From positions 1 through 64,000 of the IMG/VR virus record IMGVR_UViG_3300028581_000014: 64,000 bases of DNA. One strand, 5' to 3'. Position 1 is the first letter of the stretch, and every line of letters starts with the position of its first letter. The notes under the pieces are model-generated. The model was not told the origin of the DNA, did not search any database, and saw only the letters and a program-made list of their open reading frames with translations. The position numbers and the translations under genes were made by a program. This document shows, piece by piece, positions 1-64,000 of this stretch. This DNA comes from a virus.

Positions 1-961
1 GCTCATTAGGGCCATAGTATTCAATTAAAGCTGAATCTGGGATACCAAGTATCAATATCAAGATACTATCGCTTAAACAGCTTGAAAATGACTCAGTTTG
101 TAGATATATATCTGGTATTGAATCCTTATCACAGGGATATGGTATAATAGCGATATCCCTTAAGCCTGTTGATATAAGAATATCATTACGATATTCATCT
201 ATAATGAACGTTAATATATTAGCTTGATTTTCAGCGATAAAACTAAAACCATTACCCATAAATTGATAATCTCGATAATTAACTGGATTAGAAATATTTA
301 ATCCATTACTAAAGGGTATAATAATATTATATAATCCTTCTGTTGTAAATGTCGGTGTAATTACTATGCTATCATTATCACTAGTCCTAAAGTTAAAAAT
401 AGTTGGATTATCTGGACAAATATAAATTATTGGTAAATCATACCATAATGGGCTATCATTAATAGAACCCTTTGTATTATCTAAAAGTATTTCAGTATTA
501 AAACCCACTTGTGAGGGTCTTGTACCATAATCTAAGTTATTAAAATCATACCTACCACTTGTATTGTATTTAATTAACCATTTTCCACGAGGAAAGATAA
601 ATTCTTTTTTAAATGTATATTCAAGTATTGAAATTACATCTTGACTTGGATTTAAACAACCATCGCAATTATTTGAGATATCCCTAATTGATGGTGAATC
701 AATAACACCTTGGAACAACTGTATTAATATATCATTTTTTAATAATGAATCGTAGTTATAAACATTAAATCCGACTGAAACAAGTGAGCTATCACACTCA
801 AGATAAACCCTAATTGTTATTTCATAAGTTGTATCGTTTACGTATTTATAACCAATATCAGCAGTTATTAGATGATTGGCATTTGATTCAATAGGTATCG
901 TTAACCCTATTATGAAGAGTGTTATGATAAACACCAAATGTTTGACTATATCTATAAACAT
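1..961 (-). CDS. Secreted adhesin-like protein, N-terminal part (gene continues beyond the left edge)
   Basis: An open frame runs leftward from ATG at 961 to the window edge without a stop, giving at least 320 residues. Residues 1-28 form a signal peptide (basic start, hydrophobic core, then SNANH). The rest matches the pattern of the N-terminal domain of long Bacteroidetes cell-surface adhesins of the PKD/gliding-motility type: NHLITADIGYKYV...YEITIRVYLECD near the start, a PLWYDLPIIYICPDNP segment mid-way, and DEYRNDILISTGLRD ending in PYPCD. In host proteins these correspond to SHxxGGEIxY..YxITLxxYRDC, PPxYICVNxP and EYRNGxLLxTxRRDF..xPC. The family resemblance is from memory of the motif, not a search. 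It could be an exported phage adhesin, a host-derived morphon or a decoy. It follows a hairpin with a late-type motif at 962-999. Confidence 0.8.
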   Translation of the reverse strand, partial: MFIDIVKHLVFIITLFIIGLTIPIESNANHLITADIGYKYVNDTTYEITIRVYLECDSSLVSVGFNVYNYDSLLKNDILIQLFQGVIDSPSIRDISNNCDGCLNPSQDVISILEYTFKKEFIFPRGKWLIKYNTSGRYDFNNLDYGTRPSQVGFNTEILLDNTKGSINDSPLWYDLPIIYICPDNPTIFNFRTSDNDSIVITPTFTTEGLYNIIIPFSNGLNISNPVNYRDYQFMGNGFSFIAENQANILTFIIDEYRNDILISTGLRDIAIIPYPCDKDSIPDIYLQTESFSSCLSDSILILILGIPDSALIEYYGPNE

Positions 962-999
962 AATGCCAGACTATATAAATAAATATATGTCTGGCATTA
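962..999 (-). promoter_or_regulatory. Inverted repeat abutting the start codon, with a late-type motif in its loop
   Basis: AATGCCAGAC (962-971) and GTCTGGCATT (990-999) are perfect 10-nt inverted arms. The loop holds TATAAATAAATAT on the plus strand, that is ATATTTATTTATA in the reading direction of the adhesin-like gene. The proximal arm touches the ATG at 961. A read-through transcript could fold the start region into a hairpin, while a transcript starting inside the element could not. No U-tract follows, so it is not a typical terminator. Confidence 0.5.
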
Positions 1000-1018
1000 A
1001 TTAAATTAATAATATAAA

Positions 1019-1357
1019 TTATTTAATATTATCTAACCTATTGATAACATCCTTAGAATACCATTCAGTCTCAAACTTAGTTGGGTCCGTTAAGTATTTA
1101 GTTAGCATATAGATTAGTTTATCTGGAGTTTCAATTGCAATACGTTGACAACCAACCCTAACAAGGAACCCAGAACTAATTGGCTCTATTTCTATAGGGC
1201 GCAGAGGTTTAGCTCTATTATCTGGATACCCTTCTCCATCTACAGATTCATCTACAATTTCGTCTGGTGACTCATACTGTCTAGTATTATTTGGTACATC
1301 ATTTCTAACAGAAACTGACCTAAGTACTTCACTGGGATTAATACCTCTTTCGTCCAT
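1019..1357 (-). CDS. Hypothetical phage protein, 112 aa
   Basis: I do not recognise this protein. It has a polar, probably disordered N-terminal half (residues 1-55, rich in D, E, N, P) and a compact C-terminal half containing GFLVRVGCQRIAIE followed by an amphipathic helix (DKLIYMLTKYLTDP). Its start codon overlaps the stop of the upstream clpP gene (both at position 1357), so the two are probably translationally coupled. There is no signal peptide or membrane segment. Confidence 0.8.
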   Translation of the reverse strand: MDERGINPSEVLRSVSVRNDVPNNTRQYESPDEIVDESVDGEGYPDNRAKPLRPIEIEPISSGFLVRVGCQRIAIETPDKLIYMLTKYLTDPTKFETEWYSKDVINRLDNIK

Positions 1358-2073
1358 TATTTTAATTTTTGTTTTTTCTTAGTTATTATATTATCAATAA
1401 TACCATAGGCTTTTGCTTCTTCGGCATTCATCCATAAATCACGTGTTGCATCTAGCTTTACTTGTTCAGGTTCTTTATCGCAATAACTACCAAGCATATC
1501 AAATAATATATTATTATATTTTTCACTTTCGGCCATTGAAACCCTTATATCTTGAATATTACCAGACGCACCTGAAGATACTTGGTGCAACATAACCTTA
1601 CTATATCTAAGACTATAACGTTTACCCTTGGTTCCAGCACCTAACAAGATACTACCCATACTAGCAGCCATACCAGTATTGATTGTAACGATATCTGAAG
1701 CAACGTAATCCATTACGTCCACGATTGATAGGCCAGACTTTACCGAACCGCCTGGAGAATCAATATGCATTGTAACATCTTTATTTTCTAAATTATCCAA
1801 GAACATTAATTGTGCTTGGACAACGGTACTCATTCTATCATTTACTGGTCCAGCCAACCAAATAATACGGTCCATCATCATCCTATCGAATACAGACATT
1901 AGAGTTGCCCTAACTTCTCTTTCTTCCAAGACCATTGGAGTTATAGAATTAAAAACTTGGGGTTTATTATAAAGTTCATTTTGCAATTGTTCCCAATAAT
2001 GCATCTGTAAACTACTAATACCCATATGTTTTATGGCATATTCTGTAAATTCTTCGTAAAAGTTAAAATTCAT
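1357..2073 (-). CDS. clpP: ClpP-like protease subunit
   Basis: This is a 238-residue homologue of the proteolytic subunit of ATP-dependent Clp protease. The active-site triad is complete: Ser138 in GMAASMGS, His163 in MLHQ and Asp212 in TRDLW. Each is exactly 27 positions after E. coli Ser111, His136 and Asp185. The oxyanion-type motif DSPGGSV is at 105-111. The extra N-terminal stretch of about 45 residues is not typical of a ClpP propeptide and could dock to a partner. No Clp ATPase is encoded in this window, so it may use the host ClpX/ClpA. It lies in a leftward run with small unknown genes, downstream of dnaJ. In other phages ClpP-like proteins sometimes act as head-maturation proteases. 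Here no portal or capsid gene is adjacent, so a proteostasis or capsid role cannot be decided. Confidence 0.93.
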   Translation of the reverse strand: MNFNFYEEFTEYAIKHMGISSLQMHYWEQLQNELYNKPQVFNSITPMVLEEREVRATLMSVFDRMMMDRIIWLAGPVNDRMSTVVQAQLMFLDNLENKDVTMHIDSPGGSVKSGLSIVDVMDYVASDIVTINTGMAASMGSILLGAGTKGKRYSLRYSKVMLHQVSSGASGNIQDIRVSMAESEKYNNILFDMLGSYCDKEPEQVKLDATRDLWMNAEEAKAYGIIDNIITKKKQKLK

Positions 2074-2074
2074 A

Positions 2075-2326
2075 TTATTTATTTTCCTCTATGTTAATGT
2101 TTTGCTTCACGTCATACCTATTAAGGGTATATCTTGTTAACGTTCCCAATTTATCATCGGCTTCTGATAACATAGTTAATGCTTCATCAGCATTTTTGTA
2201 AAAGTCACCAGTTGAATGGTCACCAATTCCAACTGAATGATGTGATAATAAATGTAATGTTAATAAAGCCTTGCTTCGTTGAGCTTCTAATTGTGTCCTC
2301 AACATTTCAATTAATAGTTCTTTCAT
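2075..2326 (-). CDS. Hypothetical protein, 83 aa
   Basis: Function is not recognised. The N-terminal 35 residues form a likely amphipathic helix (KELLIEMLRTQLEAQRSKA) followed by a His-rich turn (LLSHHSVGIGDHS). The C-terminal half is again predicted helical. It starts 1 nt upstream of clpP in the same reading direction, so it is co-transcribed with it. Confidence 0.75.
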   Translation of the reverse strand: MKELLIEMLRTQLEAQRSKALLTLHLLSHHSVGIGDHSTGDFYKNADEALTMLSEADDKLGTLTRYTLNRYDVKQNINIEENK

Positions 2327-2332
2327 CGTATA

Positions 2333-2587
2333 TTAGTTTTCAATTTTTGTTATAAAGATTGGCGTAAATTCACCATGCCAACCACCTACGATATTAAAGT
2401 AATAGAATTCCCAAGCTTCCTCGTCAGTCATGCCGTCACGATTAACCATAATAGATATAATCTTCTCAACATCATACGCAACAACAGGGCCTAAGTTGAT
2501 TCGCTCTGCCATACCGATGATTGCATCATCGAACCCATCACATAATAAGGCTTCTGGGTTTATTTCAGCTATTTCTTCTCCTATCAT
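2333..2587 (-). CDS. Hypothetical acidic protein, 84 aa
   Basis: This is a small acidic protein with the pattern DGMTDEEAWEFYYFNIVGGWHGEFTP near its C-terminus, a segment I associate with uncharacterised proteins seen in many large phages. No catalytic motif, signal peptide or membrane segment is visible. It is packed 6 nt from the preceding gene and 3 nt from the next, within the clpP operon. Confidence 0.78.
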   Translation of the reverse strand: MIGEEIAEINPEALLCDGFDDAIIGMAERINLGPVVAYDVEKIISIMVNRDGMTDEEAWEFYYFNIVGGWHGEFTPIFITKIEN

Positions 2588-2590
2588 AAC

Positions 2591-3031
2591 TTAAATTATA
2601 TGTTCGGCTTCAACAGCATCTGATTCTTCTTGTTGGTAAAGAGCCTCAACTGATAATCTTAATACGTTAACGGCATCAATACCAAACCTCTGAACAACAC
2701 CAGAGTGTTCAATAACATCTGGCTTAACGATGCTTAATTTCTCTTTCTCTAGGTCGTAATTAACATACGCTAATGCTTGGTGTGCAACAATTTCTTTTTG
2801 CTCAGGTGTTAATTGGTCAAAGATTGTTTCATTTATTGTTATGATTACATCATCACCAGTTCTATGTTTATGTATTGGATTTGCCAATACTGGATGATAT
2901 AGTTTCTTAGCGGTGTTATCCGCAAGAATAATAACCGTTATACCGTTTTGTCTTAGTAAGGTTGTGTCAATTACACGATTAAAGATTTGTAAGGTGTCTT
3001 CAAAGGGTTCTACGAATGTTCTTCTAGCCAT
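2591..3031 (-). CDS. Hypothetical protein, 146 aa, possibly a degenerate metallopeptidase-like fold
   Basis: The first gene of the clpP operon, preceded by a host-type promoter at 3069-3099. Residues around 90-105 read LTPEQKEIVAHQALAYV, which resembles the HExxH helix of small phage metallopeptidase-like proteins, but the catalytic Glu is absent (AHQAL in place of HEL). The remainder is a mixed alpha/beta protein (TVIILADNTAKKLYHPV, DDVIITINETIFDQL). The peptidase link is a weak inference; treat the protein as of unknown function. Confidence 0.78.
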   Translation of the reverse strand: MARRTFVEPFEDTLQIFNRVIDTTLLRQNGITVIILADNTAKKLYHPVLANPIHKHRTGDDVIITINETIFDQLTPEQKEIVAHQALAYVNYDLEKEKLSIVKPDVIEHSGVVQRFGIDAVNVLRLSVEALYQQEESDAVEAEHII

Positions 3032-3068
3032 TTTGTTTTTTTTTTATGGTTTCTATTATTTTATACCA

Positions 3069-3099
3069 CAAAGATACTATTTAAATCAATAGACCACAA
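3069..3099 (-). promoter_or_regulatory. Host-type Bacteroidota promoter for the clpP operon
   Basis: On the minus strand TTG (3097-3099) is followed after 20 nt by TATCTTTG (3069-3076), matching the Bacteroidota -33/-7 consensus TTG and TAnnTTTG. The first gene starts at 3031. Confidence 0.75.
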
Positions 3100-3112
3100 G
3101 TATTTTAGAATT

Positions 3113-4084
3113 TTATTCTAGATTTTTTAATCGCTCAATTAATGACCGTTCTTCATCGCTAATTTCTTTAGGAACTTGAAGGTCTATGGTGATAATTAAG
3201 TCACCACGCTTTGAGCTACGCAATGGTATCATACCCTTACCTACTACCTTAAAATTGGTCCCAACGTTACTATACTCTGGTATATTAACTCTAATCTTAG
3301 CACCATCGATGGTTGTTATATCTACCTTATCACCCAAGACCAATTGTGGATATTTCAACTTAACATTCATTCTCAAATCGTTACCATTCCTAGTAAATGT
3401 CTTATGTTGTTGTTCTTTGACACCAATGATTAAATCACCAGCTATTCCACCCCTAACTGAGTTACCTAACCCAGACATAACGAAAGCCATACCATCTAAT
3501 ATACCTGTTGGTATTTCAACATTAACGGTTTCTTCAACACCAACAACACCAGAACCATGACAACCACCACATGCATCCTTATATGTTGAACCTATTCCTT
3601 CACAATCATGACAAACGACAATAGTTTCATACATACCAATAATCGTTTGAATTGATTGACGAAGTGAACCACGACCATGACAAGTATTACAAGTTGACTT
3701 ACCAGTACCACCAAGACCAGTGCAAACATTACAATTAATTTTCCTATGGTATTTTTCTTGTTTGGTTACACCAATATAGGCTTCTTCTAATGTTATGGTA
3801 ACCAATAGACGTATGTTTTCACCAGTTCTTTGTGGTTGTCTATAAAAACCACCCATATTTCTTGCCCCATCATGACCAAATTGGTCATAGACTTGTTTCT
3901 TTTCTGAATTAGATAAGGTTTCATATGCTTCGGAAGCTTCTTTAAACATACCCTCAGCACTAGCATCATCTGGGTTCTTATCAGGGTGATACTTTAGCGC
4001 CAGCTTTCTATAAGCTTTCTTTATTTCATCAGCTGAAGCATCTTTATTGATACCTAATACCTCATAATAATCTTTCTTAGCCAT
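3113..4084 (-). CDS. dnaJ: DnaJ-type co-chaperone (Hsp40)
   Basis: A 323-residue DnaJ homologue. The J domain is at 1-70 with the invariant HPD at residues 33-35, which stimulates DnaK ATPase. A very short Gly/Phe stretch follows. The zinc-binding region has all four CxxCxGxG motifs (Cys pairs at 118/121, 132/135, 158/161 and 172/175). The C-terminal substrate-binding domain runs from about 185 to 310. It is about 50 residues shorter than E. coli DnaJ, mostly in the G/F linker. No DnaK or GrpE is present here, so it presumably works with host DnaK, perhaps in replication-complex remodelling or virion protein folding. It has its own host-type promoter (4105-4135). Confidence 0.95.
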
Positions 4085-4104
4085 AATTAATGTTTATTTT
4101 ACCA

Positions 4105-4135
4105 CAAAGGTAAGTATATTTTATTAGAAAACCAA
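4105..4135 (-). promoter_or_regulatory. Host-type Bacteroidota promoter for dnaJ
   Basis: Minus strand TTG (4133-4135), 20-nt spacer, TACCTTTG (4105-4112). The dnaJ start codon at 4084 lies about 20 nt beyond the -7 element. Confidence 0.8.
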
Positions 4136-4141
4136 ATTTAA

Positions 4142-4798
4142 ATGGAGTACAGGGTGATTTTAGTAAGTAATGGTGTTTATAAAAAAACACTACATAGGTG
4201 TAAGACTAGAGAAACTGCATTTATTAACTTTAATCGGATAAAATCTCAAAATAAGGTATTATATCCGCAAAAATTCATCAATACCAATGGCATTATACCA
4301 GTTAAGTATGAAATATTCATCACCAAGCCAACAGAAGAAGGTGATACCTTCAGAATGCTACGAGATGATTATGGTAGGTTATATACCGAGAAACCGATTG
4401 GTGATTGGACCATACTACACTCACAACCATTTGATATTGAGGAGACATTCTGGATATATGGGTATAACCCTAAGAAGGTTAGACCAAATATAAGTGAAAT
4501 CGTTAAACGACTAATGATTGGTGCTCATTCAACTAAGATGGTTAAACAAGTAATCGTTGTTCATAATAAATTAATCATTTATAATGAAGACCAGTTTGAT
4601 ATGGTAATATGTAAGAACCTATTGGATGCTCAGCGATTACACCATACGCTGGCTAAGATTGTTAATAAGCAAAAGATTAAGAGCTTATTATTCATGGGTA
4701 CCGCAAGCAAAGCCACTATCGGTATTCTCTATGATTTGATTCATGAAAAGACAAAATGGCCTTATACCAAGATACGAAGACGTACAACAAGACCTTAA
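4142..4798 (+). CDS. Hypothetical protein, 218 aa, opposite strand
   Basis: One of the few rightward genes, divergent from dnaJ and converging with the tail-tube-like gene (4-nt overlap at 4795-4798). The protein is basic (many K and R, C-terminus KIRRRTTRP). It has a beta-rich N-terminal half and a helical second half (NLLDAQRLHHTLAKIVNKQKIK). No catalytic motif is recognised. The basic tail could suggest nucleic-acid binding, but this is an inference. The A/T-rich 57-nt gap with dnaJ must hold its promoter; I do not see a clear consensus there. Confidence 0.75.
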   Translation: MEYRVILVSNGVYKKTLHRCKTRETAFINFNRIKSQNKVLYPQKFINTNGIIPVKYEIFITKPTEEGDTFRMLRDDYGRLYTEKPIGDWTILHSQPFDIEETFWIYGYNPKKVRPNISEIVKRLMIGAHSTKMVKQVIVVHNKLIIYNEDQFDMVICKNLLDAQRLHHTLAKIVNKQKIKSLLFMGTASKATIGILYDLIHEKTKWPYTKIRRRTTRP

Positions 4799-5232
4799 TA
4801 TATATGGGCTGATTTACCAACTGATAATGCTAATGTTATCTTGGCTATCGAATCATCTTTCATTGAAAGATATCCAAAATGGACCTTGTTAGTTTTACAA
4901 TCACTAATTGACCATTTTTCTATAACAACACCTGTTGGGTCAAGCAGTTCTAATATTATATCCATGGGTTTATTGACCTCAATCATTTTATAGATTGCAC
5001 TTGATGCCGATGGACCTATAGGGTCGTTAAATACTAACACCAAATCATCATAGACACGTTTGGTCCAGAGTGTTTTACCAAAGATACTATATCTCTTGAT
5101 TTGATAGCTAGGTCTAGAAGCAGACGCTAACCACCATTGTTGTATGCCATACTCACTTGGAAAAGTAATTAACCAACGGTTATTTCTTTTAGGTTCGTAA
5201 AATAAAGGCATTTTTTCTAATGCTGTAGCCAT
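4795..5232 (-). CDS. Probable tail tube protein (gp19-like)
   Basis: A 145-residue protein with the layout of T4 gp19-like tail tube subunits: an N-terminal sentence of the form EPKRNNRWLITFP, then a segment of the type SASRPSYQIKRYSIFG, a central DDLVLVFNDPI and a C-terminal strand pair ending in KITLALSVG. Tube proteins polymerise into the rigid inner tube of contractile tails. It is the last gene of a five-gene operon of overlapping or closely spaced genes (4795-6580). No sheath gene is visible in the window, so the call rests on sequence pattern alone. Confidence 0.55.
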   Translation of the reverse strand: MATALEKMPLFYEPKRNNRWLITFPSEYGIQQWWLASASRPSYQIKRYSIFGKTLWTKRVYDDLVLVFNDPIGPSASSAIYKMIEVNKPMDIILELLDPTGVVIEKWSISDCKTNKVHFGYLSMKDDSIAKITLALSVGKSAHIY

Positions 5233-5420
5233 TATATGTATAGGTTTTCCAGTCTTTTGATAATGATACCTATCTTGGCATTATTTTCATCAATTATTTT
5301 TTGTATTTGTGGTGGTATATTCAATACGTATTGGCTTCTAAGCCTAGAGTTAGCTAATTGTAGTGCATCACTTTCACGTAGATATTGGTCGTATAGTCTA
5401 CCTTTTTCTTGGTTTGTCAT
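5232..5420 (-). CDS. Hypothetical protein, 62 aa
   Basis: A small, mainly helical protein (KGRLYDQYLRESDALQLANS, then a second helix NAKIGIIIKRLENLYI). Its stop codon region overlaps the start of the tail-tube-like gene at 5232, indicating coupling. Function is unknown; a small virion or assembly factor is possible from context. Confidence 0.7.
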   Translation of the reverse strand: MTNQEKGRLYDQYLRESDALQLANSRLRSQYVLNIPPQIQKIIDENNAKIGIIIKRLENLYI

Positions 5421-5422
5421 AA

Positions 5423-5980
5423 CTAGTTTGGATAATTTAATATTGTTATTTCTTGAGTTAACATATCTTCAGTTATAACTCTTATATTTGGGTTAGCTAA
5501 AGCCTCATTATACTCATCACTACCAACTAGTAAACATTGCATTTTCATTTCAGTATAGCTTGATGGTATAATATATAAACTATCAAAACCATTAGTTACT
5601 TTAGGACCTTCTTCTAATTTTACTTCTTCAATGGTTAACACCATATTTGATGATTTTAACTTTTCGAACATTGGGTCATGGTGTGAAACTAATATTTCGT
5701 CAAGACGTACTGTATCATCAACTACAACTTCCATACTATTCAACTTAAACGTATTATCTTTAACTTTACTAAAATATGCAAGTTCTTGTAGTAATAATAA
5801 CATCTTTGGATGAACTCTTAACTGATTATCACCACCTCTAAATATTTTACTATATATTCGATTTGATGCTTGGTTTATACGAGTCAACAATGTTTGGTTC
5901 CAGTATTCTTGTGTGTATGGGTTATTATGAATTCTATCATCCTTCCAACCTAAATAATCCCACTTTATTTGTTCTTCCAT
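5423..5980 (-). CDS. Hypothetical protein, 185 aa, possible virion protein
   Basis: Not recognised with confidence. The middle (HPKMLLLLQELAYF, then NSMEVVVDDTVRLDEILVSH, then GFDSLYIIPSSYTEMKMQCLLVG) has the rhythm of the C-terminal part of HK97-fold coat-like proteins, where a helix is followed by strand pairs and a PP/Y motif. This is a weak structural analogy only. It lies in the same operon as the tail-tube-like gene. Confidence 0.72.
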   Translation of the reverse strand: MEEQIKWDYLGWKDDRIHNNPYTQEYWNQTLLTRINQASNRIYSKIFRGGDNQLRVHPKMLLLLQELAYFSKVKDNTFKLNSMEVVVDDTVRLDEILVSHHDPMFEKLKSSNMVLTIEEVKLEEGPKVTNGFDSLYIIPSSYTEMKMQCLLVGSDEYNEALANPNIRVITEDMLTQEITILNYPN

Positions 5981-5988
5981 ATATTAAA

Positions 5989-6327
5989 TTAATCGCATTG
6001 GCAGTTCCCGTTAGGGTTATTACCACATTCACATGGCTTTGGTTCACTGGTTGGCTCTTCGACCACTTCAGTCTCAATTGAGAAGCTTTTCTTGATATCC
6101 TCTACCAGTCTATTGATTTCGGCCATATCTGTTTCAGCCACTTGAACTGGATTAATACACTCAACTCGCTCAGTGCCAGTTGTTGGTAGGAAAAACGCTA
6201 AAGCGTTAGCATTCTTAACTAAAAGCATTTGATTAATTGAATCAGCGAATGGTTTAATTATTTCTGGATTACGCATCAACTCTGAGTCCAGGTAAAAAAC
6301 GATTATTAAAGGATAATTATTTTGCAT
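5989..6327 (-). CDS. Hypothetical protein with a C-terminal cysteine cluster, 112 aa
   Basis: Residues 1-75 look like a small alpha/beta domain beginning YPLIIVFYLDSEL. A Glu/Pro linker leads to a C-terminal cysteine cluster, CECGNNPNGNCQC, which could bind a metal. The start overlaps the upstream gene by 11 nt. A similar terminal cysteine cluster ends the protein at 10128-10853. Function is unknown. Confidence 0.75.
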   Translation of the reverse strand: MQNNYPLIIVFYLDSELMRNPEIIKPFADSINQMLLVKNANALAFFLPTTGTERVECINPVQVAETDMAEINRLVEDIKKSFSIETEVVEEPTSEPKPCECGNNPNGNCQCD

Positions 6328-6580
6328 TTTGTATTTGTTTATCTTGTATTTTAATCTCTGTTATTATATCCTCAATATTGATTGAGGGTCTATTATCATT
6401 AATGAAAAATTTAACCAATAATTCATTAACACGTTCTTTTTTAGCCACCTCACCAATTTCAGTATAGGCTGATACACAAATATCATTTAATATTACACTT
6501 ATTAAGTATTCAGAGATTGTTTTATTTTTAAATAATTTACTCTTAAATACATCAATTTCTTTTATTATTATTTTTCCCAT
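6317..6580 (-). CDS. Hypothetical protein, 87 aa
   Basis: First gene of the 4795-6580 operon. It is an all-helical, Ile/Glu/Lys-rich protein with no recognisable motif. Upstream on the minus strand there is a TTGAC (near 6610) but no clear TAnnTTTG, so the promoter is uncertain. Confidence 0.7.
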   Translation of the reverse strand: MGKIIIKEIDVFKSKLFKNKTISEYLISVILNDICVSAYTEIGEVAKKERVNELLVKFFINDNRPSINIEDIITEIKIQDKQIQNAK

Positions 6581-6617
6581 ACTTAAATTTACAGTAAAAT
6601 TTTATAATAGTCAAGTC

Positions 6618-6650
6618 TAAAAATAATAAAGGGGCGATTTGCCCCTTCAT
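6618..6650 (-). terminator. Intrinsic terminator after the DUF2828 relic
   Basis: AAGGGGC (6629-6635) pairs with GCCCCTT (6641-6647) around a 5-nt loop. In the minus direction it is followed by TTTATTATTTTT. It lies 25 nt past the stop of the relic, so it is probably the original terminator of the DUF2828 gene. Confidence 0.75.
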
Positions 6651-6671
6651 CATTTTTAAAAACAACTAAAA

Positions 6672-6794
6672 TTATACTCTAACAGCTTGATACCTTTCGC
6701 TATCAACGACTGTCATCATCATACTATATGGTGACATTTCTTTTCCAGCTAATAGGCTGGTAAGGATTGACGGAGAAAACCCTGAAATCAACAT
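6672..6794 (-). pseudogene. Relic: second copy of the 3' end of the DUF2828/vWA gene
   Basis: Reading leftward from 6794, 40 codons end in TAA at 6672-6674. The last 38 residues align without gaps to the last 38 residues of the intact gene at 7728-9155; I count 25 identities, including the blocks LLAGKEM and MMM. There is no upstream part of the gene here. The copy lies just beyond the inserted endonuclease cassette, which suggests the displaced original 3' end of the target gene. A short ATG at 6794 exists, but independent function is unlikely. Confidence 0.85.
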
Positions 6795-6874
6795 ATTATT
6801 TATTATTTTTTTTAAATATACTACTTTTATACTACTTTTCTAAAATATTATGATAATTATATTAAAGAAGAATT

Positions 6875-7030
6875 ATGAGTAAAAATAAATTACCAACAGA
6901 AGAAACTAAAATAAAACTTAGTATCACATTATCTAGGGAATTAAATAATAAACTAGATAATCTTTCAGGAAATAAATCAAAATTAATAGAGTCAATTTTA
7001 TTAAAATATATCAACAAATGGAAAAATTAA
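6875..7030 (+). CDS. Ribbon-helix-helix DNA-binding protein, 51 aa
   Basis: A small gene from ATG 6875 to TAA 7030. Residues 12-45 fit the CopG/Arc ribbon-helix-helix pattern: a strand IKLSITLS, helix RELNNKLDNLS, the turn GNKS and helix KLIESILLKYI. Such proteins dimerise and repress by inserting the strand in the major groove. Its 3' end overlaps the start of the GIY-YIG endonuclease gene by 13 nt (7018-7030), so the two are one transcript. It may repress the endonuclease, autoregulate the cassette or help the endonuclease find DNA; these are inferences. Confidence 0.8.
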   Translation: MSKNKLPTEETKIKLSITLSRELNNKLDNLSGNKSKLIESILLKYINKWKN

Positions 7031-7713
7031 CATACATATATACTCTATCAGACCCTATTACTGACGTAGTAAAATATATTGGTAAAACAACTAACCCTAA
7101 AGATAGATTAAGATGTCATATTAAAGATGCTAAGACTAATAGACGCAATAATTTATCGTGTAATTGGATTAAATCATTATTAAAAAATAATTTAGAGCCT
7201 AAAATGGATATTATAGACGAAATATATGGTCCGTGGGAGTGGTTAGAAATATATTGGATAGCACAATTTAAAACATGGGGTTTTACTCTTAAAAATATTA
7301 CTGAAGGTGGTGATTATAACCCCATGTCAAACCCATTATCTAGACAAAAATTATCTGAAAAACTCAAAGGGGTTCCTAAAAGCCAAGAACATAAAGATAA
7401 AGTATCTAAGGCTAAACTAGGTGTTCATGTCCATTCTGAAGAACAAAAGAAAAAATATAGTGAAGAAAATAGTGGTAATAAAAATTCAATGTATGGTAAA
7501 AAACATAATATTGAAAGTTTAAAAAAAATGAAACAACCAGTACTACAATATACTTTAGATGGTGATTTTATTAAAGAATGGGGGTCAGCTGTGGATATAG
7601 AACGTGAAAATCATGGTATGTTAGCTAAAAGTATCAACAGATGTGCAAAAGGTAGTAGAGAAACTGCTTATGGTTTTAAATGGGTGTATAAAAATTTAAA
7701 AGGAAGAGGTTGA
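7018..7713 (+). CDS. GIY-YIG homing endonuclease with NUMOD modules
   Basis: A 231-residue free-standing homing endonuclease. The GIY-YIG nuclease domain (residues 5-100) shows TYIYTL, VKYIGKT, the catalytic Arg at about 30 and the metal-binding Glu at about 77 in EWLEIYWI. Residues about 108-165 contain NUMOD3-type repeats (SRQKLSEKLKG, NKNSMYGKKHN). The C-terminus (about 175-225) is a NUMOD1/IENR1 helix-turn-helix module (VLQYTLDGDFIKEWGSAVDI...GFKWVY). It is inserted in opposite orientation between the intact DUF2828 gene and a relic of that gene's 3' end, so DUF2828 is the likely target. It follows the overlapping RHH gene. Confidence 0.93.
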   Translation: MEKLTYIYTLSDPITDVVKYIGKTTNPKDRLRCHIKDAKTNRRNNLSCNWIKSLLKNNLEPKMDIIDEIYGPWEWLEIYWIAQFKTWGFTLKNITEGGDYNPMSNPLSRQKLSEKLKGVPKSQEHKDKVSKAKLGVHVHSEEQKKKYSEENSGNKNSMYGKKHNIESLKKMKQPVLQYTLDGDFIKEWGSAVDIERENHGMLAKSINRCAKGSRETAYGFKWVYKNLKGRG

Positions 7714-7725
7714 CCTCTTCCTTTT
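7698..7725. terminator. Bidirectional terminator between converging genes
   Basis: A near-perfect palindrome: AAAAGGAAGAGGT (7698-7710) and its complement (7713-7725), with A-runs on one side and T-runs on the other, so it can serve both the endonuclease gene (its TGA lies inside the hairpin) and the leftward DUF2828 gene ending at 7728. Confidence 0.8.
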
Positions 7726-7727
7726 AA

Positions 7728-9155
7728 TTATACTGTAATCTCTGCGTACCTATCTGAGTCGATTACCGACATCATCATACCGTATGGTGTCATTTCTTTA
7801 CCAGCCAACAAGTTGTTTAATATATTAACTGAGAAACCACTAATCAATGCAGTCCCATATGTATCAAAATGTACTGGCTTATTGCTATCATTCCTAGAAT
7901 GAAGGTTCCAATAAACTAATTTTGGCATTTCATATCCAGCCTTAGCGTATAAGGCCTCAACCATATCTTGGGCTGTCCAACCACAAACACTTCCTGAGTT
8001 GAACTCCATATCGGATAGAACAACAATCATTGTTGGCATTTCTTCTGGTGCAACCTTAGATTCAACGGCCTTATTCAAAAGCATTTCAAACGCTGCTTGA
8101 ATATTGGTGTCGAAACCAACAGAACGACTTAGTTGTCTAATTCTTTCAGACAGGCTACCTTTAAGGTATTGTAAGGTTGGGTTAGACGTAAACGTGATAA
8201 ACGCATCTTTAAATGGGCCTACGTTACGTTCAGATATATATATGCCCAATGACAACGCAACATCTATACATGAAACCGTTTGACTGTTACCAGCGGAACA
8301 AGACATTGAACTAGAAACGTCAACCATTGGTAATAACCTTTCTTTATTACCTTCCATATAGTTAGGTAATGCGGTCCATTGTGCGTTAGCACCACGTGTA
8401 TCACCATACTTCAAGTTCTTGACGATATCATACGGATACACAGCACCAGCGTTAATCTTAGTCTCACCTTTTTCAAGTGAAGTCAAGTAACTACCGAAAC
8501 GAATACTATCATGACGACTAAATGTTTTCATCAAATCGCTCATTGCTTTTGATGGTAATTTAGCGTAGTCAATACTATCCCAAGACCTTGAACACATTAA
8601 TTGTTCAACAGTATTTGAGTTTTCAACCAAAAGCTTACGATAAGCCTTTGGTGTTAGATTTAAGTATTTTAAAAGCTTAACCGCTTGGGCCTTGGCTTCT
8701 TTATTCTTAGTGTTTGGGCGTGGCATCCACTTGGCGCAAAGTCCATTCTTATCAGCCAAGCCACTAGCAATTAACGCTAGGGCAGCACTTTCAAGCCTAG
8801 TACCGAACAATGAAAGTAGGTCATCCCACCTTCCAAACTCACTTATTAGGTGCAAGTTCTTAGCCAAAGAATCAGTTCTGTTATCGGCAAGATATTGGAT
8901 AATATCCTTAAAGATTTGGCGTTCACCAGCACCACCACGGATGTCACGAACCCAAAATAAAAGCTTCATAGCTGTTAGAGGGTCTTCGGCATATGCCTTA
9001 GTAAAGACGCTAATTAAACGACTTTTCTCTTTACCCCGCATAGCACCAAATTGGAAGAAAAGGTCTACGCAAGAATTTAGTGATGACGAATTGGTAACCA
9101 TACCATTCGTTGTATAAGAATCTCTTGTTTGCATTGCTCTAAGTAAAGTAGTCAT
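7728..9155 (-). CDS. DUF2828 / TROVE-like protein with von Willebrand A domain
   Basis: A 475-residue protein. The N-terminal two thirds are helical and include the family-typical FWVRDIRGGAGERQIF at about 67-82 and SEFGRWDDLL at about 105-114. The C-terminal third is a vWA domain with a complete MIDAS start, Asp279-x-Ser281-x-Ser283 (VDVSSSMS), and a later LSDMEF. The combination resembles Ro60/TROVE and DUF2828 proteins, which bind structured RNA in other systems. RNA binding here is an inference. It has a strong host-type promoter at 9185-9215. Its 3' end is the apparent target of the neighbouring homing endonuclease cassette. Confidence 0.85.
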   Translation of the reverse strand: MTTLLRAMQTRDSYTTNGMVTNSSSLNSCVDLFFQFGAMRGKEKSRLISVFTKAYAEDPLTAMKLLFWVRDIRGGAGERQIFKDIIQYLADNRTDSLAKNLHLISEFGRWDDLLSLFGTRLESAALALIASGLADKNGLCAKWMPRPNTKNKEAKAQAVKLLKYLNLTPKAYRKLLVENSNTVEQLMCSRSWDSIDYAKLPSKAMSDLMKTFSRHDSIRFGSYLTSLEKGETKINAGAVYPYDIVKNLKYGDTRGANAQWTALPNYMEGNKERLLPMVDVSSSMSCSAGNSQTVSCIDVALSLGIYISERNVGPFKDAFITFTSNPTLQYLKGSLSERIRQLSRSVGFDTNIQAAFEMLLNKAVESKVAPEEMPTMIVVLSDMEFNSGSVCGWTAQDMVEALYAKAGYEMPKLVYWNLHSRNDSNKPVHFDTYGTALISGFSVNILNNLLAGKEMTPYGMMMSVIDSDRYAEITV

Positions 9156-9184
9156 AAAATTAGTTTTTGATAATTAATGTTCCA

Positions 9185-9215
9185 CAAAGGTACTAATAAA
9201 TTTATTACCTGTCAA
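9185..9215 (-). promoter_or_regulatory. Host-type Bacteroidota promoter for the DUF2828 gene
   Basis: Minus strand TTGACA (9210-9215) and TACCTTTG (9185-9192), with 20 nt between the TTG and the -7 box. This is among the best consensus matches in the window. Confidence 0.85.
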
Positions 9216-9240
9216 GTTTTTTTGTGATTATTTTTAAAGA

Positions 9241-9465
9241 TTATAGAGATTTCTTGAACTTAACGAGAATACCACCCAACATTACTTCAAATTCATCAGC
9301 TCTTTCAAAACTGGTACCATAAGGATTAGCCTTACGATACAGTTCTTCGTTTATTAAATCAAGCTCAGCTTCTGGTAAATCAAATAATAATGATAGTCCT
9401 CGTTTATGTATCTTTTCATTCTCGATTATTAACGAAACTGTTTCTATTAATTCCTGATAGGTCAT
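9241..9465 (-). CDS. Hypothetical protein, 74 aa
   Basis: A small acidic helical protein (YQELIETVSLIIENEKIHKRG, then FDLPEAELDLINEELYRKAN). No family is recognised. It overlaps nothing and follows the 70-residue gene by 1 nt, so both share a transcript. Confidence 0.7.
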   Translation of the reverse strand: MTYQELIETVSLIIENEKIHKRGLSLLFDLPEAELDLINEELYRKANPYGTSFERADEFEVMLGGILVKFKKSL

Positions 9466-9466
9466 A

Positions 9467-9679
9467 TTAAAATTTTGTAAGTATTTTTTTTATCTTGGTG
9501 AATAATCTTTGATACCAAGTTTCTTTTAATATCTTAAAACCATTTGGGTTCTTTTTTATTTCTTCACCTAGGCCATTTTTGATTTCACGAATAAATTGGG
9601 CCTTAAATACGTCAGTATTTTTGGTTTCACGCTTTAACATTAACTTCTCATAGTGTAACTCTTCCTCTAGTTTATCCAT
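9467..9679 (-). CDS. Hypothetical basic protein, 70 aa
   Basis: A Lys/Glu-rich helical protein with a basic C-terminus (WYQRLFTKIKKILTKF). Function is unknown. Upstream, the minus strand carries TTGACT (near 9720) and an A/T-rich box TATATT (near 9700), a plausible promoter but not a good match to TAnnTTTG. Confidence 0.68.
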   Translation of the reverse strand: MDKLEEELHYEKLMLKRETKNTDVFKAQFIREIKNGLGEEIKKNPNGFKILKETWYQRLFTKIKKILTKF

Positions 9680-9773
9680 ACAATTGTTTGGTCTAATATA
9701 ATCATAGATAACCTTAAGTCAAGTAATAAGGTGTTTACATTTTAATTTGATAGTAGTATACTTATAAAAAACT

Positions 9774-10109
9774 ATGGAAACACTTATTTTTATCTTGGTA
9801 TGTTATGGCTTTTGCAATATTATGATTTTTGGTTCAATCTTTCAGGGTTGGCGTAACCTATTAGCTAGGTTAGGTACTGGTGATTATAGTATACATAAAC
9901 TTTTTAGTTGCTTTATGTGCCTAGGCACGTGGGCTGGTATTGGATTGTCGTTAGCTATGTTTTATTACGGCTATGGGTCACATACACCTATTGGTTCATT
10001 AGGTTTAACCGATATCTATGTCGTTACACTATTAAATGGTCTATTAAGCTCAGCTGGTGTTTGGTTAACACACACATTACAAGAATCGTTCGAAAGAGCC
10101 TTTAAATAA
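9774..10109 (+). CDS. Small membrane protein, DUF1360-like
   Basis: A rightward 111-residue protein with three hydrophobic segments (about residues 3-22, 45-66 and 80-100). The motif LFSCFMCLGTWAGIGLS is typical of small DUF1360-type membrane proteins, in which a CxxC-like pair precedes a GxWxG membrane segment. Role is unknown; a membrane-modifying or superinfection function is possible but unsupported. It faces the leftward operon starting at 9679 and ends in a bidirectional terminator. Confidence 0.78.
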   Translation: METLIFILVCYGFCNIMIFGSIFQGWRNLLARLGTGDYSIHKLFSCFMCLGTWAGIGLSLAMFYYGYGSHTPIGSLGLTDIYVVTLLNGLLSSAGVWLTHTLQESFERAFK

Positions 10110-10111
10110 AA

Positions 10112-10129
10112 AAACCCCATCTGGGGTTT
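10112..10129. terminator. Bidirectional terminator
   Basis: AAACCCC (10112-10118), 4-nt loop, GGGGTTT (10123-10129), with A-rich and T-rich flanks. It separates the rightward gene ending at 10109 from the leftward gene ending at 10128 and overlaps the latter's stop codon. Confidence 0.75.
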
Positions 10130-10853
10130 ATTTATTGTCTATACAGATAGCACAAGCCTCATCTGGCCCACAGTCACATGTACCCTTACTTGTTACAGTT
10201 TTGGTTTTCGTTTTTGGTGGTAGTTCAATATTCTTAAGGGTATTATTTTTTATGACCTTATTGTGTTTTTGGGTTAATAACTGTCGATTTCGTTCACCTC
10301 TAGCTTCTTCCTCTAATATTTCCTTTTCCTCATCGGTCAATTCAATTGGATTACCTTCAGCATCTAGATATGTTTGTGGTGTCTGAGTATTAATTTCTTC
10401 AACATAAGGTAATTCTTGAGATGTTGGTTTAGCCATTATTTCAGGTGTTGAATCTAATGAGTCTAAATCAAACTCATCTAACTCAGGTAATAATTCTTCT
10501 TCCGAAATGGTAAACTTAAGTCTAGTTAATGTTTTTAAAGAATTCTTTTTAAATATTTCTTTCAATTCATTAACACGGACACGTAATAATTCGTGTTTTT
10601 TCTCTCTTTCTTGATTTAACTTAATAACCATTTCAACATACCCTAGTAATTCATCGACACCAATGCTTGGTTGGTCCGAATAAATCATGAAATAATTAAC
10701 CTCTTCATTACCCTTAAGTTTCTTAATACTAGAATCATCTGGTATAACCCAACCTTCTTTAAACAGGGCATCTACCAGTGGAACACCATCTTGATACCTA
10801 ATACCAATAACATAGGGTTGTAATGAATCTAATGTCTTTTGTATATTTGCCAT
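10128..10853 (-). CDS. Hypothetical protein with a C-terminal cysteine cluster, 241 aa
   Basis: The N-terminal 75 residues look like a small globular domain (QPYVIGIRYQDGVPLVDALF, then VNYFMIYSDQPSIGVDELLGY). A coiled-coil or helical acidic region follows at 80-190. The basic C-terminus ends in CDCGPDEACAICIDNK, a possible metal-binding cluster that recalls the end of the protein at 5989-6327. The first part is reminiscent of uncharacterised phage proteins; no function is assigned. It overlaps the end of a terminator and follows a small membrane-protein gene by 2 nt. Confidence 0.78.
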   Translation of the reverse strand: MANIQKTLDSLQPYVIGIRYQDGVPLVDALFKEGWVIPDDSSIKKLKGNEEVNYFMIYSDQPSIGVDELLGYVEMVIKLNQEREKKHELLRVRVNELKEIFKKNSLKTLTRLKFTISEEELLPELDEFDLDSLDSTPEIMAKPTSQELPYVEEINTQTPQTYLDAEGNPIELTDEEKEILEEEARGERNRQLLTQKHNKVIKNNTLKNIELPPKTKTKTVTSKGTCDCGPDEACAICIDNK

Positions 10854-10855
10854 AA

Positions 10856-11068
10856 TTAAAACCCAAAACCAGTTAGTAACGTCATTATTATATATGATAT
10901 TGATAATCCTAAATAAAATAAAGCTATTGGCGACAACTTATACTTAACAATAACCTCATCGGTTGATACCATGAGTGCTTGTGCGAAGTAATAAGCGTGT
11001 CTAATCGTTACCAAGCATGATAAGACAAATAAACACAATAATGCTTTATATATTAATAATTCTATCAT
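10856..11068 (-). CDS. Small membrane protein, 70 aa
   Basis: Two hydrophobic segments (residues about 4-22 and 45-67) separated by a polar loop that contains STDEVIVKYK. No family is recognised. It sits between the Hc1 gene and the 241-residue gene with gaps of 2 nt on both sides. Confidence 0.72.
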   Translation of the reverse strand: MIELLIYKALLCLFVLSCLVTIRHAYYFAQALMVSTDEVIVKYKLSPIALFYLGLSISYIIMTLLTGFGF

Positions 11069-11070
11069 AA

Positions 11071-11250
11071 TTACTTATCGGTTTTTTTCTTATCCGAAAC
11101 TTCTAAACGTAATGCTTGTGCTAATGATTTAACATCTTGTAAACCTTTTCTAAGTCTAACACCAGCGGCTTTATTTTCTTTTTCAAAAAATTTTGTTGCA
11201 TCATCTTCTAACCCAGCAACCAAGGCTTTTAGTTCATTAAATTTCTCCAT
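11071..11250 (-). CDS. Histone H1-like protein (Hc1 family), 59 aa
   Basis: Start ATG at 11250 and stop TAA at 11071-11073 give a 59-residue, Lys-rich protein: MEKFNELKALVAGLEDDA, then KFFEKENKAAGVRLRKGLQD, then a Lys-rich tail. This matches the pattern of the short Hc1-like proteins common in Bacteroidetes (FxxLxxLVxxLxxDxxKFxxKxNKAAGxRxRKGxQ). These proteins are DNA-binding and thought to shape the nucleoid. A phage copy may compact phage DNA or alter host chromatin. It overlaps the upstream gene by 14 nt. Confidence 0.85.
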   Translation of the reverse strand: MEKFNELKALVAGLEDDATKFFEKENKAAGVRLRKGLQDVKSLAQALRLEVSDKKKTDK

Positions 11251-11479
11251 CTTTGTTTTGTTTTGGAATATTGTTATTATTATTTATGTTAATCATATTA
11301 TTGAATTTGTGTAAGCTCATTTCAATAATTGATATTTTCTCTAAACATGTCTTTATGTCAGATATTTTTGTGTCTGTATCAACAACCGAATTAATAACCC
11401 TCTCCAACTCAACTTCTTGTTTTAATAAGTCAGTAGATAGTTCGGTTACAATAATGGTAAATAGTTTTTCAGCGTTCAT
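11237..11479 (-). CDS. Hypothetical protein, 80 aa
   Basis: A helical, probably coiled-coil protein with heptad-like hydrophobics at 5-60 and an Asn-rich C-terminus (INNNNN). It overlaps the Hc1 gene by 14 nt and so is likely co-translated with it. Function is unknown. Confidence 0.7.
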   Translation of the reverse strand: MNAEKLFTIIVTELSTDLLKQEVELERVINSVVDTDTKISDIKTCLEKISIIEMSLHKFNNMININNNNNIPKQNKDGEI

Positions 11480-11520
11480 TGGGTAAAGTTAATATTAATT
11501 TTATAGAAATAAAGAGTAAA

Positions 11521-11997
11521 TCAATTTTTTTTGCCATTTTGTAGCGATTCCTCAAAAATTCGATAAATATCAATTAACGTATCTATTTCGGCATTGGTTT
11601 TTGATTTACCATAATCGAAAATTTCATCCCATATTCTGAGGCTTGTTTTATCAATATAATTAGGTGATTGTTTTTCGACACTATAAAATGATTCTAGCGT
11701 GTATTCAAAAAAATAGTCGTATAGTTTTTTGCTTTCAATCAATACACCCTCAGTCTTAAAATTTCGTATATTTCTATACCAACACCAACTAAAATGTTTT
11801 ACTTGGTCGTGTATGTTGGTAACATCGTCACCTAAATAAGTATCAAATATTAACCATAACAATGACTTAGTAAAATCACCATATAATTCACACCTATCAT
11901 ATTGTATATTATTGGCGCTATATAGGAACTTAATGTTCTCTATACTCATAGGATTATTTATGTACGCCAGTATATTCCGTTTGCTATCATTATTCAT
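11521..11997 (-). CDS. Hypothetical protein, 158 aa
   Basis: A soluble alpha-helical protein, rich in aromatic residues (HFSWCWYRNIRNF, YDYFFEYTLESFY). I do not recognise a family. It sits between the endolysin gene and the Hc1 group, with a late-type box ahead of it at 12004-12012. Confidence 0.75.
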   Translation of the reverse strand: MNNDSKRNILAYINNPMSIENIKFLYSANNIQYDRCELYGDFTKSLLWLIFDTYLGDDVTNIHDQVKHFSWCWYRNIRNFKTEGVLIESKKLYDYFFEYTLESFYSVEKQSPNYIDKTSLRIWDEIFDYGKSKTNAEIDTLIDIYRIFEESLQNGKKN

Positions 11998-12003
11998 ACT
12001 AAC

Positions 12004-12012
12004 ATAAATATA
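12004..12012 (-). promoter_or_regulatory. Late-type motif before the 158-aa gene (weaker match)
   Basis: Minus strand ATATTTATG, one base off the recurrent ATATTTATA box, 6 nt ahead of the start at 11997. The short distance makes this a lower-confidence member of the set. Confidence 0.35.
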
Positions 12013-12036
12013 AATAACACTACTTAAAAATAAAGA

Positions 12037-12651
12037 TTAAGCCTTTAACCAACCGTAGTATTTATTGGTCTTTAGTATTCTATCATCTAAGCCATTTGTT
12101 CCACCATTAATTTTCTTGGTAATAAGTAGGATTGTATCTGAATTAACACCTTTGCTTGCAATATCCCATAATTTATTTTTGTCAAAATAGAATATAGCCG
12201 ATTCGAATGAATAATCTAACGCAACCAACTCTGGGTCAACCATAATCTCTGGTTTATTTAAATGGTCAGATAATTGTTTATAATTGTTTTTACCTGTAGT
12301 TTGCAAGGCCCCACGACCACGAAATGTATATCCATCTTTAGAAGCTTCGTCACCATTACCCATTCTATTGGCATAAACCCTTGAACCAATCATCTCAGGT
12401 TTTTTAGCGTATTGTTCGGCTAAATTACCAGGAAAATATTTACCGAATACTTTTTTTAGTCCAGCAACTGAATAATTTAAGTTCTCACTAAATAAAGTAA
12501 ACTCACCTGTCTCATGTGATGTTTGTCCAAAAAAATGGGCGGCCATCTCAGGTGACATTTTATAATAAGCAGCAGCTGCTTTAAGTGTTTTTGGTCCAAA
12601 AGAACCATCTGCCTTAACACCAATCTTTTCTTGAAGTTTAATTAGACTCAT
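12037..12651 (-). CDS. GH19-type endolysin
   Basis: A 204-residue glycoside hydrolase family 19 (chitinase-like) lysozyme that would cleave the peptidoglycan glycan chain at lysis. The first ~30 residues resemble a short peptidoglycan-binding segment (LQEKIGVKADGSFGPKTL). The catalytic helix carries QTSHETGEF with Glu47. GYTFRGRGALQTTGKNNY (about 110-127) is the conserved substrate-binding segment. KKINGGTNGLDDR completes the family pattern. There is no signal peptide, so release depends on a holin. It is the last gene of the operon that starts with the histidine kinase at 14883. Confidence 0.92.
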   Translation of the reverse strand: MSLIKLQEKIGVKADGSFGPKTLKAAAAYYKMSPEMAAHFFGQTSHETGEFTLFSENLNYSVAGLKKVFGKYFPGNLAEQYAKKPEMIGSRVYANRMGNGDEASKDGYTFRGRGALQTTGKNNYKQLSDHLNKPEIMVDPELVALDYSFESAIFYFDKNKLWDIASKGVNSDTILLITKKINGGTNGLDDRILKTNKYYGWLKA

Positions 12652-12656
12652 TTTGT

Positions 12657-13334
12657 TTATTTATTTTTATCTGAGGCGTATTTAACACCCATTATTGTAC
12701 CAACAATACTAAACGCATTTGTTAATAAGATACCAAACATATTGCTCCACGTTGAGCCAATATTTTCCGTTTCAGTATCCATATATATCGCAACTAAGTA
12801 TAGTACGGTTGTTGTTATACCTACACCAATTATTAAATATAATGCGCTTCGCACTATGGTGTTGATTAATTCATTTTGTGTTCTTTTTTGTAATACATCC
12901 AAATCATTTTCAACAATTTTAAAAGCATTTTCAGCGTTTATCCGTGCTAATTCTGATTTTTTCATCTCTTCCACCAATTCGTAGCTCATGGTCTCATTTT
13001 GGCTTTTCCAAATCTGTAATTCTTGATTTTTTAACTCAATTTGGTTTTTTGATTCCTCAATATTTTTTAACGTATTTTGTAGCTCTGACATCATGTTCTG
13101 ATTCTCAGCATTTAGTGACGATAACTCAATATTTTGTTGTTGTATTTGTTTGGTGATTTCAAGACGCTTACGCCTACGTTCAATATCGAGCGCATAACAC
13201 TCATCAAGATACTTCTTAAATTCATCATCAGAATCTGATAATATTAACCGAATAATATTTCCCTCTAACCCAATATTTTTCTTTTTGAGTAGTTCAATTA
13301 AATTCTTCTTTGTTATATCATCAAATTGTATCAT
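12657..13334 (-). CDS. Coiled-coil membrane protein in the lysis operon (holin candidate)
   Basis: A 225-residue protein. Residues about 45-160 form a long coiled coil (LNAENQNMMSELQNTLKNI...). Two hydrophobic segments lie at the C-terminus (about 163-188 and 197-218). It has no signal peptide, so the coiled coil should face the cytoplasm and the membrane hairpin end the protein. Its ATG (13334) overlaps the stop of the response-regulator gene. It lies 5 nt upstream of the endolysin. It could be a holin whose cytoplasmic domain receives input from the response regulator; that link is an inference. Confidence 0.78.
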   Translation of the reverse strand: MIQFDDITKKNLIELLKKKNIGLEGNIIRLILSDSDDEFKKYLDECYALDIERRRKRLEITKQIQQQNIELSSLNAENQNMMSELQNTLKNIEESKNQIELKNQELQIWKSQNETMSYELVEEMKKSELARINAENAFKIVENDLDVLQKRTQNELINTIVRSALYLIIGVGITTTVLYLVAIYMDTETENIGSTWSNMFGILLTNAFSIVGTIMGVKYASDKNK

Positions 13335-13765
13335 TACTTATATATCTTAAATGGAGCTGTTCTATTTTTATAGCTTGGGTAGTCTTTCTTAAATTCTTCT
13401 AACCTAGGTTCAATCTCGTCTGATTTAACTATCCAAAACTGTGCACCAGCTTGCAATGCTTTACTTTGCTCTTCAATTTCATTTGATGAAGATATGATAC
13501 CAATAACCACATGGTTACCATACTCGTAATTAATACGTCTTACCAATTCAATACCATCAAAGGATGAGCCGACCATATTTAAATCGACAAATACGCATTC
13601 TGGTTTTTCTTCTGGGGTTGCTTGCCAATTTTTAAACAGTTCACCAGCCTCATCAGCACTCTTTAGGCTTATTAACGATAACGTTATATCTAATAGACTG
13701 CAAGAATCTTCGAAAACTAAGTGGAATAAGTCTTCATCGTCCACCAACATTATTGATTCAATCAT
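13334..13765 (-). CDS. Single-domain response regulator (CheY-like)
   Basis: A 143-residue receiver domain with no output domain. The acidic pocket is D9-D10-E11 (MLVDDED), the phospho-acceptor is Asp61 (VFVDLNM), the switch Ser/Thr is at about 92-93 (GIISSS) and the conserved Lys is Lys114 (WIVKSD). It overlaps the histidine kinase gene by 4 nt (ATGA) and the downstream membrane-protein gene by 1 nt (TAATG), so the three are translated together. Without a DNA-binding domain it must act by binding a protein, plausibly the neighbouring membrane protein or the kinase. Confidence 0.92.
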   Translation of the reverse strand: MIESIMLVDDEDLFHLVFEDSCSLLDITLSLISLKSADEAGELFKNWQATPEEKPECVFVDLNMVGSSFDGIELVRRINYEYGNHVVIGIISSSNEIEEQSKALQAGAQFWIVKSDEIEPRLEEFKKDYPSYKNRTAPFKIYK

Positions 13766-14883
13766 TTTTCATTATTTAGTGTAATTATTATTTTCGTTCC
13801 GATACCCAATTTTTCTGACATCATTTTAAATCCGTGCTCTTCTAGTATTACCACACTTATATTTAATCCTAAACCAGTACCAGTTTCTAATTGGCCTTCT
13901 TTACGCATATATGGCTTAGAATATTGAAGGAATTCATCTTGTGACATCCCACGTCCATTATCTTGTATTATTATCCTGTTAGGGTCATCAGAATAAACCT
14001 TAACAAATCTTGTATTGCTATCGTTATATCTTAAACCATTCCTTATTAAATTATCTATTGAAGTGCAAAACAAAGCTTCATTAACCATTATCGTTGGTAA
14101 GCTATCATCCAGAATTACTTGTGATGAATACGCTGTTGTTGATAAGAAGCCAGTTAATATTTCTTTTATGTTACACTCAGTTTTTGTCATCAAAGCATCT
14201 TTCTTAACTAGATTGGTAAATTCATATACCCCCTTATAAACTTTTTGTGTATGTTTTAAACCCTCATTAATTAATTTAAACGGAGTCTCAATCTTTAACT
14301 TTTTCATTTCCGTTTTTTTAAGGATACGTTCAAGTGAACTTACACCCCTAGGTATATAAATATTTATACCTGAATGCATATCATGTCTTATTATCTTGGC
14401 CGCATGTTCAAGATATGTTTTTTTCTTTTCAACTTCAGCTAATGCTTTAATAATATTCGTTACATCCTGACTTATTGTAATATAACCTAATAGTTTACCG
14501 TTAATATCAAACTCACCTTTTATATGTATATCAATATGAAATATGTTTCCATCTTTACCTTTATTTATTAATATACCGTTCCAAATCTTTTTATCCTCAA
14601 GTACCTTTTTATACATCTCACTAAACATCTCTTTTGGTTGTTGACCAGAATTTAAAATATTATGGTCCTTACCCAATACTTCGTTTAATTTCCAGCCAGA
14701 TATATCCTCAAATTGCTTATTAACATATGTTATTTTACCATTTGAATCTGCTTTAGTTATAATAACCGCTTGGTTAATAAATGACTCTAATAGGTGTAAA
14801 TTGCTATTACTAAAAGACCTATAATTGACCAGTGCGTATATTAATAATTTAAACTCAAATAAGATATTTTTAATAAATTGCAT
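13762..14883 (-). CDS. PAS-domain sensor histidine kinase
   Basis: A 373-residue kinase. A PAS domain spans about 30-145 (AVIITKADSNGKITYVNKQF, GWKLNEVLGKDHN). The phospho-acceptor His167 lies in IIRHDMHSG. The ATPase domain (about 235-370) has the N box (IDNLIRNGLRYND), the G1 box (IQDNGRG, Asp308) and the G2 box (TGTGLGL). The N-terminal hydrophobic stretch (1-20) is weak, so it is probably cytoplasmic and senses through the PAS domain. It is first in a four-gene operon with the regulator, a membrane protein and the endolysin, under a late-type box at 14902-14910. It could have been acquired from a host, although the base composition looks like its neighbours. Confidence 0.93.
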   Translation of the reverse strand: MQFIKNILFEFKLLIYALVNYRSFSNSNLHLLESFINQAVIITKADSNGKITYVNKQFEDISGWKLNEVLGKDHNILNSGQQPKEMFSEMYKKVLEDKKIWNGILINKGKDGNIFHIDIHIKGEFDINGKLLGYITISQDVTNIIKALAEVEKKKTYLEHAAKIIRHDMHSGINIYIPRGVSSLERILKKTEMKKLKIETPFKLINEGLKHTQKVYKGVYEFTNLVKKDALMTKTECNIKEILTGFLSTTAYSSQVILDDSLPTIMVNEALFCTSIDNLIRNGLRYNDSNTRFVKVYSDDPNRIIIQDNGRGMSQDEFLQYSKPYMRKEGQLETGTGLGLNISVVILEEHGFKMMSEKLGIGTKIIITLNNEK

Positions 14884-14901
14884 CTTAAGAATTGATTTAA
14901 A

Positions 14902-14910
14902 TATAAATAC
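14902..14910 (-). promoter_or_regulatory. Late-type motif before the kinase-lysis operon
   Basis: Minus strand GTATTTATA, 18 nt from the start at 14883 and about 10 nt beyond the terminator at 14922-14949, the same terminator-then-box arrangement seen elsewhere. Confidence 0.5.
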
Positions 14911-14921
14911 CTATAGAAAAG

Positions 14922-14949
14922 CAAAACCCCCAAATATTTGGGGGTTTTG
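14922..14949. terminator. Perfect palindromic terminator
   Basis: A 28-nt perfect palindrome, CAAAACCCCCAAAT and its complement, ending in GGGGGTTTTGTT. It ends the transcript of the 712-residue gene, which stops at 14977. Confidence 0.88.
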
Positions 14950-14976
14950 TTATAAAAATATAAATTAATTTACATA

Positions 14977-17115
14977 TTACATACCAAATTCGTCATCTTC
15001 AGAAGATTCCAATTTTGCTAATATCATTTCAGCTCTTTTAACTGAAGGTATTGACCTATCAGAAGCTATATCATCAAATTCACTTGGTACTATTACTGGA
15101 TTTTTAACATCACCGTCAATAATAATAGCATACACACCAGACTCAGTACCTTTACGCAATTGTAAAGAACCACCACTAGACTTAGCTGGCTTGATTGGTA
15201 CTACAACTTCATCTTCATCTTCATCGTCAGAATCTAAATCAATTGATAGATTTTTGATGTCTTTTTTTGATGGCTCTTTATCATCAAAAGATGAACTATC
15301 ATCATCACTCTTGGCCCAATTAGCATCATCAGTTTCTGGCTCGTCACCTTCATCACCTTCTTCATCACCTTCTTCATCGTCAAGACCCAAAGCTTCCATC
15401 ATTGTATCAACATCCATTTCTTCCATTTCGTCAATCATATCATCGTCATCAGTATCCTCAGATTCTTTCAAATGAACATGTTTCTTAGCCTCTGGTGCTT
15501 GTGTTGTTCCAGTTTCTTCCCATTGACCAACCTTTGGCTTAGGTGCTTGTGTACCCTTATCAGTAGATGTCGAACCTTCGATGTGTTTCTTAGCATCTTT
15601 AGCACTTGAAACGGCTTTATCTAAATCACCTTCGGTAGCACTAGTAGAATCGATATCTTCTGATTCACCAAGCAATACCTTTGATTTGTTCCAAATATCA
15701 CCAAAAACTGCATTTTCATTGATTCTAGCGTTACCCTTAACCAATCCAAGAGTATCCTGTGATTTGTAACCATACAATGCTTTCATTCTATTGATATCCT
15801 CATTAACCAATTTGCTATCAGCAGCTGTTAAAACAACGGCTTTACCTTCAGATAATGTACCTTCCCAACGGATGCGGTATGATTCGTTACCATCAGTCAT
15901 ATCGAATGTTTTTTTATCGACTCTATAACCTTCAGGTATAAGTTTTAATGCATTTCCTAATCCATTAAACTTCTCTTTAAACTTTAATCTTATCATTTTT
16001 TCTTTTATTTTTGTATTTTTATTGTTATCGTTTTCATACAAATCACGCATTGCTGCTTTTTCTAATTTTGTTGCTACTGATTTTGCGGTGTGATACGCCT
16101 TATTAAAGTCTTTTTTAATTAATAATGCTTCTACTTTTCTAACAGCGTCACCATAATCCATACTATCAGGCATATGTGAAACCAAACCACTACTACTTAA
16201 AGCATCTATTATTTTAACTGCTGTTTCGTGCTCACCATATTTTTCTATCATATTTTTAATAGCATTCATATTTTTTTCGGAAATTGGTGGTTTAGCTGCT
16301 GCCATTTCATCTATTGGTGATTGTTGATTGTACGAATACCAATTATTAGCGTCAGATGGGTCAATACCATTTTTCATTAAATAGCTTTTACCCACTATCT
16401 TAAAGTCAGATAATTTATTATCTGGAAAATTATCACTGATGTCCGTTTTTACGGATTGTTTAATACTATCACTATCTTCGCCAGTATAATCCCAACCGTC
16501 AGCTATTTTATTGTCAGCTTTAAATACTGCAAAGTGTGTATAACCACCACCTAAATTTTTAATTGTATTTTCTTCAATAGCATAAGGCTTATGTCCAGTA
16601 TCTTTTAAATCGGCTTGTATATCACGACCTCTAAGATTAAGAGTCGGGGTTTGTTCACTTCTTTTTTTAGCTGAAGCTTTGATTCGTTTAACCAAGTTTT
16701 TACCAAAGTCAGGGCCAGTAAAGCCTTGTTGTTTTGGAACCACATTAGCCCATTCTGAATTATTACCCATTCGGCTACTACCTTCAATTGCTTCTAAGGC
16801 TTTTTCGGTAAAAGCATCATCTGGTTTATTGGTATATTGAATCATTTCTTGACCATTCATGATTTCCATTTCACTATGGTAGGTTTCTTCGAAATCATCA
16901 GTATAAACATACTTGTTTGGTGCCATTTCTTTAGAATTTGGGTCAGTCTTAACCGCATTTTCAAAATCACCAACCTTCTTTTCAATATCCTTAACACCAG
17001 CTTTATTTATCTTACCACTTTCTTTTTTGTTTTTGTCAGTAACAGTTATACCAGGTGTTGTAGCTTCAGATAAGAAAGACTCATTTAAGTATTTTTTTAT
17101 TATATTTTTATCCAT
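14977..17115 (-). CDS. Large acidic virion or cargo protein candidate, 712 aa
   Basis: Family not recognised. The N-terminus MDKNIIKKYLNESFLSEATTPG contains LSE-A and LNE-S, which resemble the cleavage sites of T4-type prohead protease substrates. The middle is a mixed soluble domain. The segment 500-680 is strongly acidic and low complexity (DDDDMIDEMEEMD, EEGDEEGDEGDEPE). The final 50 residues form a small domain. Acidity and location among late genes fit an internal scaffold or an ejected or processed head protein. It has a well-placed late-type box (17131-17139) and a strong terminator. Confidence 0.8.
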   Translation of the reverse strand: MDKNIIKKYLNESFLSEATTPGITVTDKNKKESGKINKAGVKDIEKKVGDFENAVKTDPNSKEMAPNKYVYTDDFEETYHSEMEIMNGQEMIQYTNKPDDAFTEKALEAIEGSSRMGNNSEWANVVPKQQGFTGPDFGKNLVKRIKASAKKRSEQTPTLNLRGRDIQADLKDTGHKPYAIEENTIKNLGGGYTHFAVFKADNKIADGWDYTGEDSDSIKQSVKTDISDNFPDNKLSDFKIVGKSYLMKNGIDPSDANNWYSYNQQSPIDEMAAAKPPISEKNMNAIKNMIEKYGEHETAVKIIDALSSSGLVSHMPDSMDYGDAVRKVEALLIKKDFNKAYHTAKSVATKLEKAAMRDLYENDNNKNTKIKEKMIRLKFKEKFNGLGNALKLIPEGYRVDKKTFDMTDGNESYRIRWEGTLSEGKAVVLTAADSKLVNEDINRMKALYGYKSQDTLGLVKGNARINENAVFGDIWNKSKVLLGESEDIDSTSATEGDLDKAVSSAKDAKKHIEGSTSTDKGTQAPKPKVGQWEETGTTQAPEAKKHVHLKESEDTDDDDMIDEMEEMDVDTMMEALGLDDEEGDEEGDEGDEPETDDANWAKSDDDSSSFDDKEPSKKDIKNLSIDLDSDDEDEDEVVVPIKPAKSSGGSLQLRKGTESGVYAIIIDGDVKNPVIVPSEFDDIASDRSIPSVKRAEMILAKLESSEDDEFGM

Positions 17116-17130
17116 TTATTTTGGTTTAAT

Positions 17131-17139
17131 TATAAATAT
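17131..17139 (-). promoter_or_regulatory. Late-type motif
   Basis: Minus strand ATATTTATA followed by AT, 15 nt from the start at 17115. Confidence 0.6.
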
Positions 17140-17168
17140 CATGCTTTTTATCAAAGTTAATTTTAAAA

Positions 17169-18527
17169 TTAACCTAATGAGGGTGCGTTTATATTACCGT
17201 TACTTTTTTTAATCTTAACTACATTATCTACAGCACCAGTACTACAACCACCATTCTGTGCTGTTTTATTATTATTTAACTTTGTACAGTCATCTGTCTC
17301 AACAAATCCACCACCAGCGTATTGTGTTTTCTTAAAGGCTTTTGGTGCCTTAGCTTTTTTAAATGAACCATCACGATTAATATTTGGTAATGCATTTGCA
17401 TCATATTGATAGCTACCAGCACTACCAGCTGATGTCATCTCTTTGACTACTGGTGTATTCATATCATCTATTGGCATATCCTTCTTTATCATAGGGCCTG
17501 ATAATGGCCCTACAAAGGCTCCAGATGATGCAGCACTAGTCATCTCATTAATACTACCAAGAATACTTGTTATCTTCCTATCTTTATCGTATAGGTTTAA
17601 AAGTTCATTCTTTAATTGGTCGTCAATCTTAACGATATCCACACCATTTTCCCAATCATTAACACCAACACCCTTAGATAGCTTTGGTAAATTAAAATTG
17701 ATATACCTTTCTATTACATCACCATCTATGTCAAAATCATCAGCGCCTATTTCAACCTCAGCATAATCCTTTAATTCGTCTTTACCTAAGTTATCAAAAT
17801 AACACACGTAGTATTTACCTGATTCACTTTTTAATATTGCAATTTCTTGATTTGAAGCAATTACCTTAAGTATTATTTTTTTAGGTCTAATTGGTTCGCT
17901 ATATTCTGGTGCCGATTGATTCCAAGGTGATGTTGGGGAGAATTCTGTACCTGGAGCATAATTACTACCATCTTCAACTGCCTCGGTCTCTAAAGCTTTA
18001 TTACCACCAATAAGACTACTTAATTCTTTCTCTAGGGCCGACATTGCTTGTTCAGGTGAACCTAGTGTTTTTGATAAGGTATGTTTACCATTATCTGTAA
18101 TTATTAAACCCTTAGATTTTAACGTATCAACAATTTTATCGTATGAAAGACCTTTAGATTTCCAAAAATCTGATAATTCTTCTGATTTACGGTATAAAAA
18201 TTTAACTAATTCTTTAGTTTCTCTTTTTAAATCAGAATCACCCTCAGTCATTGGTGAGCTAAATTTTTGTGCCGACATCGGTAGTGACGTATTGGGCTTA
18301 CTAATATCGAAGTCATCCTCTTTCAAGTTTTGAATATCAGCATTTACTGTTTCCTTTTTAAAGGTTTTATCAATACCATTTAGTGCTTCATTTATAAGAC
18401 CAGAGGCAAATATTCTATTATATTGTTCCTTGGTTACCTTTAATGTAGGTTTTTTATTAGTAGATTCTTTAATAGTACCTATACCTAATAATCTAGCTTG
18501 CTTATTGGTGATTATTATTTTTTTCAT
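17169..18527 (-). CDS. Virion or cargo protein candidate, 452 aa
   Basis: Not recognised. The N-terminus MKKIIITNKQARLLGIGTIKES ends with an IKE-S site of the same type as in the neighbouring protein. Residues 80-165 are helical and charged. The C-terminal 130 residues are Gly/Ala/Ser-rich (SAASSGAFVGPLSG, TSAGSAGSYQYD), as in disordered structural proteins. It has no membrane segment. It overlaps no gene and follows a small gene by 2 nt. Confidence 0.78.
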   Translation of the reverse strand: MKKIIITNKQARLLGIGTIKESTNKKPTLKVTKEQYNRIFASGLINEALNGIDKTFKKETVNADIQNLKEDDFDISKPNTSLPMSAQKFSSPMTEGDSDLKRETKELVKFLYRKSEELSDFWKSKGLSYDKIVDTLKSKGLIITDNGKHTLSKTLGSPEQAMSALEKELSSLIGGNKALETEAVEDGSNYAPGTEFSPTSPWNQSAPEYSEPIRPKKIILKVIASNQEIAILKSESGKYYVCYFDNLGKDELKDYAEVEIGADDFDIDGDVIERYINFNLPKLSKGVGVNDWENGVDIVKIDDQLKNELLNLYDKDRKITSILGSINEMTSAASSGAFVGPLSGPMIKKDMPIDDMNTPVVKEMTSAGSAGSYQYDANALPNINRDGSFKKAKAPKAFKKTQYAGGGFVETDDCTKLNNNKTAQNGGCSTGAVDNVVKIKKSNGNINAPSLG

Positions 18528-18529
18528 AT

Positions 18530-18772
18530 TTAACTATTTTTATTACTTAAACCACTCTTCCAAACAGCTCTTTTAATCCAAAGTTGTTTGTAAAGTTGTG
18601 TTAGTACGTTACTTGTTATGTCAACTACTTTATCTTCAAGGTCTTTATCATTCTTAAGTTTATCTTTAATGATTTTTTCAATCTTTAATTTGAACTCATT
18701 ACTATTAACATAAACTTTCAATTCTTTAGATATGTCAGCCTTGGTTAAATCTTCATTTATACGTTCTTTCAT
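18530..18772 (-). CDS. Hypothetical basic helical protein, 80 aa
   Basis: A helical, Lys-rich protein (KEL, FKLKIEKIIKDKLKN, then VLTQLYKQLWIKRAV). It begins MKERINEDLTK, similar in style to the N-termini of neighbouring late proteins. It is first in the 18772-17169 transcript with a late-type box ahead of it. Function is unknown. Confidence 0.7.
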   Translation of the reverse strand: MKERINEDLTKADISKELKVYVNSNEFKLKIEKIIKDKLKNDKDLEDKVVDITSNVLTQLYKQLWIKRAVWKSGLSNKNS

Positions 18773-18791
18773 TATAAGAATATTTGTTCTA

Positions 18792-18800
18792 TATAAATAT
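18792..18800 (-). promoter_or_regulatory. Late-type motif
   Basis: Minus strand ATATTTATA followed by TAG, 19 nt from the start at 18772. It lies 12 nt beyond the terminator at 18813-18840. Confidence 0.6.
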
Positions 18801-18812
18801 AAGTATAATAAG

Positions 18813-18840
18813 AAAAAAAGCCCACTAGTGGGCTTTTTTT
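18813..18840. terminator. Perfect palindromic terminator
   Basis: AAAAAAAGCCCACT and its exact complement form a 28-nt palindrome with A7 and T7 ends. It ends the leftward transcript that includes the spanin-like pair (gene end at 18863). Confidence 0.9.
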
Positions 18841-18862
18841 TATCTTATATTATATACCTATA

Positions 18863-19333
18863 CTAACGAGTTGTTAATGTTAAGGCTAAAACAATAGATG
18901 GTAACACTACAGAGCCAACAAAGCCTATTATTTTAAGGGTTTTTTGCTTTCTAACCTCTCTTTTTAATCGCTTAATTGTTTCTTCATATATCTTTATTTC
19001 AGAACCCTTATTTTCAAGCAATAATCTTAAATTATCAGCTAAGTTTTCTTGGTTGGCCGATTTATGTTGAAGAATCTTTATTTCTTCAAGCTGTAGTTCA
19101 ATGGTATGACTCTTTAGTGAATCACTAATAACGTAGTTATTTATTATGCTATCAGCAATATCTTTTTCTAAAATTGCAATTAAGATAATCTTAGCATCAG
19201 CTAAGCTCATCTCAATTGTTGTATCACCATTATTTACGTGTGTCTGTACTCTTGGTGTTGTTTTCGAGATATTTTGTGATACCATCGGCAACGCCATTAG
19301 CAGACAACCTATTAACATTATTAGGTATCTCAT
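18863..19333 (-). CDS. Exported coiled-coil protein, outer-spanin or u-spanin-like candidate, 156 aa
   Basis: The N-terminus MRYLIMLIGCLLMALPMVSQN is a signal peptide; LIGC also fits a lipobox, although the hydrophobic run before the Cys would be short. Residues 60-130 are coiled coil. Residues 133-153 (IIGFVGSVVLPSIVLALTL) form a membrane segment near the C-terminus. A secreted or lipidated N-terminus plus a C-terminal membrane anchor is the layout of one-piece spanins, while the 104-nt out-of-frame overlap with the upstream membrane/coiled-coil gene recalls Rz/Rz1 pairs. Role in outer-membrane disruption at lysis is an inference. Confidence 0.65.
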   Translation of the reverse strand: MRYLIMLIGCLLMALPMVSQNISKTTPRVQTHVNNGDTTIEMSLADAKIILIAILEKDIADSIINNYVISDSLKSHTIELQLEEIKILQHKSANQENLADNLRLLLENKGSEIKIYEETIKRLKREVRKQKTLKIIGFVGSVVLPSIVLALTLTTR

Positions 19334-19622
19334 TTTTTCTATTTTTTAGGCTATCTAATTTTGATTGAATCAAAGCTATTTCAATCATTGTTATTTCTAT
19401 TTCCTTTTGAATAACAACCAATTTAGTATCTAGTATCTTATTGACTAGAATTAAGCTATCATTCTTTTTGGTAATTAATATATTTTGCGCTTCTAGGGCT
19501 TTAATTTCAGATTTTTTATAATCTATATTACTACGCTGACCGAAAAAGAAGCTAATTATTAAACCAATAGACAAGACTGCTATAAAGACAAGTTTTATGT
19601 CAATTTTTTTAATGTCTATCAT
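19230..19622 (-). CDS. Membrane-anchored coiled-coil protein, inner-spanin-like candidate, 130 aa
   Basis: A single N-terminal membrane segment (residues about 10-28, LVFIAVLSIGLIISFFFG) is followed by a periplasmic coiled coil (35-95). This type II topology is that of inner-membrane spanins. The last 35 residues are coded in a stretch shared, in another frame, with the next gene (19230-19333). It does not lie beside the endolysin, which is at 12037. It could alternatively be a structural membrane protein. Confidence 0.65.
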   Translation of the reverse strand: MIDIKKIDIKLVFIAVLSIGLIISFFFGQRSNIDYKKSEIKALEAQNILITKKNDSLILVNKILDTKLVVIQKEIEITMIEIALIQSKLDSLKNRKNEIPNNVNRLSANGVADGITKYLENNTKSTDTRK

Positions 19623-19630
19623 CTTTTATA

Positions 19631-20056
19631 TTAATTAAATTCTGTTGTTATTTTTTTTGCCCATTCGTCTTTCCAATTTTTAAAATAACCCTGCAATTTT
19701 CTAAGTATTTCGTTATTCGTATCATTTAAACCAATTGAATCGGTATCTATTTGTACTTCATCCTCACGTAGCACCATTCGATATTTAACACGACCATTTA
19801 GTAGCGTACCCTCAATGATAACATTATTATCAACTGGGTATATCTTAAAGTTTGTTATTTGAACGCTTGGGTCTATCATCTCAGATAATTTTTTATATTC
19901 ATCATTAAATATAGAATTACCTTTTGTCGGTGAAATTGTATCATTATCGTTAGATGTTGTTTGGTCAACGGCTTCCGTTAAGACTTTCTTGTAACCACCT
20001 CGAATCATTAGCATCATCTTCTTGGTCATGTCAAATTCATTAATCTGTTCTTTCAT
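19631..20056 (-). CDS. Hypothetical late protein, 141 aa
   Basis: Not recognised. The N-terminal leader (MKEQINEFDMTKKMML...KKVLTEA) has an LTE-A site like the processed proteins of T4-type heads. Residues 30-55 are polar, and the C-terminal 85 residues form a compact domain with beta strands (VQITNFKIYPVDNNVIIEG) and a final helix. It overlaps the amidase-like gene by 17 nt. Confidence 0.74.
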   Translation of the reverse strand: MKEQINEFDMTKKMMLMIRGGYKKVLTEAVDQTTSNDNDTISPTKGNSIFNDEYKKLSEMIDPSVQITNFKIYPVDNNVIIEGTLLNGRVKYRMVLREDEVQIDTDSIGLNDTNNEILRKLQGYFKNWKDEWAKKITTEFN

Positions 20057-20663
20057 CTTCTAGGTTTTTTTTAAATAACTCAAAATCCCACGTAGGGTTT
20101 AAATCAGTATAATATCGTTCAATGTTACTTCGGTATAACACACCAGTATAATCATACACACCGTTAACCTTAGTATTATGCCCCATGGCTGTTTTAGGTA
20201 TATCAAACCTATCACATAGTGTCACCACTAACTCACTAACGGCTTCAAATTGTTCCTGAGTATATTGAGGCCAATAATTATAACCTCTCCACGTTTTATC
20301 AATAACATTGTTCGATTGACTATAAATATCACCTAACCATGTAATAAGTTCATTCTCATTTGAATTATTTTTAATAAGATAACTATCATTTTCTACAACT
20401 ATTATAATGTTACCATTATTAAAATTTTTATCTTTAAAAAACTCACTAGTGTATTTAGGGTTAAAGTGCATATATATCAAACCACTTGTTGTAACGGTAA
20501 ATGACGCAGTTTTTGTGTATCTACCATTGTATCTACTTAACCAACCAATAACATGACGCATATCATTATTATTACTATTTGTTAATATAATACGTTTTTT
20601 ATCATGTTCAACTGGAATATAATTAGACGTTGGTAACGGATAGGTTTTATCATCAATTATCAT
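20040..20663 (-). CDS. Degenerate N-acetylmuramoyl-L-alanine amidase-like protein
   Basis: A 207-residue protein with the overall pattern of Amidase_2 domains: a strand RIILTN where enzymes have xIIxHHT, then ASFTVTTSGLIYMHFNPKY, then WRGYNYWPQYTQEQFEAVSELV, and a final RSN...DLNPTWDF where enzymes have H..RSDKxDPSPxFDW. The first zinc His pair is replaced by Thr/Asn and the second by a non-His residue, so zinc hydrolysis is unlikely. It may be a wall- or glycan-binding structural protein, or a regulator. It overlaps the upstream membrane-protein gene by 4 nt. Confidence 0.65.
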   Translation of the reverse strand: MIIDDKTYPLPTSNYIPVEHDKKRIILTNSNNNDMRHVIGWLSRYNGRYTKTASFTVTTSGLIYMHFNPKYTSEFFKDKNFNNGNIIIVVENDSYLIKNNSNENELITWLGDIYSQSNNVIDKTWRGYNYWPQYTQEQFEAVSELVVTLCDRFDIPKTAMGHNTKVNGVYDYTGVLYRSNIERYYTDLNPTWDFELFKKNLEDERTD

Positions 20664-21769
20664 GAATTTCGTTTAAATATTACCTTATCAGTGTTACCAT
20701 TCTTGACTATCTTATTAGAACCTATACGCTCAATTGAGCTTGACTTAGGGTTTGGAACATTCACTGAAAACCCTCTATCATTAACACCTCTAATATCGTC
20801 TAAGGTTACTTTACCAGTCGGTATAACTGGATTTCTTTGTTTTAACGATGTTTCTGGGGCTTCTGTTGGTGTTTCTGTTACTATAGGTATGGTAACGGCT
20901 TTTGTTAGTGTTTCTAGCGCTAGAGGCTCTGTAATGGGTTCTTTAGGTTTTACGACCAATACTGGTTGTTCGTATTTTTTGCTTTCAACCTCAAAAATTC
21001 TATTGGTTATTAATATCAACGCTATTGCAAATGGGTCAAAAACAAATATTAATAATAATATTAGTATATTAACAACCTTATCTATTGGTTGGTTGGTTAA
21101 ATTTGAGATATATTTTAATGGCCCGATTTCACCAGCAACATCACTATTAGTATTTAAGGTTAATATTTGTATGTTATAATTACCAATAGAGTCAGATAAT
21201 GCAGCGTTTTTAATATTTATTGCATCTGTCTCAGCTGATAATTTATCAATCTCAGTATTAGCAATCATAATATCATTTCTAGCTCTAGACTTAGATGTAT
21301 TGGTGGTCGATTCATCTAAACGCTTTTCTTGTGTCGCCCTAAGTTCTATTAATTGGTCAATGCGTCTATTTTTATTGGTTATAATTTTTTCATTATCGGT
21401 AATTGTTTTTTCAAATAATATTTTCTTATTATCTAATACACCAATCTCACCTTCATGTATTTCAACCTTATTGGCTGTTTTTTGGTAAGCATTTGATAGG
21501 AAGCCGTAAATACCAGCTGACGTTATTACCATCATTACTATAACAGCAACCGTTGCATACGCTTTCAACACTCCTTTTAGGTCACCCCAATATCTATGTA
21601 ATGCTGTTGTCGCAGCAATCTTACTAATTTCTAAAACACTAGCCATTATAATAACAGCAGTACCAGCACCAGCAAATAACTGGCTTAAACCAAAAACTGA
21701 AAAATATCCAGCACAACCAGCAACCGCTAGGGCTAATATTAACATTAAATACCCAAATTTATATTTCAT
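20660..21769 (-). CDS. Membrane coiled-coil protein, 369 aa
   Basis: Three hydrophobic segments occupy residues 5-98 (for example LMLILALAVAGCAGYFSVFG and YATVAVIVMMVITSAGIYGF). A coiled coil follows at about 110-215. A fourth segment (about 236-258, VVNILILLLIFVFDPFAIAL) is followed by a long Pro/Thr-rich basic tail. I recognise the layout as recurrent in large phages but know no function. It overlaps the amidase-like gene by 4 nt and starts under a late-type box. Confidence 0.78.
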   Translation of the reverse strand: MKYKFGYLMLILALAVAGCAGYFSVFGLSQLFAGAGTAVIIMASVLEISKIAATTALHRYWGDLKGVLKAYATVAVIVMMVITSAGIYGFLSNAYQKTANKVEIHEGEIGVLDNKKILFEKTITDNEKIITNKNRRIDQLIELRATQEKRLDESTTNTSKSRARNDIMIANTEIDKLSAETDAINIKNAALSDSIGNYNIQILTLNTNSDVAGEIGPLKYISNLTNQPIDKVVNILILLLIFVFDPFAIALILITNRIFEVESKKYEQPVLVVKPKEPITEPLALETLTKAVTIPIVTETPTEAPETSLKQRNPVIPTGKVTLDDIRGVNDRGFSVNVPNPKSSSIERIGSNKIVKNGNTDKVIFKRNS

Positions 21770-21787
21770 ATATTATTCTTTATGCAT

Positions 21788-21796
21788 TATAAATAT
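21788..21796 (-). promoter_or_regulatory. Late-type motif
   Basis: Minus strand ATATTTATA followed by ATG-like AT, 18 nt from the start at 21769 and 13 nt beyond the sigma-gene terminator. Confidence 0.6.
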
Positions 21797-21809
21797 CTAA
21801 AACTAAAAA

Positions 21810-21829
21810 AGGATGCTAAACTGCATCCT
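21810..21829 (-). terminator. Terminator after the sigma factor gene
   Basis: AGGATGC and GCATCCT pair around a 6-nt loop; in the minus direction CCTTTTTTAGTTTTAG follows. The sigma gene ends at 21838. Confidence 0.82.
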
Positions 21830-21837
21830 AATTTAAT

Positions 21838-22668
21838 TTATTCGTTTATTAGATTGTATAGGTCGTGACTATTAAAACGTAATTTCATTAAGGCTTTATT
21901 TTTTACTTGTCGAATGCGTTCTTTGGTTAGGCCGTATCGTTCACCAATGGCTTCAAGTGTCATAGTCTCGCATTCGGTGTTTAAACCAAAATACGATTCG
22001 ATAATCTCTCTTTCCCTCTCATCTAATAATGATAAAACATTATCTAATCCAGCTTTAATTCTGTCATCAACTACCAATTTATCCTCATCGTCAACCTCAC
22101 TAACTAATAGTTCAATAAATTCAGTACCATCTTCACCAAGAACATCATTTAATGACGAGTGTCTTGGATAATTAATTATTGAGACAGGTATGTTATTTCT
22201 ATCCAATATATCACCATATACTGGTTCCCTTTCATTTAGGGCCTCAAACTTTAAAATTTCTTTATTTTGTGCTGATATTTTATTAATAATATTAGCTGGC
22301 AACCTAACAACCCTAGCATTTTCATTTAGACTTTGTAGTATTGATTGTTTAATCCACCATACGGCATATGATATAAATCTAAAGCCTTTCTTATGGTCAA
22401 ATCTAGTGGCAGCTTTTATTAAGCCATAATTACCCTCGTTGATTAAATCCGATAAGGGTAACCCCTGACCCTGATACTCTTTAGCTATTGAAACTACAAA
22501 CTTTAGATTTGCATTTACTAAGGTATCAATTGCTTTTTGGTCCCCTTTTACTATTCTCTTAGCTAAGCTAAGCTCTTCTTTTTGTGTTAGAATAACTGAT
22601 TTTCTAACATCTTTAAAATATATTGCAATGCTATCCTCAGCATCAAAACTTACAAATCTTTTACTCAT
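21838..22668 (-). CDS. RpoD-like sigma factor
   Basis: A 276-residue sigma-70-family protein without region 1.1. Region 1.2 is at about 10-40. Region 2 (about 45-120) is complete, with the core-binding LVNANLKFVVSIAKEY and the promoter-melting and -10 recognition helix FRFISYAVWWIKQSI. Region 3 follows. Region 4.2 is a helix-turn-helix at about 236-264 (TLEAIGERYGLTKERIRQV). It would direct host RNA polymerase to phage promoters. It has a near-consensus host-type promoter, so it can be made early. The recurrent ATATTTATA box before structural genes is a candidate target. Confidence 0.95.
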   Translation of the reverse strand: MSKRFVSFDAEDSIAIYFKDVRKSVILTQKEELSLAKRIVKGDQKAIDTLVNANLKFVVSIAKEYQGQGLPLSDLINEGNYGLIKAATRFDHKKGFRFISYAVWWIKQSILQSLNENARVVRLPANIINKISAQNKEILKFEALNEREPVYGDILDRNNIPVSIINYPRHSSLNDVLGEDGTEFIELLVSEVDDEDKLVVDDRIKAGLDNVLSLLDEREREIIESYFGLNTECETMTLEAIGERYGLTKERIRQVKNKALMKLRFNSHDLYNLINE

Positions 22669-22711
22669 TGTACTATCGCACTTTCATCTTTATTTTTGTT
22701 ATTGTAGTTAT

Positions 22712-22741
22712 TAAATATAAGCATTTTTTTTTAAAAGTCAA
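22712..22741 (-). promoter_or_regulatory. Host-type promoter for the sigma factor gene
   Basis: Minus strand TTGAC (22737-22741) and TATATTTA (22712-22719), with 19 nt between the TTG and the -7 box; the last base of the -7 box is A instead of G. Confidence 0.65.
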
Positions 22742-22751
22742 GCTTTTTAGC

Positions 22752-23216
22752 TTATTTTCTTTGTTTTATTAGGTCTCTTAACTCAGCCGCCTTCATGTAA
22801 TCTTCACGAACTAAAGCCTCATTTAGTTGGTCGTCTAAGCTTACCTTAATCTCAGTCCTTTGATAAGAATCTTTTTTCGATGATGTATCAACATCATGAA
22901 TCAATTTATTCGTCATAGACTCAATATCTACCTTATTTAGAAACCCAAACAGACCATCTGTTATTTCATCCTTTATAAAGCCAAATGCTGAAGTTTTAGA
23001 ATCTAATTCAAAGATTAGAAAATTACGTTTGTTATCTGTGAAAAAATGCCTTAACTCCACTGGTGTCATCACTGACACGAAGGTTGCAATCATTAACCCA
23101 CCATGCATAACGGTATTGGGCTTAATTTCACTAATTGATTCTATTTCAACAACACCACCAGTTGTATTGCCTATCATTACAATACAGTAGTTCCTAAATT
23201 TACTATTATTAGTCAT
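22752..23216 (-). CDS. Hypothetical protein with a C-terminal UVR-type motif, 154 aa
   Basis: The main domain (1-110) is an unrecognised alpha/beta fold. The last 28 residues (LDDQLNEALVREDYMKAAEL ending RDLIKQRK) match the UVR motif, a helical hairpin used by UvrB, UvrC and Clp-associated proteins to bind partners. So the protein may dock to a host UvrABC or Clp-type component. Its promoter (23237-23267) contains a perfect inverted repeat, suggesting specific control. Confidence 0.78.
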   Translation of the reverse strand: MTNNSKFRNYCIVMIGNTTGGVVEIESISEIKPNTVMHGGLMIATFVSVMTPVELRHFFTDNKRNFLIFELDSKTSAFGFIKDEITDGLFGFLNKVDIESMTNKLIHDVDTSSKKDSYQRTEIKVSLDDQLNEALVREDYMKAAELRDLIKQRK

Positions 23217-23236
23217 AGAGTTCCAATTTTATTTAT

Positions 23237-23267
23237 CAAAGGTACGATAATTTTATCGTATAACCAA
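23237..23267 (-). promoter_or_regulatory. Host-type promoter with an embedded palindrome (operator candidate)
   Basis: Minus strand TTG (23265-23267), 20-nt spacer, TACCTTTG (23237-23244). The perfect 18-nt inverted repeat TACGATAATTTTATCGTA (23243-23260) fills most of the spacer and touches the -7 box, a good place for a dimeric repressor. Confidence 0.75.
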
Positions 23268-23290
23268 GTCTTGTACGAATAATTTTATGC

Positions 23291-25642
23291 TTACGCTATC
23301 TTAAGAGTTGAGATGTTGTTATCTTTGGTTACAGTTATATTATTGGTCGACCAATCTTTAACAAGGTCATTATGTGTTATCAAGAAAACAATATCATACA
23401 TATCTTTTATCTTATCGAATAGCAATTTCATCTTATCAATGTTTTCAGCTGATATTCGACCCATTATTTCATCGAAGGTTATGAAGTTTGGCATGGGCAG
23501 CGTTGATAGCTTACCTAATACACTTCTTAACGCTAAGCTAGCTGCGGTTTTTTCGAAGCCACTAGCTGATTTTAATAATCTAGAAATATCATCCTTGACA
23601 ATCAAAAACTGCACGTCATTCTTATCATCTATAAATATCTCAACATCGAAATCACAAACATCCTCAAGCAATCTACTAATCTCTGAGTTAATGATTGGTA
23701 GTACTGAACGTAGAACCAATTTACTAACACCCTTCTTACCAACCAAGTCTATATATATCTTAAATATACGCTCAATCTCTTCTTCTCGCTTAATTGTCTC
23801 AATTAACTTCTCTTTTGTTAAGATACTATCCCTATTGCTCTGTATATCATTAGATACTCGCTCAAGCTTAGTTATTAACTCATCTTTGGTGCGCTCATGT
23901 ACTATGATATCCGTCTTAACCCTAGACAATATGATATCAACTCGTTTATTGTGCTCAATAGCGTCTAAATTAAGGTTATATTTATTTAGGTCGGCCTTTT
24001 TTACGGTAACTTGGTTTCGTAAGCTACCTATTTCAACCTCTAAGCGGTCTTTATCTAGTTCTAACCTATTTTTAATATCTATCCTTGACTTTATTTGGTT
24101 TAACTTTACCAATTCATCATTTAAATTAGATTGCTTTTCAATTAAACTATTCAATTCATGTTCTAGTATTGAAATTTCAGATGAATGCTTATTGATATGT
24201 TCGGTATTATCTACATCATCAAGCTTTCTATTACATGATTGACATATACCACCAGCAATTAAACCCTTAACTACTGCCTCTAGGCGCTTGATGTTAGAAG
24301 ATTTAACAGCCATATCACTAGTGCATAGCGTTAATTCCCTACTTAAATTGTAATGTAGGTCCTCATCAAATACAATTGAAGCCATTTCAGTAATTTGAAT
24401 CGCTAATTCTTCCATCTTTTTCTTTATGGAAAGTCCTTTTGTTGTTAATTCCTTAATATCTAATTCTATATTAGATGGGTTTAAGGTAGTTATTTGTACA
24501 TCTACCTTTTCTTTACTATTAAATAACGAATCATTTTCCTCTTTTAATTTAATCAAATCATTCTTGGTCTCATCTAATCTATGATTCAATGATTCCCTAA
24601 GCTCAATACCATTAGTAACTTTAGATTCATGGTCAACTATATCGTTGCTTAGTGTTATCGTATCAAATTCATTAGATTTTTTCTTCTTAGAAAATTCATT
24701 ATATAATTTCCTAGCAGCAGCTTCCTTCAATTCCAGTATCTCTAACCCGATTAACCTAGTAAGTACCTTACCAGATTCGGAATTTGTTAGACCTATTAGG
24801 TCATCTAGATTTTGTTCGTTTGCTAATACCAGCATCTCAAAATCAGCTTCGGTACCAATAGTTTTTCTTAAGTTGGTTGTTGTTTTTTTAGCATCTTCGT
24901 CATTTAGCATCTCTTCACTGCCATCTGGTAATAACTTATAATAGTTCACGTTATTAACAACGGTCCAACCACCACCCTTCTTAGCGGTACGTCTCATCTT
25001 ACGCTCTATTATGGTTTCCTCATCTTCAATTTCAATCATACCCCTAACCGTCAACTCATTCTTATTACTAAATGAATTGAAAATTTCCTCATTTTTATCG
25101 GTCTTGGTTGTCGTACCATGTAATAGAAACTTAATAGAATCAATTGTTAGGGTAGTTTTTCCACCCATATTGCTGGGCGTTGAATTGACCACTGTTAGGC
25201 CCCTTAGCTTGCTAAATGGTACATAATTTGACTCACCAAAAGATAAGAAATTATCTATCATAAGCCATTTTATTGACCAATGATTATGTCTAGTTTGTGA
25301 AAGGTCAATATTTAATTCACCGTTAACCTTATCATCTAATGCTATGATTCGATTAAAATCAACAGTCTTATTATCCCTAAGTAATACCTCTTTCATCAAC
25401 GCACGTTGATACGTGGTATCCATTATATTCTCAATGTTGGCACCAGTTATTGATATCTCCTCACCCTTATCAGTAAACTTGACTGGGTGATAATTAACAC
25501 TAATGTTATTCTTATTTACACCATATTTGTTTGCAAAATATGTCCTAATCTTATTCTTAGCATCCTTTGAATAGTTTTCTGGTCTATCACTCCAATCTAC
25601 CTTAATCTTTCCAGTGCTGCTTATTGTACTCCAGTTATTCAT
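23291..25642 (-). CDS. 46: Recombination endonuclease subunit gp46 / SbcC-Rad50 ATPase
   Basis: A 783-residue SMC-like ATPase that partners with the gp47 nuclease in end resection and recombination-dependent replication. The ATPase starts near 125 (WLMIDNFLSFGESN), with Walker A at about 154-164 (STPSNMGGKTT). Two long coiled-coil arms flank a zinc hook, C466-Q-S-C469. The signature motif (SASGFEKTAASLAL) and Walker B (FITFDE) lie near 695 and 725. The first ~120 residues are an extra N-terminal domain not present in T4 gp46. gp47 is encoded upstream, separated by one small gene. Confidence 0.93.
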   Translation of the reverse strand: MNNWSTISSTGKIKVDWSDRPENYSKDAKNKIRTYFANKYGVNKNNISVNYHPVKFTDKGEEISITGANIENIMDTTYQRALMKEVLLRDNKTVDFNRIIALDDKVNGELNIDLSQTRHNHWSIKWLMIDNFLSFGESNYVPFSKLRGLTVVNSTPSNMGGKTTLTIDSIKFLLHGTTTKTDKNEEIFNSFSNKNELTVRGMIEIEDEETIIERKMRRTAKKGGGWTVVNNVNYYKLLPDGSEEMLNDEDAKKTTTNLRKTIGTEADFEMLVLANEQNLDDLIGLTNSESGKVLTRLIGLEILELKEAAARKLYNEFSKKKKSNEFDTITLSNDIVDHESKVTNGIELRESLNHRLDETKNDLIKLKEENDSLFNSKEKVDVQITTLNPSNIELDIKELTTKGLSIKKKMEELAIQITEMASIVFDEDLHYNLSRELTLCTSDMAVKSSNIKRLEAVVKGLIAGGICQSCNRKLDDVDNTEHINKHSSEISILEHELNSLIEKQSNLNDELVKLNQIKSRIDIKNRLELDKDRLEVEIGSLRNQVTVKKADLNKYNLNLDAIEHNKRVDIILSRVKTDIIVHERTKDELITKLERVSNDIQSNRDSILTKEKLIETIKREEEIERIFKIYIDLVGKKGVSKLVLRSVLPIINSEISRLLEDVCDFDVEIFIDDKNDVQFLIVKDDISRLLKSASGFEKTAASLALRSVLGKLSTLPMPNFITFDEIMGRISAENIDKMKLLFDKIKDMYDIVFLITHNDLVKDWSTNNITVTKDNNISTLKIA

Positions 25643-25644
25643 AA

Positions 25645-25995
25645 TTAACCCTCTCCGTATATATCTTTTTTATTTTTTATTTTTTCTTCAGCCAATTCTT
25701 TCGTTAATCTAGCTACCTCAGATTCCAATGATATATTTAAATCATTGACCTTATTTAAATCATTAGTTAACTTTTTCATTGAGGCATCGTCCGTAATGAA
25801 GACCTCTTTTTCAACTGGCACCTCAACGATTTTCTCAACAATCTTTTCTACCACATTAGAATTTGGGGTAGCACCAAATTTTTCTATGGTAAAGCCTTGC
25901 TTCACTAATCTTAACATGAAATCATTAACGTTTAAGATATCATTGCTACGGCAATATTCCCAAATCTCATCCTTTAATTCCTTTGGTATTTCCAT
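25645..25995 (-). CDS. Coiled-coil protein between gp46 and gp47 genes, 116 aa
   Basis: The N-terminal 45 residues look like a small helical DNA-binding or adaptor fold (LKDEIWEYCRSNDILNVNDF). A repeated linker (VVEKIVEKIVEVPVEKE) is followed by a coiled coil to the end. It lies 2 nt from gene 46 and 1 nt from gene 47, so it may act with the resection complex. Family is not recognised. Confidence 0.75.
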   Translation of the reverse strand: MEIPKELKDEIWEYCRSNDILNVNDFMLRLVKQGFTIEKFGATPNSNVVEKIVEKIVEVPVEKEVFITDDASMKKLTNDLNKVNDLNISLESEVARLTKELAEEKIKNKKDIYGEG

Positions 25996-25996
25996 A

Positions 25997-26812
25997 TTAT
26001 AAATTCACCAATTTTTCTGAGTTAGTCTCTAAATCATCTAAAGACTTTATTTTAAAGTGGTAAAATGGATACTGATTTTCAACATCATAAGCCGTTGGCT
26101 GCTTGGTCTCAACATCCCATAATAAAAAACCATGTCCACTTACATTCTCCCCAAAATTCTGTTGCAACAACGAGGATGGGTATGCAATTATAACACCATT
26201 ATGGTTAAAAATTTGGCGCATATGTATGTCTCCAAGCATTACTAGGTCACAACCATCGAATACATCCAATTCAACACCATGGTCTATCTCATAACCTATA
26301 TCAGTCTTAGCGTTCATTATTGGAGCATGGAATAAACCAACATATGTCTTATCTGGGCCAAATTGTAATCTTGCGGCCTCAATATTAGGTCGTTTATTTT
26401 CTTCAAAGATTGAGTACGTGCACCAGACTATATTATCATCTAGATAGCACTTGGATTCCTTAAAGTAATTGATATCCTTGTCTGGTAAAAACTGTACCAT
26501 AGGTGTTATGCTATCCATACGGTCCTTATTATTTTCTAATAAGTCATGGTTACCAGCAATTATTATTAGTGGTGCTATCTTCTCTAATTCTCGTAATAAC
26601 CAAGTGCCAAGTATTAATTGTTCGTTAGAAATAACAATTTTCTGATGTACTAAGTCACCAGCTATTACGATTCTAACTTCATCTCGATTGTAGTCCTTAA
26701 CCAAGTCTTTGATATCATTAATCAACTTGGTGAAGACCTCTTTATACTCATCATGTAACCTATATGTTCTAATGTGTATGTCTGCTGTATGAATAATTTT
26801 ACGTATTGCCAT
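25997..26812 (-). CDS. 47: Recombination nuclease gp47 / SbcD-Mre11
   Basis: A 271-residue calcineurin-type metallophosphoesterase. The metal-binding blocks are in order: D11-x-H13 (TADIHIR), GDLVH near 50, GNHD near 95 and GDIHMRQ near 195. This is the nuclease partner of gp46. It is shorter than bacterial SbcD, lacking much of the C-terminal capping domain, as is usual in T4-like phages. Confidence 0.93.
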   Translation of the reverse strand: MAIRKIIHTADIHIRTYRLHDEYKEVFTKLINDIKDLVKDYNRDEVRIVIAGDLVHQKIVISNEQLILGTWLLRELEKIAPLIIIAGNHDLLENNKDRMDSITPMVQFLPDKDINYFKESKCYLDDNIVWCTYSIFEENKRPNIEAARLQFGPDKTYVGLFHAPIMNAKTDIGYEIDHGVELDVFDGCDLVMLGDIHMRQIFNHNGVIIAYPSSLLQQNFGENVSGHGFLLWDVETKQPTAYDVENQYPFYHFKIKSLDDLETNSEKLVNL

Positions 26813-26822
26813 TTATTTTTTT

Positions 26823-27605
26823 TTATATTCCTTTCATTATATTATAATGATGCATCTCAATTAATTGCTTAGCTTCTTTTTTCATATACATTATTTGTAT
26901 TTTTTGAAATGTCTCCTTCTCTTTATCCCAATACAATACATAGATTTGACGGCATTTTCGCTTAGGGTATTCCAATTCATACATATACGCATATACGCTT
27001 AATTGTAACGTATATATGGACCATTGACAGGCTTGCATATGCTCGAAAGGCTTATGAAGTGTTTCGAAGCCATATGGATTAAAGTAATTAAATACACGAT
27101 TAGTTTTATAATCACCCACGTCAAAAAATACATTATCAATATCTATTATCAAATCAGATGTACCAGCTAGCTCATATTGCTCTGAAAATAATATTCTTTC
27201 GGGCCAAACAGCAATACCTTCATCAATATTTAATGCGTTATAGCCATCGATTACCTTTTGTTCAAAAAGTCCTTCTTCATTATCTGGTGGATAATACCAT
27301 TTTTCAGCTAATAGATACTTTTCAATCAAGTCATGGACCTTCGTACCATATACGTTGGCCTCATCATTAAGCAGTTGCCAATAATCTAAAATTTGTTGTT
27401 GTGATAAACCAATATAACGCTCTTGCTTTGTCGAATCTGATTGTTTAGTGATAGCCAAAGCAACACCTTCCGCATCAAAATGTGGCTCAATTGACGATAA
27501 CGTGGTGGTTACTGATTTATAAATCTTACCTGTTACCCTGTGATGATATTTATGTTCTATCGGCTCTAAAAATATTACAGATTGAAACTTTTTTATCTTT
27601 CCCAT
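26823..27605 (-). CDS. PD-(D/E)XK nuclease, RecB/Cas4-like
   Basis: A 260-residue nuclease of the PD-(D/E)XK superfamily. The helical entry motif YGTKVHDLIEKYL is at about 85-97. The catalytic core ELAGTSDLIIDID followed by DVGDYKTNR supplies the acidic residues and Lys. The segment FEHMQACQWSIYTLQLSVYAY is the Gln-x-x-x-Tyr-type motif of RecB-like nucleases. It may process ends or recombination intermediates, together with gp46/gp47, whose genes follow it in the same operon under the promoter at 27618-27648. Confidence 0.85.
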   Translation of the reverse strand: MGKIKKFQSVIFLEPIEHKYHHRVTGKIYKSVTTTLSSIEPHFDAEGVALAITKQSDSTKQERYIGLSQQQILDYWQLLNDEANVYGTKVHDLIEKYLLAEKWYYPPDNEEGLFEQKVIDGYNALNIDEGIAVWPERILFSEQYELAGTSDLIIDIDNVFFDVGDYKTNRVFNYFNPYGFETLHKPFEHMQACQWSIYTLQLSVYAYMYELEYPKRKCRQIYVLYWDKEKETFQKIQIMYMKKEAKQLIEMHHYNIMKGI

Positions 27606-27617
27606 TAGTTTTTAACA

Positions 27618-27648
27618 CAAAAATACTAATTTTTTCCTTATTAAACAA
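27618..27648 (-). promoter_or_regulatory. Host-type promoter for the nuclease-gp47-gp46 operon
   Basis: Minus strand TTG (27646-27648), 20-nt spacer, TATTTTTG (27618-27625). Confidence 0.7.
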
Positions 27649-27657
27649 GTATTTATA
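27649..27657 (+). promoter_or_regulatory. Late-type motif on the plus strand
   Basis: GTATTTATA on the plus strand, 11 nt before the ATG of the small rightward ORF at 27669. It is the only clear example on this strand, and it touches the -33 element of the opposing host-type promoter. Confidence 0.45.
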
Positions 27658-27668
27658 GTAAAATAATC

Positions 27669-27728
27669 ATGAAAGACCGTATTAAGAATTTACTAAGAGA
27701 AGAAAAACTTAAAGCATTTATGGTTTAG
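27669..27728 (+). CDS. Tiny rightward ORF, 19 aa (leader-peptide-like or relic)
   Basis: ATG at 27669 to TAG at 27728. The basic amphipathic peptide begins MKDRIKNLLREEKLKAF, in the style of the N-terminal leaders of late proteins here. It has a late-type box at the usual distance and overlaps the end of the primase gene by 4 nt. It could be a real micropeptide, a broken gene start left by a rearrangement, or chance. Confidence 0.35.
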   Translation: MKDRIKNLLREEKLKAFMV

Positions 27729-28681
27729 CTTAATTCTTGTTCTGATAAATGTCTAGCACTCCTTAATAGCTTAATAATACCTTTTCTACCTAACTTTTCA
27801 TGTACCTTAGATGGGTCATAACCATTAGGTGGTCTAATAATCTTTATTCTACCGAGTAAATCACCAAAATTTAGTTCTCTATATAGGTTTACAGCATCTG
27901 CATAGGCATCATCATCTAATAATATAACAATATACCCCCTTGCCTTATCGTGTAGTAACTCTAATAAATTTGATGGGAGATATTTGCCTAGTAATGGTAT
28001 GGAATTAGGTACAACTATGTGGTCTGTGGCACCTTCGACTAGGTATATTGTGGCATCAAAATTTATCTTACCCTCATTAAATATTATTTCTTGTTTTTCT
28101 GCTTCTGGATTTAGATACTTTAACATGGTTTTTTCTTTACTAAACCATCTAGCTATGAAATAATTTAGCTTACCAGTATAATCATATGAGGGTATTATTA
28201 TCCTATTAAAAAATTTACCTTTATAAGTATAACCTATCTTAAATTCTTTGATTATATCATCGGTTATACCTCTTTTTCTAAGATACTGTAATGCATCGTT
28301 AGCTTTAAAGTCCTTGCTAGTACATTCACTTAACTCCTTGTAGCCTTCAGGTAATGTAACGACTACTTCATCAACTCTTTTAACGCCTAATTCGGTTTCT
28401 GGTTTAACCAGCAAATAATCACGTAAATTCTTGGGTGTTGCGTATTTCTTTAGTAGCTTGATTATTGGGCCGTACATATTATTGGTATCCTGACAAGACC
28501 AACACTTAAAAACACCATTATTGTAATTAATTTCTAAGTTTCCTTTTCCGTCACCTTCGGGCATACCTTTATCGGCAGAACAGGCTGGACAATCGAACGA
28601 TATTTGACCTGTGTCTTCATTTAGTTTTCTGTGGTCTCCAAGAAAACTTTCTAATACATCAACGACTAGTAAATGTGACAT
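27725..28681 (-). CDS. dnaG: DnaG-type primase (gp61-like)
   Basis: A 318-residue primase that makes RNA primers for lagging-strand synthesis. The zinc finger has Cys pairs CPAC at about 31-34 and CWSC at about 58-61. The TOPRIM domain carries the Glu motif YLVEGATD at about 210 and the Asp triad ILLDDDA at about 250. It is shorter than bacterial DnaG because the C-terminal helicase-binding domain is missing. The promoter -7 box lies only 4 nt from the ATG, so the mRNA is likely leaderless. The helicase gene is at 57572-58978. Confidence 0.92.
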   Translation of the reverse strand: MSHLLVVDVLESFLGDHRKLNEDTGQISFDCPACSADKGMPEGDGKGNLEINYNNGVFKCWSCQDTNNMYGPIIKLLKKYATPKNLRDYLLVKPETELGVKRVDEVVVTLPEGYKELSECTSKDFKANDALQYLRKRGITDDIIKEFKIGYTYKGKFFNRIIIPSYDYTGKLNYFIARWFSKEKTMLKYLNPEAEKQEIIFNEGKINFDATIYLVEGATDHIVVPNSIPLLGKYLPSNLLELLHDKARGYIVILLDDDAYADAVNLYRELNFGDLLGRIKIIRPPNGYDPSKVHEKLGRKGIIKLLRSARHLSEQELS

Positions 28682-28685
28682 TACA

Positions 28686-28716
28686 CAAAGGTACGTATAA
28701 TATCTGAGAATAACAA
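28686..28716 (-). promoter_or_regulatory. Host-type promoter for the primase gene (probably leaderless)
   Basis: Minus strand TTG (28714-28716), 20-nt spacer, TACCTTTG (28686-28693). The -7 box ends 4 nt before the start codon at 28681, which places the expected transcription start at or next to the ATG. Confidence 0.78.
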
Positions 28717-28720
28717 CTAA

Positions 28721-28783
28721 TTATATCCAAATATTGTGTTTCTTCATATATCCAATACCAGCAACGTAGGCATCTGAAATTAA
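28721..28783 (-). pseudogene. Relic: second copy of the 3' end of the resolvase gene
   Basis: Read leftward, the last codons give ISDAYVAGIGYMKKHNIWI and a stop at 28721-28723. They align with SDAYICGVGYM...W at the end of the intact resolvase (29811-30458), 9 of 18 identical by my count. It sits directly after the endonuclease stop codon, and the DNA stretches GATGCCTAC and GGATATATGAA are shared with the intact gene. It looks like the displaced original 3' end. Confidence 0.78.
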
Positions 28784-29739
28784 ATTATTCTTTCCCATTT
28801 AAACCCGTTATAACTTTTTATAATACCGTCTGAACATTGTTTAATGTATTTACTGCTAAATTTAGTTGTTTTGATTAATTCAGTTAATGAGTCCCATGTT
28901 TTTATTAAAACCCCGTTTAACGTATATTGTTTAACAATTATCGATGGTCTAAGATGTTTTTCTATGAATAATTCTTCGTTTTTGAATTTCCAAATAAAAG
29001 AAGCTCCAGTTTTTTTATGACCACCACAAGCTTCCCTTATTATATTAATATTTATACCAGTTTTTTCGCTAGCATCTTTTGTTGATGAAAATATATTTAA
29101 TAATTCACCACTCAAATTATATTGTCTAACTTCTGTTAATCTCTTTCTATCAAATAATTTTTTAATTTTATCTTTATTTATTTCAGATAATTCAAATGAC
29201 CAAATAAAGTTATTTGATTGCGATTGTTTGTTTAAACAACAAGCTGATATATTTTCAGCTTTAAAACCTAAACACCTCTCAATTTCGGCAGCTGATTTCC
29301 ATTCCATAACAAATTTACCTTGTAAATCATATTGATATACTTTTTTACCAGCAAAATTACCTTCTAGATTAATTCTTCTAATATTATTTTTAAATTCATC
29401 ACTTCGTTTACCAGAATTATTATATTTAGCTATTTTATCTATATTATAACCTATTCCTTTTTCATATGACTTTTTTAGGTCTAAATAATATTGCTCTCGT
29501 TGGTACAGGATAGTTTTTAACTCCTCATTAGTTTTATCGTTAGAATCAATTTCTTCTAATATCTCAAATTTAAAATTTTCTAAACCATACTTTTTAATTG
29601 CATTACCCAATAATAAACTACCTTTACCAATTCTATGACTACCCCAACGTTTAATAATGTTTTGTGAATGCCCAATATAAATTTTACCATCAATATTATT
29701 ACTTATTTGGTAAACCCCAATTATTTTTTGTTTTTTCAT
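28780..29739 (-). CDS. GIY-YIG homing endonuclease with three NUMOD1 modules
   Basis: A 319-residue endonuclease. The GIY-YIG domain covers 1-100 (GVYQISN, GKIYIGHS, Arg at about 31 in KRWGSH, and Glu in QREQYYLDL). Three NUMOD1/IENR1 helix-turn-helix modules follow at about 130-190 (VYQYDLQGKFVMEWKSAAEI), 203-260 (VRQYNLSGELLNIFSSTKDA) and 270-317 (VKQYTLNGVLIKTWDS). It lies between the intact RuvC-like resolvase and a relic of the resolvase 3' end, so that gene is the likely target, at or near the codons for a catalytic Asp. Expression is probably late (box at 29754-29762). Confidence 0.92.
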   Translation of the reverse strand: MKKQKIIGVYQISNNIDGKIYIGHSQNIIKRWGSHRIGKGSLLLGNAIKKYGLENFKFEILEEIDSNDKTNEELKTILYQREQYYLDLKKSYEKGIGYNIDKIAKYNNSGKRSDEFKNNIRRINLEGNFAGKKVYQYDLQGKFVMEWKSAAEIERCLGFKAENISACCLNKQSQSNNFIWSFELSEINKDKIKKLFDRKRLTEVRQYNLSGELLNIFSSTKDASEKTGININIIREACGGHKKTGASFIWKFKNEELFIEKHLRPSIIVKQYTLNGVLIKTWDSLTELIKTTKFSSKYIKQCSDGIIKSYNGFKWERII

Positions 29740-29753
29740 AATATTTATTTAAT

Positions 29754-29762
29754 TATAAATAT
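29754..29762 (-). promoter_or_regulatory. Late-type motif before the second GIY-YIG gene
   Basis: Minus strand ATATTTATA followed by ATT, 14 nt from the start at 29739. Confidence 0.55.
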
Positions 29763-29810
29763 ATGTAACTTCCAGAAAAGACTGATAAATTGCTATGTAT
29801 GGGTAAAAAT

Positions 29811-30458
29811 TTATCTAGGCCAAGCACCAATCATATTCATATATCCAACGCCACATATGTAGGCATCGCTACAGTCAAATGATTCTTTTTTAAGTTTATT
29901 TTTCTTATCAAAGAACCAAGATGCTTGTGGTTCTAGCTCAGCCACTTTCTCCCATAGTATGTATTTTTTATCCACATCAAATGGATAGCCACCGAATAAT
30001 ACTGGTGTGTTTTTAAGAATTTGTTTTTCTAGTAACGGGGTACCATCTTTCTTAAATTTACGTATTTCCATTAATTCTGGAAAGGCATATTTTCTAGCAT
30101 CATAAGATGATATAAAGTCTGGTACAACACCTAATGAATCATAAATAGCTTTTGATATGATACCATTAAAGCGTAATAATGTTGCTATTGTATAGACGTT
30201 ATTTGATTGTAACAATGGTTCTTCAATTACTACCCTAGTTACCCCAAAATTCTTCATTTTAATTAAAAACTCACTTTCAAAGATTTCAACCTTTTTAAAT
30301 AGTTCTTCCATCTTGGTTTCTGGTAATGGCTTTACCTTAGGACTAACATATTGTAAAACCTTAAGCTCACCGCTAGTACCTAAATTCTCAAATAATGCTA
30401 TACCAATGGTTGAAGTTGATACATCTAGGCTTAAGAGAAACTCTTTATTTTTTTCCAT
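29811..30458 (-). CDS. RuvC-like Holliday-junction resolvase / RNase H-fold nuclease
   Basis: A 215-residue RNase H-fold protein with RuvC-type acidic motifs: Asp in LSLDVSTSTIGIALF (about 12), Glu in VVIEEPLL (about 81-82) and Asp in CSDAYICGVGY (about 197). It would cut branched DNA intermediates before packaging, comparable in role to T4 gp49 though of another fold. The 3' end, encoding the last acidic motif, is duplicated beyond the neighbouring homing endonuclease gene. Confidence 0.8.
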   Translation of the reverse strand: MEKNKEFLLSLDVSTSTIGIALFENLGTSGELKVLQYVSPKVKPLPETKMEELFKKVEIFESEFLIKMKNFGVTRVVIEEPLLQSNNVYTIATLLRFNGIISKAIYDSLGVVPDFISSYDARKYAFPELMEIRKFKKDGTPLLEKQILKNTPVLFGGYPFDVDKKYILWEKVAELEPQASWFFDKKNKLKKESFDCSDAYICGVGYMNMIGAWPR

Positions 30459-30504
30459 ACAAAGTTTTTTTACTAAAATATGAAAGTATTAATAAAGGTA
30501 AAGC

Positions 30505-31707
30505 TTAAAGTTGAATCTTGATATTAAGGGCTAAGAATTCATTAACATTTTTTACAATTTGTCTATCTGGCTTAGCCAACGCTATTAAGTTACCAAGACT
30601 ATCGTATAAGCCTAATTCACTTATTCTTGGTGAATCAGAACCAGTAAATGTTGGATTTGTTGAGCCACCAAATTCACCCCTACCAGCTAAGCAAGTTATA
30701 TTTTGAAACACAGATGTTGATACGCTATTAAAGCTTAGTGTTGTTGCTGTAGCCGTAGCTGCACTATATGCTTGGATTATAGTTGGGTGGGTTATTACAA
30801 TGCAACCTTTATCTAAGTAAGCTATACCAACGATTGTATCAGCTGTAAAACCTAAATCAGGATTAGTTTGCATATTAAATAATGATTTGTTATTATTGGT
30901 AAATGGCTTAACCGTGTTATAACCTGTTGCCCAACTCAAAGCACCAACACCACCATTTGGTGTTTTAATACCATCAGAAAATAACATAGCAATATTCGAA
31001 CCATATATATTTGTTGCCCCAGCTGTTTCACGTATGTTTGCATCCTCAACGCTTGTTGACGTTGAGCTATTTTGGAAGGTACTATAAATATTATATGTAC
31101 CAGCTGTTGTTGGTAAGTCTAATTTTATTGTTTTCCCATCAATACACTCACCATACGTAGTATCATTTATTGCTAATACCAATATATTAGTCTGAGCTAA
31201 GCCGCTTAAGGCCGTATCAGAATAACCACCATTGGCATTTGTAACACCAGTATACAATGTATCCTCATCTGACGATAATGAAAGGCCAAAAGAATAAAAT
31301 AAATTAACTAAGCTATCAGTGTTGTAATTGTTTCTATTAACCAATACTCGTGTTAGATTGCTACCACTTACCGTTACTAGGCCATTTATTTCTTGTTCAA
31401 TTGTTACGTTAATTGATTGAGTCTCAACTGATTTTACTAGCGAACCACTAGAATTAACAATTAATGGATTTCTAATCGATACTACTTGTGGTGTACTATT
31501 ACTAACAGTAGCATTGGTACCAATATTACCAGCAATTGCTGGTATTTGACCAGTTGTTAAGGGTAATACTGAATTATAATTAGCATCAGAATCACCTAAC
31601 GAAAAAGTCGTTATCAATCCGTTATTTGTTGATACTAATCGTTGTCGACCAATTGGTGTTAATCTGGCTAATAATGTTGTTGTTGTTGCTGATGATATAA
31701 ATCCCAT
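30505..31707 (-). CDS. Tail fibre or baseplate-associated protein, 400 aa
   Basis: The N-terminus (LLARLTPIGRQRL...FSLGDSDANYN) and the C-terminus (RISELGLYDSLGNLIALAKP) are shared with the next upstream protein and match the pattern of phage tail-collar-fibre (DUF3751-like) proteins. The central part is Ser/Thr/Asn-rich and beta-structured. It is the last gene of the tail block and may carry or form a receptor-binding fibre. The pair at 30505-33862 probably arose by duplication. Confidence 0.75.
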   Translation of the reverse strand: MGFISSATTTTLLARLTPIGRQRLVSTNNGLITTFSLGDSDANYNSVLPLTTGQIPAIAGNIGTNATVSNSTPQVVSIRNPLIVNSSGSLVKSVETQSINVTIEQEINGLVTVSGSNLTRVLVNRNNYNTDSLVNLFYSFGLSLSSDEDTLYTGVTNANGGYSDTALSGLAQTNILVLAINDTTYGECIDGKTIKLDLPTTAGTYNIYSTFQNSSTSTSVEDANIRETAGATNIYGSNIAMLFSDGIKTPNGGVGALSWATGYNTVKPFTNNNKSLFNMQTNPDLGFTADTIVGIAYLDKGCIVITHPTIIQAYSAATATATTLSFNSVSTSVFQNITCLAGRGEFGGSTNPTFTGSDSPRISELGLYDSLGNLIALAKPDRQIVKNVNEFLALNIKIQL

Positions 31708-31723
31708 TGTTTTTTGTTTTTAT

Positions 31724-33862
31724 TTAGAAATCCATGCTTAATTCAAAGCTAATTGTATTACCAGCTGCTAATTTAACTGGATTGCTTAATTTACCTATAC
31801 ATACTAGGTTTTGATTTGTATCATAGATACCAATTTCAGACACTCTAATCAACGGTGGGTTGGTGGCAGCATCTTTGCTCCTAGTTGGGTTAGATGTTGC
31901 GTTAAATTGGTTAGAATTGACTCTGATGTCAAATATCGTCTTATATATAGTCGCACCAATATAGGTTTCTAGGTTTCCGTAAAAGAATCTTTCATCACCA
32001 AATTGTAAATTAGATGGTTGTGTATTCGCTGGCATATTCAATAACGGTATCAAATTAAACGTTGTTGACGCAGAAACCTTTAATGAATCCAACACAAAGC
32101 CTGTTACTAATGGTGATTGATTTTCTAATAAAACTGGGTCAATACTTTCACTAGCGTTTGTGGTAATTGAGGTGGTTGTAAAGTCATATTCCAACCATGC
32201 GCCCCCATCAGGTCTAATAGATGCATCTGCTACTACTTGATATAATAATTTAAACTTGGTAGCGTAGAAGCCACGACCATCATATGAACCAGATTCTATC
32301 TTACGCATGTATGGTAATGAGCCAACATCATTGATTCTGAATACAATATCTTTAGCTAATGATGAATTATTAGTAACCTTAATGTATTCTTGACATGGCA
32401 AGCTTGATGTCAAACCAGTAGCACCACTAATTTGAAGACTATACGTTAAGTATATTGTTTCATTTGGTTGAACTACGCCTGTCGATGTGCCACCACTAGG
32501 TGCTTGAATGTTTGCTGCGAGTGCTGGTAGTGTCCAGTTTCGATTAGACTTGTATGACATTGCGGCCACTATTTCATCATCATCAAAAACTATCATCTTT
32601 AATTGTGGTAATACCTTACCAACAGTTAATGGAGCTGTTGAGGTTGAACCTGATATCTTGCTTGGGTCTTCAATCAAATCGATGTATTCAATATCTGAAG
32701 TACCAATTAACTTTGTAGAACCAGTTGCAATAAATGTCATACCCATAGTTGTACCACTACCTGATGGACCGCCACCTCTATGATACATAATATTAGGTAA
32801 GTGAACCTTAACAATCTTATTATTTGTTGCATCAACATATAAATACTCACCATAAAGGTTAGATATTGCATTATTTGTATAATGTATGATTGCAACTGAT
32901 TTTGATACATCATCTGGATAGCTAATACCAGGCCCGTTACAATTTAAATTAGTTGTCACACCAGAACTTTCACATAGATATTCTAAGTATGGGTTCTTGG
33001 TACCTAAATACCTATAGGAACCAAACTTGGTATAGTTTTCATATAGCGTATTTGCGCTCATACCAGCCATATCCTCACACCAAACATTATTTTGGTTCCA
33101 AACTGGAACATCATGACAAGTTACGTTAACCGAAGAATTAAAGGATAAGGTACCAGAATCCCAATATGCAGTTGTGTTGCCAGTTGCTATACTATTATAT
33201 ACTTCACCACCACGATAAATATACACACGTGAAGATACGCTATTGGTTGCATAGTTAGGTAGATTTCTATCAAGAGTTAGGGTTGTACCACTAATGTTTT
33301 GCACCTTAAACCATAGATTAGGTATTGCTGATGTTGTGTTGGTTGCTGGTATAGCACCTAGTGTATCGTTTGTTAATTTAAGCATTACAATATCACCGAT
33401 GCTAATGTTTGCAACAGATGTTAATGTTAATAAAGTTGTACCAGATAAATTAGCGTTAGGTACATCTTGGCTATAGGGGGTTAGTTCGGTTGAATTGTCT
33501 ATCGTAAATGTTGTACCACTATGAATGAAAAACCCTCTCTCAGTTGCTTCATTATTCACGATGGCTTTAATAACATTCATATTACCAGCATTTATTGGTT
33601 GATAACTTGATGTTGAATTGCTTGGGGTAATAAAATACTTAATATTTGGTTGTCTATCAAAAGGACGCATAATGACACTACTCCCAGATAATGATACGTC
33701 AGTTGGGTTTGCATCTACAATCGCCTCACGACCATAATTTATTTCAGAGTCACCAATAGCCCAAGAACTGAAATTAAGTTGGCCCAAGGCTAGTTGTTGT
33801 CTACCCTGTTCAGTTAATTTAATACTAACCAATGGGTTTGTTGTTGGGATTATGTAGCTCAT
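31724..33862 (-). CDS. Tail fibre or baseplate-associated protein, 712 aa (paralogue of the next)
   Basis: N-terminus VSIKLTEQGRQQLALGQLNF followed by WAIGDSEINYG, and C-terminus IRVSEIGIYDTNQNLVCIGK, are the same end modules as in the 400-residue protein. The long middle is beta-rich with several Cys (NVTCHDVPVWNQNNVWCED). It is probably a long fibre or collar protein. A late-type box at 33895-33903 precedes it. Confidence 0.75.
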   Translation of the reverse strand: MSYIIPTTNPLVSIKLTEQGRQQLALGQLNFSSWAIGDSEINYGREAIVDANPTDVSLSGSSVIMRPFDRQPNIKYFITPSNSTSSYQPINAGNMNVIKAIVNNEATERGFFIHSGTTFTIDNSTELTPYSQDVPNANLSGTTLLTLTSVANISIGDIVMLKLTNDTLGAIPATNTTSAIPNLWFKVQNISGTTLTLDRNLPNYATNSVSSRVYIYRGGEVYNSIATGNTTAYWDSGTLSFNSSVNVTCHDVPVWNQNNVWCEDMAGMSANTLYENYTKFGSYRYLGTKNPYLEYLCESSGVTTNLNCNGPGISYPDDVSKSVAIIHYTNNAISNLYGEYLYVDATNNKIVKVHLPNIMYHRGGGPSGSGTTMGMTFIATGSTKLIGTSDIEYIDLIEDPSKISGSTSTAPLTVGKVLPQLKMIVFDDDEIVAAMSYKSNRNWTLPALAANIQAPSGGTSTGVVQPNETIYLTYSLQISGATGLTSSLPCQEYIKVTNNSSLAKDIVFRINDVGSLPYMRKIESGSYDGRGFYATKFKLLYQVVADASIRPDGGAWLEYDFTTTSITTNASESIDPVLLENQSPLVTGFVLDSLKVSASTTFNLIPLLNMPANTQPSNLQFGDERFFYGNLETYIGATIYKTIFDIRVNSNQFNATSNPTRSKDAATNPPLIRVSEIGIYDTNQNLVCIGKLSNPVKLAAGNTISFELSMDF

Positions 33863-33894
33863 ATTTTAAATCTTTGTGTTTTACTTATTTTAGT

Positions 33895-33903
33895 TATAAA
33901 TAT
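33895..33903 (-). promoter_or_regulatory. Late-type motif
   Basis: Minus strand ATATTTATA preceded by GG and followed by ACT, 32 nt from the start at 33862. Confidence 0.5.
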
Positions 33904-33919
33904 CCAATAGTCAACAATT

Positions 33920-35341
33920 CTAATATGAATTTATTGAATTAGTTTGGATTATTACTGGTATTGTATCACTATATTTTATATCGGTAATAATATTACCGCA
34001 AAATGTTTCGTAATTCTTTTGATTTTTGACCCTATAATATAGAGTCGTACCAACAGTTCCACTAGCTATGAAATCATCAGAATAAATGGTTTGACCAATC
34101 AAATAATCTGTAGCCCCCGTATAATAAAACGTTGAGAAAGATGTCCCACTACTAACTTCTAAGGTAAATACACCATTGGCTAATTGTGGTGGGTTTTCTA
34201 TACTCCAAGATACTGTTGGGTTGTTAGTTATTAATCCGTTTACTGCCGATACAAATGGAAAATATACTATTGTTATAATATCACCATCTAATAATTCACC
34301 CTCTAGTATAATTCTCTTTGGATTTGATGTTGATTGATAATAGTCTATACCACTAGCTAAAGTGGCACCGTTAATCATTACCAATATTGAACCGTTTAAT
34401 GCTGGTGTTATACTGGTAAATATTTCATATTTTGTTGTTGTTGTATTATAATAAATTGTATTACTACCTTGACCATTAGTAGCACCGCTGCTAATTGGTG
34501 CAGATACTGCATAATTATCCCCAATTAAATTATTACCACCAGTAGTTGTATAAATAATACTAATAATATCATCCTCTGCGGTTTCACTATTTAATGTAAC
34601 TACGTTTCCACTAAACGTATAGTCATAATCTGGTGATAAGACTAATCCATTTAAGGTTACAACGAAAAACCCTGCGTATTGTTGTGATATGATGATATTT
34701 GTTATATTTGGTTCTGGAAGAATTATTTGCTGAACCAGTTTGTTTGATGGAGCATTATTGCTATTATTTTGTAATAGGTATGGCACATCTGCTGGACGGA
34801 TAGCCGCAAAATAAAAATCCAAATCATTATCATATAATCCATATTGCGTACCTGATATAAATGACCTAGTATTAATCGTTTTACCAAGTTCTTTTAAAAA
34901 TCTAGTACAACTATCAAAGGTAAAGTAGCATTTAATGATAAATTCACCATCTAAGGGTAATGAATCGCTTTGTACTACATCCGTAATTAAATAAGATGAA
35001 CTCGTGCCTGAAAATGGTATTGTAGCGGATTTATATACAGCTGGTATTGTAAACATACTAGCAGTATCACTATACTTATAAATTTCATAATTAAACGTGG
35101 TATTCATACCAGTTAAGGTTGCTATATCACCGCTAAAACTAAAATTAAGTGGTATACTTGAATTTTCTGCAATAACATAAGAGGTAGATGAACCAGTACA
35201 ATTTATCTTTGAGGCCCCACTAACACTAATAATAGGTGCATCAAAAATACAAATATCTGAACTCATATTCACATTTAAAATGTCCTTATTTCTAACGCCA
35301 CTATGTTCGTTTTGTATATATATTAGTTCTTGGTACCTCAT
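33920..35341 (-). CDS. Virion (tail) protein, 473 aa
   Basis: A Ser/Thr/Asn-rich beta protein typical of fibre-like virion proteins, with two similar segments near residues 215-270 and 315-360 (GFFVVTLNGLVLSPDYDY...DIISIIYTT and GSILVMINGATLASGIDY...DIITIVYFP). They suggest an internal repeat of a small beta domain. No enzyme motif is present. It overlaps the following gene by 1 nt. Confidence 0.75.
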   Translation of the reverse strand: MRYQELIYIQNEHSGVRNKDILNVNMSSDICIFDAPIISVSGASKINCTGSSTSYVIAENSSIPLNFSFSGDIATLTGMNTTFNYEIYKYSDTASMFTIPAVYKSATIPFSGTSSSYLITDVVQSDSLPLDGEFIIKCYFTFDSCTRFLKELGKTINTRSFISGTQYGLYDNDLDFYFAAIRPADVPYLLQNNSNNAPSNKLVQQIILPEPNITNIIISQQYAGFFVVTLNGLVLSPDYDYTFSGNVVTLNSETAEDDIISIIYTTTGGNNLIGDNYAVSAPISSGATNGQGSNTIYYNTTTTKYEIFTSITPALNGSILVMINGATLASGIDYYQSTSNPKRIILEGELLDGDIITIVYFPFVSAVNGLITNNPTVSWSIENPPQLANGVFTLEVSSGTSFSTFYYTGATDYLIGQTIYSDDFIASGTVGTTLYYRVKNQKNYETFCGNIITDIKYSDTIPVIIQTNSINSY

Positions 35342-35583
35342 TAATAGTCTATGTTTAGTGTTATTAATTGTAAATTTCTAGTATTTTTTAAACCAAAAGT
35401 TATTGGCTTGGTTAATGCTGACGTTACTTGAACCTCAGATAGGTCCTGTAAATAAGCTATAAAACCATTTATATTAATATAGTCTTCTCGTTGTATTTCA
35501 CCAATAACCGATTTAACACAAATAACATTATCTGTGATTTCATCAATTAAACTACCTTCTACTATTTTAACTAATTGTGTCAT
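35341..35583 (-). CDS. Small tail-module protein, 80 aa
   Basis: A short protein with no recognised family (VKIVEGSLIDEITDNVICVKS..., ending LQLITLNIDY). It sits between two fibre-type genes with a 1-nt overlap on one side and 3 nt on the other, so it may be a fibre connector or assembly factor. Confidence 0.7.
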   Translation of the reverse strand: MTQLVKIVEGSLIDEITDNVICVKSVIGEIQREDYININGFIAYLQDLSEVQVTSALTKPITFGLKNTRNLQLITLNIDY

Positions 35584-35586
35584 ATA

Positions 35587-36978
35587 TTATGGTTTTCTAT
35601 ATACTGCTCTGCCTGTTGCTCCACTAGTTGTATACAAACCACCAGCGGCTAATGTCGCATCAGCATCAGCTGCTGCATCATCTGCGTAATCCCTAACGGT
35701 TGTTAGTGCTAACGTTTCAACATACATTGTATTATCAATGGTACCAATTATATCATTACCAAAAACCATAGTTGAGTTACCGCTAGCCGTTGAACCACTA
35801 CCATGTACAAAACTATTGTTACCCCCAGCTATTGTTTGAATCCCTCCAGCATGACTAGTAGCACCACTAGCTATAGTCAAATAACCCTCAGCGTGTGAAA
35901 AATTACCACTTGCCGTTGTATGATTACCCTCGGCATGTGAATAATCACCACTTGCTGTTGTTCCAGAACCCTCAGCATGTGATATAGTACCACTTGCAGT
36001 TGTATTAGCACCCTCAGCGTGTGATATCAAGCCAGATGCTAGTGTTTGATAACCCTCAGCATGACTAGTAGCACCGCTTGCCGTTGTTTCTTGGCCCTCA
36101 GCGTGTGAATTAGTACCAGATGCTATTGTATCGGAACCCTCAGCGTGAGACGCTATACCAGATGCAAGTGTTACGGAACCTTCAGCATGTGAAAAATTAC
36201 CACTGGCTATTGATTCTTGACCCTCAGCATGTGATGAATTTCCACTTGCTATTGTATTAGAACCACTGGCGTTTGAATATAAACCACTTGCTATTGTTTG
36301 ATAACCACTAGCATGTGAATAAGCACCACCAGCTATTGTTTGATAACCGCTGGCATGTGAAGTAGTCCCAGATGCAATTGTTAATTGCCCTTCAGCATGA
36401 CTGGCAAATCCACTAGCCGTTGTACTACGACCTTCAGCATGTGAGCTTTCACCCTGAGCAAATGTATCATTACCCTCAGCATGTGAATAATTACCACCAG
36501 CTATTGTTAAAGTACCCTCAGCATGACTCGTAATGCCACTAGCTATCGTGTTACGACCTTCAGCGTGTGATGTTGCACCACTAGCTGTTGTATTACGACC
36601 TTCAGCATGGCTTGCTAGGCCACTAGCAGTTGTTCCAGAACCCTCAGCATGACTTCCACCACCACTAGCTATTGTACCAACACCCTCAGCAACTGATGCA
36701 AATCCACTAGCAGTTGTTCCAGAACCAATAGCAAAAGCATAGGAGCCAGTAGCGTCTATTGTTGTTCCATTATTCGCCTTAACTGGGTAGTTTGAACCAT
36801 TCCATGTTGAACCAGATATAAAATATTCAGCCGCTGGTGTGGATAAACCAGCAACCAATGATAATGGAATTGCATATGAACTACCATCAGGATTTTGTGA
36901 TGTGTCGCCAGTAACAACAATATGTATTAAATCCGTTAAGCTTGCTGCTGAATATTTGGTTCTTTGTGTTAATTTCAT
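35587..36978 (-). CDS. Fibre protein with YadA-head-type repeats
   Basis: A 463-residue protein. Residues 90-397 consist of about 22 tandem 14-residue units of the form ASGxxSHAEGxxTT, the left-handed beta-roll repeat of trimeric autotransporter (YadA/Hia) heads. The C-terminus (VRDYADDAAADADATLAAGG then LYTTSG) is a trimerisation or end module seen in phage tail fibres. It very likely forms a trimeric rod on the tail. The 42-nt DNA repeats may allow length variation by recombination. Confidence 0.88.
   Translation of the reverse strand: MKLTQRTKYSAASLTDLIHIVVTGDTSQNPDGSSYAIPLSLVAGLSTPAAEYFISGSTWNGSNYPVKANNGTTIDATGSYAFAIGSGTTASGFASVAEGVGTIASGGGSHAEGSGTTASGLASHAEGRNTTASGATSHAEGRNTIASGITSHAEGTLTIAGGNYSHAEGNDTFAQGESSHAEGRSTTASGFASHAEGQLTIASGTTSHASGYQTIAGGAYSHASGYQTIASGLYSNASGSNTIASGNSSHAEGQESIASGNFSHAEGSVTLASGIASHAEGSDTIASGTNSHAEGQETTASGATSHAEGYQTLASGLISHAEGANTTASGTISHAEGSGTTASGDYSHAEGNHTTASGNFSHAEGYLTIASGATSHAGGIQTIAGGNNSFVHGSGSTASGNSTMVFGNDIIGTIDNTMYVETLALTTVRDYADDAAADADATLAAGGLYTTSGATGRAVYRKP
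35788..36711 (-). repeat. About 22 tandem 42-nt units coding YadA-type repeats
   Basis: Each unit encodes 14 residues and includes variants of CTAGCATGA or CAGCATGTGA on the plus strand. Units are diverged from one another, with the HAEG and ASG codons best kept. Confidence 0.85.
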
Positions 36979-36992
36979 TTTATTTTCTTTAT

Positions 36993-37001
36993 TATAAATA
37001 T
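36993..37001 (-). promoter_or_regulatory. Late-type motif
   Basis: Minus strand ATATTTATA followed by AT, 14 nt from the start at 36978. Confidence 0.6.
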
Positions 37002-37017
37002 GTGTTATACCTTTAAA

Positions 37018-39447
37018 TTATTCACTTGTTTTAAATACCGTTACTTGTCCAACAAACTCAGACCCATGATTCATTTGTGCTAAACAAAGTGATGTGTATA
37101 TACTTTGCGGATTTGTTACGTTAGTAATTGTTGATACTTCTACACCTACCGTAGTACATTGTCCACTAACACCATTTATTGGACTTAGGACTTTTTCACC
37201 ATCAAACGGGTTGGTATTAAACAATGAAGAATAAGACCTATACTTAAATTTTTGTTGGTCAAATATAGTGTTTGAATATACCCTGACACTACCCCATATT
37301 GTTGTTGCTGGTATCACTTGCTCAACTAAATCAACCCAATAACTTCCAATAAGGTCACTAAACTGCTCCATTGACATATAGTTAAATGCTGAACTATTAT
37401 TACCACAATACAGATTGCTATTTAAATATCTATCATATAACGCCCTTAATGTTGCATAGCTAGAAATTGTTTGTCTATTCTTTGCATCAATAAGTTCTGA
37501 AGATATTATGTATTGGAAATCTTCTAAGACAACGGTATTAGTTAAAGATTGTGTTAATAATAAATTAAAATCTATTTGGTCACCACAACATATTGATGGT
37601 AAACCGCCAGAATTATCTATTGAACCACCATCCATAAATTGATATGGTTCATCATCCATAAATTCAAAATATTCATCATCTTGGAACTGTTTATAACCGC
37701 AAGGAGCACAATATGTCTCACCAGTCAATAAACAAGCATTATCGGTAGCGTAACACCAAATATCTGTTTCTATTGCCGATGCCATTTTTATATCTAAATC
37801 TATTTCTTTAGTATTTAAGACTAAACGCTCATCGGTTACATCATAGTTTGTCTGACGGATAGCATTATTACCCTCAAAGTCTAGTATTCTAAAATCTCTA
37901 TTTAGTGGGGTTGTTGTAGAAATCCATGATTTTTTATTATCACGAATTCTTTCTAGTTCAAAGCCTGGGCATTTTGTAACAAATATATTTGTTTTATCTA
38001 CAGATGTACAAGTCTTATTAAGCTTTATATTGTCCAATAATATACAAATATCACCACAAGTATGGTTAAGATTTAATGTCAATTTAACCTTGTTACCAAT
38101 TAATTGTGATATTATTTGTGGGTCAGTTATTGAAAGCCTATAGGTTAACCAATTTGACGCAAAAGAATTTATTGGTAAACTATCATAAAAAGTAACAGTG
38201 TTTGCTAAGCCACTAGGTAAACCAGATTGAATATATAAATCATCAATTAAAGAATCACTAACCGTAGAGCAAATGCCTTGTGCATTTGAACCATTTTGAG
38301 ATATTTGAAGTGGGTCACAAGCGGAATTTGTGCAAACATAAAAACCACTATCTGTATTACCTGTTAAATATTCATATAAATTACCAACACCAATTGCTGA
38401 AAAGAAATCATATATTTGAAGTACGCTTGTGGTTACATTTGACGAATCCGTTATATCTAACGATAGGGAAGCATCTAGAGTTTCAAACATATCAATTGGT
38501 CTATTACAAAGCGTTTGTATCGGTGTTTCTTGAAAATCACCTAATTGTTGTTGTAACTTACTTAATGAATTTTGACAACTTGATAGTTGTGTTGTTATAT
38601 CCAATAATTGATTTTCAAGTGTTGTTCTACTACCGATAGGTGTTGAACAAACATTTGTTAAGATAGCTGAAGACGTATTGTCTATTGCCAATAACGTTGT
38701 AACATCAGCACATGTATAAGATGAAGTATCACCATTTAAAAAATTTTGATACCTTAATGGTCCCAAGATATTTGACCAAATGTTTAATCCATCTTGTGTT
38801 AAACAATAAATATCATTATTTAAAGGGATTAGTGGTTGTTGTGTGATACCTGATACTTGACCAAGGCCAGTACCAAAACCTGTATTACTAAAACCACTTA
38901 CAGCTGATGGTGGTAGTGTGCCTATTGATGTTTGTGTTGTTGATGGTTGACATGAAATTGAATACAGTGTTCCTGATATTTGAGATTCAATTAAATCTTT
39001 TTGATTTGTTAATGTTGTACATAATGTTGTTTGGTATTCTACATCTTGAACTAATTGACTATATATTGCCTTACTTTCTGATGTAACAAATGTGTTTAGT
39101 GTTGGATTTTGAGTATTTAATATACTATATAATCCTTTACAAGTGAATTTAAATAAATAATCAAATTCTATATCAAGTGTGCAAGTTTCATTATCAGCGG
39201 TAAAAAACAAAGCACCATCATTACCAACAGGGTTTAGTGTTATCTTAAATGGATTTTCGATATCACAGGGTACTGGCTCAGTCCAATAACATTTTTGCTT
39301 ATCTGAATCAAAGGTAAAACCACTATAAGAACAACATTGAAGTGTTGGGGCCAATGGATTAACACCTTGGAAAATAGATACAGTCCTGTCAGAATTTTTG
39401 ACATATGTTAAAGATTGACAATCGTTAATTTTACCGTAGTAATTCAT
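37018..39447 (-). CDS. Cys-rich tail protein, 809 aa
   Basis: A large virion-type protein with an unusual number of Cys for a cytoplasmic assembly. Pairs occur at the start (PTLQCCSYSGFTF), through the helical middle (TTLCTTLTNQKDL, TCADVTTLL) and near 560-610 (NACLLTGETYCAPCGYKQF). Coiled-coil segments occur near 140-160 and 270-300. The CC-SGFTF segment resembles CC-LGGEPFFY in the next upstream protein. Baseplate or fibre role is inferred from position. It overlaps the upstream gene by 1 nt. Confidence 0.78.
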   Translation of the reverse strand: MNYYGKINDCQSLTYVKNSDRTVSIFQGVNPLAPTLQCCSYSGFTFDSDKQKCYWTEPVPCDIENPFKITLNPVGNDGALFFTADNETCTLDIEFDYLFKFTCKGLYSILNTQNPTLNTFVTSESKAIYSQLVQDVEYQTTLCTTLTNQKDLIESQISGTLYSISCQPSTTQTSIGTLPPSAVSGFSNTGFGTGLGQVSGITQQPLIPLNNDIYCLTQDGLNIWSNILGPLRYQNFLNGDTSSYTCADVTTLLAIDNTSSAILTNVCSTPIGSRTTLENQLLDITTQLSSCQNSLSKLQQQLGDFQETPIQTLCNRPIDMFETLDASLSLDITDSSNVTTSVLQIYDFFSAIGVGNLYEYLTGNTDSGFYVCTNSACDPLQISQNGSNAQGICSTVSDSLIDDLYIQSGLPSGLANTVTFYDSLPINSFASNWLTYRLSITDPQIISQLIGNKVKLTLNLNHTCGDICILLDNIKLNKTCTSVDKTNIFVTKCPGFELERIRDNKKSWISTTTPLNRDFRILDFEGNNAIRQTNYDVTDERLVLNTKEIDLDIKMASAIETDIWCYATDNACLLTGETYCAPCGYKQFQDDEYFEFMDDEPYQFMDGGSIDNSGGLPSICCGDQIDFNLLLTQSLTNTVVLEDFQYIISSELIDAKNRQTISSYATLRALYDRYLNSNLYCGNNSSAFNYMSMEQFSDLIGSYWVDLVEQVIPATTIWGSVRVYSNTIFDQQKFKYRSYSSLFNTNPFDGEKVLSPINGVSGQCTTVGVEVSTITNVTNPQSIYTSLCLAQMNHGSEFVGQVTVFKTSE

Positions 39448-41852
39448 TATTTTCCAATTATATTTTGTGGATTTATTATTTGTGGATTCACTATTTGTGT
39501 ATCATATATTTTTTTACACCTTTCATTTTTACAACATACATAACCAGAATTAATAACATTGTTATTTAAGTCTTTATATTCATAAAAAAATGGTTCTCCA
39601 CCTAAAAATAAACAACATTCTTGTGATATATATTTTGATTGATTCAGTATTGGCTGACCAAAATAGTTAACCAATAAATTACCATTAATGTCATATTGTT
39701 TATAACCAAAAATCATAGATGAACCAACAACATTTACGTCAGGATTGACCTCAGCTGGTATTTCTACAACATCACATCTTTGTGCTATCGGATTTACTTT
39801 ATCTATACAAAGACTCATTACGTTATCTGAATTAGGTATATCACAACCACAATCATTTAATTCTGGTGACGGATTAGGGTCTGGAATGATACTAGGTCTG
39901 AATATAATACAATCATCAATATCGGTGCCATCACTATTTGTTATATCTACGCTAGTAACTGTTGTTGCTGTTGTTACACCAAAATTAAACTGGCCTAAAT
40001 CAAAGTTTGTGTATAGATTAGCTACATCTGTTGTGTATGTTACAGAACTAAGTGTTACTGGTAAAAAGTCAGGTATTAAACAGCGTAACTGATTGAAGTA
40101 CTTATACCCACCATCATAAGGACCAACGTGTGGGTTATTACCTGTTAATATTTCTATTGTAGAACCACTACCACCAGTCTCACGATACCAAAGACCATTA
40201 TTTTGGAAATACATATCATCTGTATTCTGGAAAAATCTTGGATAACCCTCGGTATCTATTGGATAAAGTGAAATATCTGTATCTAGTCCATTAAGCCTTA
40301 AAACATCAAAAAATATGTCCATATTAATAGGTGCATCCGCTTTGTAGATGTACTCATTAAATTGAATTAGACCTAATGGTGCACCTATAAAACGTAAGAA
40401 AAATTCTATAACCTTTCTAGCACCTTTAGATTTCCATATCCAAGGTGTGTTAAGGATTATTCTTCTCCAAAGTTCAATATCAGCCTCAACTGCTGTTAGA
40501 CCAACAGATTGACCCGAATAGGTTGAGGGTGTCGTTGAAACGTAGCTTGCTAATAAGTTATTATCAAAAACTGACGAAACCAATTCCCAACCTAATACTC
40601 TAGCTAGATTCTTTAAGTATACATCAGGTGTATTATTCTGTTTATCATAGGTTACAGTATTCGCAAATTGAATGCCTAAGATGTATCGGTTTAGTTCATC
40701 AAATTCTCTACCGTATATTTGTAAGGTCTTGTTAACTTTTTGACCAGATGTATCTTGCTGTAAATCAGAAAGATGTACTGGCATTGTATCAAACGCAGTT
40801 ATTGATTCTGATACTAAGAACCTATTCATTAAATTACTAGAGAATAGGTCATTTTTTGCCGCAATGTCCAATAAACTAGTTACGTAATCAACATACGCAT
40901 CCGTATCAAAATCTATATTATAACCATCAGAAACTGGCCAAGTTACACTATTTGTAATATACATTATAATACCATCATCAGATGTAACTGGGTATTTAAA
41001 CGATGCTGTGTATTTTGGTACCACCATTCTGTTTAACAAGTAAGCTTCAAGGTCTAATAAGGTATTAAAAAATTTATCCTCATAAATCTTACTAGGCTTA
41101 ATGTGATATTTCACATAATATGTACTTTGTGAACCAGTAAATGGATTACCTGTTACATTTAAATAGATATAATCATTTAATACATTTGTCGAAGCTGAAA
41201 AACCTACCAATGGATATTCAATATCATTATATAATACTGAATATGCGTTAAAATTAATTGTTAAATTTCTTAAATCATTTGTTTGATTAAAGGTGTTTAT
41301 GATTGTACCATTTGTAGTGTAAACAATACCAAATTTATTATTAATAAATGACGTGTTAACCTTAAACGATGATATATTAGATATACTATCATAGGTATAA
41401 TCATCTACTGTCTGCCCAAATATTGTTTGACCAGCTGTGTTTTGTGTTAATGTATCAAGATATAAAGAAGCTGGCCATTGTGTTATAATAGTCTCTAAAG
41501 AAACCCTAATGTATTCACTTAATGAACCAAATAATGCGTAATAGTCTAAGTTTCTTTTATCCAAGTTTAATACAACCTCAGCATTGTCAGCTAGTAGGGT
41601 ATTTGCCTCGTTTAAGGTTAAATTTATATCAGATAAGGTAATAAAATTAGAGAACTTAGCCGAATTATATGTCTTATCTAATTTTGGGTCTAAGTTTGTT
41701 GTAATAGCAAAGTTACCTAACGTAAATAACGGTGAACCACCATTACTGGTTAATTGATTCCCCACCAAATCTGGTGTGAAATCCCTATATTCAATCCCAT
41801 CAACGTAAGTAACTTTCTTGGCGTACCCAACTACCTTAATTCTATTGCTCAT
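39447..41852 (-). CDS. Baseplate/tail protein, 801 aa
   Basis: A large soluble protein. Residues 350-520 are helical and hydrophobic (LQIYGREFDELNRYILGIQF, then RRIILNTPWIWKSKGARKVIEFFLRFIGAP). The C-terminal 150 residues hold a Cys cluster (DCGCD, CCLFLGG, VCCKNERCKK). I infer a baseplate hub or wedge role from location and size. No gene in T4 is an obvious match from sequence alone. Confidence 0.78.
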   Translation of the reverse strand: MSNRIKVVGYAKKVTYVDGIEYRDFTPDLVGNQLTSNGGSPLFTLGNFAITTNLDPKLDKTYNSAKFSNFITLSDINLTLNEANTLLADNAEVVLNLDKRNLDYYALFGSLSEYIRVSLETIITQWPASLYLDTLTQNTAGQTIFGQTVDDYTYDSISNISSFKVNTSFINNKFGIVYTTNGTIINTFNQTNDLRNLTINFNAYSVLYNDIEYPLVGFSASTNVLNDYIYLNVTGNPFTGSQSTYYVKYHIKPSKIYEDKFFNTLLDLEAYLLNRMVVPKYTASFKYPVTSDDGIIMYITNSVTWPVSDGYNIDFDTDAYVDYVTSLLDIAAKNDLFSSNLMNRFLVSESITAFDTMPVHLSDLQQDTSGQKVNKTLQIYGREFDELNRYILGIQFANTVTYDKQNNTPDVYLKNLARVLGWELVSSVFDNNLLASYVSTTPSTYSGQSVGLTAVEADIELWRRIILNTPWIWKSKGARKVIEFFLRFIGAPLGLIQFNEYIYKADAPINMDIFFDVLRLNGLDTDISLYPIDTEGYPRFFQNTDDMYFQNNGLWYRETGGSGSTIEILTGNNPHVGPYDGGYKYFNQLRCLIPDFLPVTLSSVTYTTDVANLYTNFDLGQFNFGVTTATTVTSVDITNSDGTDIDDCIIFRPSIIPDPNPSPELNDCGCDIPNSDNVMSLCIDKVNPIAQRCDVVEIPAEVNPDVNVVGSSMIFGYKQYDINGNLLVNYFGQPILNQSKYISQECCLFLGGEPFFYEYKDLNNNVINSGYVCCKNERCKKIYDTQIVNPQIINPQNIIGK

Positions 41853-41859
41853 TGCTTAT

Positions 41860-42783
41860 TTATATTGTTATTACAGCTGTAAATCTTTTAGTGAAGTCAA
41901 TACTAGTCCTTTGTTCTCTAACTTCAAACAATGGTGTTCCAGTAAATCTATCTTTAATTTCGTATAAATCGTATTGTTTATAAATATCATTATTAAAGTT
42001 ATATATAGTATAAATACCATCCTCAAGTGATTTAGTTTGGTTACCAAACAATCCAAATGCAAGTGTTTCAATATCTTGTTCTACCATCTCAACCTCAATC
42101 ATAATTGGGTTAAAAAATGTATTGGTTATTATAACCCTTTGATTTGGTTGACCGATAAATGGCAAGGCGTTAGCCTTAACATTAGATGCCGATGATGGTG
42201 ATACCGTACAAAATGTAAGTGATGAATTATCGTTAAATCTATAACGGATAGCCTTTTGATTGGCATTCGTCAAATTCTGATTTACAGCTTCAGCTCTATT
42301 GTTAGAAGTTATAACCCTAAAGAAATTATGTACCTTTGCGTCAGCTGCCGATGTGTTGGTATCTAAGTATTCTATTCTATAACCAACCAATCCATTATTT
42401 TCAAACTTAGTTAAAAAATCTTGTGAAACCGCTGTCGTGTCAAATAAGATACCAGATGTATCTGGGAACGCTGATAAAACACCAACATCTGTTATACTAG
42501 TTCGTATCTCAACTGGTTTAATTATAATTGTATAAATACCCTTTACTCCAAAGACAGATGTTGGTAATTTAAGCGTATATAAGCCACCAAATAATTCAAA
42601 ACCACTGACACCAGATTGGCCCTTATTTGGACTATCTATCGGTATCAAGACATCACTAGATACCAATTTTATTAATGCGGAATTACCAATACTACCCCTA
42701 GATGGTGTATAATGATAAAAAATCTCAGCATCACTTGGTGAAATATCTGCTGGTCTTATTATTCCATATGTACCACTTGCCAT
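41860..42783 (-). CDS. Baseplate/tail protein, 307 aa
   Basis: A beta-rich virion-type protein with N-terminus GTYGIIRPADISPSDAEIFYH, a sentence that recurs in a shorter form (IRPADVPY) in the 473-residue protein at 33920. Function beyond tail structure is unknown. It has no Cys cluster, unlike its neighbours. Confidence 0.75.
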   Translation of the reverse strand: MASGTYGIIRPADISPSDAEIFYHYTPSRGSIGNSALIKLVSSDVLIPIDSPNKGQSGVSGFELFGGLYTLKLPTSVFGVKGIYTIIIKPVEIRTSITDVGVLSAFPDTSGILFDTTAVSQDFLTKFENNGLVGYRIEYLDTNTSAADAKVHNFFRVITSNNRAEAVNQNLTNANQKAIRYRFNDNSSLTFCTVSPSSASNVKANALPFIGQPNQRVIITNTFFNPIMIEVEMVEQDIETLAFGLFGNQTKSLEDGIYTIYNFNNDIYKQYDLYEIKDRFTGTPLFEVREQRTSIDFTKRFTAVITI

Positions 42784-42862
42784 TTTATTATTTTATTTAC
42801 TACTATGTTATTGAGCTATGCGCTATTGTTTATCAATGTAAGTATAATTTACTTAAAGTGTA

Positions 42863-43660
42863 TTATATACGTGTAATGTTATAATATCCATTACCATACC
42901 TAGTTAATTCACCTAAATTCTTTATCTCAGATAATCTGAGATGTGTATCCATTATACTCGTTATGCTTCTATCTATAAATACGTCACTTTTAACTTCTGG
43001 TGGAGAAATAATACCAAATAAATATTCTTCTTTCGCTAACGCTGATAATGAAACGTTTGTTTCATTTAAACCCTGACCAATATACCTGAATGTTGTTAGT
43101 GGTTGAGAGACAAAACTACCATTAAGTAGAAATGTATTTGTCTGGGCCGAATAATCTTCATAAAGTATACCAGTATTTTGATTTATAGTACCTATTAGTG
43201 CATCGTCATTAGCATCAAATACATATATATTTGGTTCACCTAGACTAGTTATACGACTAACACCATTGACTAATCGATTAACATAGTCTAGATAACCCTC
43301 AGTATCTATATTAAAACCTACCTTATATCTATCAAGTTCATCATATGACATCAAATCTTCAATCTTTGTGTCAGTTTTACCTGTAATTACTTTATTTATA
43401 TAGTTGTAGTAGTTGGTTTCATCTGTATCTTGAAATCTAAGCGTAACTAAATCAGTAGATGTTATAGCACTAGTCGAATAAGTTGTTGCCGTTGATGAAG
43501 GAATGTAATCAATATCAGTGAACAATCCCATATCATCAACATTCTGTGTGATAAAAACGTTAATATAAAACGTAGTTGCAGTAAGAGTACCCCAATTAGG
43601 GCTATCATTAGTCCTATCTATGTTATTTTCTAATAAAATCTTACGCTTAATTAGCTCCAT
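42863..43660 (-). CDS. Baseplate/tail protein, 265 aa
   Basis: A soluble mixed alpha/beta protein starting MELIKRKILLENN. It has no recognised family. Its start overlaps the upstream gene stop by 1 nt (43660), so it belongs to the same operon as the 288- and 599-residue proteins. An 80-nt A/T-rich gap follows it. Confidence 0.75.
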   Translation of the reverse strand: MELIKRKILLENNIDRTNDSPNWGTLTATTFYINVFITQNVDDMGLFTDIDYIPSSTATTYSTSAITSTDLVTLRFQDTDETNYYNYINKVITGKTDTKIEDLMSYDELDRYKVGFNIDTEGYLDYVNRLVNGVSRITSLGEPNIYVFDANDDALIGTINQNTGILYEDYSAQTNTFLLNGSFVSQPLTTFRYIGQGLNETNVSLSALAKEEYLFGIISPPEVKSDVFIDRSITSIMDTHLRLSEIKNLGELTRYGNGYYNITRI

Positions 43661-44526
43661 TATAATGCATTTATTTGATAAAGTTGTACCGTAACGTCAT
43701 TATAACCAGTATTGGTCGTATACGTCACGTTATTAGCGCTTAAAATAATACTGTTACCATGATAACCATCATCAATTTCATAATAATAACCATTAGCCTT
43801 ACGTATAAGCTTATATCTGGTATATAATTCATGTACCAACTTATCAATTGGTAATGGACTACGTTGAACCATAAGATTAGTACCAGTACCAGTCTTAGCA
43901 TTTTTAAAGCTGGCTCTCATATATAAATACTTAAATTCACCAATTTTTAATTCATCCTTATAGTCATACAAATGATAACCTTCAGCAAAGCCAAGCTTAT
44001 TAATGCTGGGACTTTCAAGTATGAAGGTTAATGGTACTTCATTAGCTTTTTTTGCTTGCCCAACAATACCAACTGGACTACCAGATGGAATTAAGTCAGC
44101 ACTAGTTAAACTAGCATATACTGTTACATTAAAGATTAAATTTTGTAAGAATGGATTTTCATTATCGTAAAAATTTAAGCTTAAGAATGTTTGTTTAAAG
44201 GCTTCGGTTTGAAACCTAATATCATCATCAGTAAAACCAATATTACCATACGTGGTACCACTAGCATTAAATGTTACCCCATAAATAACCCTATCTATTG
44301 GAATATCTGGGCCGCTTAGTTTTAAATCCAATGGTAAATATCTAACCCTCTCATAATCAATGATTGGGTTAATAGCCTTTTCTGTTTCAACGTCAACAAA
44401 TACACGTTCAACCAATTCAGATTGGTCTATCATTTGATATTCCATATTGATTGGAATATTAATCGTTGTAGCAGTTGTACCAGTACTAATTGTACTGATA
44501 TTTATCTTATAATTATTAACAAACAT
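43660..44526 (-). CDS. Baseplate/tail protein, 288 aa
   Basis: A beta-rich virion-type protein (NYKINISTISTGTTATTINI at the start, LPLDLKLSGPDIPIDRVIYG in the first third). Overlaps of 11 nt upstream and 1 nt downstream show tight coupling to neighbours. Exact role is unknown. Confidence 0.76.
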   Translation of the reverse strand: MFVNNYKINISTISTGTTATTINIPINMEYQMIDQSELVERVFVDVETEKAINPIIDYERVRYLPLDLKLSGPDIPIDRVIYGVTFNASGTTYGNIGFTDDDIRFQTEAFKQTFLSLNFYDNENPFLQNLIFNVTVYASLTSADLIPSGSPVGIVGQAKKANEVPLTFILESPSINKLGFAEGYHLYDYKDELKIGEFKYLYMRASFKNAKTGTGTNLMVQRSPLPIDKLVHELYTRYKLIRKANGYYYEIDDGYHGNSIILSANNVTYTTNTGYNDVTVQLYQINAL

Positions 44527-46315
44527 CGTTGGCTGAGTTGGTTGTAAATCTATCTGTTATTCTTTCACCGATTGGGTCTCTAGGGAATTTACCATAATAT
44601 AAATCCCAATTATCAAATGGGTCCTGTCTTCTAACATAAAAACAATAATTATTATACATGTAATGACAATTATTTGTAAATGGATAATCTAATGGAGTTG
44701 TATCAGCTTGGTTATAACCAATATCCAATAAATCTCTCCAAAAATAACGACCATCACCCAAATCAACCGCATACTCTGGTATACCTACTGTATTCTGGTC
44801 ACCTTGTTCAACATAGTTAGAGAATTGCCTTATAGTTATTTGATTATGAGGCTTATAAAAATAACCTTCTTGTCTTGGTCCTAATGAAATTGTTTCAGTG
44901 ATTGCTGGTGTAATTGGTGACGTATTAGTATTCTCATTAGAAGTAATATATGTCATCGATGGTGATGTCTCTCGGTTTAACGTATTAAACCTATGTGAAA
45001 CATCGGCTAGTTTAGTTTCTTTTACTTGAGCTATATTATACTCAACCAAATCACCATAAAACTCATTATTTGGATTGTTTATTGATACGTTATTCTCTAA
45101 TGGTATATGTGATGGCCATGGTAAGTTATTTAATCCGTTATGAATCTTATTAATTACTGGTATATTAAGTAAAAATGTATCAGTTGGACTGGTATTTAAT
45201 TTTGAATAGAATGGTGTTTCAATACCAGATGATACCCTAGAAAATAACCCATTGCTATTGGTTTTAATTACGGTTAAATATAACTCGCTTAGGGGTCTAC
45301 CTAGATTATCCGTTAAATCCGTTACATCAATATCTTCATTAAATACAAATTGTGTTATTGTATCAGAATATATGTTCTGGCTAAATGCCGCACGATATAT
45401 TTCATAATCATCAGTCTCAATAACTGGCGTATTTCTTGTTTTTATCTTTTTAAATTTTCTAAAATAGTACTGTGATTTAAAACCGTTAACTATCTTATTC
45501 ATTCTAGATAAGTTTGATATGGTACCAGTTGGTGGTAGGTCAACAACGAAGGTGTATTCCTTCAAATCACCATTATCTAACCCTGTTCTAACCACTAAAT
45601 GGTCACCGTCATAACCTGTCGTACCTGTAATTCTAACTGAATCACCAGCAACTAAATTATGTTGACATGTCATTGAAAATACTGTCATAACCCTAGTTGA
45701 TACTATGGCTGGATTGGCTTCTAAAATTATCAGGCCACTAAACTTATTTACTGAGTCATAAACCATTGTATGACCACTGTCAATAGCGTATGGATATGTA
45801 ATAGTTAATTCCCAATTCTTAACAGGGACCGTTGTAGTTTTGTTATATGGGTTAACATCGATTAAGAATGATAATCTTTCCCTTTTTGGCTCCATATCAA
45901 AAAAGTTACAAAACCCACGTTTAGATATATCTGGGTTATAATAACCAAACCAACCATCATTTTCCTTTAGGTTATCATTAACAACCGTAGGATAAATGGA
46001 GTCAGAAAATCTATATGTTCCGTTAGGGTTTTGATAGTTAAAACCCTTCCAAGTAAACTCATCAGCTTTAACTGTATCATCTAAATTAAACAACGCATTT
46101 GATATTGTTGAATTTATGGTGCCTAATATTCTATAGTATTTACTTCGTTGTCTTTCAACATCAAAACGTTCACTAACATCAACTACCTTATTGATAACGT
46201 CAGGCGGTAATAACCTTTGGCTATCATCTAAAGATACCTTTAGGTAAGTATCTCTATTGGTTGATTCCTTTGAAGTCTCAACACCCAATATTTGCTGTAT
46301 CCTGTTAGTGCTCAT
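44516..46315 (-). CDS. Baseplate/tail protein, 599 aa
   Basis: A large beta-rich protein with many aromatic and Asn residues and few motifs; the C-terminal part (YNNYCFYVRRQDPFDNWDLYYG) contains a lone Cys. It overlaps both neighbours (1 nt upstream, 11 nt downstream). Position between the SprB-repeat protein and the 288-residue protein suggests a baseplate or fibre-attachment part. Confidence 0.76.
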   Translation of the reverse strand: MSTNRIQQILGVETSKESTNRDTYLKVSLDDSQRLLPPDVINKVVDVSERFDVERQRSKYYRILGTINSTISNALFNLDDTVKADEFTWKGFNYQNPNGTYRFSDSIYPTVVNDNLKENDGWFGYYNPDISKRGFCNFFDMEPKRERLSFLIDVNPYNKTTTVPVKNWELTITYPYAIDSGHTMVYDSVNKFSGLIILEANPAIVSTRVMTVFSMTCQHNLVAGDSVRITGTTGYDGDHLVVRTGLDNGDLKEYTFVVDLPPTGTISNLSRMNKIVNGFKSQYYFRKFKKIKTRNTPVIETDDYEIYRAAFSQNIYSDTITQFVFNEDIDVTDLTDNLGRPLSELYLTVIKTNSNGLFSRVSSGIETPFYSKLNTSPTDTFLLNIPVINKIHNGLNNLPWPSHIPLENNVSINNPNNEFYGDLVEYNIAQVKETKLADVSHRFNTLNRETSPSMTYITSNENTNTSPITPAITETISLGPRQEGYFYKPHNQITIRQFSNYVEQGDQNTVGIPEYAVDLGDGRYFWRDLLDIGYNQADTTPLDYPFTNNCHYMYNNYCFYVRRQDPFDNWDLYYGKFPRDPIGERITDRFTTNSANDVC

Positions 46316-47298
46316 TAGAAGATTATTATTGTATTACAACCCACGCTATCAAATAATGTTACTTGGTATTGTGTTTGTGATGAGAATGTTATTGGTGAAG
46401 TAAATGATGGTGGTGTGGTTGTAGGACCATATGTTACAGAATATGGTGGTGTTCCACCATTAGCCGAAATTCTATAGGCATTTCCAATAATAACCCCAGA
46501 ACCCACTAACGGTGGCGTTGTTGGACCAACAATTGATGTTGATGTCTTAATATTACCCATTGAATCAGTTAATGTGCTTATATATGTGTCTGGTAAAAGA
46601 CCAGTAAGATTAGCCGAAGTACTTATAAAACTTGTATAAGTTGTACCTGTTGTTTCTAGGTTATATGGTGGTTGTCCACCAGCATAAGTTAATAAAATTT
46701 TACCATCGGCAACATTTGAGCATGTAGCATCTGTAACCGCTGGTGTTAATATTAATGGAGATGGCCCAGTAATCGTTAATCCAGTAGTAACACAAGCTGG
46801 ACTACTTGCTGAATCTTCTACGGTTACGGTATAACCCAATACATCAGCATCTAACCCAGTAAAGGTGTATGGTATTGATGGGCTAGCTATAGAATTTATT
46901 ATAACACCTAAGCTATTTTGTAATTTAAATGTATATGGTGGAACACCACCATATACTGAAAATACTGTAATTTCACCATCATTTGAGGTATCAGTTGTTG
47001 CATTTTTACTAACACCAACGAAACAAGTTAATGGTAATACACCACCAACCGATACGATTTGTGTTGCTGGATAACCAAGTGAATCAATAACATTAATAGT
47101 ATATACACCCTCACACAATCCACTTAATTCATAACCTAATGACGTATTACCACTAAAATTATAACCATTACTACTAGATACGGTATATGTATATGGTTCA
47201 ATTCCACCAATTGGGGTAAAGCTAATTTTACCATCACATGGTAAAGTACCAATAGGCTGCGTTGATGCTGATGACGTTGCATCTATAACTATACCTAC
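46315..47298 (-). repeat. Coding region for four SprB-type repeats
   Basis: Four units of about 75-100 residues at the C-terminus of the 1231-residue tail protein. Each has a GG-x-x-PY core; three of the four also keep the GxYT or GYT segment followed by VxDS. Confidence 0.75.
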
Positions 47299-50010
47299 CT
47301 TTTGAATAGGAACACAAGTATTAAAAAACTTATCATTCATTTTATCTAATGCTGTCTTACCTGGAAATAATCCAAAATACATATAAAATGAATGCTTAGG
47401 TTGTGAATATTTATTATCGTTAGATGGGTTAAATCCCCTAAAGCTAGCATAAGCTTCGCCATTATCGATATTATTTACATTACTATAGGGTTGATTAATA
47501 TTATTATTGTTATTAATATTAAAACTACTATTTATATTACTATTAATTGAATACGAATTTAACGATGTTGTACCACTATTTAAGATAATGTAACTATCCC
47601 TAAACTCCTTTCCAAAAGTATCATCAATATCTTTACTACCGAACACACCATCAGCAGCATCTGTTACATTATTTGTTATTGGGTCTAAGGTTGATTCATC
47701 GCCATCAACAAATACTTCACAGGCATGTCTAATATTTAAGCATTGTATTGAATTAACGTGTAGCCCAATACAGTCTATTTCAAAGAATAAACCTTTGTAG
47801 CCTGTACCAACCATGCCAGATTCTATTAATACTTCAGTGTTATTTGAGCGTGATTCAGTGTCAGCCGTTTCTGGTGGTAATTTATATGATGTCTCAACCA
47901 ATAATGGTTGTAGCTTAGGGAAACCCTGCCAATCACAGTCAAAGACAGAACCCAAGCAAGTAATGTCAGTGGCGAATAGTTTTAAACTAGCATTATGATT
48001 TGTTGATGCGTAATATAATTCATCTTTATATTTTTTAACCAACCCCTCAGGAACCGTATTTGTTGGTCTAGCTTCATTTTGGCAGTTTGGTGAATTACAA
48101 CTAAAACAAGTATCTAATAACATTTGGTTATGGCACGTGTTATCTGGTATACCATTATTATTACCATCTACACCACTATAATTAGGGTCATTTCTAAACT
48201 CACTACAATCATATTCGCAAAACTTTTCACTAGCTCTAAGTCTTTTTTTATACTTTAATAAAAATGTATATAATGAACCAGTTGTCCAGTCATTGTAGAA
48301 ATCAAACTGATAAATATTTAACGCTTGGGCCATTTGAAAGGCTAAACAATCGGCTAATTTACCTTCAGTAGGTGGGTCTAGCAACTCGTTATAACCTAAA
48401 GAATTTTTCCTACAACCAGGTGCATAAGTTTGAGCGTCATCTGTCGGACATTGAACCGATATACATGCAATATAGTTTGGTTCATTAATACTAAAACCAA
48501 GCTTATTTAAAAATTTAATAATTCCTTTAAGTGCTCCTATTATAATATTTATTATTGGTATAACAACAATGTTAATAATACTTATTATTAAAGTTACTAT
48601 TGTTATAATTAAACATATTATAAAAAATATTGGATTAGTTTGTGTGTTAATTCTATTAAATGGAAATGGGTTCTTATCACCGACACACGCATCAACATCT
48701 TTCATTCCAGCAAAGTTTCTAGTATTTTCATCACTACCAATTGCTTTTTGAAGCTGGTACCTTGGTATAAAGTTAGATACCGTATATATCTTATTCCAAT
48801 AAAAATCCTTAAAGCTAGTTGATTTGGTTAATTCACTGAACTCGTAATCTATGTCATTTTTAGTTGGTGGATTATTTGGTACTAAATACTTAGCTCTAGT
48901 TCTAAGTCTTCCTTCACCACCATTCTCATCCATACCTATTCTAAATCTTACACTAGACCTAGTTGGTATACCAATATTAGGGTCATTAGACGGTATCAAA
49001 TCACCAGCCTCATTCGTAACTACATAGTCAAGATTCATAGGCAATTGAAAGGCCCATGTACCATCATCGTCTATAACCCTACCACCATCTACTGAAAATT
49101 CCTCAACCTCACCATCTATCGTTTTACGAAGAATTTCTATTGTGCCTTGCCCTGCTACTTGTTCGCATAATTGCCCGAATTGCTTTCTTGGACGACAACG
49201 CTTATTAACACTATTTTTGCTCTGGTCACCATAAATACTACCCATAAAGATAGCTGCTGGTGCGATTGTATAATTCAAATCAATATCAATACGTGTGATA
49301 CCAATTTCACAATTATCTACATCACCCCAAAACGGTTGTACGTTAACACCAACATTTGTTGATTTTATTTGAGTTAATTTATCTAAATTAGTATCGGCCT
49401 TGAATTTGGTTGAAGAATCAAACAAATTAGCTGGTGAGCCTTGGCGAATTAAATCATACGGTCTTTGTGATAATGGACCAATATCGGATAAATCCGCATC
49501 AACATGCAAGGTATAGGTACCTAGTGGTACACCAAATATCATAAAGTCACCAGCATAGTTAGTTGTAGTAGTGTACTTATAATATTTACAATAGATATCT
49601 AATACCGTAGCGTCATCTAAGACTTCACGCTTAGATGGAAGAGTGCCAACTGGTGTAAAGCATTCATTATCAGACTCAGCAACTTTTGGTAATAGGTTAT
49701 ACCTAACGCCATCACTATTTTTATCGGTAATTGTCTCATATGGATATAAGCCTCTAATTACCGAATTATTCTTATCATCATCATCTATCGGTATAAAAAC
49801 ACTAACCTTAGCGTTTGGTACACCAAAGCCGCTATTTACGATTACCCTACCAACAATAACTCCATAATCAGAACAAAATTTCCGATATGTTTCTTCTTGG
49901 GTCAGCTGTAAGGATAATATTTCAATGAAATCAAAGTCTTGGTCTAATTTTACTTTTAAATATTTATCCCCACCATTTGGTGTTGTTTTTATTCTTACTG
50001 AGTTTGACAT
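46315..50010 (-). CDS. Large tail protein with four SprB-type repeats, 1231 aa
   Basis: The largest protein of the window. The N-terminal third includes a carboxypeptidase-like beta-sandwich pattern (IVGRVIVNSGFGVPNAKVSV, then YAGDFMIFGVPLGTYTLHVD). A very hydrophobic stretch of about 45 residues follows near 460-510. A Cys-rich zone near 600-650 includes a calcium-type DGNNNGIPDN loop. Residues 905-1231 are four repeats with GG-x-x-PY cores (GGIEPYTY, GGVPPYTF, GGQPPYNL, GGTPPYSV) and GxYTxxVxDSxG tails, the pattern of SprB repeats in Bacteroidetes gliding adhesins. It probably forms a receptor-binding or central baseplate structure. Confidence 0.82.
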   Translation of the reverse strand: MSNSVRIKTTPNGGDKYLKVKLDQDFDFIEILSLQLTQEETYRKFCSDYGVIVGRVIVNSGFGVPNAKVSVFIPIDDDDKNNSVIRGLYPYETITDKNSDGVRYNLLPKVAESDNECFTPVGTLPSKREVLDDATVLDIYCKYYKYTTTTNYAGDFMIFGVPLGTYTLHVDADLSDIGPLSQRPYDLIRQGSPANLFDSSTKFKADTNLDKLTQIKSTNVGVNVQPFWGDVDNCEIGITRIDIDLNYTIAPAAIFMGSIYGDQSKNSVNKRCRPRKQFGQLCEQVAGQGTIEILRKTIDGEVEEFSVDGGRVIDDDGTWAFQLPMNLDYVVTNEAGDLIPSNDPNIGIPTRSSVRFRIGMDENGGEGRLRTRAKYLVPNNPPTKNDIDYEFSELTKSTSFKDFYWNKIYTVSNFIPRYQLQKAIGSDENTRNFAGMKDVDACVGDKNPFPFNRINTQTNPIFFIICLIITIVTLIISIINIVVIPIINIIIGALKGIIKFLNKLGFSINEPNYIACISVQCPTDDAQTYAPGCRKNSLGYNELLDPPTEGKLADCLAFQMAQALNIYQFDFYNDWTTGSLYTFLLKYKKRLRASEKFCEYDCSEFRNDPNYSGVDGNNNGIPDNTCHNQMLLDTCFSCNSPNCQNEARPTNTVPEGLVKKYKDELYYASTNHNASLKLFATDITCLGSVFDCDWQGFPKLQPLLVETSYKLPPETADTESRSNNTEVLIESGMVGTGYKGLFFEIDCIGLHVNSIQCLNIRHACEVFVDGDESTLDPITNNVTDAADGVFGSKDIDDTFGKEFRDSYIILNSGTTSLNSYSINSNINSSFNINNNNNINQPYSNVNNIDNGEAYASFRGFNPSNDNKYSQPKHSFYMYFGLFPGKTALDKMNDKFFNTCVPIQKVGIVIDATSSASTQPIGTLPCDGKISFTPIGGIEPYTYTVSSSNGYNFSGNTSLGYELSGLCEGVYTINVIDSLGYPATQIVSVGGVLPLTCFVGVSKNATTDTSNDGEITVFSVYGGVPPYTFKLQNSLGVIINSIASPSIPYTFTGLDADVLGYTVTVEDSASSPACVTTGLTITGPSPLILTPAVTDATCSNVADGKILLTYAGGQPPYNLETTGTTYTSFISTSANLTGLLPDTYISTLTDSMGNIKTSTSIVGPTTPPLVGSGVIIGNAYRISANGGTPPYSVTYGPTTTPPSFTSPITFSSQTQYQVTLFDSVGCNTIIIF

Positions 50011-50375
50011 TAATTATCTTTTTCTTCATCTGTTATATCTACCGCATCTAACATTACCACATCATCTTCAGTATATGAATTATATTCATCACCGACAAAT
50101 ATTTCATCATCATCATCGTCATTTTCTATATCTTTAAATTTTTTACCTATCTTAATAAGCAAGGGCATTATATCTACCGATTCATTTAATACTAGAGTCT
50201 TAAATATTAACCAAATTATATATACATTTAATATTGGTAACATTAATACAAACAATATAAAAGCTAACACCTTTAACGTATATTTGATTATCGTTTCACC
50301 TGTTGGTAACGAAGGGCCTTTATTGCCTTCAAGTACTTGGTCTATATTAACATTATTTTTACAATTACAACTCAT
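50010..50375 (-). CDS. Membrane protein with acidic tail, 121 aa
   Basis: The N-terminus MSCNCKNN is Cys-rich. One long or two closely spaced membrane segments lie at about 33-60 (VLAFILFVLMLPILNVYIIWLIF). The C-terminal 40 residues are acidic (ENDDDDDEIF). It overlaps the 1231-residue gene by 1 nt. The membrane segment echoes the hydrophobic stretch of that protein, so the two may interact. Function is unknown. Confidence 0.75.
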   Translation of the reverse strand: MSCNCKNNVNIDQVLEGNKGPSLPTGETIIKYTLKVLAFILFVLMLPILNVYIIWLIFKTLVLNESVDIMPLLIKIGKKFKDIENDDDDDEIFVGDEYNSYTEDDVVMLDAVDITDEEKDN

Positions 50376-50396
50376 ATTATATTATATTTATTTTAT

Positions 50397-52217
50397 TTAT
50401 TTTACACGAACACGAATGTCAAGTGTCGGATATTTAATTTCAAACATACTTATAGGGTCACCAAACAGGGTATATTCCAGAGATGTGTCTATTTGCCTTG
50501 TTGTTGGGTCAATAAATGGTTGTGATATTTCATTTAAGCTATACAAACCAGCACCAACTTTATTATAAACCCTTAAGTCAATAACGTTTAATACACCACC
50601 AACATTATTAATGTTTTCTATTAATTGAGACAAGTAGATATTCTCACCCATTTGGAATTTATTAATATCCATGAATGATTGCACGTTGGTTATTATTTGT
50701 GTTGCTATTTGTGATTGTGGTGCTACCTTATCAATATACACATCAATATCAAACGCTAAGTTAATTATCTTGCCATTAGATACGCTAACGTAATCATTTA
50801 ACATACGATAATCGGATAGGTATGTTGCTATATTACTTCTAAGTGTACTAGTAGATGTATTTGTTAATTTAGAGTTTGAATCTAGTCCTAGAATATAAAT
50901 CTTAATCTTATTTTGTTCTTCAAATACGCCACAACGAAATGGTACACCAAATTGACCTGGCATGAGACCAATTCTAGTTTGATAATCCTTGATGGTAACT
51001 GCTCTATTTTGTGAAGAAAAATTATACCTAACAAAGTTACGTATTTCCTCAACGCTAGGTGCGTCTTTACCACCTAGTGCTGGAAATGCATTGTTAACAG
51101 TTAAAGATGCCTTAACAGCATTGTTTATTGTTTGATTTGGGCCAAATATATCCATCGAAACTAAACCAATTGAGGTTAAGACATTTGTACCTAAATTTGT
51201 ATCGGCACCGCCACCCACTCTATACTTAACAAACATAGTCTCATTAGCGGTTAGTGTTTCACCTAACGATGTATTATTAATGAAGTCACCTATTTGATTA
51301 ACCAATGCCTTGTCAGCACCAAAATCACATAGGCTACTGGTATCAACGCTACCACCACCAAATATTATCTTACAGAAACCTAAATCAGTGTATTCACGGA
51401 TAAAGCGTTTGGTTGTTGTTATCCACTTACCTGACCTTATACCAGCATTATCTGATATTGTGTTATTATCCTCAATGAATACATCACTCTCAGCTAAAGC
51501 ATCAACTTCAAACCATCTATTTTCTATGTTTGAGAATTGGTCTGGGGATGGGTCCTTGGTGTATGATGTGCCTTGTAATGTAATAATTGAATCAATTGAT
51601 AATACGTTATCATCTGGTAATATTACTTCTAAAAATGGTCTAACATCTGTTGCTGTAATTATTCTCTTGAAGATTTTAGTAAATCCATTTAATACAACTT
51701 CTCGTTTAGTTAATGTATAGTTTACTATAACATTATTCGAATTAAAGTTTGGTATGATTAGTCTGTTAGGTATTCCACCAATAGTAAATGGACTTGAGAA
51801 GTCAATATCATATGTTGTTTCAAATACCTTTCCACCACCAGTTGCCTGTGCACCAGCTTTAATTATTGGGGCATATGAAATATCAAATGTACCTCCATTT
51901 GGTGGTACTGTCACCGAAAAATCAACTAGCGTGATGCTTGGTCTTTTAGCTGGAATCTTTAATCCAAAAGTCCTTGCCATAGATAACACAGACTTACGTT
52001 CTTGAGCATAATCAATTTGCGTTTCTTGGAACATCCTATCGGTATTAAACGATAACATATCACCAACAGCAGCATTTAATTCAAGTAGCATCATACCAAC
52101 AGATGCATCGTTATAATCATTAAATATTGATGGGTAATATTGTCTTACCAGCTCAATTAAATCACTTCTAATTTCTGCGAAGTTACGTGAAGAATAATTA
52201 ATACCTTGATTTGCCAT
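50397..52217 (-). CDS. 6: Baseplate wedge protein, gp6 / J-like
   Basis: A 606-residue protein with the baseplate J pattern: YSSRNFAEIRSDLIELVRQYYP at the start, then DASVGMMLLELNAAVGDMLSF and an AQERKSVLSMARTFG-type segment. The rest, including PSVEEIRNFVRYNFSSQNRAV with TIKDYQTRIGLMPG, is characteristic of T4 gp6-like wedges. gp6 forms the inner ring of the baseplate. The gp25-like gene lies directly upstream, as expected for this class of phages. Confidence 0.88.
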   Translation of the reverse strand: MANQGINYSSRNFAEIRSDLIELVRQYYPSIFNDYNDASVGMMLLELNAAVGDMLSFNTDRMFQETQIDYAQERKSVLSMARTFGLKIPAKRPSITLVDFSVTVPPNGGTFDISYAPIIKAGAQATGGGKVFETTYDIDFSSPFTIGGIPNRLIIPNFNSNNVIVNYTLTKREVVLNGFTKIFKRIITATDVRPFLEVILPDDNVLSIDSIITLQGTSYTKDPSPDQFSNIENRWFEVDALAESDVFIEDNNTISDNAGIRSGKWITTTKRFIREYTDLGFCKIIFGGGSVDTSSLCDFGADKALVNQIGDFINNTSLGETLTANETMFVKYRVGGGADTNLGTNVLTSIGLVSMDIFGPNQTINNAVKASLTVNNAFPALGGKDAPSVEEIRNFVRYNFSSQNRAVTIKDYQTRIGLMPGQFGVPFRCGVFEEQNKIKIYILGLDSNSKLTNTSTSTLRSNIATYLSDYRMLNDYVSVSNGKIINLAFDIDVYIDKVAPQSQIATQIITNVQSFMDINKFQMGENIYLSQLIENINNVGGVLNVIDLRVYNKVGAGLYSLNEISQPFIDPTTRQIDTSLEYTLFGDPISMFEIKYPTLDIRVRVK

Positions 52218-52226
52218 TGTTTTTAC

Positions 52227-52235
52227 TATAAATAT
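52227..52235 (-). promoter_or_regulatory. Late-type motif before the gp6-like gene
   Basis: Minus strand ATATTTATA, 9 nt from the start at 52217. Confidence 0.5.
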
Positions 52236-52276
52236 AGAGTTTAATAAAAATTACTAAATAGTTTATTTTTATTAAC

Positions 52277-52660
52277 TTAGATGTTTATTATAACGAAGTC
52301 CGTTGTTTCAAAAACATCATCCGTTATTGTGTAATCCAAACGAACTACAGCAGCATATTCACTCTCATCTGTACCATCAACGGTTATTTCGTTTATTTGT
52401 AAATTTGGTAGGTATTTTTTAACCACTGTAGTTATTTCTTCTGATATCTTGGAAAGAGTTAACGAATCATTTGGTTCGAAGATGTAACGTAATAAATCGG
52501 TACCAAAATCTGGGTTATAAAGCCTCTGCCCTTTTCTAGTTAAAATCAAATGAAGCAAATCTGCCTTTATAGCATTTTGGTCATCAGAATTCAAATCCAA
52601 GAAAAAACCCTTATTGCTATCCTTAAAGGGGTAATTTATATTTATATATCTACTTGCCAT
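52277..52660 (-). CDS. 25: Baseplate wedge protein, gp25-like
   Basis: A 127-residue protein of the gp25/W family (lysozyme-like fold without lytic role). Conserved segments: INYPFKDSNKGFFLDLNSDD, then DLLHLILTRKGQRLYNPDFGTDLLRYIFEP and a final pair of strands. It joins the tube and sheath platform to the wedges. First gene of the tail block. Confidence 0.92.
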   Translation of the reverse strand: MASRYININYPFKDSNKGFFLDLNSDDQNAIKADLLHLILTRKGQRLYNPDFGTDLLRYIFEPNDSLTLSKISEEITTVVKKYLPNLQINEITVDGTDESEYAAVVRLDYTITDDVFETTDFVIINI

Positions 52661-52671
52661 CTTCTTTTATT

Positions 52672-52680
52672 GATAAATAT
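52672..52680 (-). promoter_or_regulatory. Late-type motif before the gp25-like gene
   Basis: Minus strand ATATTTATC, one base off the common form, 11 nt from the start at 52660. It lies about 40 nt beyond the nrdA terminator. Confidence 0.45.
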
Positions 52681-52720
52681 AATAAGTTAAGATTTTAATA
52701 AGTAAATCACAAAATAAAAA

Positions 52721-52738
52721 AGGCCCTAGTTAGGGCCT
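52721..52738. terminator. Terminator after nrdA C-half
   Basis: AGGCCCTA and TAGGGCCT (8-bp perfect stem, 2-nt centre), followed in the minus direction by TTTTTATTTT. It separates the replication-type operon from the tail block. Confidence 0.85.
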
Positions 52739-52766
52739 CTTATATTTAATGTTAAAATTAATCTTC

Positions 52767-53852
52767 TTAAGCTGAACAACCAAAGCACTCAAACTGAGAA
52801 TCTTTTGGTTTATTAACCACTACTTCTGACACACTTAGTTTAGAATTCGCTTCCAATTTAGACTTGGTTCTGGTATAATATACACCAGTCTTTAAACCAC
52901 CTTTCCAAGCGTACATCAAAGCACTAGCTATCTTACCATACTTTGCATCCATATGGTATACATTTAATGATTGTGATTGGTCGACAAATTTATTTCTAAT
53001 TATTGATAGGTCTAATAATACCCTTTGTGGTATTTCCCAAACATCCTTGTATCTAATTCTAATATCTTCTGGTATCTCAATGATATTTTGAACACTACCC
53101 TTGTTTCTAATCACTTTATCTATCATATTTGTATCCCATAGATTATTTTGAACCAGTTCATTAACTAGATATTTGTTAATTACTAAAAACTCACCTTGAC
53201 CAACACGCCTAGTGAAAAGGTTAGATGTCACAGGCTCAAATGATTCAAAAACACCTAATAATATAGCAGAAGATGCTGTTGGCATAAGGGCGATTAATAA
53301 GCTATTATACATGGGTATTGGTTCACCAATTGGTTTCGGAGACCACCCTTCGATATATGTTTCTCCTTTTGAATATGGACTACCTTCCCAAGCTGGATAG
53401 TTTTCACCTAATTCTTCAGCTAACTTCATTGATTCGTCAACAGCAGCCTTATACATTGTTTCAAATATATCAGCATTCCATTTCTTGGCTTCATCACTTT
53501 CAAACGCTATCTTTTTCTTGGCAAAAAAGTCAGCTAATCCAGCAACACCAATAGCCAAAGCACGTTGGTCAATACCAGCCGATTTACTCCACTCATCACT
53601 CCACTTGTTTGTATCAATTACACGATTTAAGGCTCGTACAAGAACCCTAGTGGTTTTTTCGATAGTATCTAAGCTAGAATGTTCAGCTAAGTTTACTGAT
53701 GCTAATGTGCATTGTGGTGTATATTGGGGTTTGGAAGCTTGGAAAATTTCGCAATTATGTACTAATACATTATTAGCATAAAAATTATTAGTATTTTCCA
53801 CTTGGATGTCATATACATCCATTCTTTTTTCTAGTTTGTTAATCTTAATCAT
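52767..53852 (-). CDS. nrdA: Ribonucleotide reductase large subunit, C-terminal part with split-intein C-half
   Basis: A 361-residue protein. Residues 1-33 are the C-terminal half of an intein: the block F pattern RMDVYDIQVENTNNFYANN and the terminal VLVHN, followed by Cys34 as the first residue of the C-extein. From there the protein is class Ia NrdA: CEIFQ, the second redox Cys in QCTLASVNLAEH, ALMPTASSAIL, the Tyr pair in GVYYTRTKSK and the C-terminal thiol pair CFGCSA. Joined to the other half it gives 716 residues, close to the normal length. It ends in a strong terminator. Confidence 0.95.
   Translation of the reverse strand: MIKINKLEKRMDVYDIQVENTNNFYANNVLVHNCEIFQASKPQYTPQCTLASVNLAEHSSLDTIEKTTRVLVRALNRVIDTNKWSDEWSKSAGIDQRALAIGVAGLADFFAKKKIAFESDEAKKWNADIFETMYKAAVDESMKLAEELGENYPAWEGSPYSKGETYIEGWSPKPIGEPIPMYNSLLIALMPTASSAILLGVFESFEPVTSNLFTRRVGQGEFLVINKYLVNELVQNNLWDTNMIDKVIRNKGSVQNIIEIPEDIRIRYKDVWEIPQRVLLDLSIIRNKFVDQSQSLNVYHMDAKYGKIASALMYAWKGGLKTGVYYTRTKSKLEANSKLSVSEVVVNKPKDSQFECFGCSA
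53754..53852 (-). other. Split intein, C-terminal half (33 aa)
   Basis: Codons 1-33 of the C-part gene. Motifs are the block F strand (RMDVYDIQV), the N..F/Y..N pattern and the final His-Asn before Cys, which carries out Asn cyclisation. The +1 residue is Cys. Confidence 0.92.
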
Positions 53853-53863
53853 AATTTGTATTT

Positions 53864-55063
53864 TTAACTGTTAATATATTCAAATTTAAATCCTTTGTAT
53901 GTCTTATTTCTACCCTTACACACCGCTAAAACAGATGTTATTTTTCCATTCATAAATTCAGCGGCAGATTTTAACGAATCAAAAATTAATTCATTACCTT
54001 CTTTATCTATTCTCTTTAATTTCCTCCGATTATTACCAATTTTAACATCAAAGTTATAATCTTCATTTTCCCACCTAAAAATATGTTCAAATGAATTATT
54101 TGTTTTACATTTTCTTCTGATAACGCCTTGATGAAAGCCAGTAAAATTACTAGCTTCAAATACATTATTAAATATAATTTCTTGTTCGGATTCAACACTT
54201 TCCTTATAATACACTAGTTTAGTAATCCTCACAATACCGTTTTTAGTTGTTTTAAACCCTCTAGGTGAATCATCAATAGGTTTTTTATAATCTAACCGTT
54301 TAGATTTAGTGTAAACTAATTCAGTATCAATATATTTAAAAAAATAACCCTTATAACTACCACCATATTTAATACATCTATAAATTAAAGATTTAGTTTT
54401 AAATCCATATTTATTAAGTATCTCGTTAATATTTAAAATATCTATTTCTACTAATGTTTTAGAATCAATCATAACAATTAAATGTTTAACTCTAGATTTA
54501 AAATTTTCTTTCATATTATCTATCCGTTCTTTAGTAAATTTTTTGCCTTTATTCCAATGAACATTGTTAATCTTAGCTAAATATGATGGGTTATTTTCTA
54601 TCGACCTACCATACATAGGGTTTTTTCTACCTTTAGAGTTTTCACTATGTTTCTTTCTTATTTCTTCTTTTTTAGGGTTATTAGTAAAAGTGTCACCACC
54701 AGTGCCACCTATAACAATATTAGTTAATAAACCATCTTCAGTAAATCGACCATAATGTTCAATTAATTCCTTTTCGACTTTAAACGCTTCATCTTCATTA
54801 TCGGTCTCAAATATAATTTTAAAATTAGGTTTAAACCCTAAATCAATTAATTTTTTAATTGTATTAGTTTTATATGGGTTAATTTTACTACTGTGATTGT
54901 TTTTTAATGCATCAGTATAGTGTGTTAAATGTCGTTTTCTTTTATTTTTAGCGTTATAATCACCCTTACCAATATAGAAAGGTTTATAGTTTATTTCAGA
55001 GTAATTATTACTATAATCACCCATTACTCTATCGTCTAATAAAATGTAAATATAATATCTCAT
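53864..55063 (-). CDS. GIY-YIG homing endonuclease between the two nrdA halves
   Basis: I prefer ATG at 55063 (399 residues) over the in-frame ATG at 55084, because the nuclease core starts at once (MRYYIYILLDD) and the earlier ATG lies inside an inverted repeat. The GIY-YIG domain has a long insert (YYIYIL ... PFYIGKG), a basic helix KNKRKRHLTHY and a metal-binding Glu in KVEKELIEHYG. NUMOD3-like repeats follow (KKHSENSKGRKNPMYGRSI). The C-terminus is a NUMOD1 module (DSLKSAAEFMNGKITSVLAV...GFKFEYI). It has its own start and stop, so it is not fused to the intein. Confidence 0.92.
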   Translation of the reverse strand: MRYYIYILLDDRVMGDYSNNYSEINYKPFYIGKGDYNAKNKRKRHLTHYTDALKNNHSSKINPYKTNTIKKLIDLGFKPNFKIIFETDNEDEAFKVEKELIEHYGRFTEDGLLTNIVIGGTGGDTFTNNPKKEEIRKKHSENSKGRKNPMYGRSIENNPSYLAKINNVHWNKGKKFTKERIDNMKENFKSRVKHLIVMIDSKTLVEIDILNINEILNKYGFKTKSLIYRCIKYGGSYKGYFFKYIDTELVYTKSKRLDYKKPIDDSPRGFKTTKNGIVRITKLVYYKESVESEQEIIFNNVFEASNFTGFHQGVIRRKCKTNNSFEHIFRWENEDYNFDVKIGNNRRKLKRIDKEGNELIFDSLKSAAEFMNGKITSVLAVCKGRNKTYKGFKFEYINS

Positions 55064-55120
55064 ATTAATAAATATGCAGTACATGGTATAAAGTACACAA
55101 CATGCTGCATATTTATTAAT
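55064..55120 (-). promoter_or_regulatory. Inverted repeat with 16-bp arms between intein N-half and the GIY-YIG start
   Basis: ATTAATAAATATGCAG (55064-55079) and its exact complement (55105-55120) flank a 25-nt centre. The proximal arm, read as CTGCATATTTATTAAT in the coding direction, abuts the ATG at 55063 and contains the late-type core ATATTTAT. The distal arm covers the stop codon of the intein N-half (55116-55118). A read-through transcript could fold and hide the endonuclease start. Confidence 0.7.
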
Positions 55121-56591
55121 TAAAGTTAGTATCTAATTCATCATCTTCAAGTAAATCACAAGCCATAACATAACCTCTATTTACGGTATAGATTTGATGG
55201 TCTGGTGTACAAACTATTTTAATACCTTTTTCTTCATCAACTACTTCAATTACTTCAGCGTTTTCTTTAGTTTTAATTGCACCTAATATTGGTTGAAAAG
55301 TATTATCTTGACTCAGTACAAATAAGTTCTTATCATTTTCAAATCTATCGGTAATATCCCCCAAGGTTACCTTTTCAATACCCCCATTTTCGTTAATTAT
55401 AGTTATAATAGTTTCACCATCCAAACAACATAAATTTGATTGTTTTATCGGACCAATATTACTTTGCATATTACGCTTATTAGCGTTATCTTTAAACATA
55501 ACATATGGTCGACCACTTTCCACCTGAGACTTTATTATTGAATCAAAGATATCTTTAGGGTTAACTTTTTTACCTAATCCTAAATCAACCGCTTTTTGGT
55601 ATTCTTCATCAAATTCGGAACCCCATAGGTCATAAAGTGGTTTTAAGCCAGCTTTTTTTAAGTCATTAGGGCAAAATAAATACCAAGCTTCATTATTCTC
55701 CAATTTCTTCATGAAAAGGTCATTTATAATAACCGATGTGAATAAATCACGACTTCTCATTTGCTCATCACCAATGGGTAATGTTAAGTTAAGGAAATCA
55801 AAGATATCCCTATGCCATAGAGATAGATATAAAGCACAACTACCAGAACGAGAACCTTGCTTATAAAATCGCATCTTGCTCTGAACCATATCGGCTAACC
55901 TAACTACACCACCAGCGTTGCCTTGGAACGATTCTACGATACTCTCTTTGCTTCGTAATGGGTCAATCAATAGTCCAATGCCAGAACCCTCCTTAGAGGC
56001 CGCAGAAATCTTTGTAAGCGTGTTTTCAATTCCTTCAAATGAATCATCTTCTAAGTGTGTAAGATTACAACTAATCATACCACCTCTTTTATCGATACCA
56101 GCGTTTGTATATGTTGGTGTTGCAAAGTTACCTCTTTTATTGGTTAATTCTTCCAATAATGCAGACTTAGACTTATCATCGTCACCAAATAAATGATTTG
56201 CAACCCTTAGATACATACAAGAAGGTAATTCAATTGGGGTTTTCTTATCATCCCTCATTGAATACTTGCTTAAGAATGTAGTTGCGGCAAAAAAATCATA
56301 TGTTAAGTCAACTGGTTGTAATTCCTTATTAATTAACTTAGATTGACGGCTTAATAAAATACGGCCACCTAATAAAGAATAATCTGGGTGTTGTATTATC
56401 TTATCAGCCGATTTAAACGCTATTATTTCATCAATTTCCGTTGTTGTGATATTATCACTAATCAATGGTATTACTTCTTGAAATAAAAGGTCGCTATCAA
56501 CCAGTAATCCAGCAGCTTGTGTCTTGATTCTCGTAAGAATCTTATTAGGCATAAATGCCTGTGATGTTTTATCTCTCTTTAAAATTCGCAT
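55116..56591 (-). CDS. nrdA: Ribonucleotide reductase large subunit, N-terminal part with split-intein N-half
   Basis: A 491-residue protein. An ATP-cone occupies 1-90 (MRILKRDKTSQAF start). The barrel part follows, with the first redox Cys at 175 (GMISCNLTH) and the active-site sentence PIKQSNLC ending at Cys388, the equivalent of E. coli Cys439. The intein starts at Cys389 and runs 103 residues to the stop. The reading frame ends where an intein endonuclease domain would sit. Trans-splicing with the protein at 52767-53852 would restore NLC-CEIFQ. Confidence 0.95.
   Translation of the reverse strand: MRILKRDKTSQAFMPNKILTRIKTQAAGLLVDSDLLFQEVIPLISDNITTTEIDEIIAFKSADKIIQHPDYSLLGGRILLSRQSKLINKELQPVDLTYDFFAATTFLSKYSMRDDKKTPIELPSCMYLRVANHLFGDDDKSKSALLEELTNKRGNFATPTYTNAGIDKRGGMISCNLTHLEDDSFEGIENTLTKISAASKEGSGIGLLIDPLRSKESIVESFQGNAGGVVRLADMVQSKMRFYKQGSRSGSCALYLSLWHRDIFDFLNLTLPIGDEQMRSRDLFTSVIINDLFMKKLENNEAWYLFCPNDLKKAGLKPLYDLWGSEFDEEYQKAVDLGLGKKVNPKDIFDSIIKSQVESGRPYVMFKDNANKRNMQSNIGPIKQSNLCCLDGETIITIINENGGIEKVTLGDITDRFENDKNLFVLSQDNTFQPILGAIKTKENAEVIEVVDEEKGIKIVCTPDHQIYTVNRGYVMACDLLEDDELDTNFN
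55119..55427 (-). other. Split intein, N-terminal half (103 aa)
   Basis: Residues 389-491 of the N-part: block A CLDGETIITI and the block B sentence VCTPDHQIYTVNRGYVMACDL with the TPDH His. It ends at an acidic stretch (LLEDDELDTNFN). The C-half begins near-basic (MIKINKLEKR), a charge pattern that suits association of split intein halves. Confidence 0.92.
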
Positions 56592-56603
56592 AGTTATATT
56601 TGT

Positions 56604-57557
56604 TTAAAAATCTTGTTCAAAAATACCCTCAGTACTTGTTGGTATGTCAACCCTAGTATATTCACCTTCTCTTTTCTCAAAGAAGTTATTCTTAGCTGAT
56701 AAACCAATTCTAGACATATAGTCTAATGGGTTTGTAACCATAAATTCTCTTTCACAACCGAAGTCATTAAGAACAATATCAGTAACATATTGTACGTACT
56801 TAACCATATCATTTTTTGTTAAGCCTTGTAGTCCGTCTGGCATACTATTTTCAACAAAGACCTTCTCAACCTCATAACAACCCAATATAATATTTCGCAA
56901 TTCATCCTTGGATAATTTATACTCATCTTTTAAATAATTGTTGTATAAATATAAAGCAAATTCATAGTGAGCTGTTTCATCACGTAAAATCAATTCATTC
57001 ATGGCTGCAAGACCTGGCATTTTATTTCTACTTCTAAACCAGAAAACTCCAGAAAAAACGCTAGAAAAAGCTATACCCTCAACACAAGCAAACGCAACCA
57101 ATCTATGTGAAAAAGACGGGTGTTGTATCCAAGTCTCAGCCCATTCAGCCTTTGTTGCAACAGCAACGTTGGTATCCATTGAATGGAAAAGTTCATCTCT
57201 TTCTGCTAGATTTTGTATAAACGTTTCAATCAATAAAGAATAACCATTTGCATGTACTTGTTCGATAAACGTTTGGTGACCATAAAAATACTGTGCCTCT
57301 AGTATTTCAACTTCACGTAAGAAATTTGTAGCTAGATTATCAATGACCAATCCATCAGATACCGCAAAAAATGCTAGTATATTCTTTAGGTATTGCTTCT
57401 CATTATCTTTTAGCTCATCATATTTATCCTTTGATAAATCAGTTTCTTCAGCAACCCAAGTCTGGGATTCCGCACCTTTATATTTTTGCCATAAATCATT
57501 GTGAATGATTGGAAATATAACATATCTCTTCTTTAATGCTTTGTCTTTTAAATACAT
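56604..57557 (-). CDS. nrdB: Ribonucleotide reductase small subunit
   Basis: A 317-residue class Ia beta subunit that makes the tyrosyl radical for NrdA. Metal ligands and the radical Tyr are in order: EVEILEAQYFYGHQ region, EQVH with Tyr four residues after the His (EQVHANGY), Glu in ACVEGIAF and the DETAHYEF pair. The C-terminus ends in a short acidic tail (STEGIFEQDF) of the kind that docks to NrdA. Slightly shorter than the E. coli protein (376). It is 12 nt upstream of the nrdA N-half start, so the genes are co-transcribed. Confidence 0.95.
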   Translation of the reverse strand: MYLKDKALKKRYVIFPIIHNDLWQKYKGAESQTWVAEETDLSKDKYDELKDNEKQYLKNILAFFAVSDGLVIDNLATNFLREVEILEAQYFYGHQTFIEQVHANGYSLLIETFIQNLAERDELFHSMDTNVAVATKAEWAETWIQHPSFSHRLVAFACVEGIAFSSVFSGVFWFRSRNKMPGLAAMNELILRDETAHYEFALYLYNNYLKDEYKLSKDELRNIILGCYEVEKVFVENSMPDGLQGLTKNDMVKYVQYVTDIVLNDFGCEREFMVTNPLDYMSRIGLSAKNNFFEKREGEYTRVDIPTSTEGIFEQDF

Positions 57558-57571
57558 TTTTTACTATTATT

Positions 57572-58978
57572 TTAATTACCGTTATTTAATGCTTCTCTTC
57601 TAAGTCTAGTTGCGTTCAACAAATCATTTACCCTTTGTTGGTTATTAACCTCAACATCTTTTCTGTGCTCCACTTGTGTTCTTCCACTCTTAAATTCATT
57701 ATTCTCAATTTGAATTGTTGAGTTATTAAATATAACATCCTCAAATATTAATCCATCCTTTCCAAATCTAGACTTTAATATTGCCATTGTTGCCGTACCG
57801 TCTTCCTTTTGGTCTAGTGACTTAGCAATGGACACGATAAAGTGGCCTATCTGTCCCTTTTTGATTGAACCACCCATTTGGTCAGATTCAACAACCGTAG
57901 CTTTAATACTTGAGCGATTTCCTTGTACAGCGGTCCAACCAGCAAGATTTAATTCATCCAACATTGATTCAAATTCACGCATAACGCTACCCTCACCAAT
58001 ATTAGCATCATCATACCTTCTTGAAGGTGTCACACAATCAATATAATCTAATAAAATTATGTCAGGTCTAAAGCCTTCAGATATTTGTTTTCGTATATAC
58101 TGGCGTATCATAGGTATTGTTGTACCAGCACTTGGAAATTTCTTTAGTTTAAGTGAACCTTTAGCGTTATTATTTTTTTCGTTTTTTAGATTAATTATAT
58201 CATCAGTATGTAATGATAAATCATTTAAATCAATACCTGTCCAACAAGATAAGTGCTTACGCTGAATAACCTTTGGATTATCTTCAAAAAATATTTGTAT
58301 AACATTATAACCATCATTCATAGCTGTATTAGCTATCTTAGTTATCATTGTGGTTTTGCCGACCCCGAATGGCGCTAAGATTAGAGCTAACTCACCCTTA
58401 GATAGACCACCATTCATTACCTCATCTAAAAAACTAATACCAGTTCTTATTGGTTGACGAAAATCATCTGATAATATTGATTCAATATTATCGAGAACAT
58501 TGATAGTATCATCTTGATTATCACCATGTTCTAACGCCTTACGTAGTATTGATTCACATTCATCATAACTCTCAAAATCACCCTTGTCAATTATTACTTG
58601 AATGGACTTTATTGATTTCTTTAACTCCTGTTGCTTACAGAACTTCATTGCAATATCTTGAACCTTTAAGGTATCATGTAAACTGATATTCTTAATCTTG
58701 TTTAATTGAGATAAGGCATATTTTTGTTGAATATCGTCTTTAATATCGCCCAATAATCTAAACTCAATACTACCCATATCAGGTATAATATCATCTTGTA
58801 CCTTAGCATCTTTAATTGTTGCAACTATAACCCTTAAGTATGGGTCTGCAAAATAATTTGGGTCAACAATTTCAATTATAGTCTCAGCAAACCTATTATC
58901 TGTTAATAATTGAGCAACAAATCTCATTTGGTAATCTAACCCTAAAAACCCTAAATTATCCCTATCTATTTTTGCCAT
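57572..58978 (-). CDS. dnaB: DnaB-family replicative helicase (gp41-like)
   Basis: A 468-residue helicase. The helical N-terminal domain covers 1-160. The RecA-fold motor begins at about 175 (GISFLDEVMNGGLSKGELAL). Walker A is APFGVGKTTM at about 205, Walker B is FRPDIILLDYIDCV at about 305, and the arginine-type region is KSRFGKDG near the end. The helicase unwinds DNA ahead of the fork and pairs with the primase. It begins an operon with nrdB and nrdA. The late-type box at 59012-59020 lies 33 nt from the start, beyond a terminator. Confidence 0.94.
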   Translation of the reverse strand: MAKIDRDNLGFLGLDYQMRFVAQLLTDNRFAETIIEIVDPNYFADPYLRVIVATIKDAKVQDDIIPDMGSIEFRLLGDIKDDIQQKYALSQLNKIKNISLHDTLKVQDIAMKFCKQQELKKSIKSIQVIIDKGDFESYDECESILRKALEHGDNQDDTINVLDNIESILSDDFRQPIRTGISFLDEVMNGGLSKGELALILAPFGVGKTTMITKIANTAMNDGYNVIQIFFEDNPKVIQRKHLSCWTGIDLNDLSLHTDDIINLKNEKNNNAKGSLKLKKFPSAGTTIPMIRQYIRKQISEGFRPDIILLDYIDCVTPSRRYDDANIGEGSVMREFESMLDELNLAGWTAVQGNRSSIKATVVESDQMGGSIKKGQIGHFIVSIAKSLDQKEDGTATMAILKSRFGKDGLIFEDVIFNNSTIQIENNEFKSGRTQVEHRKDVEVNNQQRVNDLLNATRLRREALNNGN

Positions 58979-59011
58979 AAAATTCTTCCATGTTAATTAA
59001 ATTGTCGTTAT

Positions 59012-59020
59012 TATAAATAT
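59012..59020 (-). promoter_or_regulatory. Late-type motif before dnaB
   Basis: Minus strand ATATTTATA followed by ATAAC, 33 nt from the dnaB start at 58978 and directly behind the terminator of the preceding gene. It suggests the dnaB-nrd operon is also read by the second promoter class. Confidence 0.5.
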
Positions 59021-59022
59021 AT

Positions 59023-59048
59023 AAAAGTATGGCTTAGGCCATACTTTT
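59023..59048. terminator. Terminator overlapping a stop codon
   Basis: AAAAGTATGGC (59023-59033) and GCCATACTTTT (59038-59048), 11-bp perfect stem with a 4-nt loop. It includes the stop region of the gene ending at 59034. Confidence 0.8.
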
Positions 59049-59528
59049 GGTATATTTATTTCGACTAAGATACAATCTTATTTCAGCCATAATAGCTGGA
59101 ATAATCTCTTTAATATCGACAGCATATCTAACCTTGGTTGGAAAATTATTACCATTAAATGTTTGAAAACCAACACTTTGTTTGTCAATTTTTATCTCAA
59201 ACTGAAAATTATCAAGCTTTTCAAAGTTATCTTTATATGGTTGTTCGAACGGTTCACCATATGGATTATACATAGACCATAAGTATTCTTTGCTTTTCTT
59301 CTTAAGGTAGTTTGGTATGATACCCATAGTACCAAAATCACCATTATCCATACCGCAAATAGCATCCATTAATTCGGCCATTTCAGTAGAATTAATAGAC
59401 TTATCGTTAAAATCTCGTATATCAAAATACCTCTGGCAGATGATATGGTTATTAATGTAAAGGATGAACTCAAATCTTTGCTCAACAAATTTTCTTGGTT
59501 CTGATGTTTTAGCTGTTAATGTTGCCAT
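59034..59528 (-). CDS. Hypothetical protein, 164 aa
   Basis: A soluble alpha/beta protein (FVEQRFEFILYINNHIICQRYF near the start, DIKEIIPAIMAEIRLYLSRNK near the end). It is not recognised, but its place between the 5'-3' exonuclease gene and dnaB suggests a replication-linked role. The last codons lie in a terminator hairpin. Confidence 0.77.
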   Translation of the reverse strand: MATLTAKTSEPRKFVEQRFEFILYINNHIICQRYFDIRDFNDKSINSTEMAELMDAICGMDNGDFGTMGIIPNYLKKKSKEYLWSMYNPYGEPFEQPYKDNFEKLDNFQFEIKIDKQSVGFQTFNGNNFPTKVRYAVDIKEIIPAIMAEIRLYLSRNKYTKSMA

Positions 59529-59555
59529 GTTTTAGTTTTTTTTTTAAGTTAATTA

Positions 59556-60605
59556 TTAAATGTTATTTTCTCTTTCAATTAGTTTCTTAAATGGTATTAA
59601 AAATTCGGCATATCTAGCTTCACCAAATACCCTATCTAGACCATCTCGTTTCATCATCTTAAGGACATTCTTAAGGTCCCTACCAGAATCATTTAGAGTA
59701 CCATCTATTAAGGTTTCCAATTCCTCTATCCCATTATCTGTTAACATGGGTCTAGTTAAATTTACGAGCCTTTCATTTATCTCATAAATATTTTCTTTCT
59801 GTACCCCATCGGTAATCTTATTGATGATATTGTCTAGTACCTTAAGTGGTTTCTTTTTAAGAATTAATCTTTCTGTTTGTTGTTGCTTAGCTAATTCTAT
59901 TACCTCATCAATAGTTAATACTCGTTCCTTTATCTCTGGAAATAATTTAATTAGCGTATCTTCACCTAAGCCCTTGATACCTTTGATGCTATCACTTCGG
60001 TCACCGACCATGGTTTTAAGTAAGACTGAATTTCCCTTATGATGGGTAAAATGTGTTGAAAAATTGTTTGAATCTACGTAGACTTTTAAATCTAAGAAAT
60101 AAATGCGTATATCATCAGATATCAGCTGTAGAAAGTCTCTATCTGACGATGCAATTGTAATCTTTTCGTTAATATCACGGTTTAGACAATAATGAGCAAT
60201 AAAATCATCGCTTTCAATGACCTCATCTTTTAGTTGTCTGATATATAAATCATTTAAGTATTCCCAAACCAATTTGCGTTGGTTTAACTCGCTAAGGTCA
60301 TCTGGTTGTGTACCATTCACGAAATCTTTACCTCGGTCACTCTTATATGGTTCATATATCTCATACCTAAGCTTACCACTAAAGTTACCATCCCAAAAGA
60401 CATATACCCTATGGTATAAGTCTTCGGTTAATATCTTGCGTAGTATAACAAGGAATGATGATAAACCACCTATGTGTTGACCATTATGGTTGTATTCGTT
60501 TTTAGCACCAAAATATCCTAACTTAAATAAGGAATTTCCGTCTACCAATAATGTATTTTGTATTTTTAATCTAGGTACACCATTACGTGGTGGTCTTTTG
60601 TTCAC
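59556..60605 (-). CDS. 5'-3' exonuclease / RNase H (FEN family)
   Basis: A 349-residue flap-endonuclease-type nuclease like T4 RNase H, which removes primers. The N-terminal Asp motif is LLVDGNSLFKLGYF at about 19-32. The second acidic cluster is VIESDDFIAHYC (about 130) followed by TIASSDRDFLQL (about 150). The helix-hairpin-helix DNA-binding segment is GDRSDSIKGIKGLGEDT (about 200). The C-terminal 120 residues are helical. Confidence 0.9.
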   Translation of the reverse strand: MNKRPPRNGVPRLKIQNTLLVDGNSLFKLGYFGAKNEYNHNGQHIGGLSSFLVILRKILTEDLYHRVYVFWDGNFSGKLRYEIYEPYKSDRGKDFVNGTQPDDLSELNQRKLVWEYLNDLYIRQLKDEVIESDDFIAHYCLNRDINEKITIASSDRDFLQLISDDIRIYFLDLKVYVDSNNFSTHFTHHKGNSVLLKTMVGDRSDSIKGIKGLGEDTLIKLFPEIKERVLTIDEVIELAKQQQTERLILKKKPLKVLDNIINKITDGVQKENIYEINERLVNLTRPMLTDNGIEELETLIDGTLNDSGRDLKNVLKMMKRDGLDRVFGEARYAEFLIPFKKLIERENNI

Positions 60606-60635
60606 ATTTACTTTTTTAGTTAGTTAAAAAATAAC

Positions 60636-61751
60636 TTACACACTATCACCTTCCATTTGCCCTTCTTCTTCACCGAACTCAATCTTAGTATCGTAGCTCA
60701 CGTTTAAAGCATCATGGATGAATTTTCTATTTGTTGTTTTATATGCATCTAACTCATCTGGATTAACATACCCATGTGGAGTTGATGCAATAACACCATT
60801 TCTTTCAATACCAGTAACATGGTTTTTCTCAGCTCTAATCTTAGCTTCGGTACCGTATTGGAAGTCTTGGCCTAGAGCCTTAGCTGTCAATTTTTTAGTA
60901 CCATGTGTTAAGATACCACCCAAGTGAACAATTAGTCTAGAATTAAAGAACATAAATTCGCCACCTTTATGTTTAATAACTGTACCATTCATGCTATCCA
61001 GCCAAATCTTTTGAACACAAATAAATGTATTTGTAAACGGACTGTCTTCAGCTCTACTTGACGGAATCTTGAAGTTAACAATCCCTTGAAAAGCACCCAT
61101 AGCACCAGCGTTCCACATATTGTTACTTGAATTGGAACAAGCTGATTTGTAACAATTAAGGGTACCAATTGAATCCCAAAGGAAGCATAGGTTCATATTG
61201 AACAGGCCCTGCTCTTGTTTTTTAATCATTTCCGAAATAAATAACGCCACATCCTCAATTACTGGTTCACCTCTTGTTGGCTTTGATTTCATCTCACTGC
61301 TTTGGTGGTCATAATTCTTATATTTATTATACAAGTCACGACTTCTTACTAACATGAAGCCATCTGGTTTTTCTGTTATCTCACCAGTTTCCTCATTAAC
61401 AACCTCAATGAACTTAACACCAACCAATTTGGCATGTTCAGTATTCCAATTACCCTCAGTCTCAATTACTACTGCAAAATCACCTACCTTCTGACAACCA
61501 ACAATGGCCTCATAAAAAGCTGTTGACTTACCCGTGTTCGAATAACCTCTTACAAGGCTAACATAACCTCGTGGAAAACCAGGTAGTTTTATTGCATCGT
61601 GCCAAGCTTTTGAAAGCGGAATCCAAGATAATTCTTTGTCTTTTGGTTCTGAGTTTAATCCTTCTGATTCTAAGAATCCATCTAAATCGAAAGGTACTTT
61701 ATTAATCGGTGGTTTACCACCATTTACAGTTTTACTAGGTAATTTTGCCAT
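60636..61751 (-). CDS. uvsX: UvsX / RecA-like recombinase
   Basis: A 371-residue strand-exchange protein. Walker A is GYSNTGKST at about 67-75. A Glu-containing VIETEGNW segment (about 95) and Walker B-like LCFLWDSIGTL (about 190) follow. DNA-loop regions lie between 200 and 260. The short acidic C-terminus (EEEGQMEGDSV) is typical of UvsX. It acts with the gp32-like protein encoded upstream, but a terminator lies between the two genes. Confidence 0.92.
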   Translation of the reverse strand: MAKLPSKTVNGGKPPINKVPFDLDGFLESEGLNSEPKDKELSWIPLSKAWHDAIKLPGFPRGYVSLVRGYSNTGKSTAFYEAIVGCQKVGDFAVVIETEGNWNTEHAKLVGVKFIEVVNEETGEITEKPDGFMLVRSRDLYNKYKNYDHQSSEMKSKPTRGEPVIEDVALFISEMIKKQEQGLFNMNLCFLWDSIGTLNCYKSACSNSSNNMWNAGAMGAFQGIVNFKIPSSRAEDSPFTNTFICVQKIWLDSMNGTVIKHKGGEFMFFNSRLIVHLGGILTHGTKKLTAKALGQDFQYGTEAKIRAEKNHVTGIERNGVIASTPHGYVNPDELDAYKTTNRKFIHDALNVSYDTKIEFGEEEGQMEGDSV

Positions 61752-61792
61752 TTTAAAGCATTAAAAAGATATCGTTATTTTAGGACAAAAAA

Positions 61793-61808
61793 GGGTGATT
61801 CCTCACCC
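61793..61808 (-). terminator. Terminator between ssb (gp32-like) and uvsX
   Basis: GGGTGA and TCACCC pair around TTCC; in the minus direction CCCTTTTTTG follows. It should limit read-through from the strong ssb promoters into uvsX. Confidence 0.75.
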
Positions 61809-61844
61809 AATTTTGACATTAATTTTTATGGATTTACTTCCATT

Positions 61845-62735
61845 TTAGAATGGCAAGTCGTCTGATTCATCATCACCATCACCATGATTTTCAGCTGGTA
61901 CGGAAGCCGCTAAGATACTGGATTTAACGTTCTCAACACCCAGTGTTAACTCAGTATCAAGGTTTTCAGTTTCAGTTTTTTCAGCTACGCTTGTTTTATC
62001 AACAAATGTCTTAGCATCCTTATCCCAAACTGGAACACCACCCTTAACGATAATCTCCAAATAGTCGTAAGTCTTAACTGAGTACACATCTTCCCAAGTT
62101 CTTGTGTCAGCTAACCAAGTTTGAGCCAAAGCAGCATCTTCACTTAGTGGTGATGGGTCTAAAGATACCACTGATGTAACAGTTGGGTTACCTTTCTGAT
62201 TTCTATTAATCGTTATGATTAAATCACGACCAGTTTCTGGATGTGTAATATCTTTTTTCAAAGCCTTTACCATACCTAAAATCTTGTCAATTACACCATT
62301 TTTAGTATAATCATGGTTAAACCTCCAAAACTTAACACCTTCAGATTCTTTATCCCTGTCGATAATCTTAACAACGTATACTTGTTTAGCTGAATACTTT
62401 TTAGCTAGTTCTTTATCGGCCTCGTTACCTGTAGATAACAATACTTCACGTGCCTCACAAAATGGACATGCTTCGCCTTTCTCATGCTTAAGACATGCGT
62501 ATTTTGTTGACTTATTATCAATATAAGTCGTATGCACATGCATTGGTGAGAATGGCGTTCCAGATGGATTTGGTAAAATCCTAATTGTTCTAGTTGCCGA
62601 ATCAACACCTACTGGTAGGTATGTGCTGAAATAATTCTTTAAATCATAAACCTTATCTTTCTTCTCATATCGAGGTTTATTATTTTGTTCGTACTGTTCT
62701 AGCATCGCTACTAGAGGATTAATTTGTTCACTCAT
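61845..62735 (-). CDS. 32: Single-stranded DNA-binding protein, gp32-like
   Basis: A 296-residue gp32 homologue. The N-terminal basic segment mediates cooperativity (NNKPRYEKKDKVYDLKNYF). The OB-fold core contains a zinc site with Cys-x-x-His spacing (YACLKHEKGEACPFCEA). Residues 260-296 are acidic and end DDESDDLPF, the type of tail that binds partner proteins. Two tandem host-type promoters precede it and terminators bound it, so it forms a strongly expressed single-gene unit. Confidence 0.93.
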   Translation of the reverse strand: MSEQINPLVAMLEQYEQNNKPRYEKKDKVYDLKNYFSTYLPVGVDSATRTIRILPNPSGTPFSPMHVHTTYIDNKSTKYACLKHEKGEACPFCEAREVLLSTGNEADKELAKKYSAKQVYVVKIIDRDKESEGVKFWRFNHDYTKNGVIDKILGMVKALKKDITHPETGRDLIITINRNQKGNPTVTSVVSLDPSPLSEDAALAQTWLADTRTWEDVYSVKTYDYLEIIVKGGVPVWDKDAKTFVDKTSVAEKTETENLDTELTLGVENVKSSILAASVPAENHGDGDDESDDLPF

Positions 62736-62788
62736 TTTCTTACGTTTTTTCTTAGTTTATGTTTGTTATTTATTCTCTTTTCTTGTTA

Positions 62789-62818
62789 CAAATATACTAA
62801 ATATTTGGAGAAAGTCAA
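62789..62818 (-). promoter_or_regulatory. Host-type promoter 1 for ssb
   Basis: Minus strand TTGAC (TTG 62816-62818), 19-nt spacer, TATATTTG (62789-62796). Confidence 0.8.
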
Positions 62819-62851
62819 GTAGTTTTTTAGTACTTATCTAGCTTTCAAAAA

Positions 62852-62882
62852 CAAAGATACTAAGATTTTTGCCAACACACAA
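62852..62882 (-). promoter_or_regulatory. Host-type promoter 2 for ssb
   Basis: Minus strand TTG (62880-62882), 20-nt spacer, TATCTTTG (62852-62859). It lies about 63 nt upstream of promoter 1. Confidence 0.72.
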
Positions 62883-62915
62883 GTTAAAATTGAAAAAAGT
62901 TTTAAAAAAGATAAA

Positions 62916-62931
62916 GCCCCGATTTCGGGGC
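62916..62931 (-). terminator. Terminator after the 253-aa gene
   Basis: GCCCCGA and TCGGGGC form a 7-bp perfect stem; in the minus direction TTTATCTTTTTT follows. It separates the gene ending at 62939 from the ssb promoters. Confidence 0.85.
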
Positions 62932-62938
62932 CTTATTT

Positions 62939-63700
62939 TTAATATTCTTCTTCTTCGTAATCATTTAAGTTTTCCTCATCGTAGGATTTTGGTGAAAAGG
63001 ATTTTTGAATCGTTGCGTCATTATAACCAACATTGACATCATCCTTTGTTAGTATATACTCTTTAGGTTTTTTTTCTGTATCCATAACATCATACGCACC
63101 TTCTTTTTCTGACCAATAATCACCCAATTTTTGGTTAAATGGTGCAGAACTTAAAGACCTCATCTCCAATTTTTCAACTGGTGTTGGATTACGCTTAATA
63201 AATTCTCGCTCAAGACCATCAATCTTATCGTTTAACTTCGACATAGATGCTACTCTAGCTTCTAAATTAGTTAATTTTTGTAGTAATTCTTCACTTTTTT
63301 TATTTGCCGCATCAGCAGAATCTTTTGCCTCTTGCGAACCCTTAACAAGTGATGTTACGTCAACTTCTACATCCTCAGATGAAGGTTCTGGGGTCATATC
63401 TGGTTCTGGCGCTTGTGCTGGTTCTGGCATATCTGTCATATTTTCTTCTGAACCATCACTCGGTGTATCAACACCTAATTGATTGGCTACATCCGCAGCA
63501 CCAGCATCGGCAGCGTCATCTACTGGTTTAAACTCATCATTTTGAGCATCACCATCTTCTTCAGAAATAGATGAACCTAGAATAATATCCTTATACTCAG
63601 GTGCTTCTTTTTTCTCTTGGTAGAAATCATATTCACACAAAAGCCTAAACTTCTTTAATTCCTCATTTAGTAATTCTGGCTTAAATTTAGTTTTTTTCAT
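62939..63700 (-). CDS. Acidic coiled-coil protein, scaffold-like candidate, 253 aa
   Basis: Not recognised. The N-terminus MKKTKFKPELLNEELKKF contains an LNE-E site of the prohead-leader style. Residues 45-120 are acidic and Pro/Glu-rich. A coiled coil follows at about 125-165. The C-terminus has repeated Tyr and acidic residues (YDEENLNDYEEEEY). Such acidic, elongated layout is seen in scaffold and internal head proteins. It overlaps the upstream gene by 1 nt. Confidence 0.77.
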   Translation of the reverse strand: MKKTKFKPELLNEELKKFRLLCEYDFYQEKKEAPEYKDIILGSSISEEDGDAQNDEFKPVDDAADAGAADVANQLGVDTPSDGSEENMTDMPEPAQAPEPDMTPEPSSEDVEVDVTSLVKGSQEAKDSADAANKKSEELLQKLTNLEARVASMSKLNDKIDGLEREFIKRNPTPVEKLEMRSLSSAPFNQKLGDYWSEKEGAYDVMDTEKKPKEYILTKDDVNVGYNDATIQKSFSPKSYDEENLNDYEEEEY

Positions 63701-63897
63701 TAGTATAGTAGTTGTCTTCCGTCTTCAGTTATTATCTTTTTGTTGATGCGCTCAACAATACTCTTATCGCCTTTAATGATACAAACACCTGAACTACAAT
63801 CCATATCGTTTGTTTTACCGTTTTCTAACATTGCATCTAGAGCTTTGTCTAAGTCAGCTGATTTATTTACATCTAAGTTTGTTTGTTTATTTCCCAT
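63700..63897 (-). CDS. Hypothetical protein, 65 aa
   Basis: A small protein with a helical first half (SADLDKALDAMLENGK) and a CSSGVCIIKGDKS turn holding a Cys pair. It overlaps the 253-residue gene by 1 nt and starts under a late-type box 30 nt away. Function is unknown. Confidence 0.72.
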   Translation of the reverse strand: MGNKQTNLDVNKSADLDKALDAMLENGKTNDMDCSSGVCIIKGDKSIVERINKKIITEDGRQLLY

Positions 63898-63927
63898 AAA
63901 TTAATGTTTAACTAGTCGTTATCTTAT

Positions 63928-63936
63928 TATAAATAT
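63928..63936 (-). promoter_or_regulatory. Late-type motif
   Basis: Minus strand ATATTTATA followed by AT, 30 nt from the start at 63897. Upstream the strand carries a T7 run (GGGTTTTTTTG) that may be the end of a terminator cut by my view. A short open frame from the right edge ends at TAG 63966 and could be the last codons of the next gene; I cannot confirm it. Confidence 0.5.
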
Positions 63937-64000
63937 CTTATAATAACAAAAAAACCCATTAATATCTAAGCATTTCTTAATGAAAATAAATAAGGTATGT

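Follow-up and report, generated by a model that had tools for sequence, protein, structure and literature searches.

A histidine kinase, a receiver-only response regulator and a coiled-coil membrane protein (CC) recur in a constant order in 112 non-redundant viral loci, where their genes mostly overlap translationally, and this recurrence is far beyond chance. The genes flanking the three vary widely between loci and, since the order is kept though the flanks change, kinase, receiver and CC constitute a three-gene module, which we are confident is a dedicated one. Within the collections searched, the module family is essentially virus-specific. As a tentative reading of the whole, we propose a two-component system exclusive to viruses, whose sensors are exchangeable and whose membrane output is fixed. 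It would set the time of host lysis post-translationally, and lytic phages would use it to read redox or envelope state before they burst the cell.

The timing of phage lysis is usually explained by the accumulation of holin and by antiholins. In T4, lysis is controlled by the holin T together with the antiholins RI and RIII, which act by direct binding and without a phosphorelay (PMC8385771). A survey of jumbo phages mentions only a divergent receiver, which is not tied to two-component systems (PMC7824862), and in the literature that was searched, which covered few subscription papers, no phage-encoded two-component system of such a kind was described.

Sequences and selection of loci

The window, that is, the whole stretch of DNA that was analysed, comprises 64,000 nucleotides (positions 1 to 64,000 of IMG/VR virus record IMGVR_UViG_3300028581_000014) and is part of a 142-kb virus record. 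Viral contigs were scanned with the receiver and with CC; relatives of CC numbered 247, and with alignments at least 535 relatives of CC and at least 556 of the receiver were obtained. The 112 non-redundant loci were drawn from 236 loci, and the receiver-seeded loci are a subset that was chosen independently of CC. Hydrolases were labelled using profiles built from those genes of the loci that are of GH19, M15, amidase-like or phrog_3000 type.

Genes of the window

The region 12037-14883 contains the four open reading frames given by the initial annotation, all on the minus strand. The features are:

13762..14883 (-): PAS histidine kinase, 373 aa; PAS at about 14455-14766, His167 at 14383-14385, HATPase_c at about 13774-14058
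13334..13765 (-): receiver-only response regulator, 143 aa; Asp61 at 13583-13585, Lys114 at 13424-13426
12657..13334 (-): CC, a 225-aa putative membrane output protein; N-terminal head, long coiled coil at about 12864-13226, C-terminal transmembrane hairpin at about 12675-12863
12678..12749 (-): second transmembrane helix (TM2) of CC, residues 196-219; nearly invariant, with polar or small residues along one face
12037..12651 (-): GH19 endolysin, 204 aa; an associated neighbour of the module, not an obligatory part

The coupling described earlier can be read directly from the sequence: the kinase and regulator genes overlap by 4 nt (ATGA), the regulator and CC genes overlap by 1 nt (TAATG), and CC and the endolysin are separated by a 5-nt gap. 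A T4-type gp23 major capsid gene lies at 138-140 kb of the source virus record; this gene, with the virus-only occurrence of the module family, rules out a bacterial contig mistaken for phage. A Shine-Dalgarno-like motif was found in only 3 of 51 genes and leaders are A-rich, as is presumably the case in viruses of Bacteroidota.

Two other parts of the window are recorded here. The gene at 7728-9155 (-) belongs to a phage RNA-binding protein family (phrog_850, 1.7e-142; DUF2828/DUF7788, with a weak VWA match). About 4 kb upstream of the kinase, two overlapping genes at 18863-19333 and 19230-19622 (-) have a layout like that of a spanin pair, without a lipobox; one product has an N-terminal transmembrane segment and a coiled coil, and the other a signal peptide.

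Kinase and receiver

The kinase was described as a complete PAS histidine kinase, and Pfam finds both PAS (PF13426, 2e-12) and HATPase_c (PF02518, 1.7e-10), with the H (H167), N (N278/N282), G1 (D308-G310-G312) and G2 (G337/G339) boxes all present. Across 116 related kinase cores the residues of these boxes have at least 99% identity, and the motif of the phospho-acceptor helix, RHDMHSGINTYxPRG, is essentially invariant; the Pfam HisKA model does not match this helix. The 143-aa regulator is likewise receiver-only, as annotated: Response_reg (PF00072, 6.5e-11) is its sole Pfam domain, and it has no DNA-binding output domain. Residues D9, D10, D61, S92/S93 and K114 are all found in the window protein and are invariant in 17 diverse relatives. 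A receiver fold is predicted for the regulator and resembles solved receivers, the closest structures being RPA3017, a regulator of a Deinococcus bacteriophytochrome and further receivers, Rcp1 among them. At the level of sequence, the paired genes thus encode a two-component system, with a kinase that has His, N, G1 and G2 and a receiver that has the acid pair, Asp, Ser/Thr and Lys.

The N-terminal sensor regions range from about 70 to 520 aa across the kinases of the family. They include PAS domains with or without two transmembrane anchors, 22 sensors with a signal peptide and one transmembrane segment (a periplasmic region), and a few others. Because the sensor regions are diverse and the output protein is constant, inputs vary while the output stays the same. 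Two kinases lie upstream of a single receiver in some loci, an arrangement that would let two inputs converge on one receiver. A 205-aa secreted coiled-coil protein with a signal peptide is encoded between two kinases feeding one receiver in L024, L023, L097, L128 and their relatives, and is possibly an extracytoplasmic partner of the second kinase.

The kinase of the window is without a clear transmembrane segment. The best PDB matches to its PAS domain are 3ewk, 2gj3 and 8dik (E 8e-20 to 6e-12), with YVN, IWNG and IN aligned, and the domain is similar, also at the conserved positions N, W and N, to the FAD redox PAS domains of MmoS, NifL and Aer, which are flavin redox sensors. It is a cytoplasmic PAS domain that probably serves as an FAD redox sensor. 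A small-molecule, redox or light signal had been suggested for it; since the domain is closest to FAD redox PAS domains, redox or oxygen is the better guess, and light is less so. Other members of the family have quite different sensors, which are partly extracytoplasmic.

The membrane protein

The two hydrophobic segments of CC, which start at residues 156 and 199, agree with its annotation as a coiled-coil protein with a C-terminal membrane hairpin. Two segments were scored in 111 of 112 relatives and three in the remaining one. The AlphaFold2 model comprises a small head at the N-terminus, one helix of 148 residues and another at 190-222, with the overall arrangement at low confidence (pTM 0.32). 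Mean entropy is 0.17 bits in TM2, compared to 1.1-1.6 bits in TM1 and the coil, and TM2 is equally conserved in receiver-seeded loci. Its G, T, N and S residues lie along a single face (shuffle P 0.003, which overstates independence because the loci are related), and TM2 resembles a helix that packs or that lines a pore.

No significant match to CC was obtained with Pfam holins (the best, Phage_holin_9, had E=0.045, below the cut-off) and no match with PHROG holins, results that do not support membership of CC in any known holin family. Kinship with three neighbouring families of small holin-like membrane proteins (A3-A5) is likewise unsupported, profile comparison having given no homology, and weak PHROG matches (phrog_1544 and others), which mostly track the coiled coil, were set aside. 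A structure search with the CC model returned one real match, an uncharacterised protein of an uncultured phage with 58% identity.

Conservation and distribution of the module

The receiver and CC genes overlap by 4 nt (61 loci) or 1 nt (38 loci) in 99 of 108 loci. A kinase lies directly upstream of the receiver, within 50 nt or overlapping, in 93 of the 97 loci where a kinase was found; the exceptions to kinase adjacency are mostly contig ends, and only L063 and L222 have enough DNA yet are without an adjacent kinase. The TM2 signature of CC was found just downstream of the receiver in all 57 non-redundant receiver-seeded loci, and this co-occurrence, together with the overlapping genes, upholds the idea of a kinase and cognate receiver dedicated to CC. 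Co-divergence of receiver and CC (r 0.55) exceeds that of receiver and GH19 or of CC and GH19 (0.29 and 0.25), and is supportive only. The four-gene order that had been reported is kept in part: its first three genes recur in the 112 loci, which contradicts a gene order found only here, but the endolysin is not constant.

In L079 and L083, CC is present without kinase or receiver, beside structural-looking genes; the downstream context is as in L081 and L082, which keep both, and there is no receiver anywhere in the record of L083. These two loci represent an apparent loss of the two-component pair.

When 84,980 species genomes were searched with the CC alignment, one relative was found; its contig also carries PhoH-like and terminase-like genes, and we read it as a binned phage contig. 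No recognisable relative of the receiver or CC was present in 50,697 deposited phage records, and kinase matches among cultured phages were PAS-only. Among 21 large records tested, 14 had a gp23 capsid gene and 20 had exactly one receiver of the module family. A full-length phage-encoded DnaK is found near the module in about 25 loci, for example L099:11694-13559 (+).

Association with lysis genes

The last gene of the region is a GH19 endolysin, as had been claimed (phrog_181 endolysin, 4.7e-53; PF00182, GH19, 5e-6, over the cut-off). It is without a hydrophobic segment, and for this reason such a cytosolic endolysin needs a holin partner. In the lineage of the window, a two-TM hairpin protein adjoins an endolysin without signal sequence, which is a holin-like layout; elsewhere the neighbourhood varies.

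Counted by position from -12 to +12 with the GH19, M15 and phrog_3000-type profiles only, peptidoglycan-hydrolase genes occupy 33/85 (39%) at -1 and 14/88 (16%) at +1 from the module, and far from it 0/522 at +6 to +12 and 1/245 at -6 to -12. Four classes of hydrolase occur beside the module, namely GH19, M15 peptidase, amidase-like and phrog_3000/PG-binding. A hydrolase lies no more than two genes away in 54 of 82 testable loci, in at least six arrangements, and in the other 28 (about a third) no recognised hydrolase is present at that distance. On the tree of receiver and CC there are at least 14 changes in the presence of a near hydrolase and at least 22 changes of arrangement, so many that the link between module and hydrolase does not go back to a single inherited synteny. 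In 18 virus records of 110-322 kb, the starts of the receiver and the nearest GH19 gene are less than 5 kb apart in 12, versus 1.24 expected under random placement (nominal P 5e-11, which is too small because the loci are related); in four large records a GH19 gene is 18-58 kb away. The endolysin is directly downstream in part of the family; in other members it precedes the module, is encoded on the opposite strand, or is separated from it by several genes or a long distance.

The module had been placed inside a lysis operon. A statistical tie to lysis genes stands (39% at -1 versus none at +6 to +12), but the endolysin is not a fixed member, and a fixed four-gene lysis operon is ruled out because the endolysin is inconstant across loci. 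We consider a role of the module in lysis moderately likely.

The T4 holin (T) profile was absent in 11 of 11 records tested, and no phrog_20 holin was found in the records tested save one sub-threshold match. In some loci a further small membrane protein is encoded between CC and the endolysin. In the window, a 70-aa protein with two hydrophobic segments is encoded downstream of the endolysin at 10856-11068 (-), and a gene of equal length is in the same place in L010-L012. This protein, or another small membrane protein, may be a separate holin.

Discussion

Because the regulator is without a DNA-binding output and is co-translated with CC, the simplest interpretation is that the receiver works on CC through direct contact. 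The kinase would autophosphorylate on H167 and pass the phosphate to D61 of the receiver, which, either phosphorylated or unphosphorylated, would dock on the cytoplasmic part of CC, at its head or its coiled coil; E24-G25-N26 in the conserved head, or the stretch R57-L58-T61, would be candidate sites. The docked receiver would alter the packing of the conserved transmembrane hairpin, and the hairpin would act as, or on, a holin, with a presumed holin or antiholin action. Release of the cytosolic endolysin encoded by the adjoining gene would then be advanced or delayed by the sensed condition, where both the sign of the response and the nature of the signal are conjectural. We give an even chance to the proposal that a phosphorelay gates CC as a holin-like or antiholin-like membrane protein and so sets endolysin release, the gating step being its presumptive part.

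The module may instead be dedicated to membrane signalling with an output other than lysis, for instance superinfection exclusion, regulation of the host's envelope or energy physiology, or persistence in cells that grow slowly, and lysis genes would adjoin it because the two share a neighbourhood of late membrane/envelope genes. This would accommodate the third or so of loci without a recognised hydrolase nearby, the neighbours that include DnaK, phosphoesterases and other host-interaction genes, and the lack of homology between CC and holins. However, hydrolase enrichment is limited to the nearest genes, with zero beyond five, and the link recurs in many arrangements and with four unrelated hydrolase classes, and we consider a non-lysis output unlikely.

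A narrower form of the gating proposal is that CC is itself the pore-forming holin and that the two-component system triggers the hole directly. The two-TM hairpin of all members, the nearly invariant TM2 with its polar/small face, the position of CC as sole membrane gene directly adjoining the endolysin in the window lineage, and the T4-type holin not being found in 11 records are all consistent with such a role. In other lineages, however, a small membrane protein distinct from CC is encoded beside the endolysin in addition to CC, and a protein of 225 aa with a coil of more than 100 residues is unusual for a holin; that CC forms the hole itself appears rather improbable. That the kinase and receiver work in some host or phage pathway that has no relation to CC, with CC a coincidental neighbour, might be suggested by L079 and L083, which carry CC without the pair, but is highly implausible given the 57/57 co-occurrence, the 99/108 translational overlaps and the many genomic contexts.

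Gating of CC by the phosphorelay, the reading that we prefer, can be set against known systems. The module resembles canonical two-component systems with a single-domain receiver (CheY, Spo0F, Rcp1) in having a PAS/HATPase kinase with H, N, G1 and G2 and a receiver with D-D, D, S and K, but it is virus-encoded and essentially virus-only, its acceptor helix is unmatched by HisKA, and a membrane hairpin protein is its fixed partner. As in T4, whose gp23 is found in part of the module viruses, a sensed condition would shift lysis timing, here through a membrane protein beside the endolysin; unlike T4, the module has a kinase and a receiver, and the T holin profile was not found in its records (11/11). 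LytSR-LrgAB/CidAB of Staphylococcus aureus and CckA-ChpT-CtrA control of gene transfer agent release are host-encoded and act on transcription through a DNA-binding regulator. In them too, holin-like proteins or lysis genes lie downstream of a two-component system, whereas the module is virus-encoded and without a DNA-binding domain. The quorum-sensing lysis switch VqmA of Vibrio phage VP882, a temperate plasmid-prophage, is a single transcription factor with no phosphorelay; it is similarly a phage-encoded sensor that decides lysis, but the module consists of a kinase, a receiver and a membrane protein.

The presence of the module in hundreds of large uncultured bacterial viruses, most often beside lysis genes, suggests that these viruses may sense conditions before timing the killing of the host. 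If this is true, lytic phages would measure host or environmental state with bacterial-type signalling, a second sensing route would be added to T4-style lysis inhibition, and CC would represent a new family of kinase-controlled membrane proteins.
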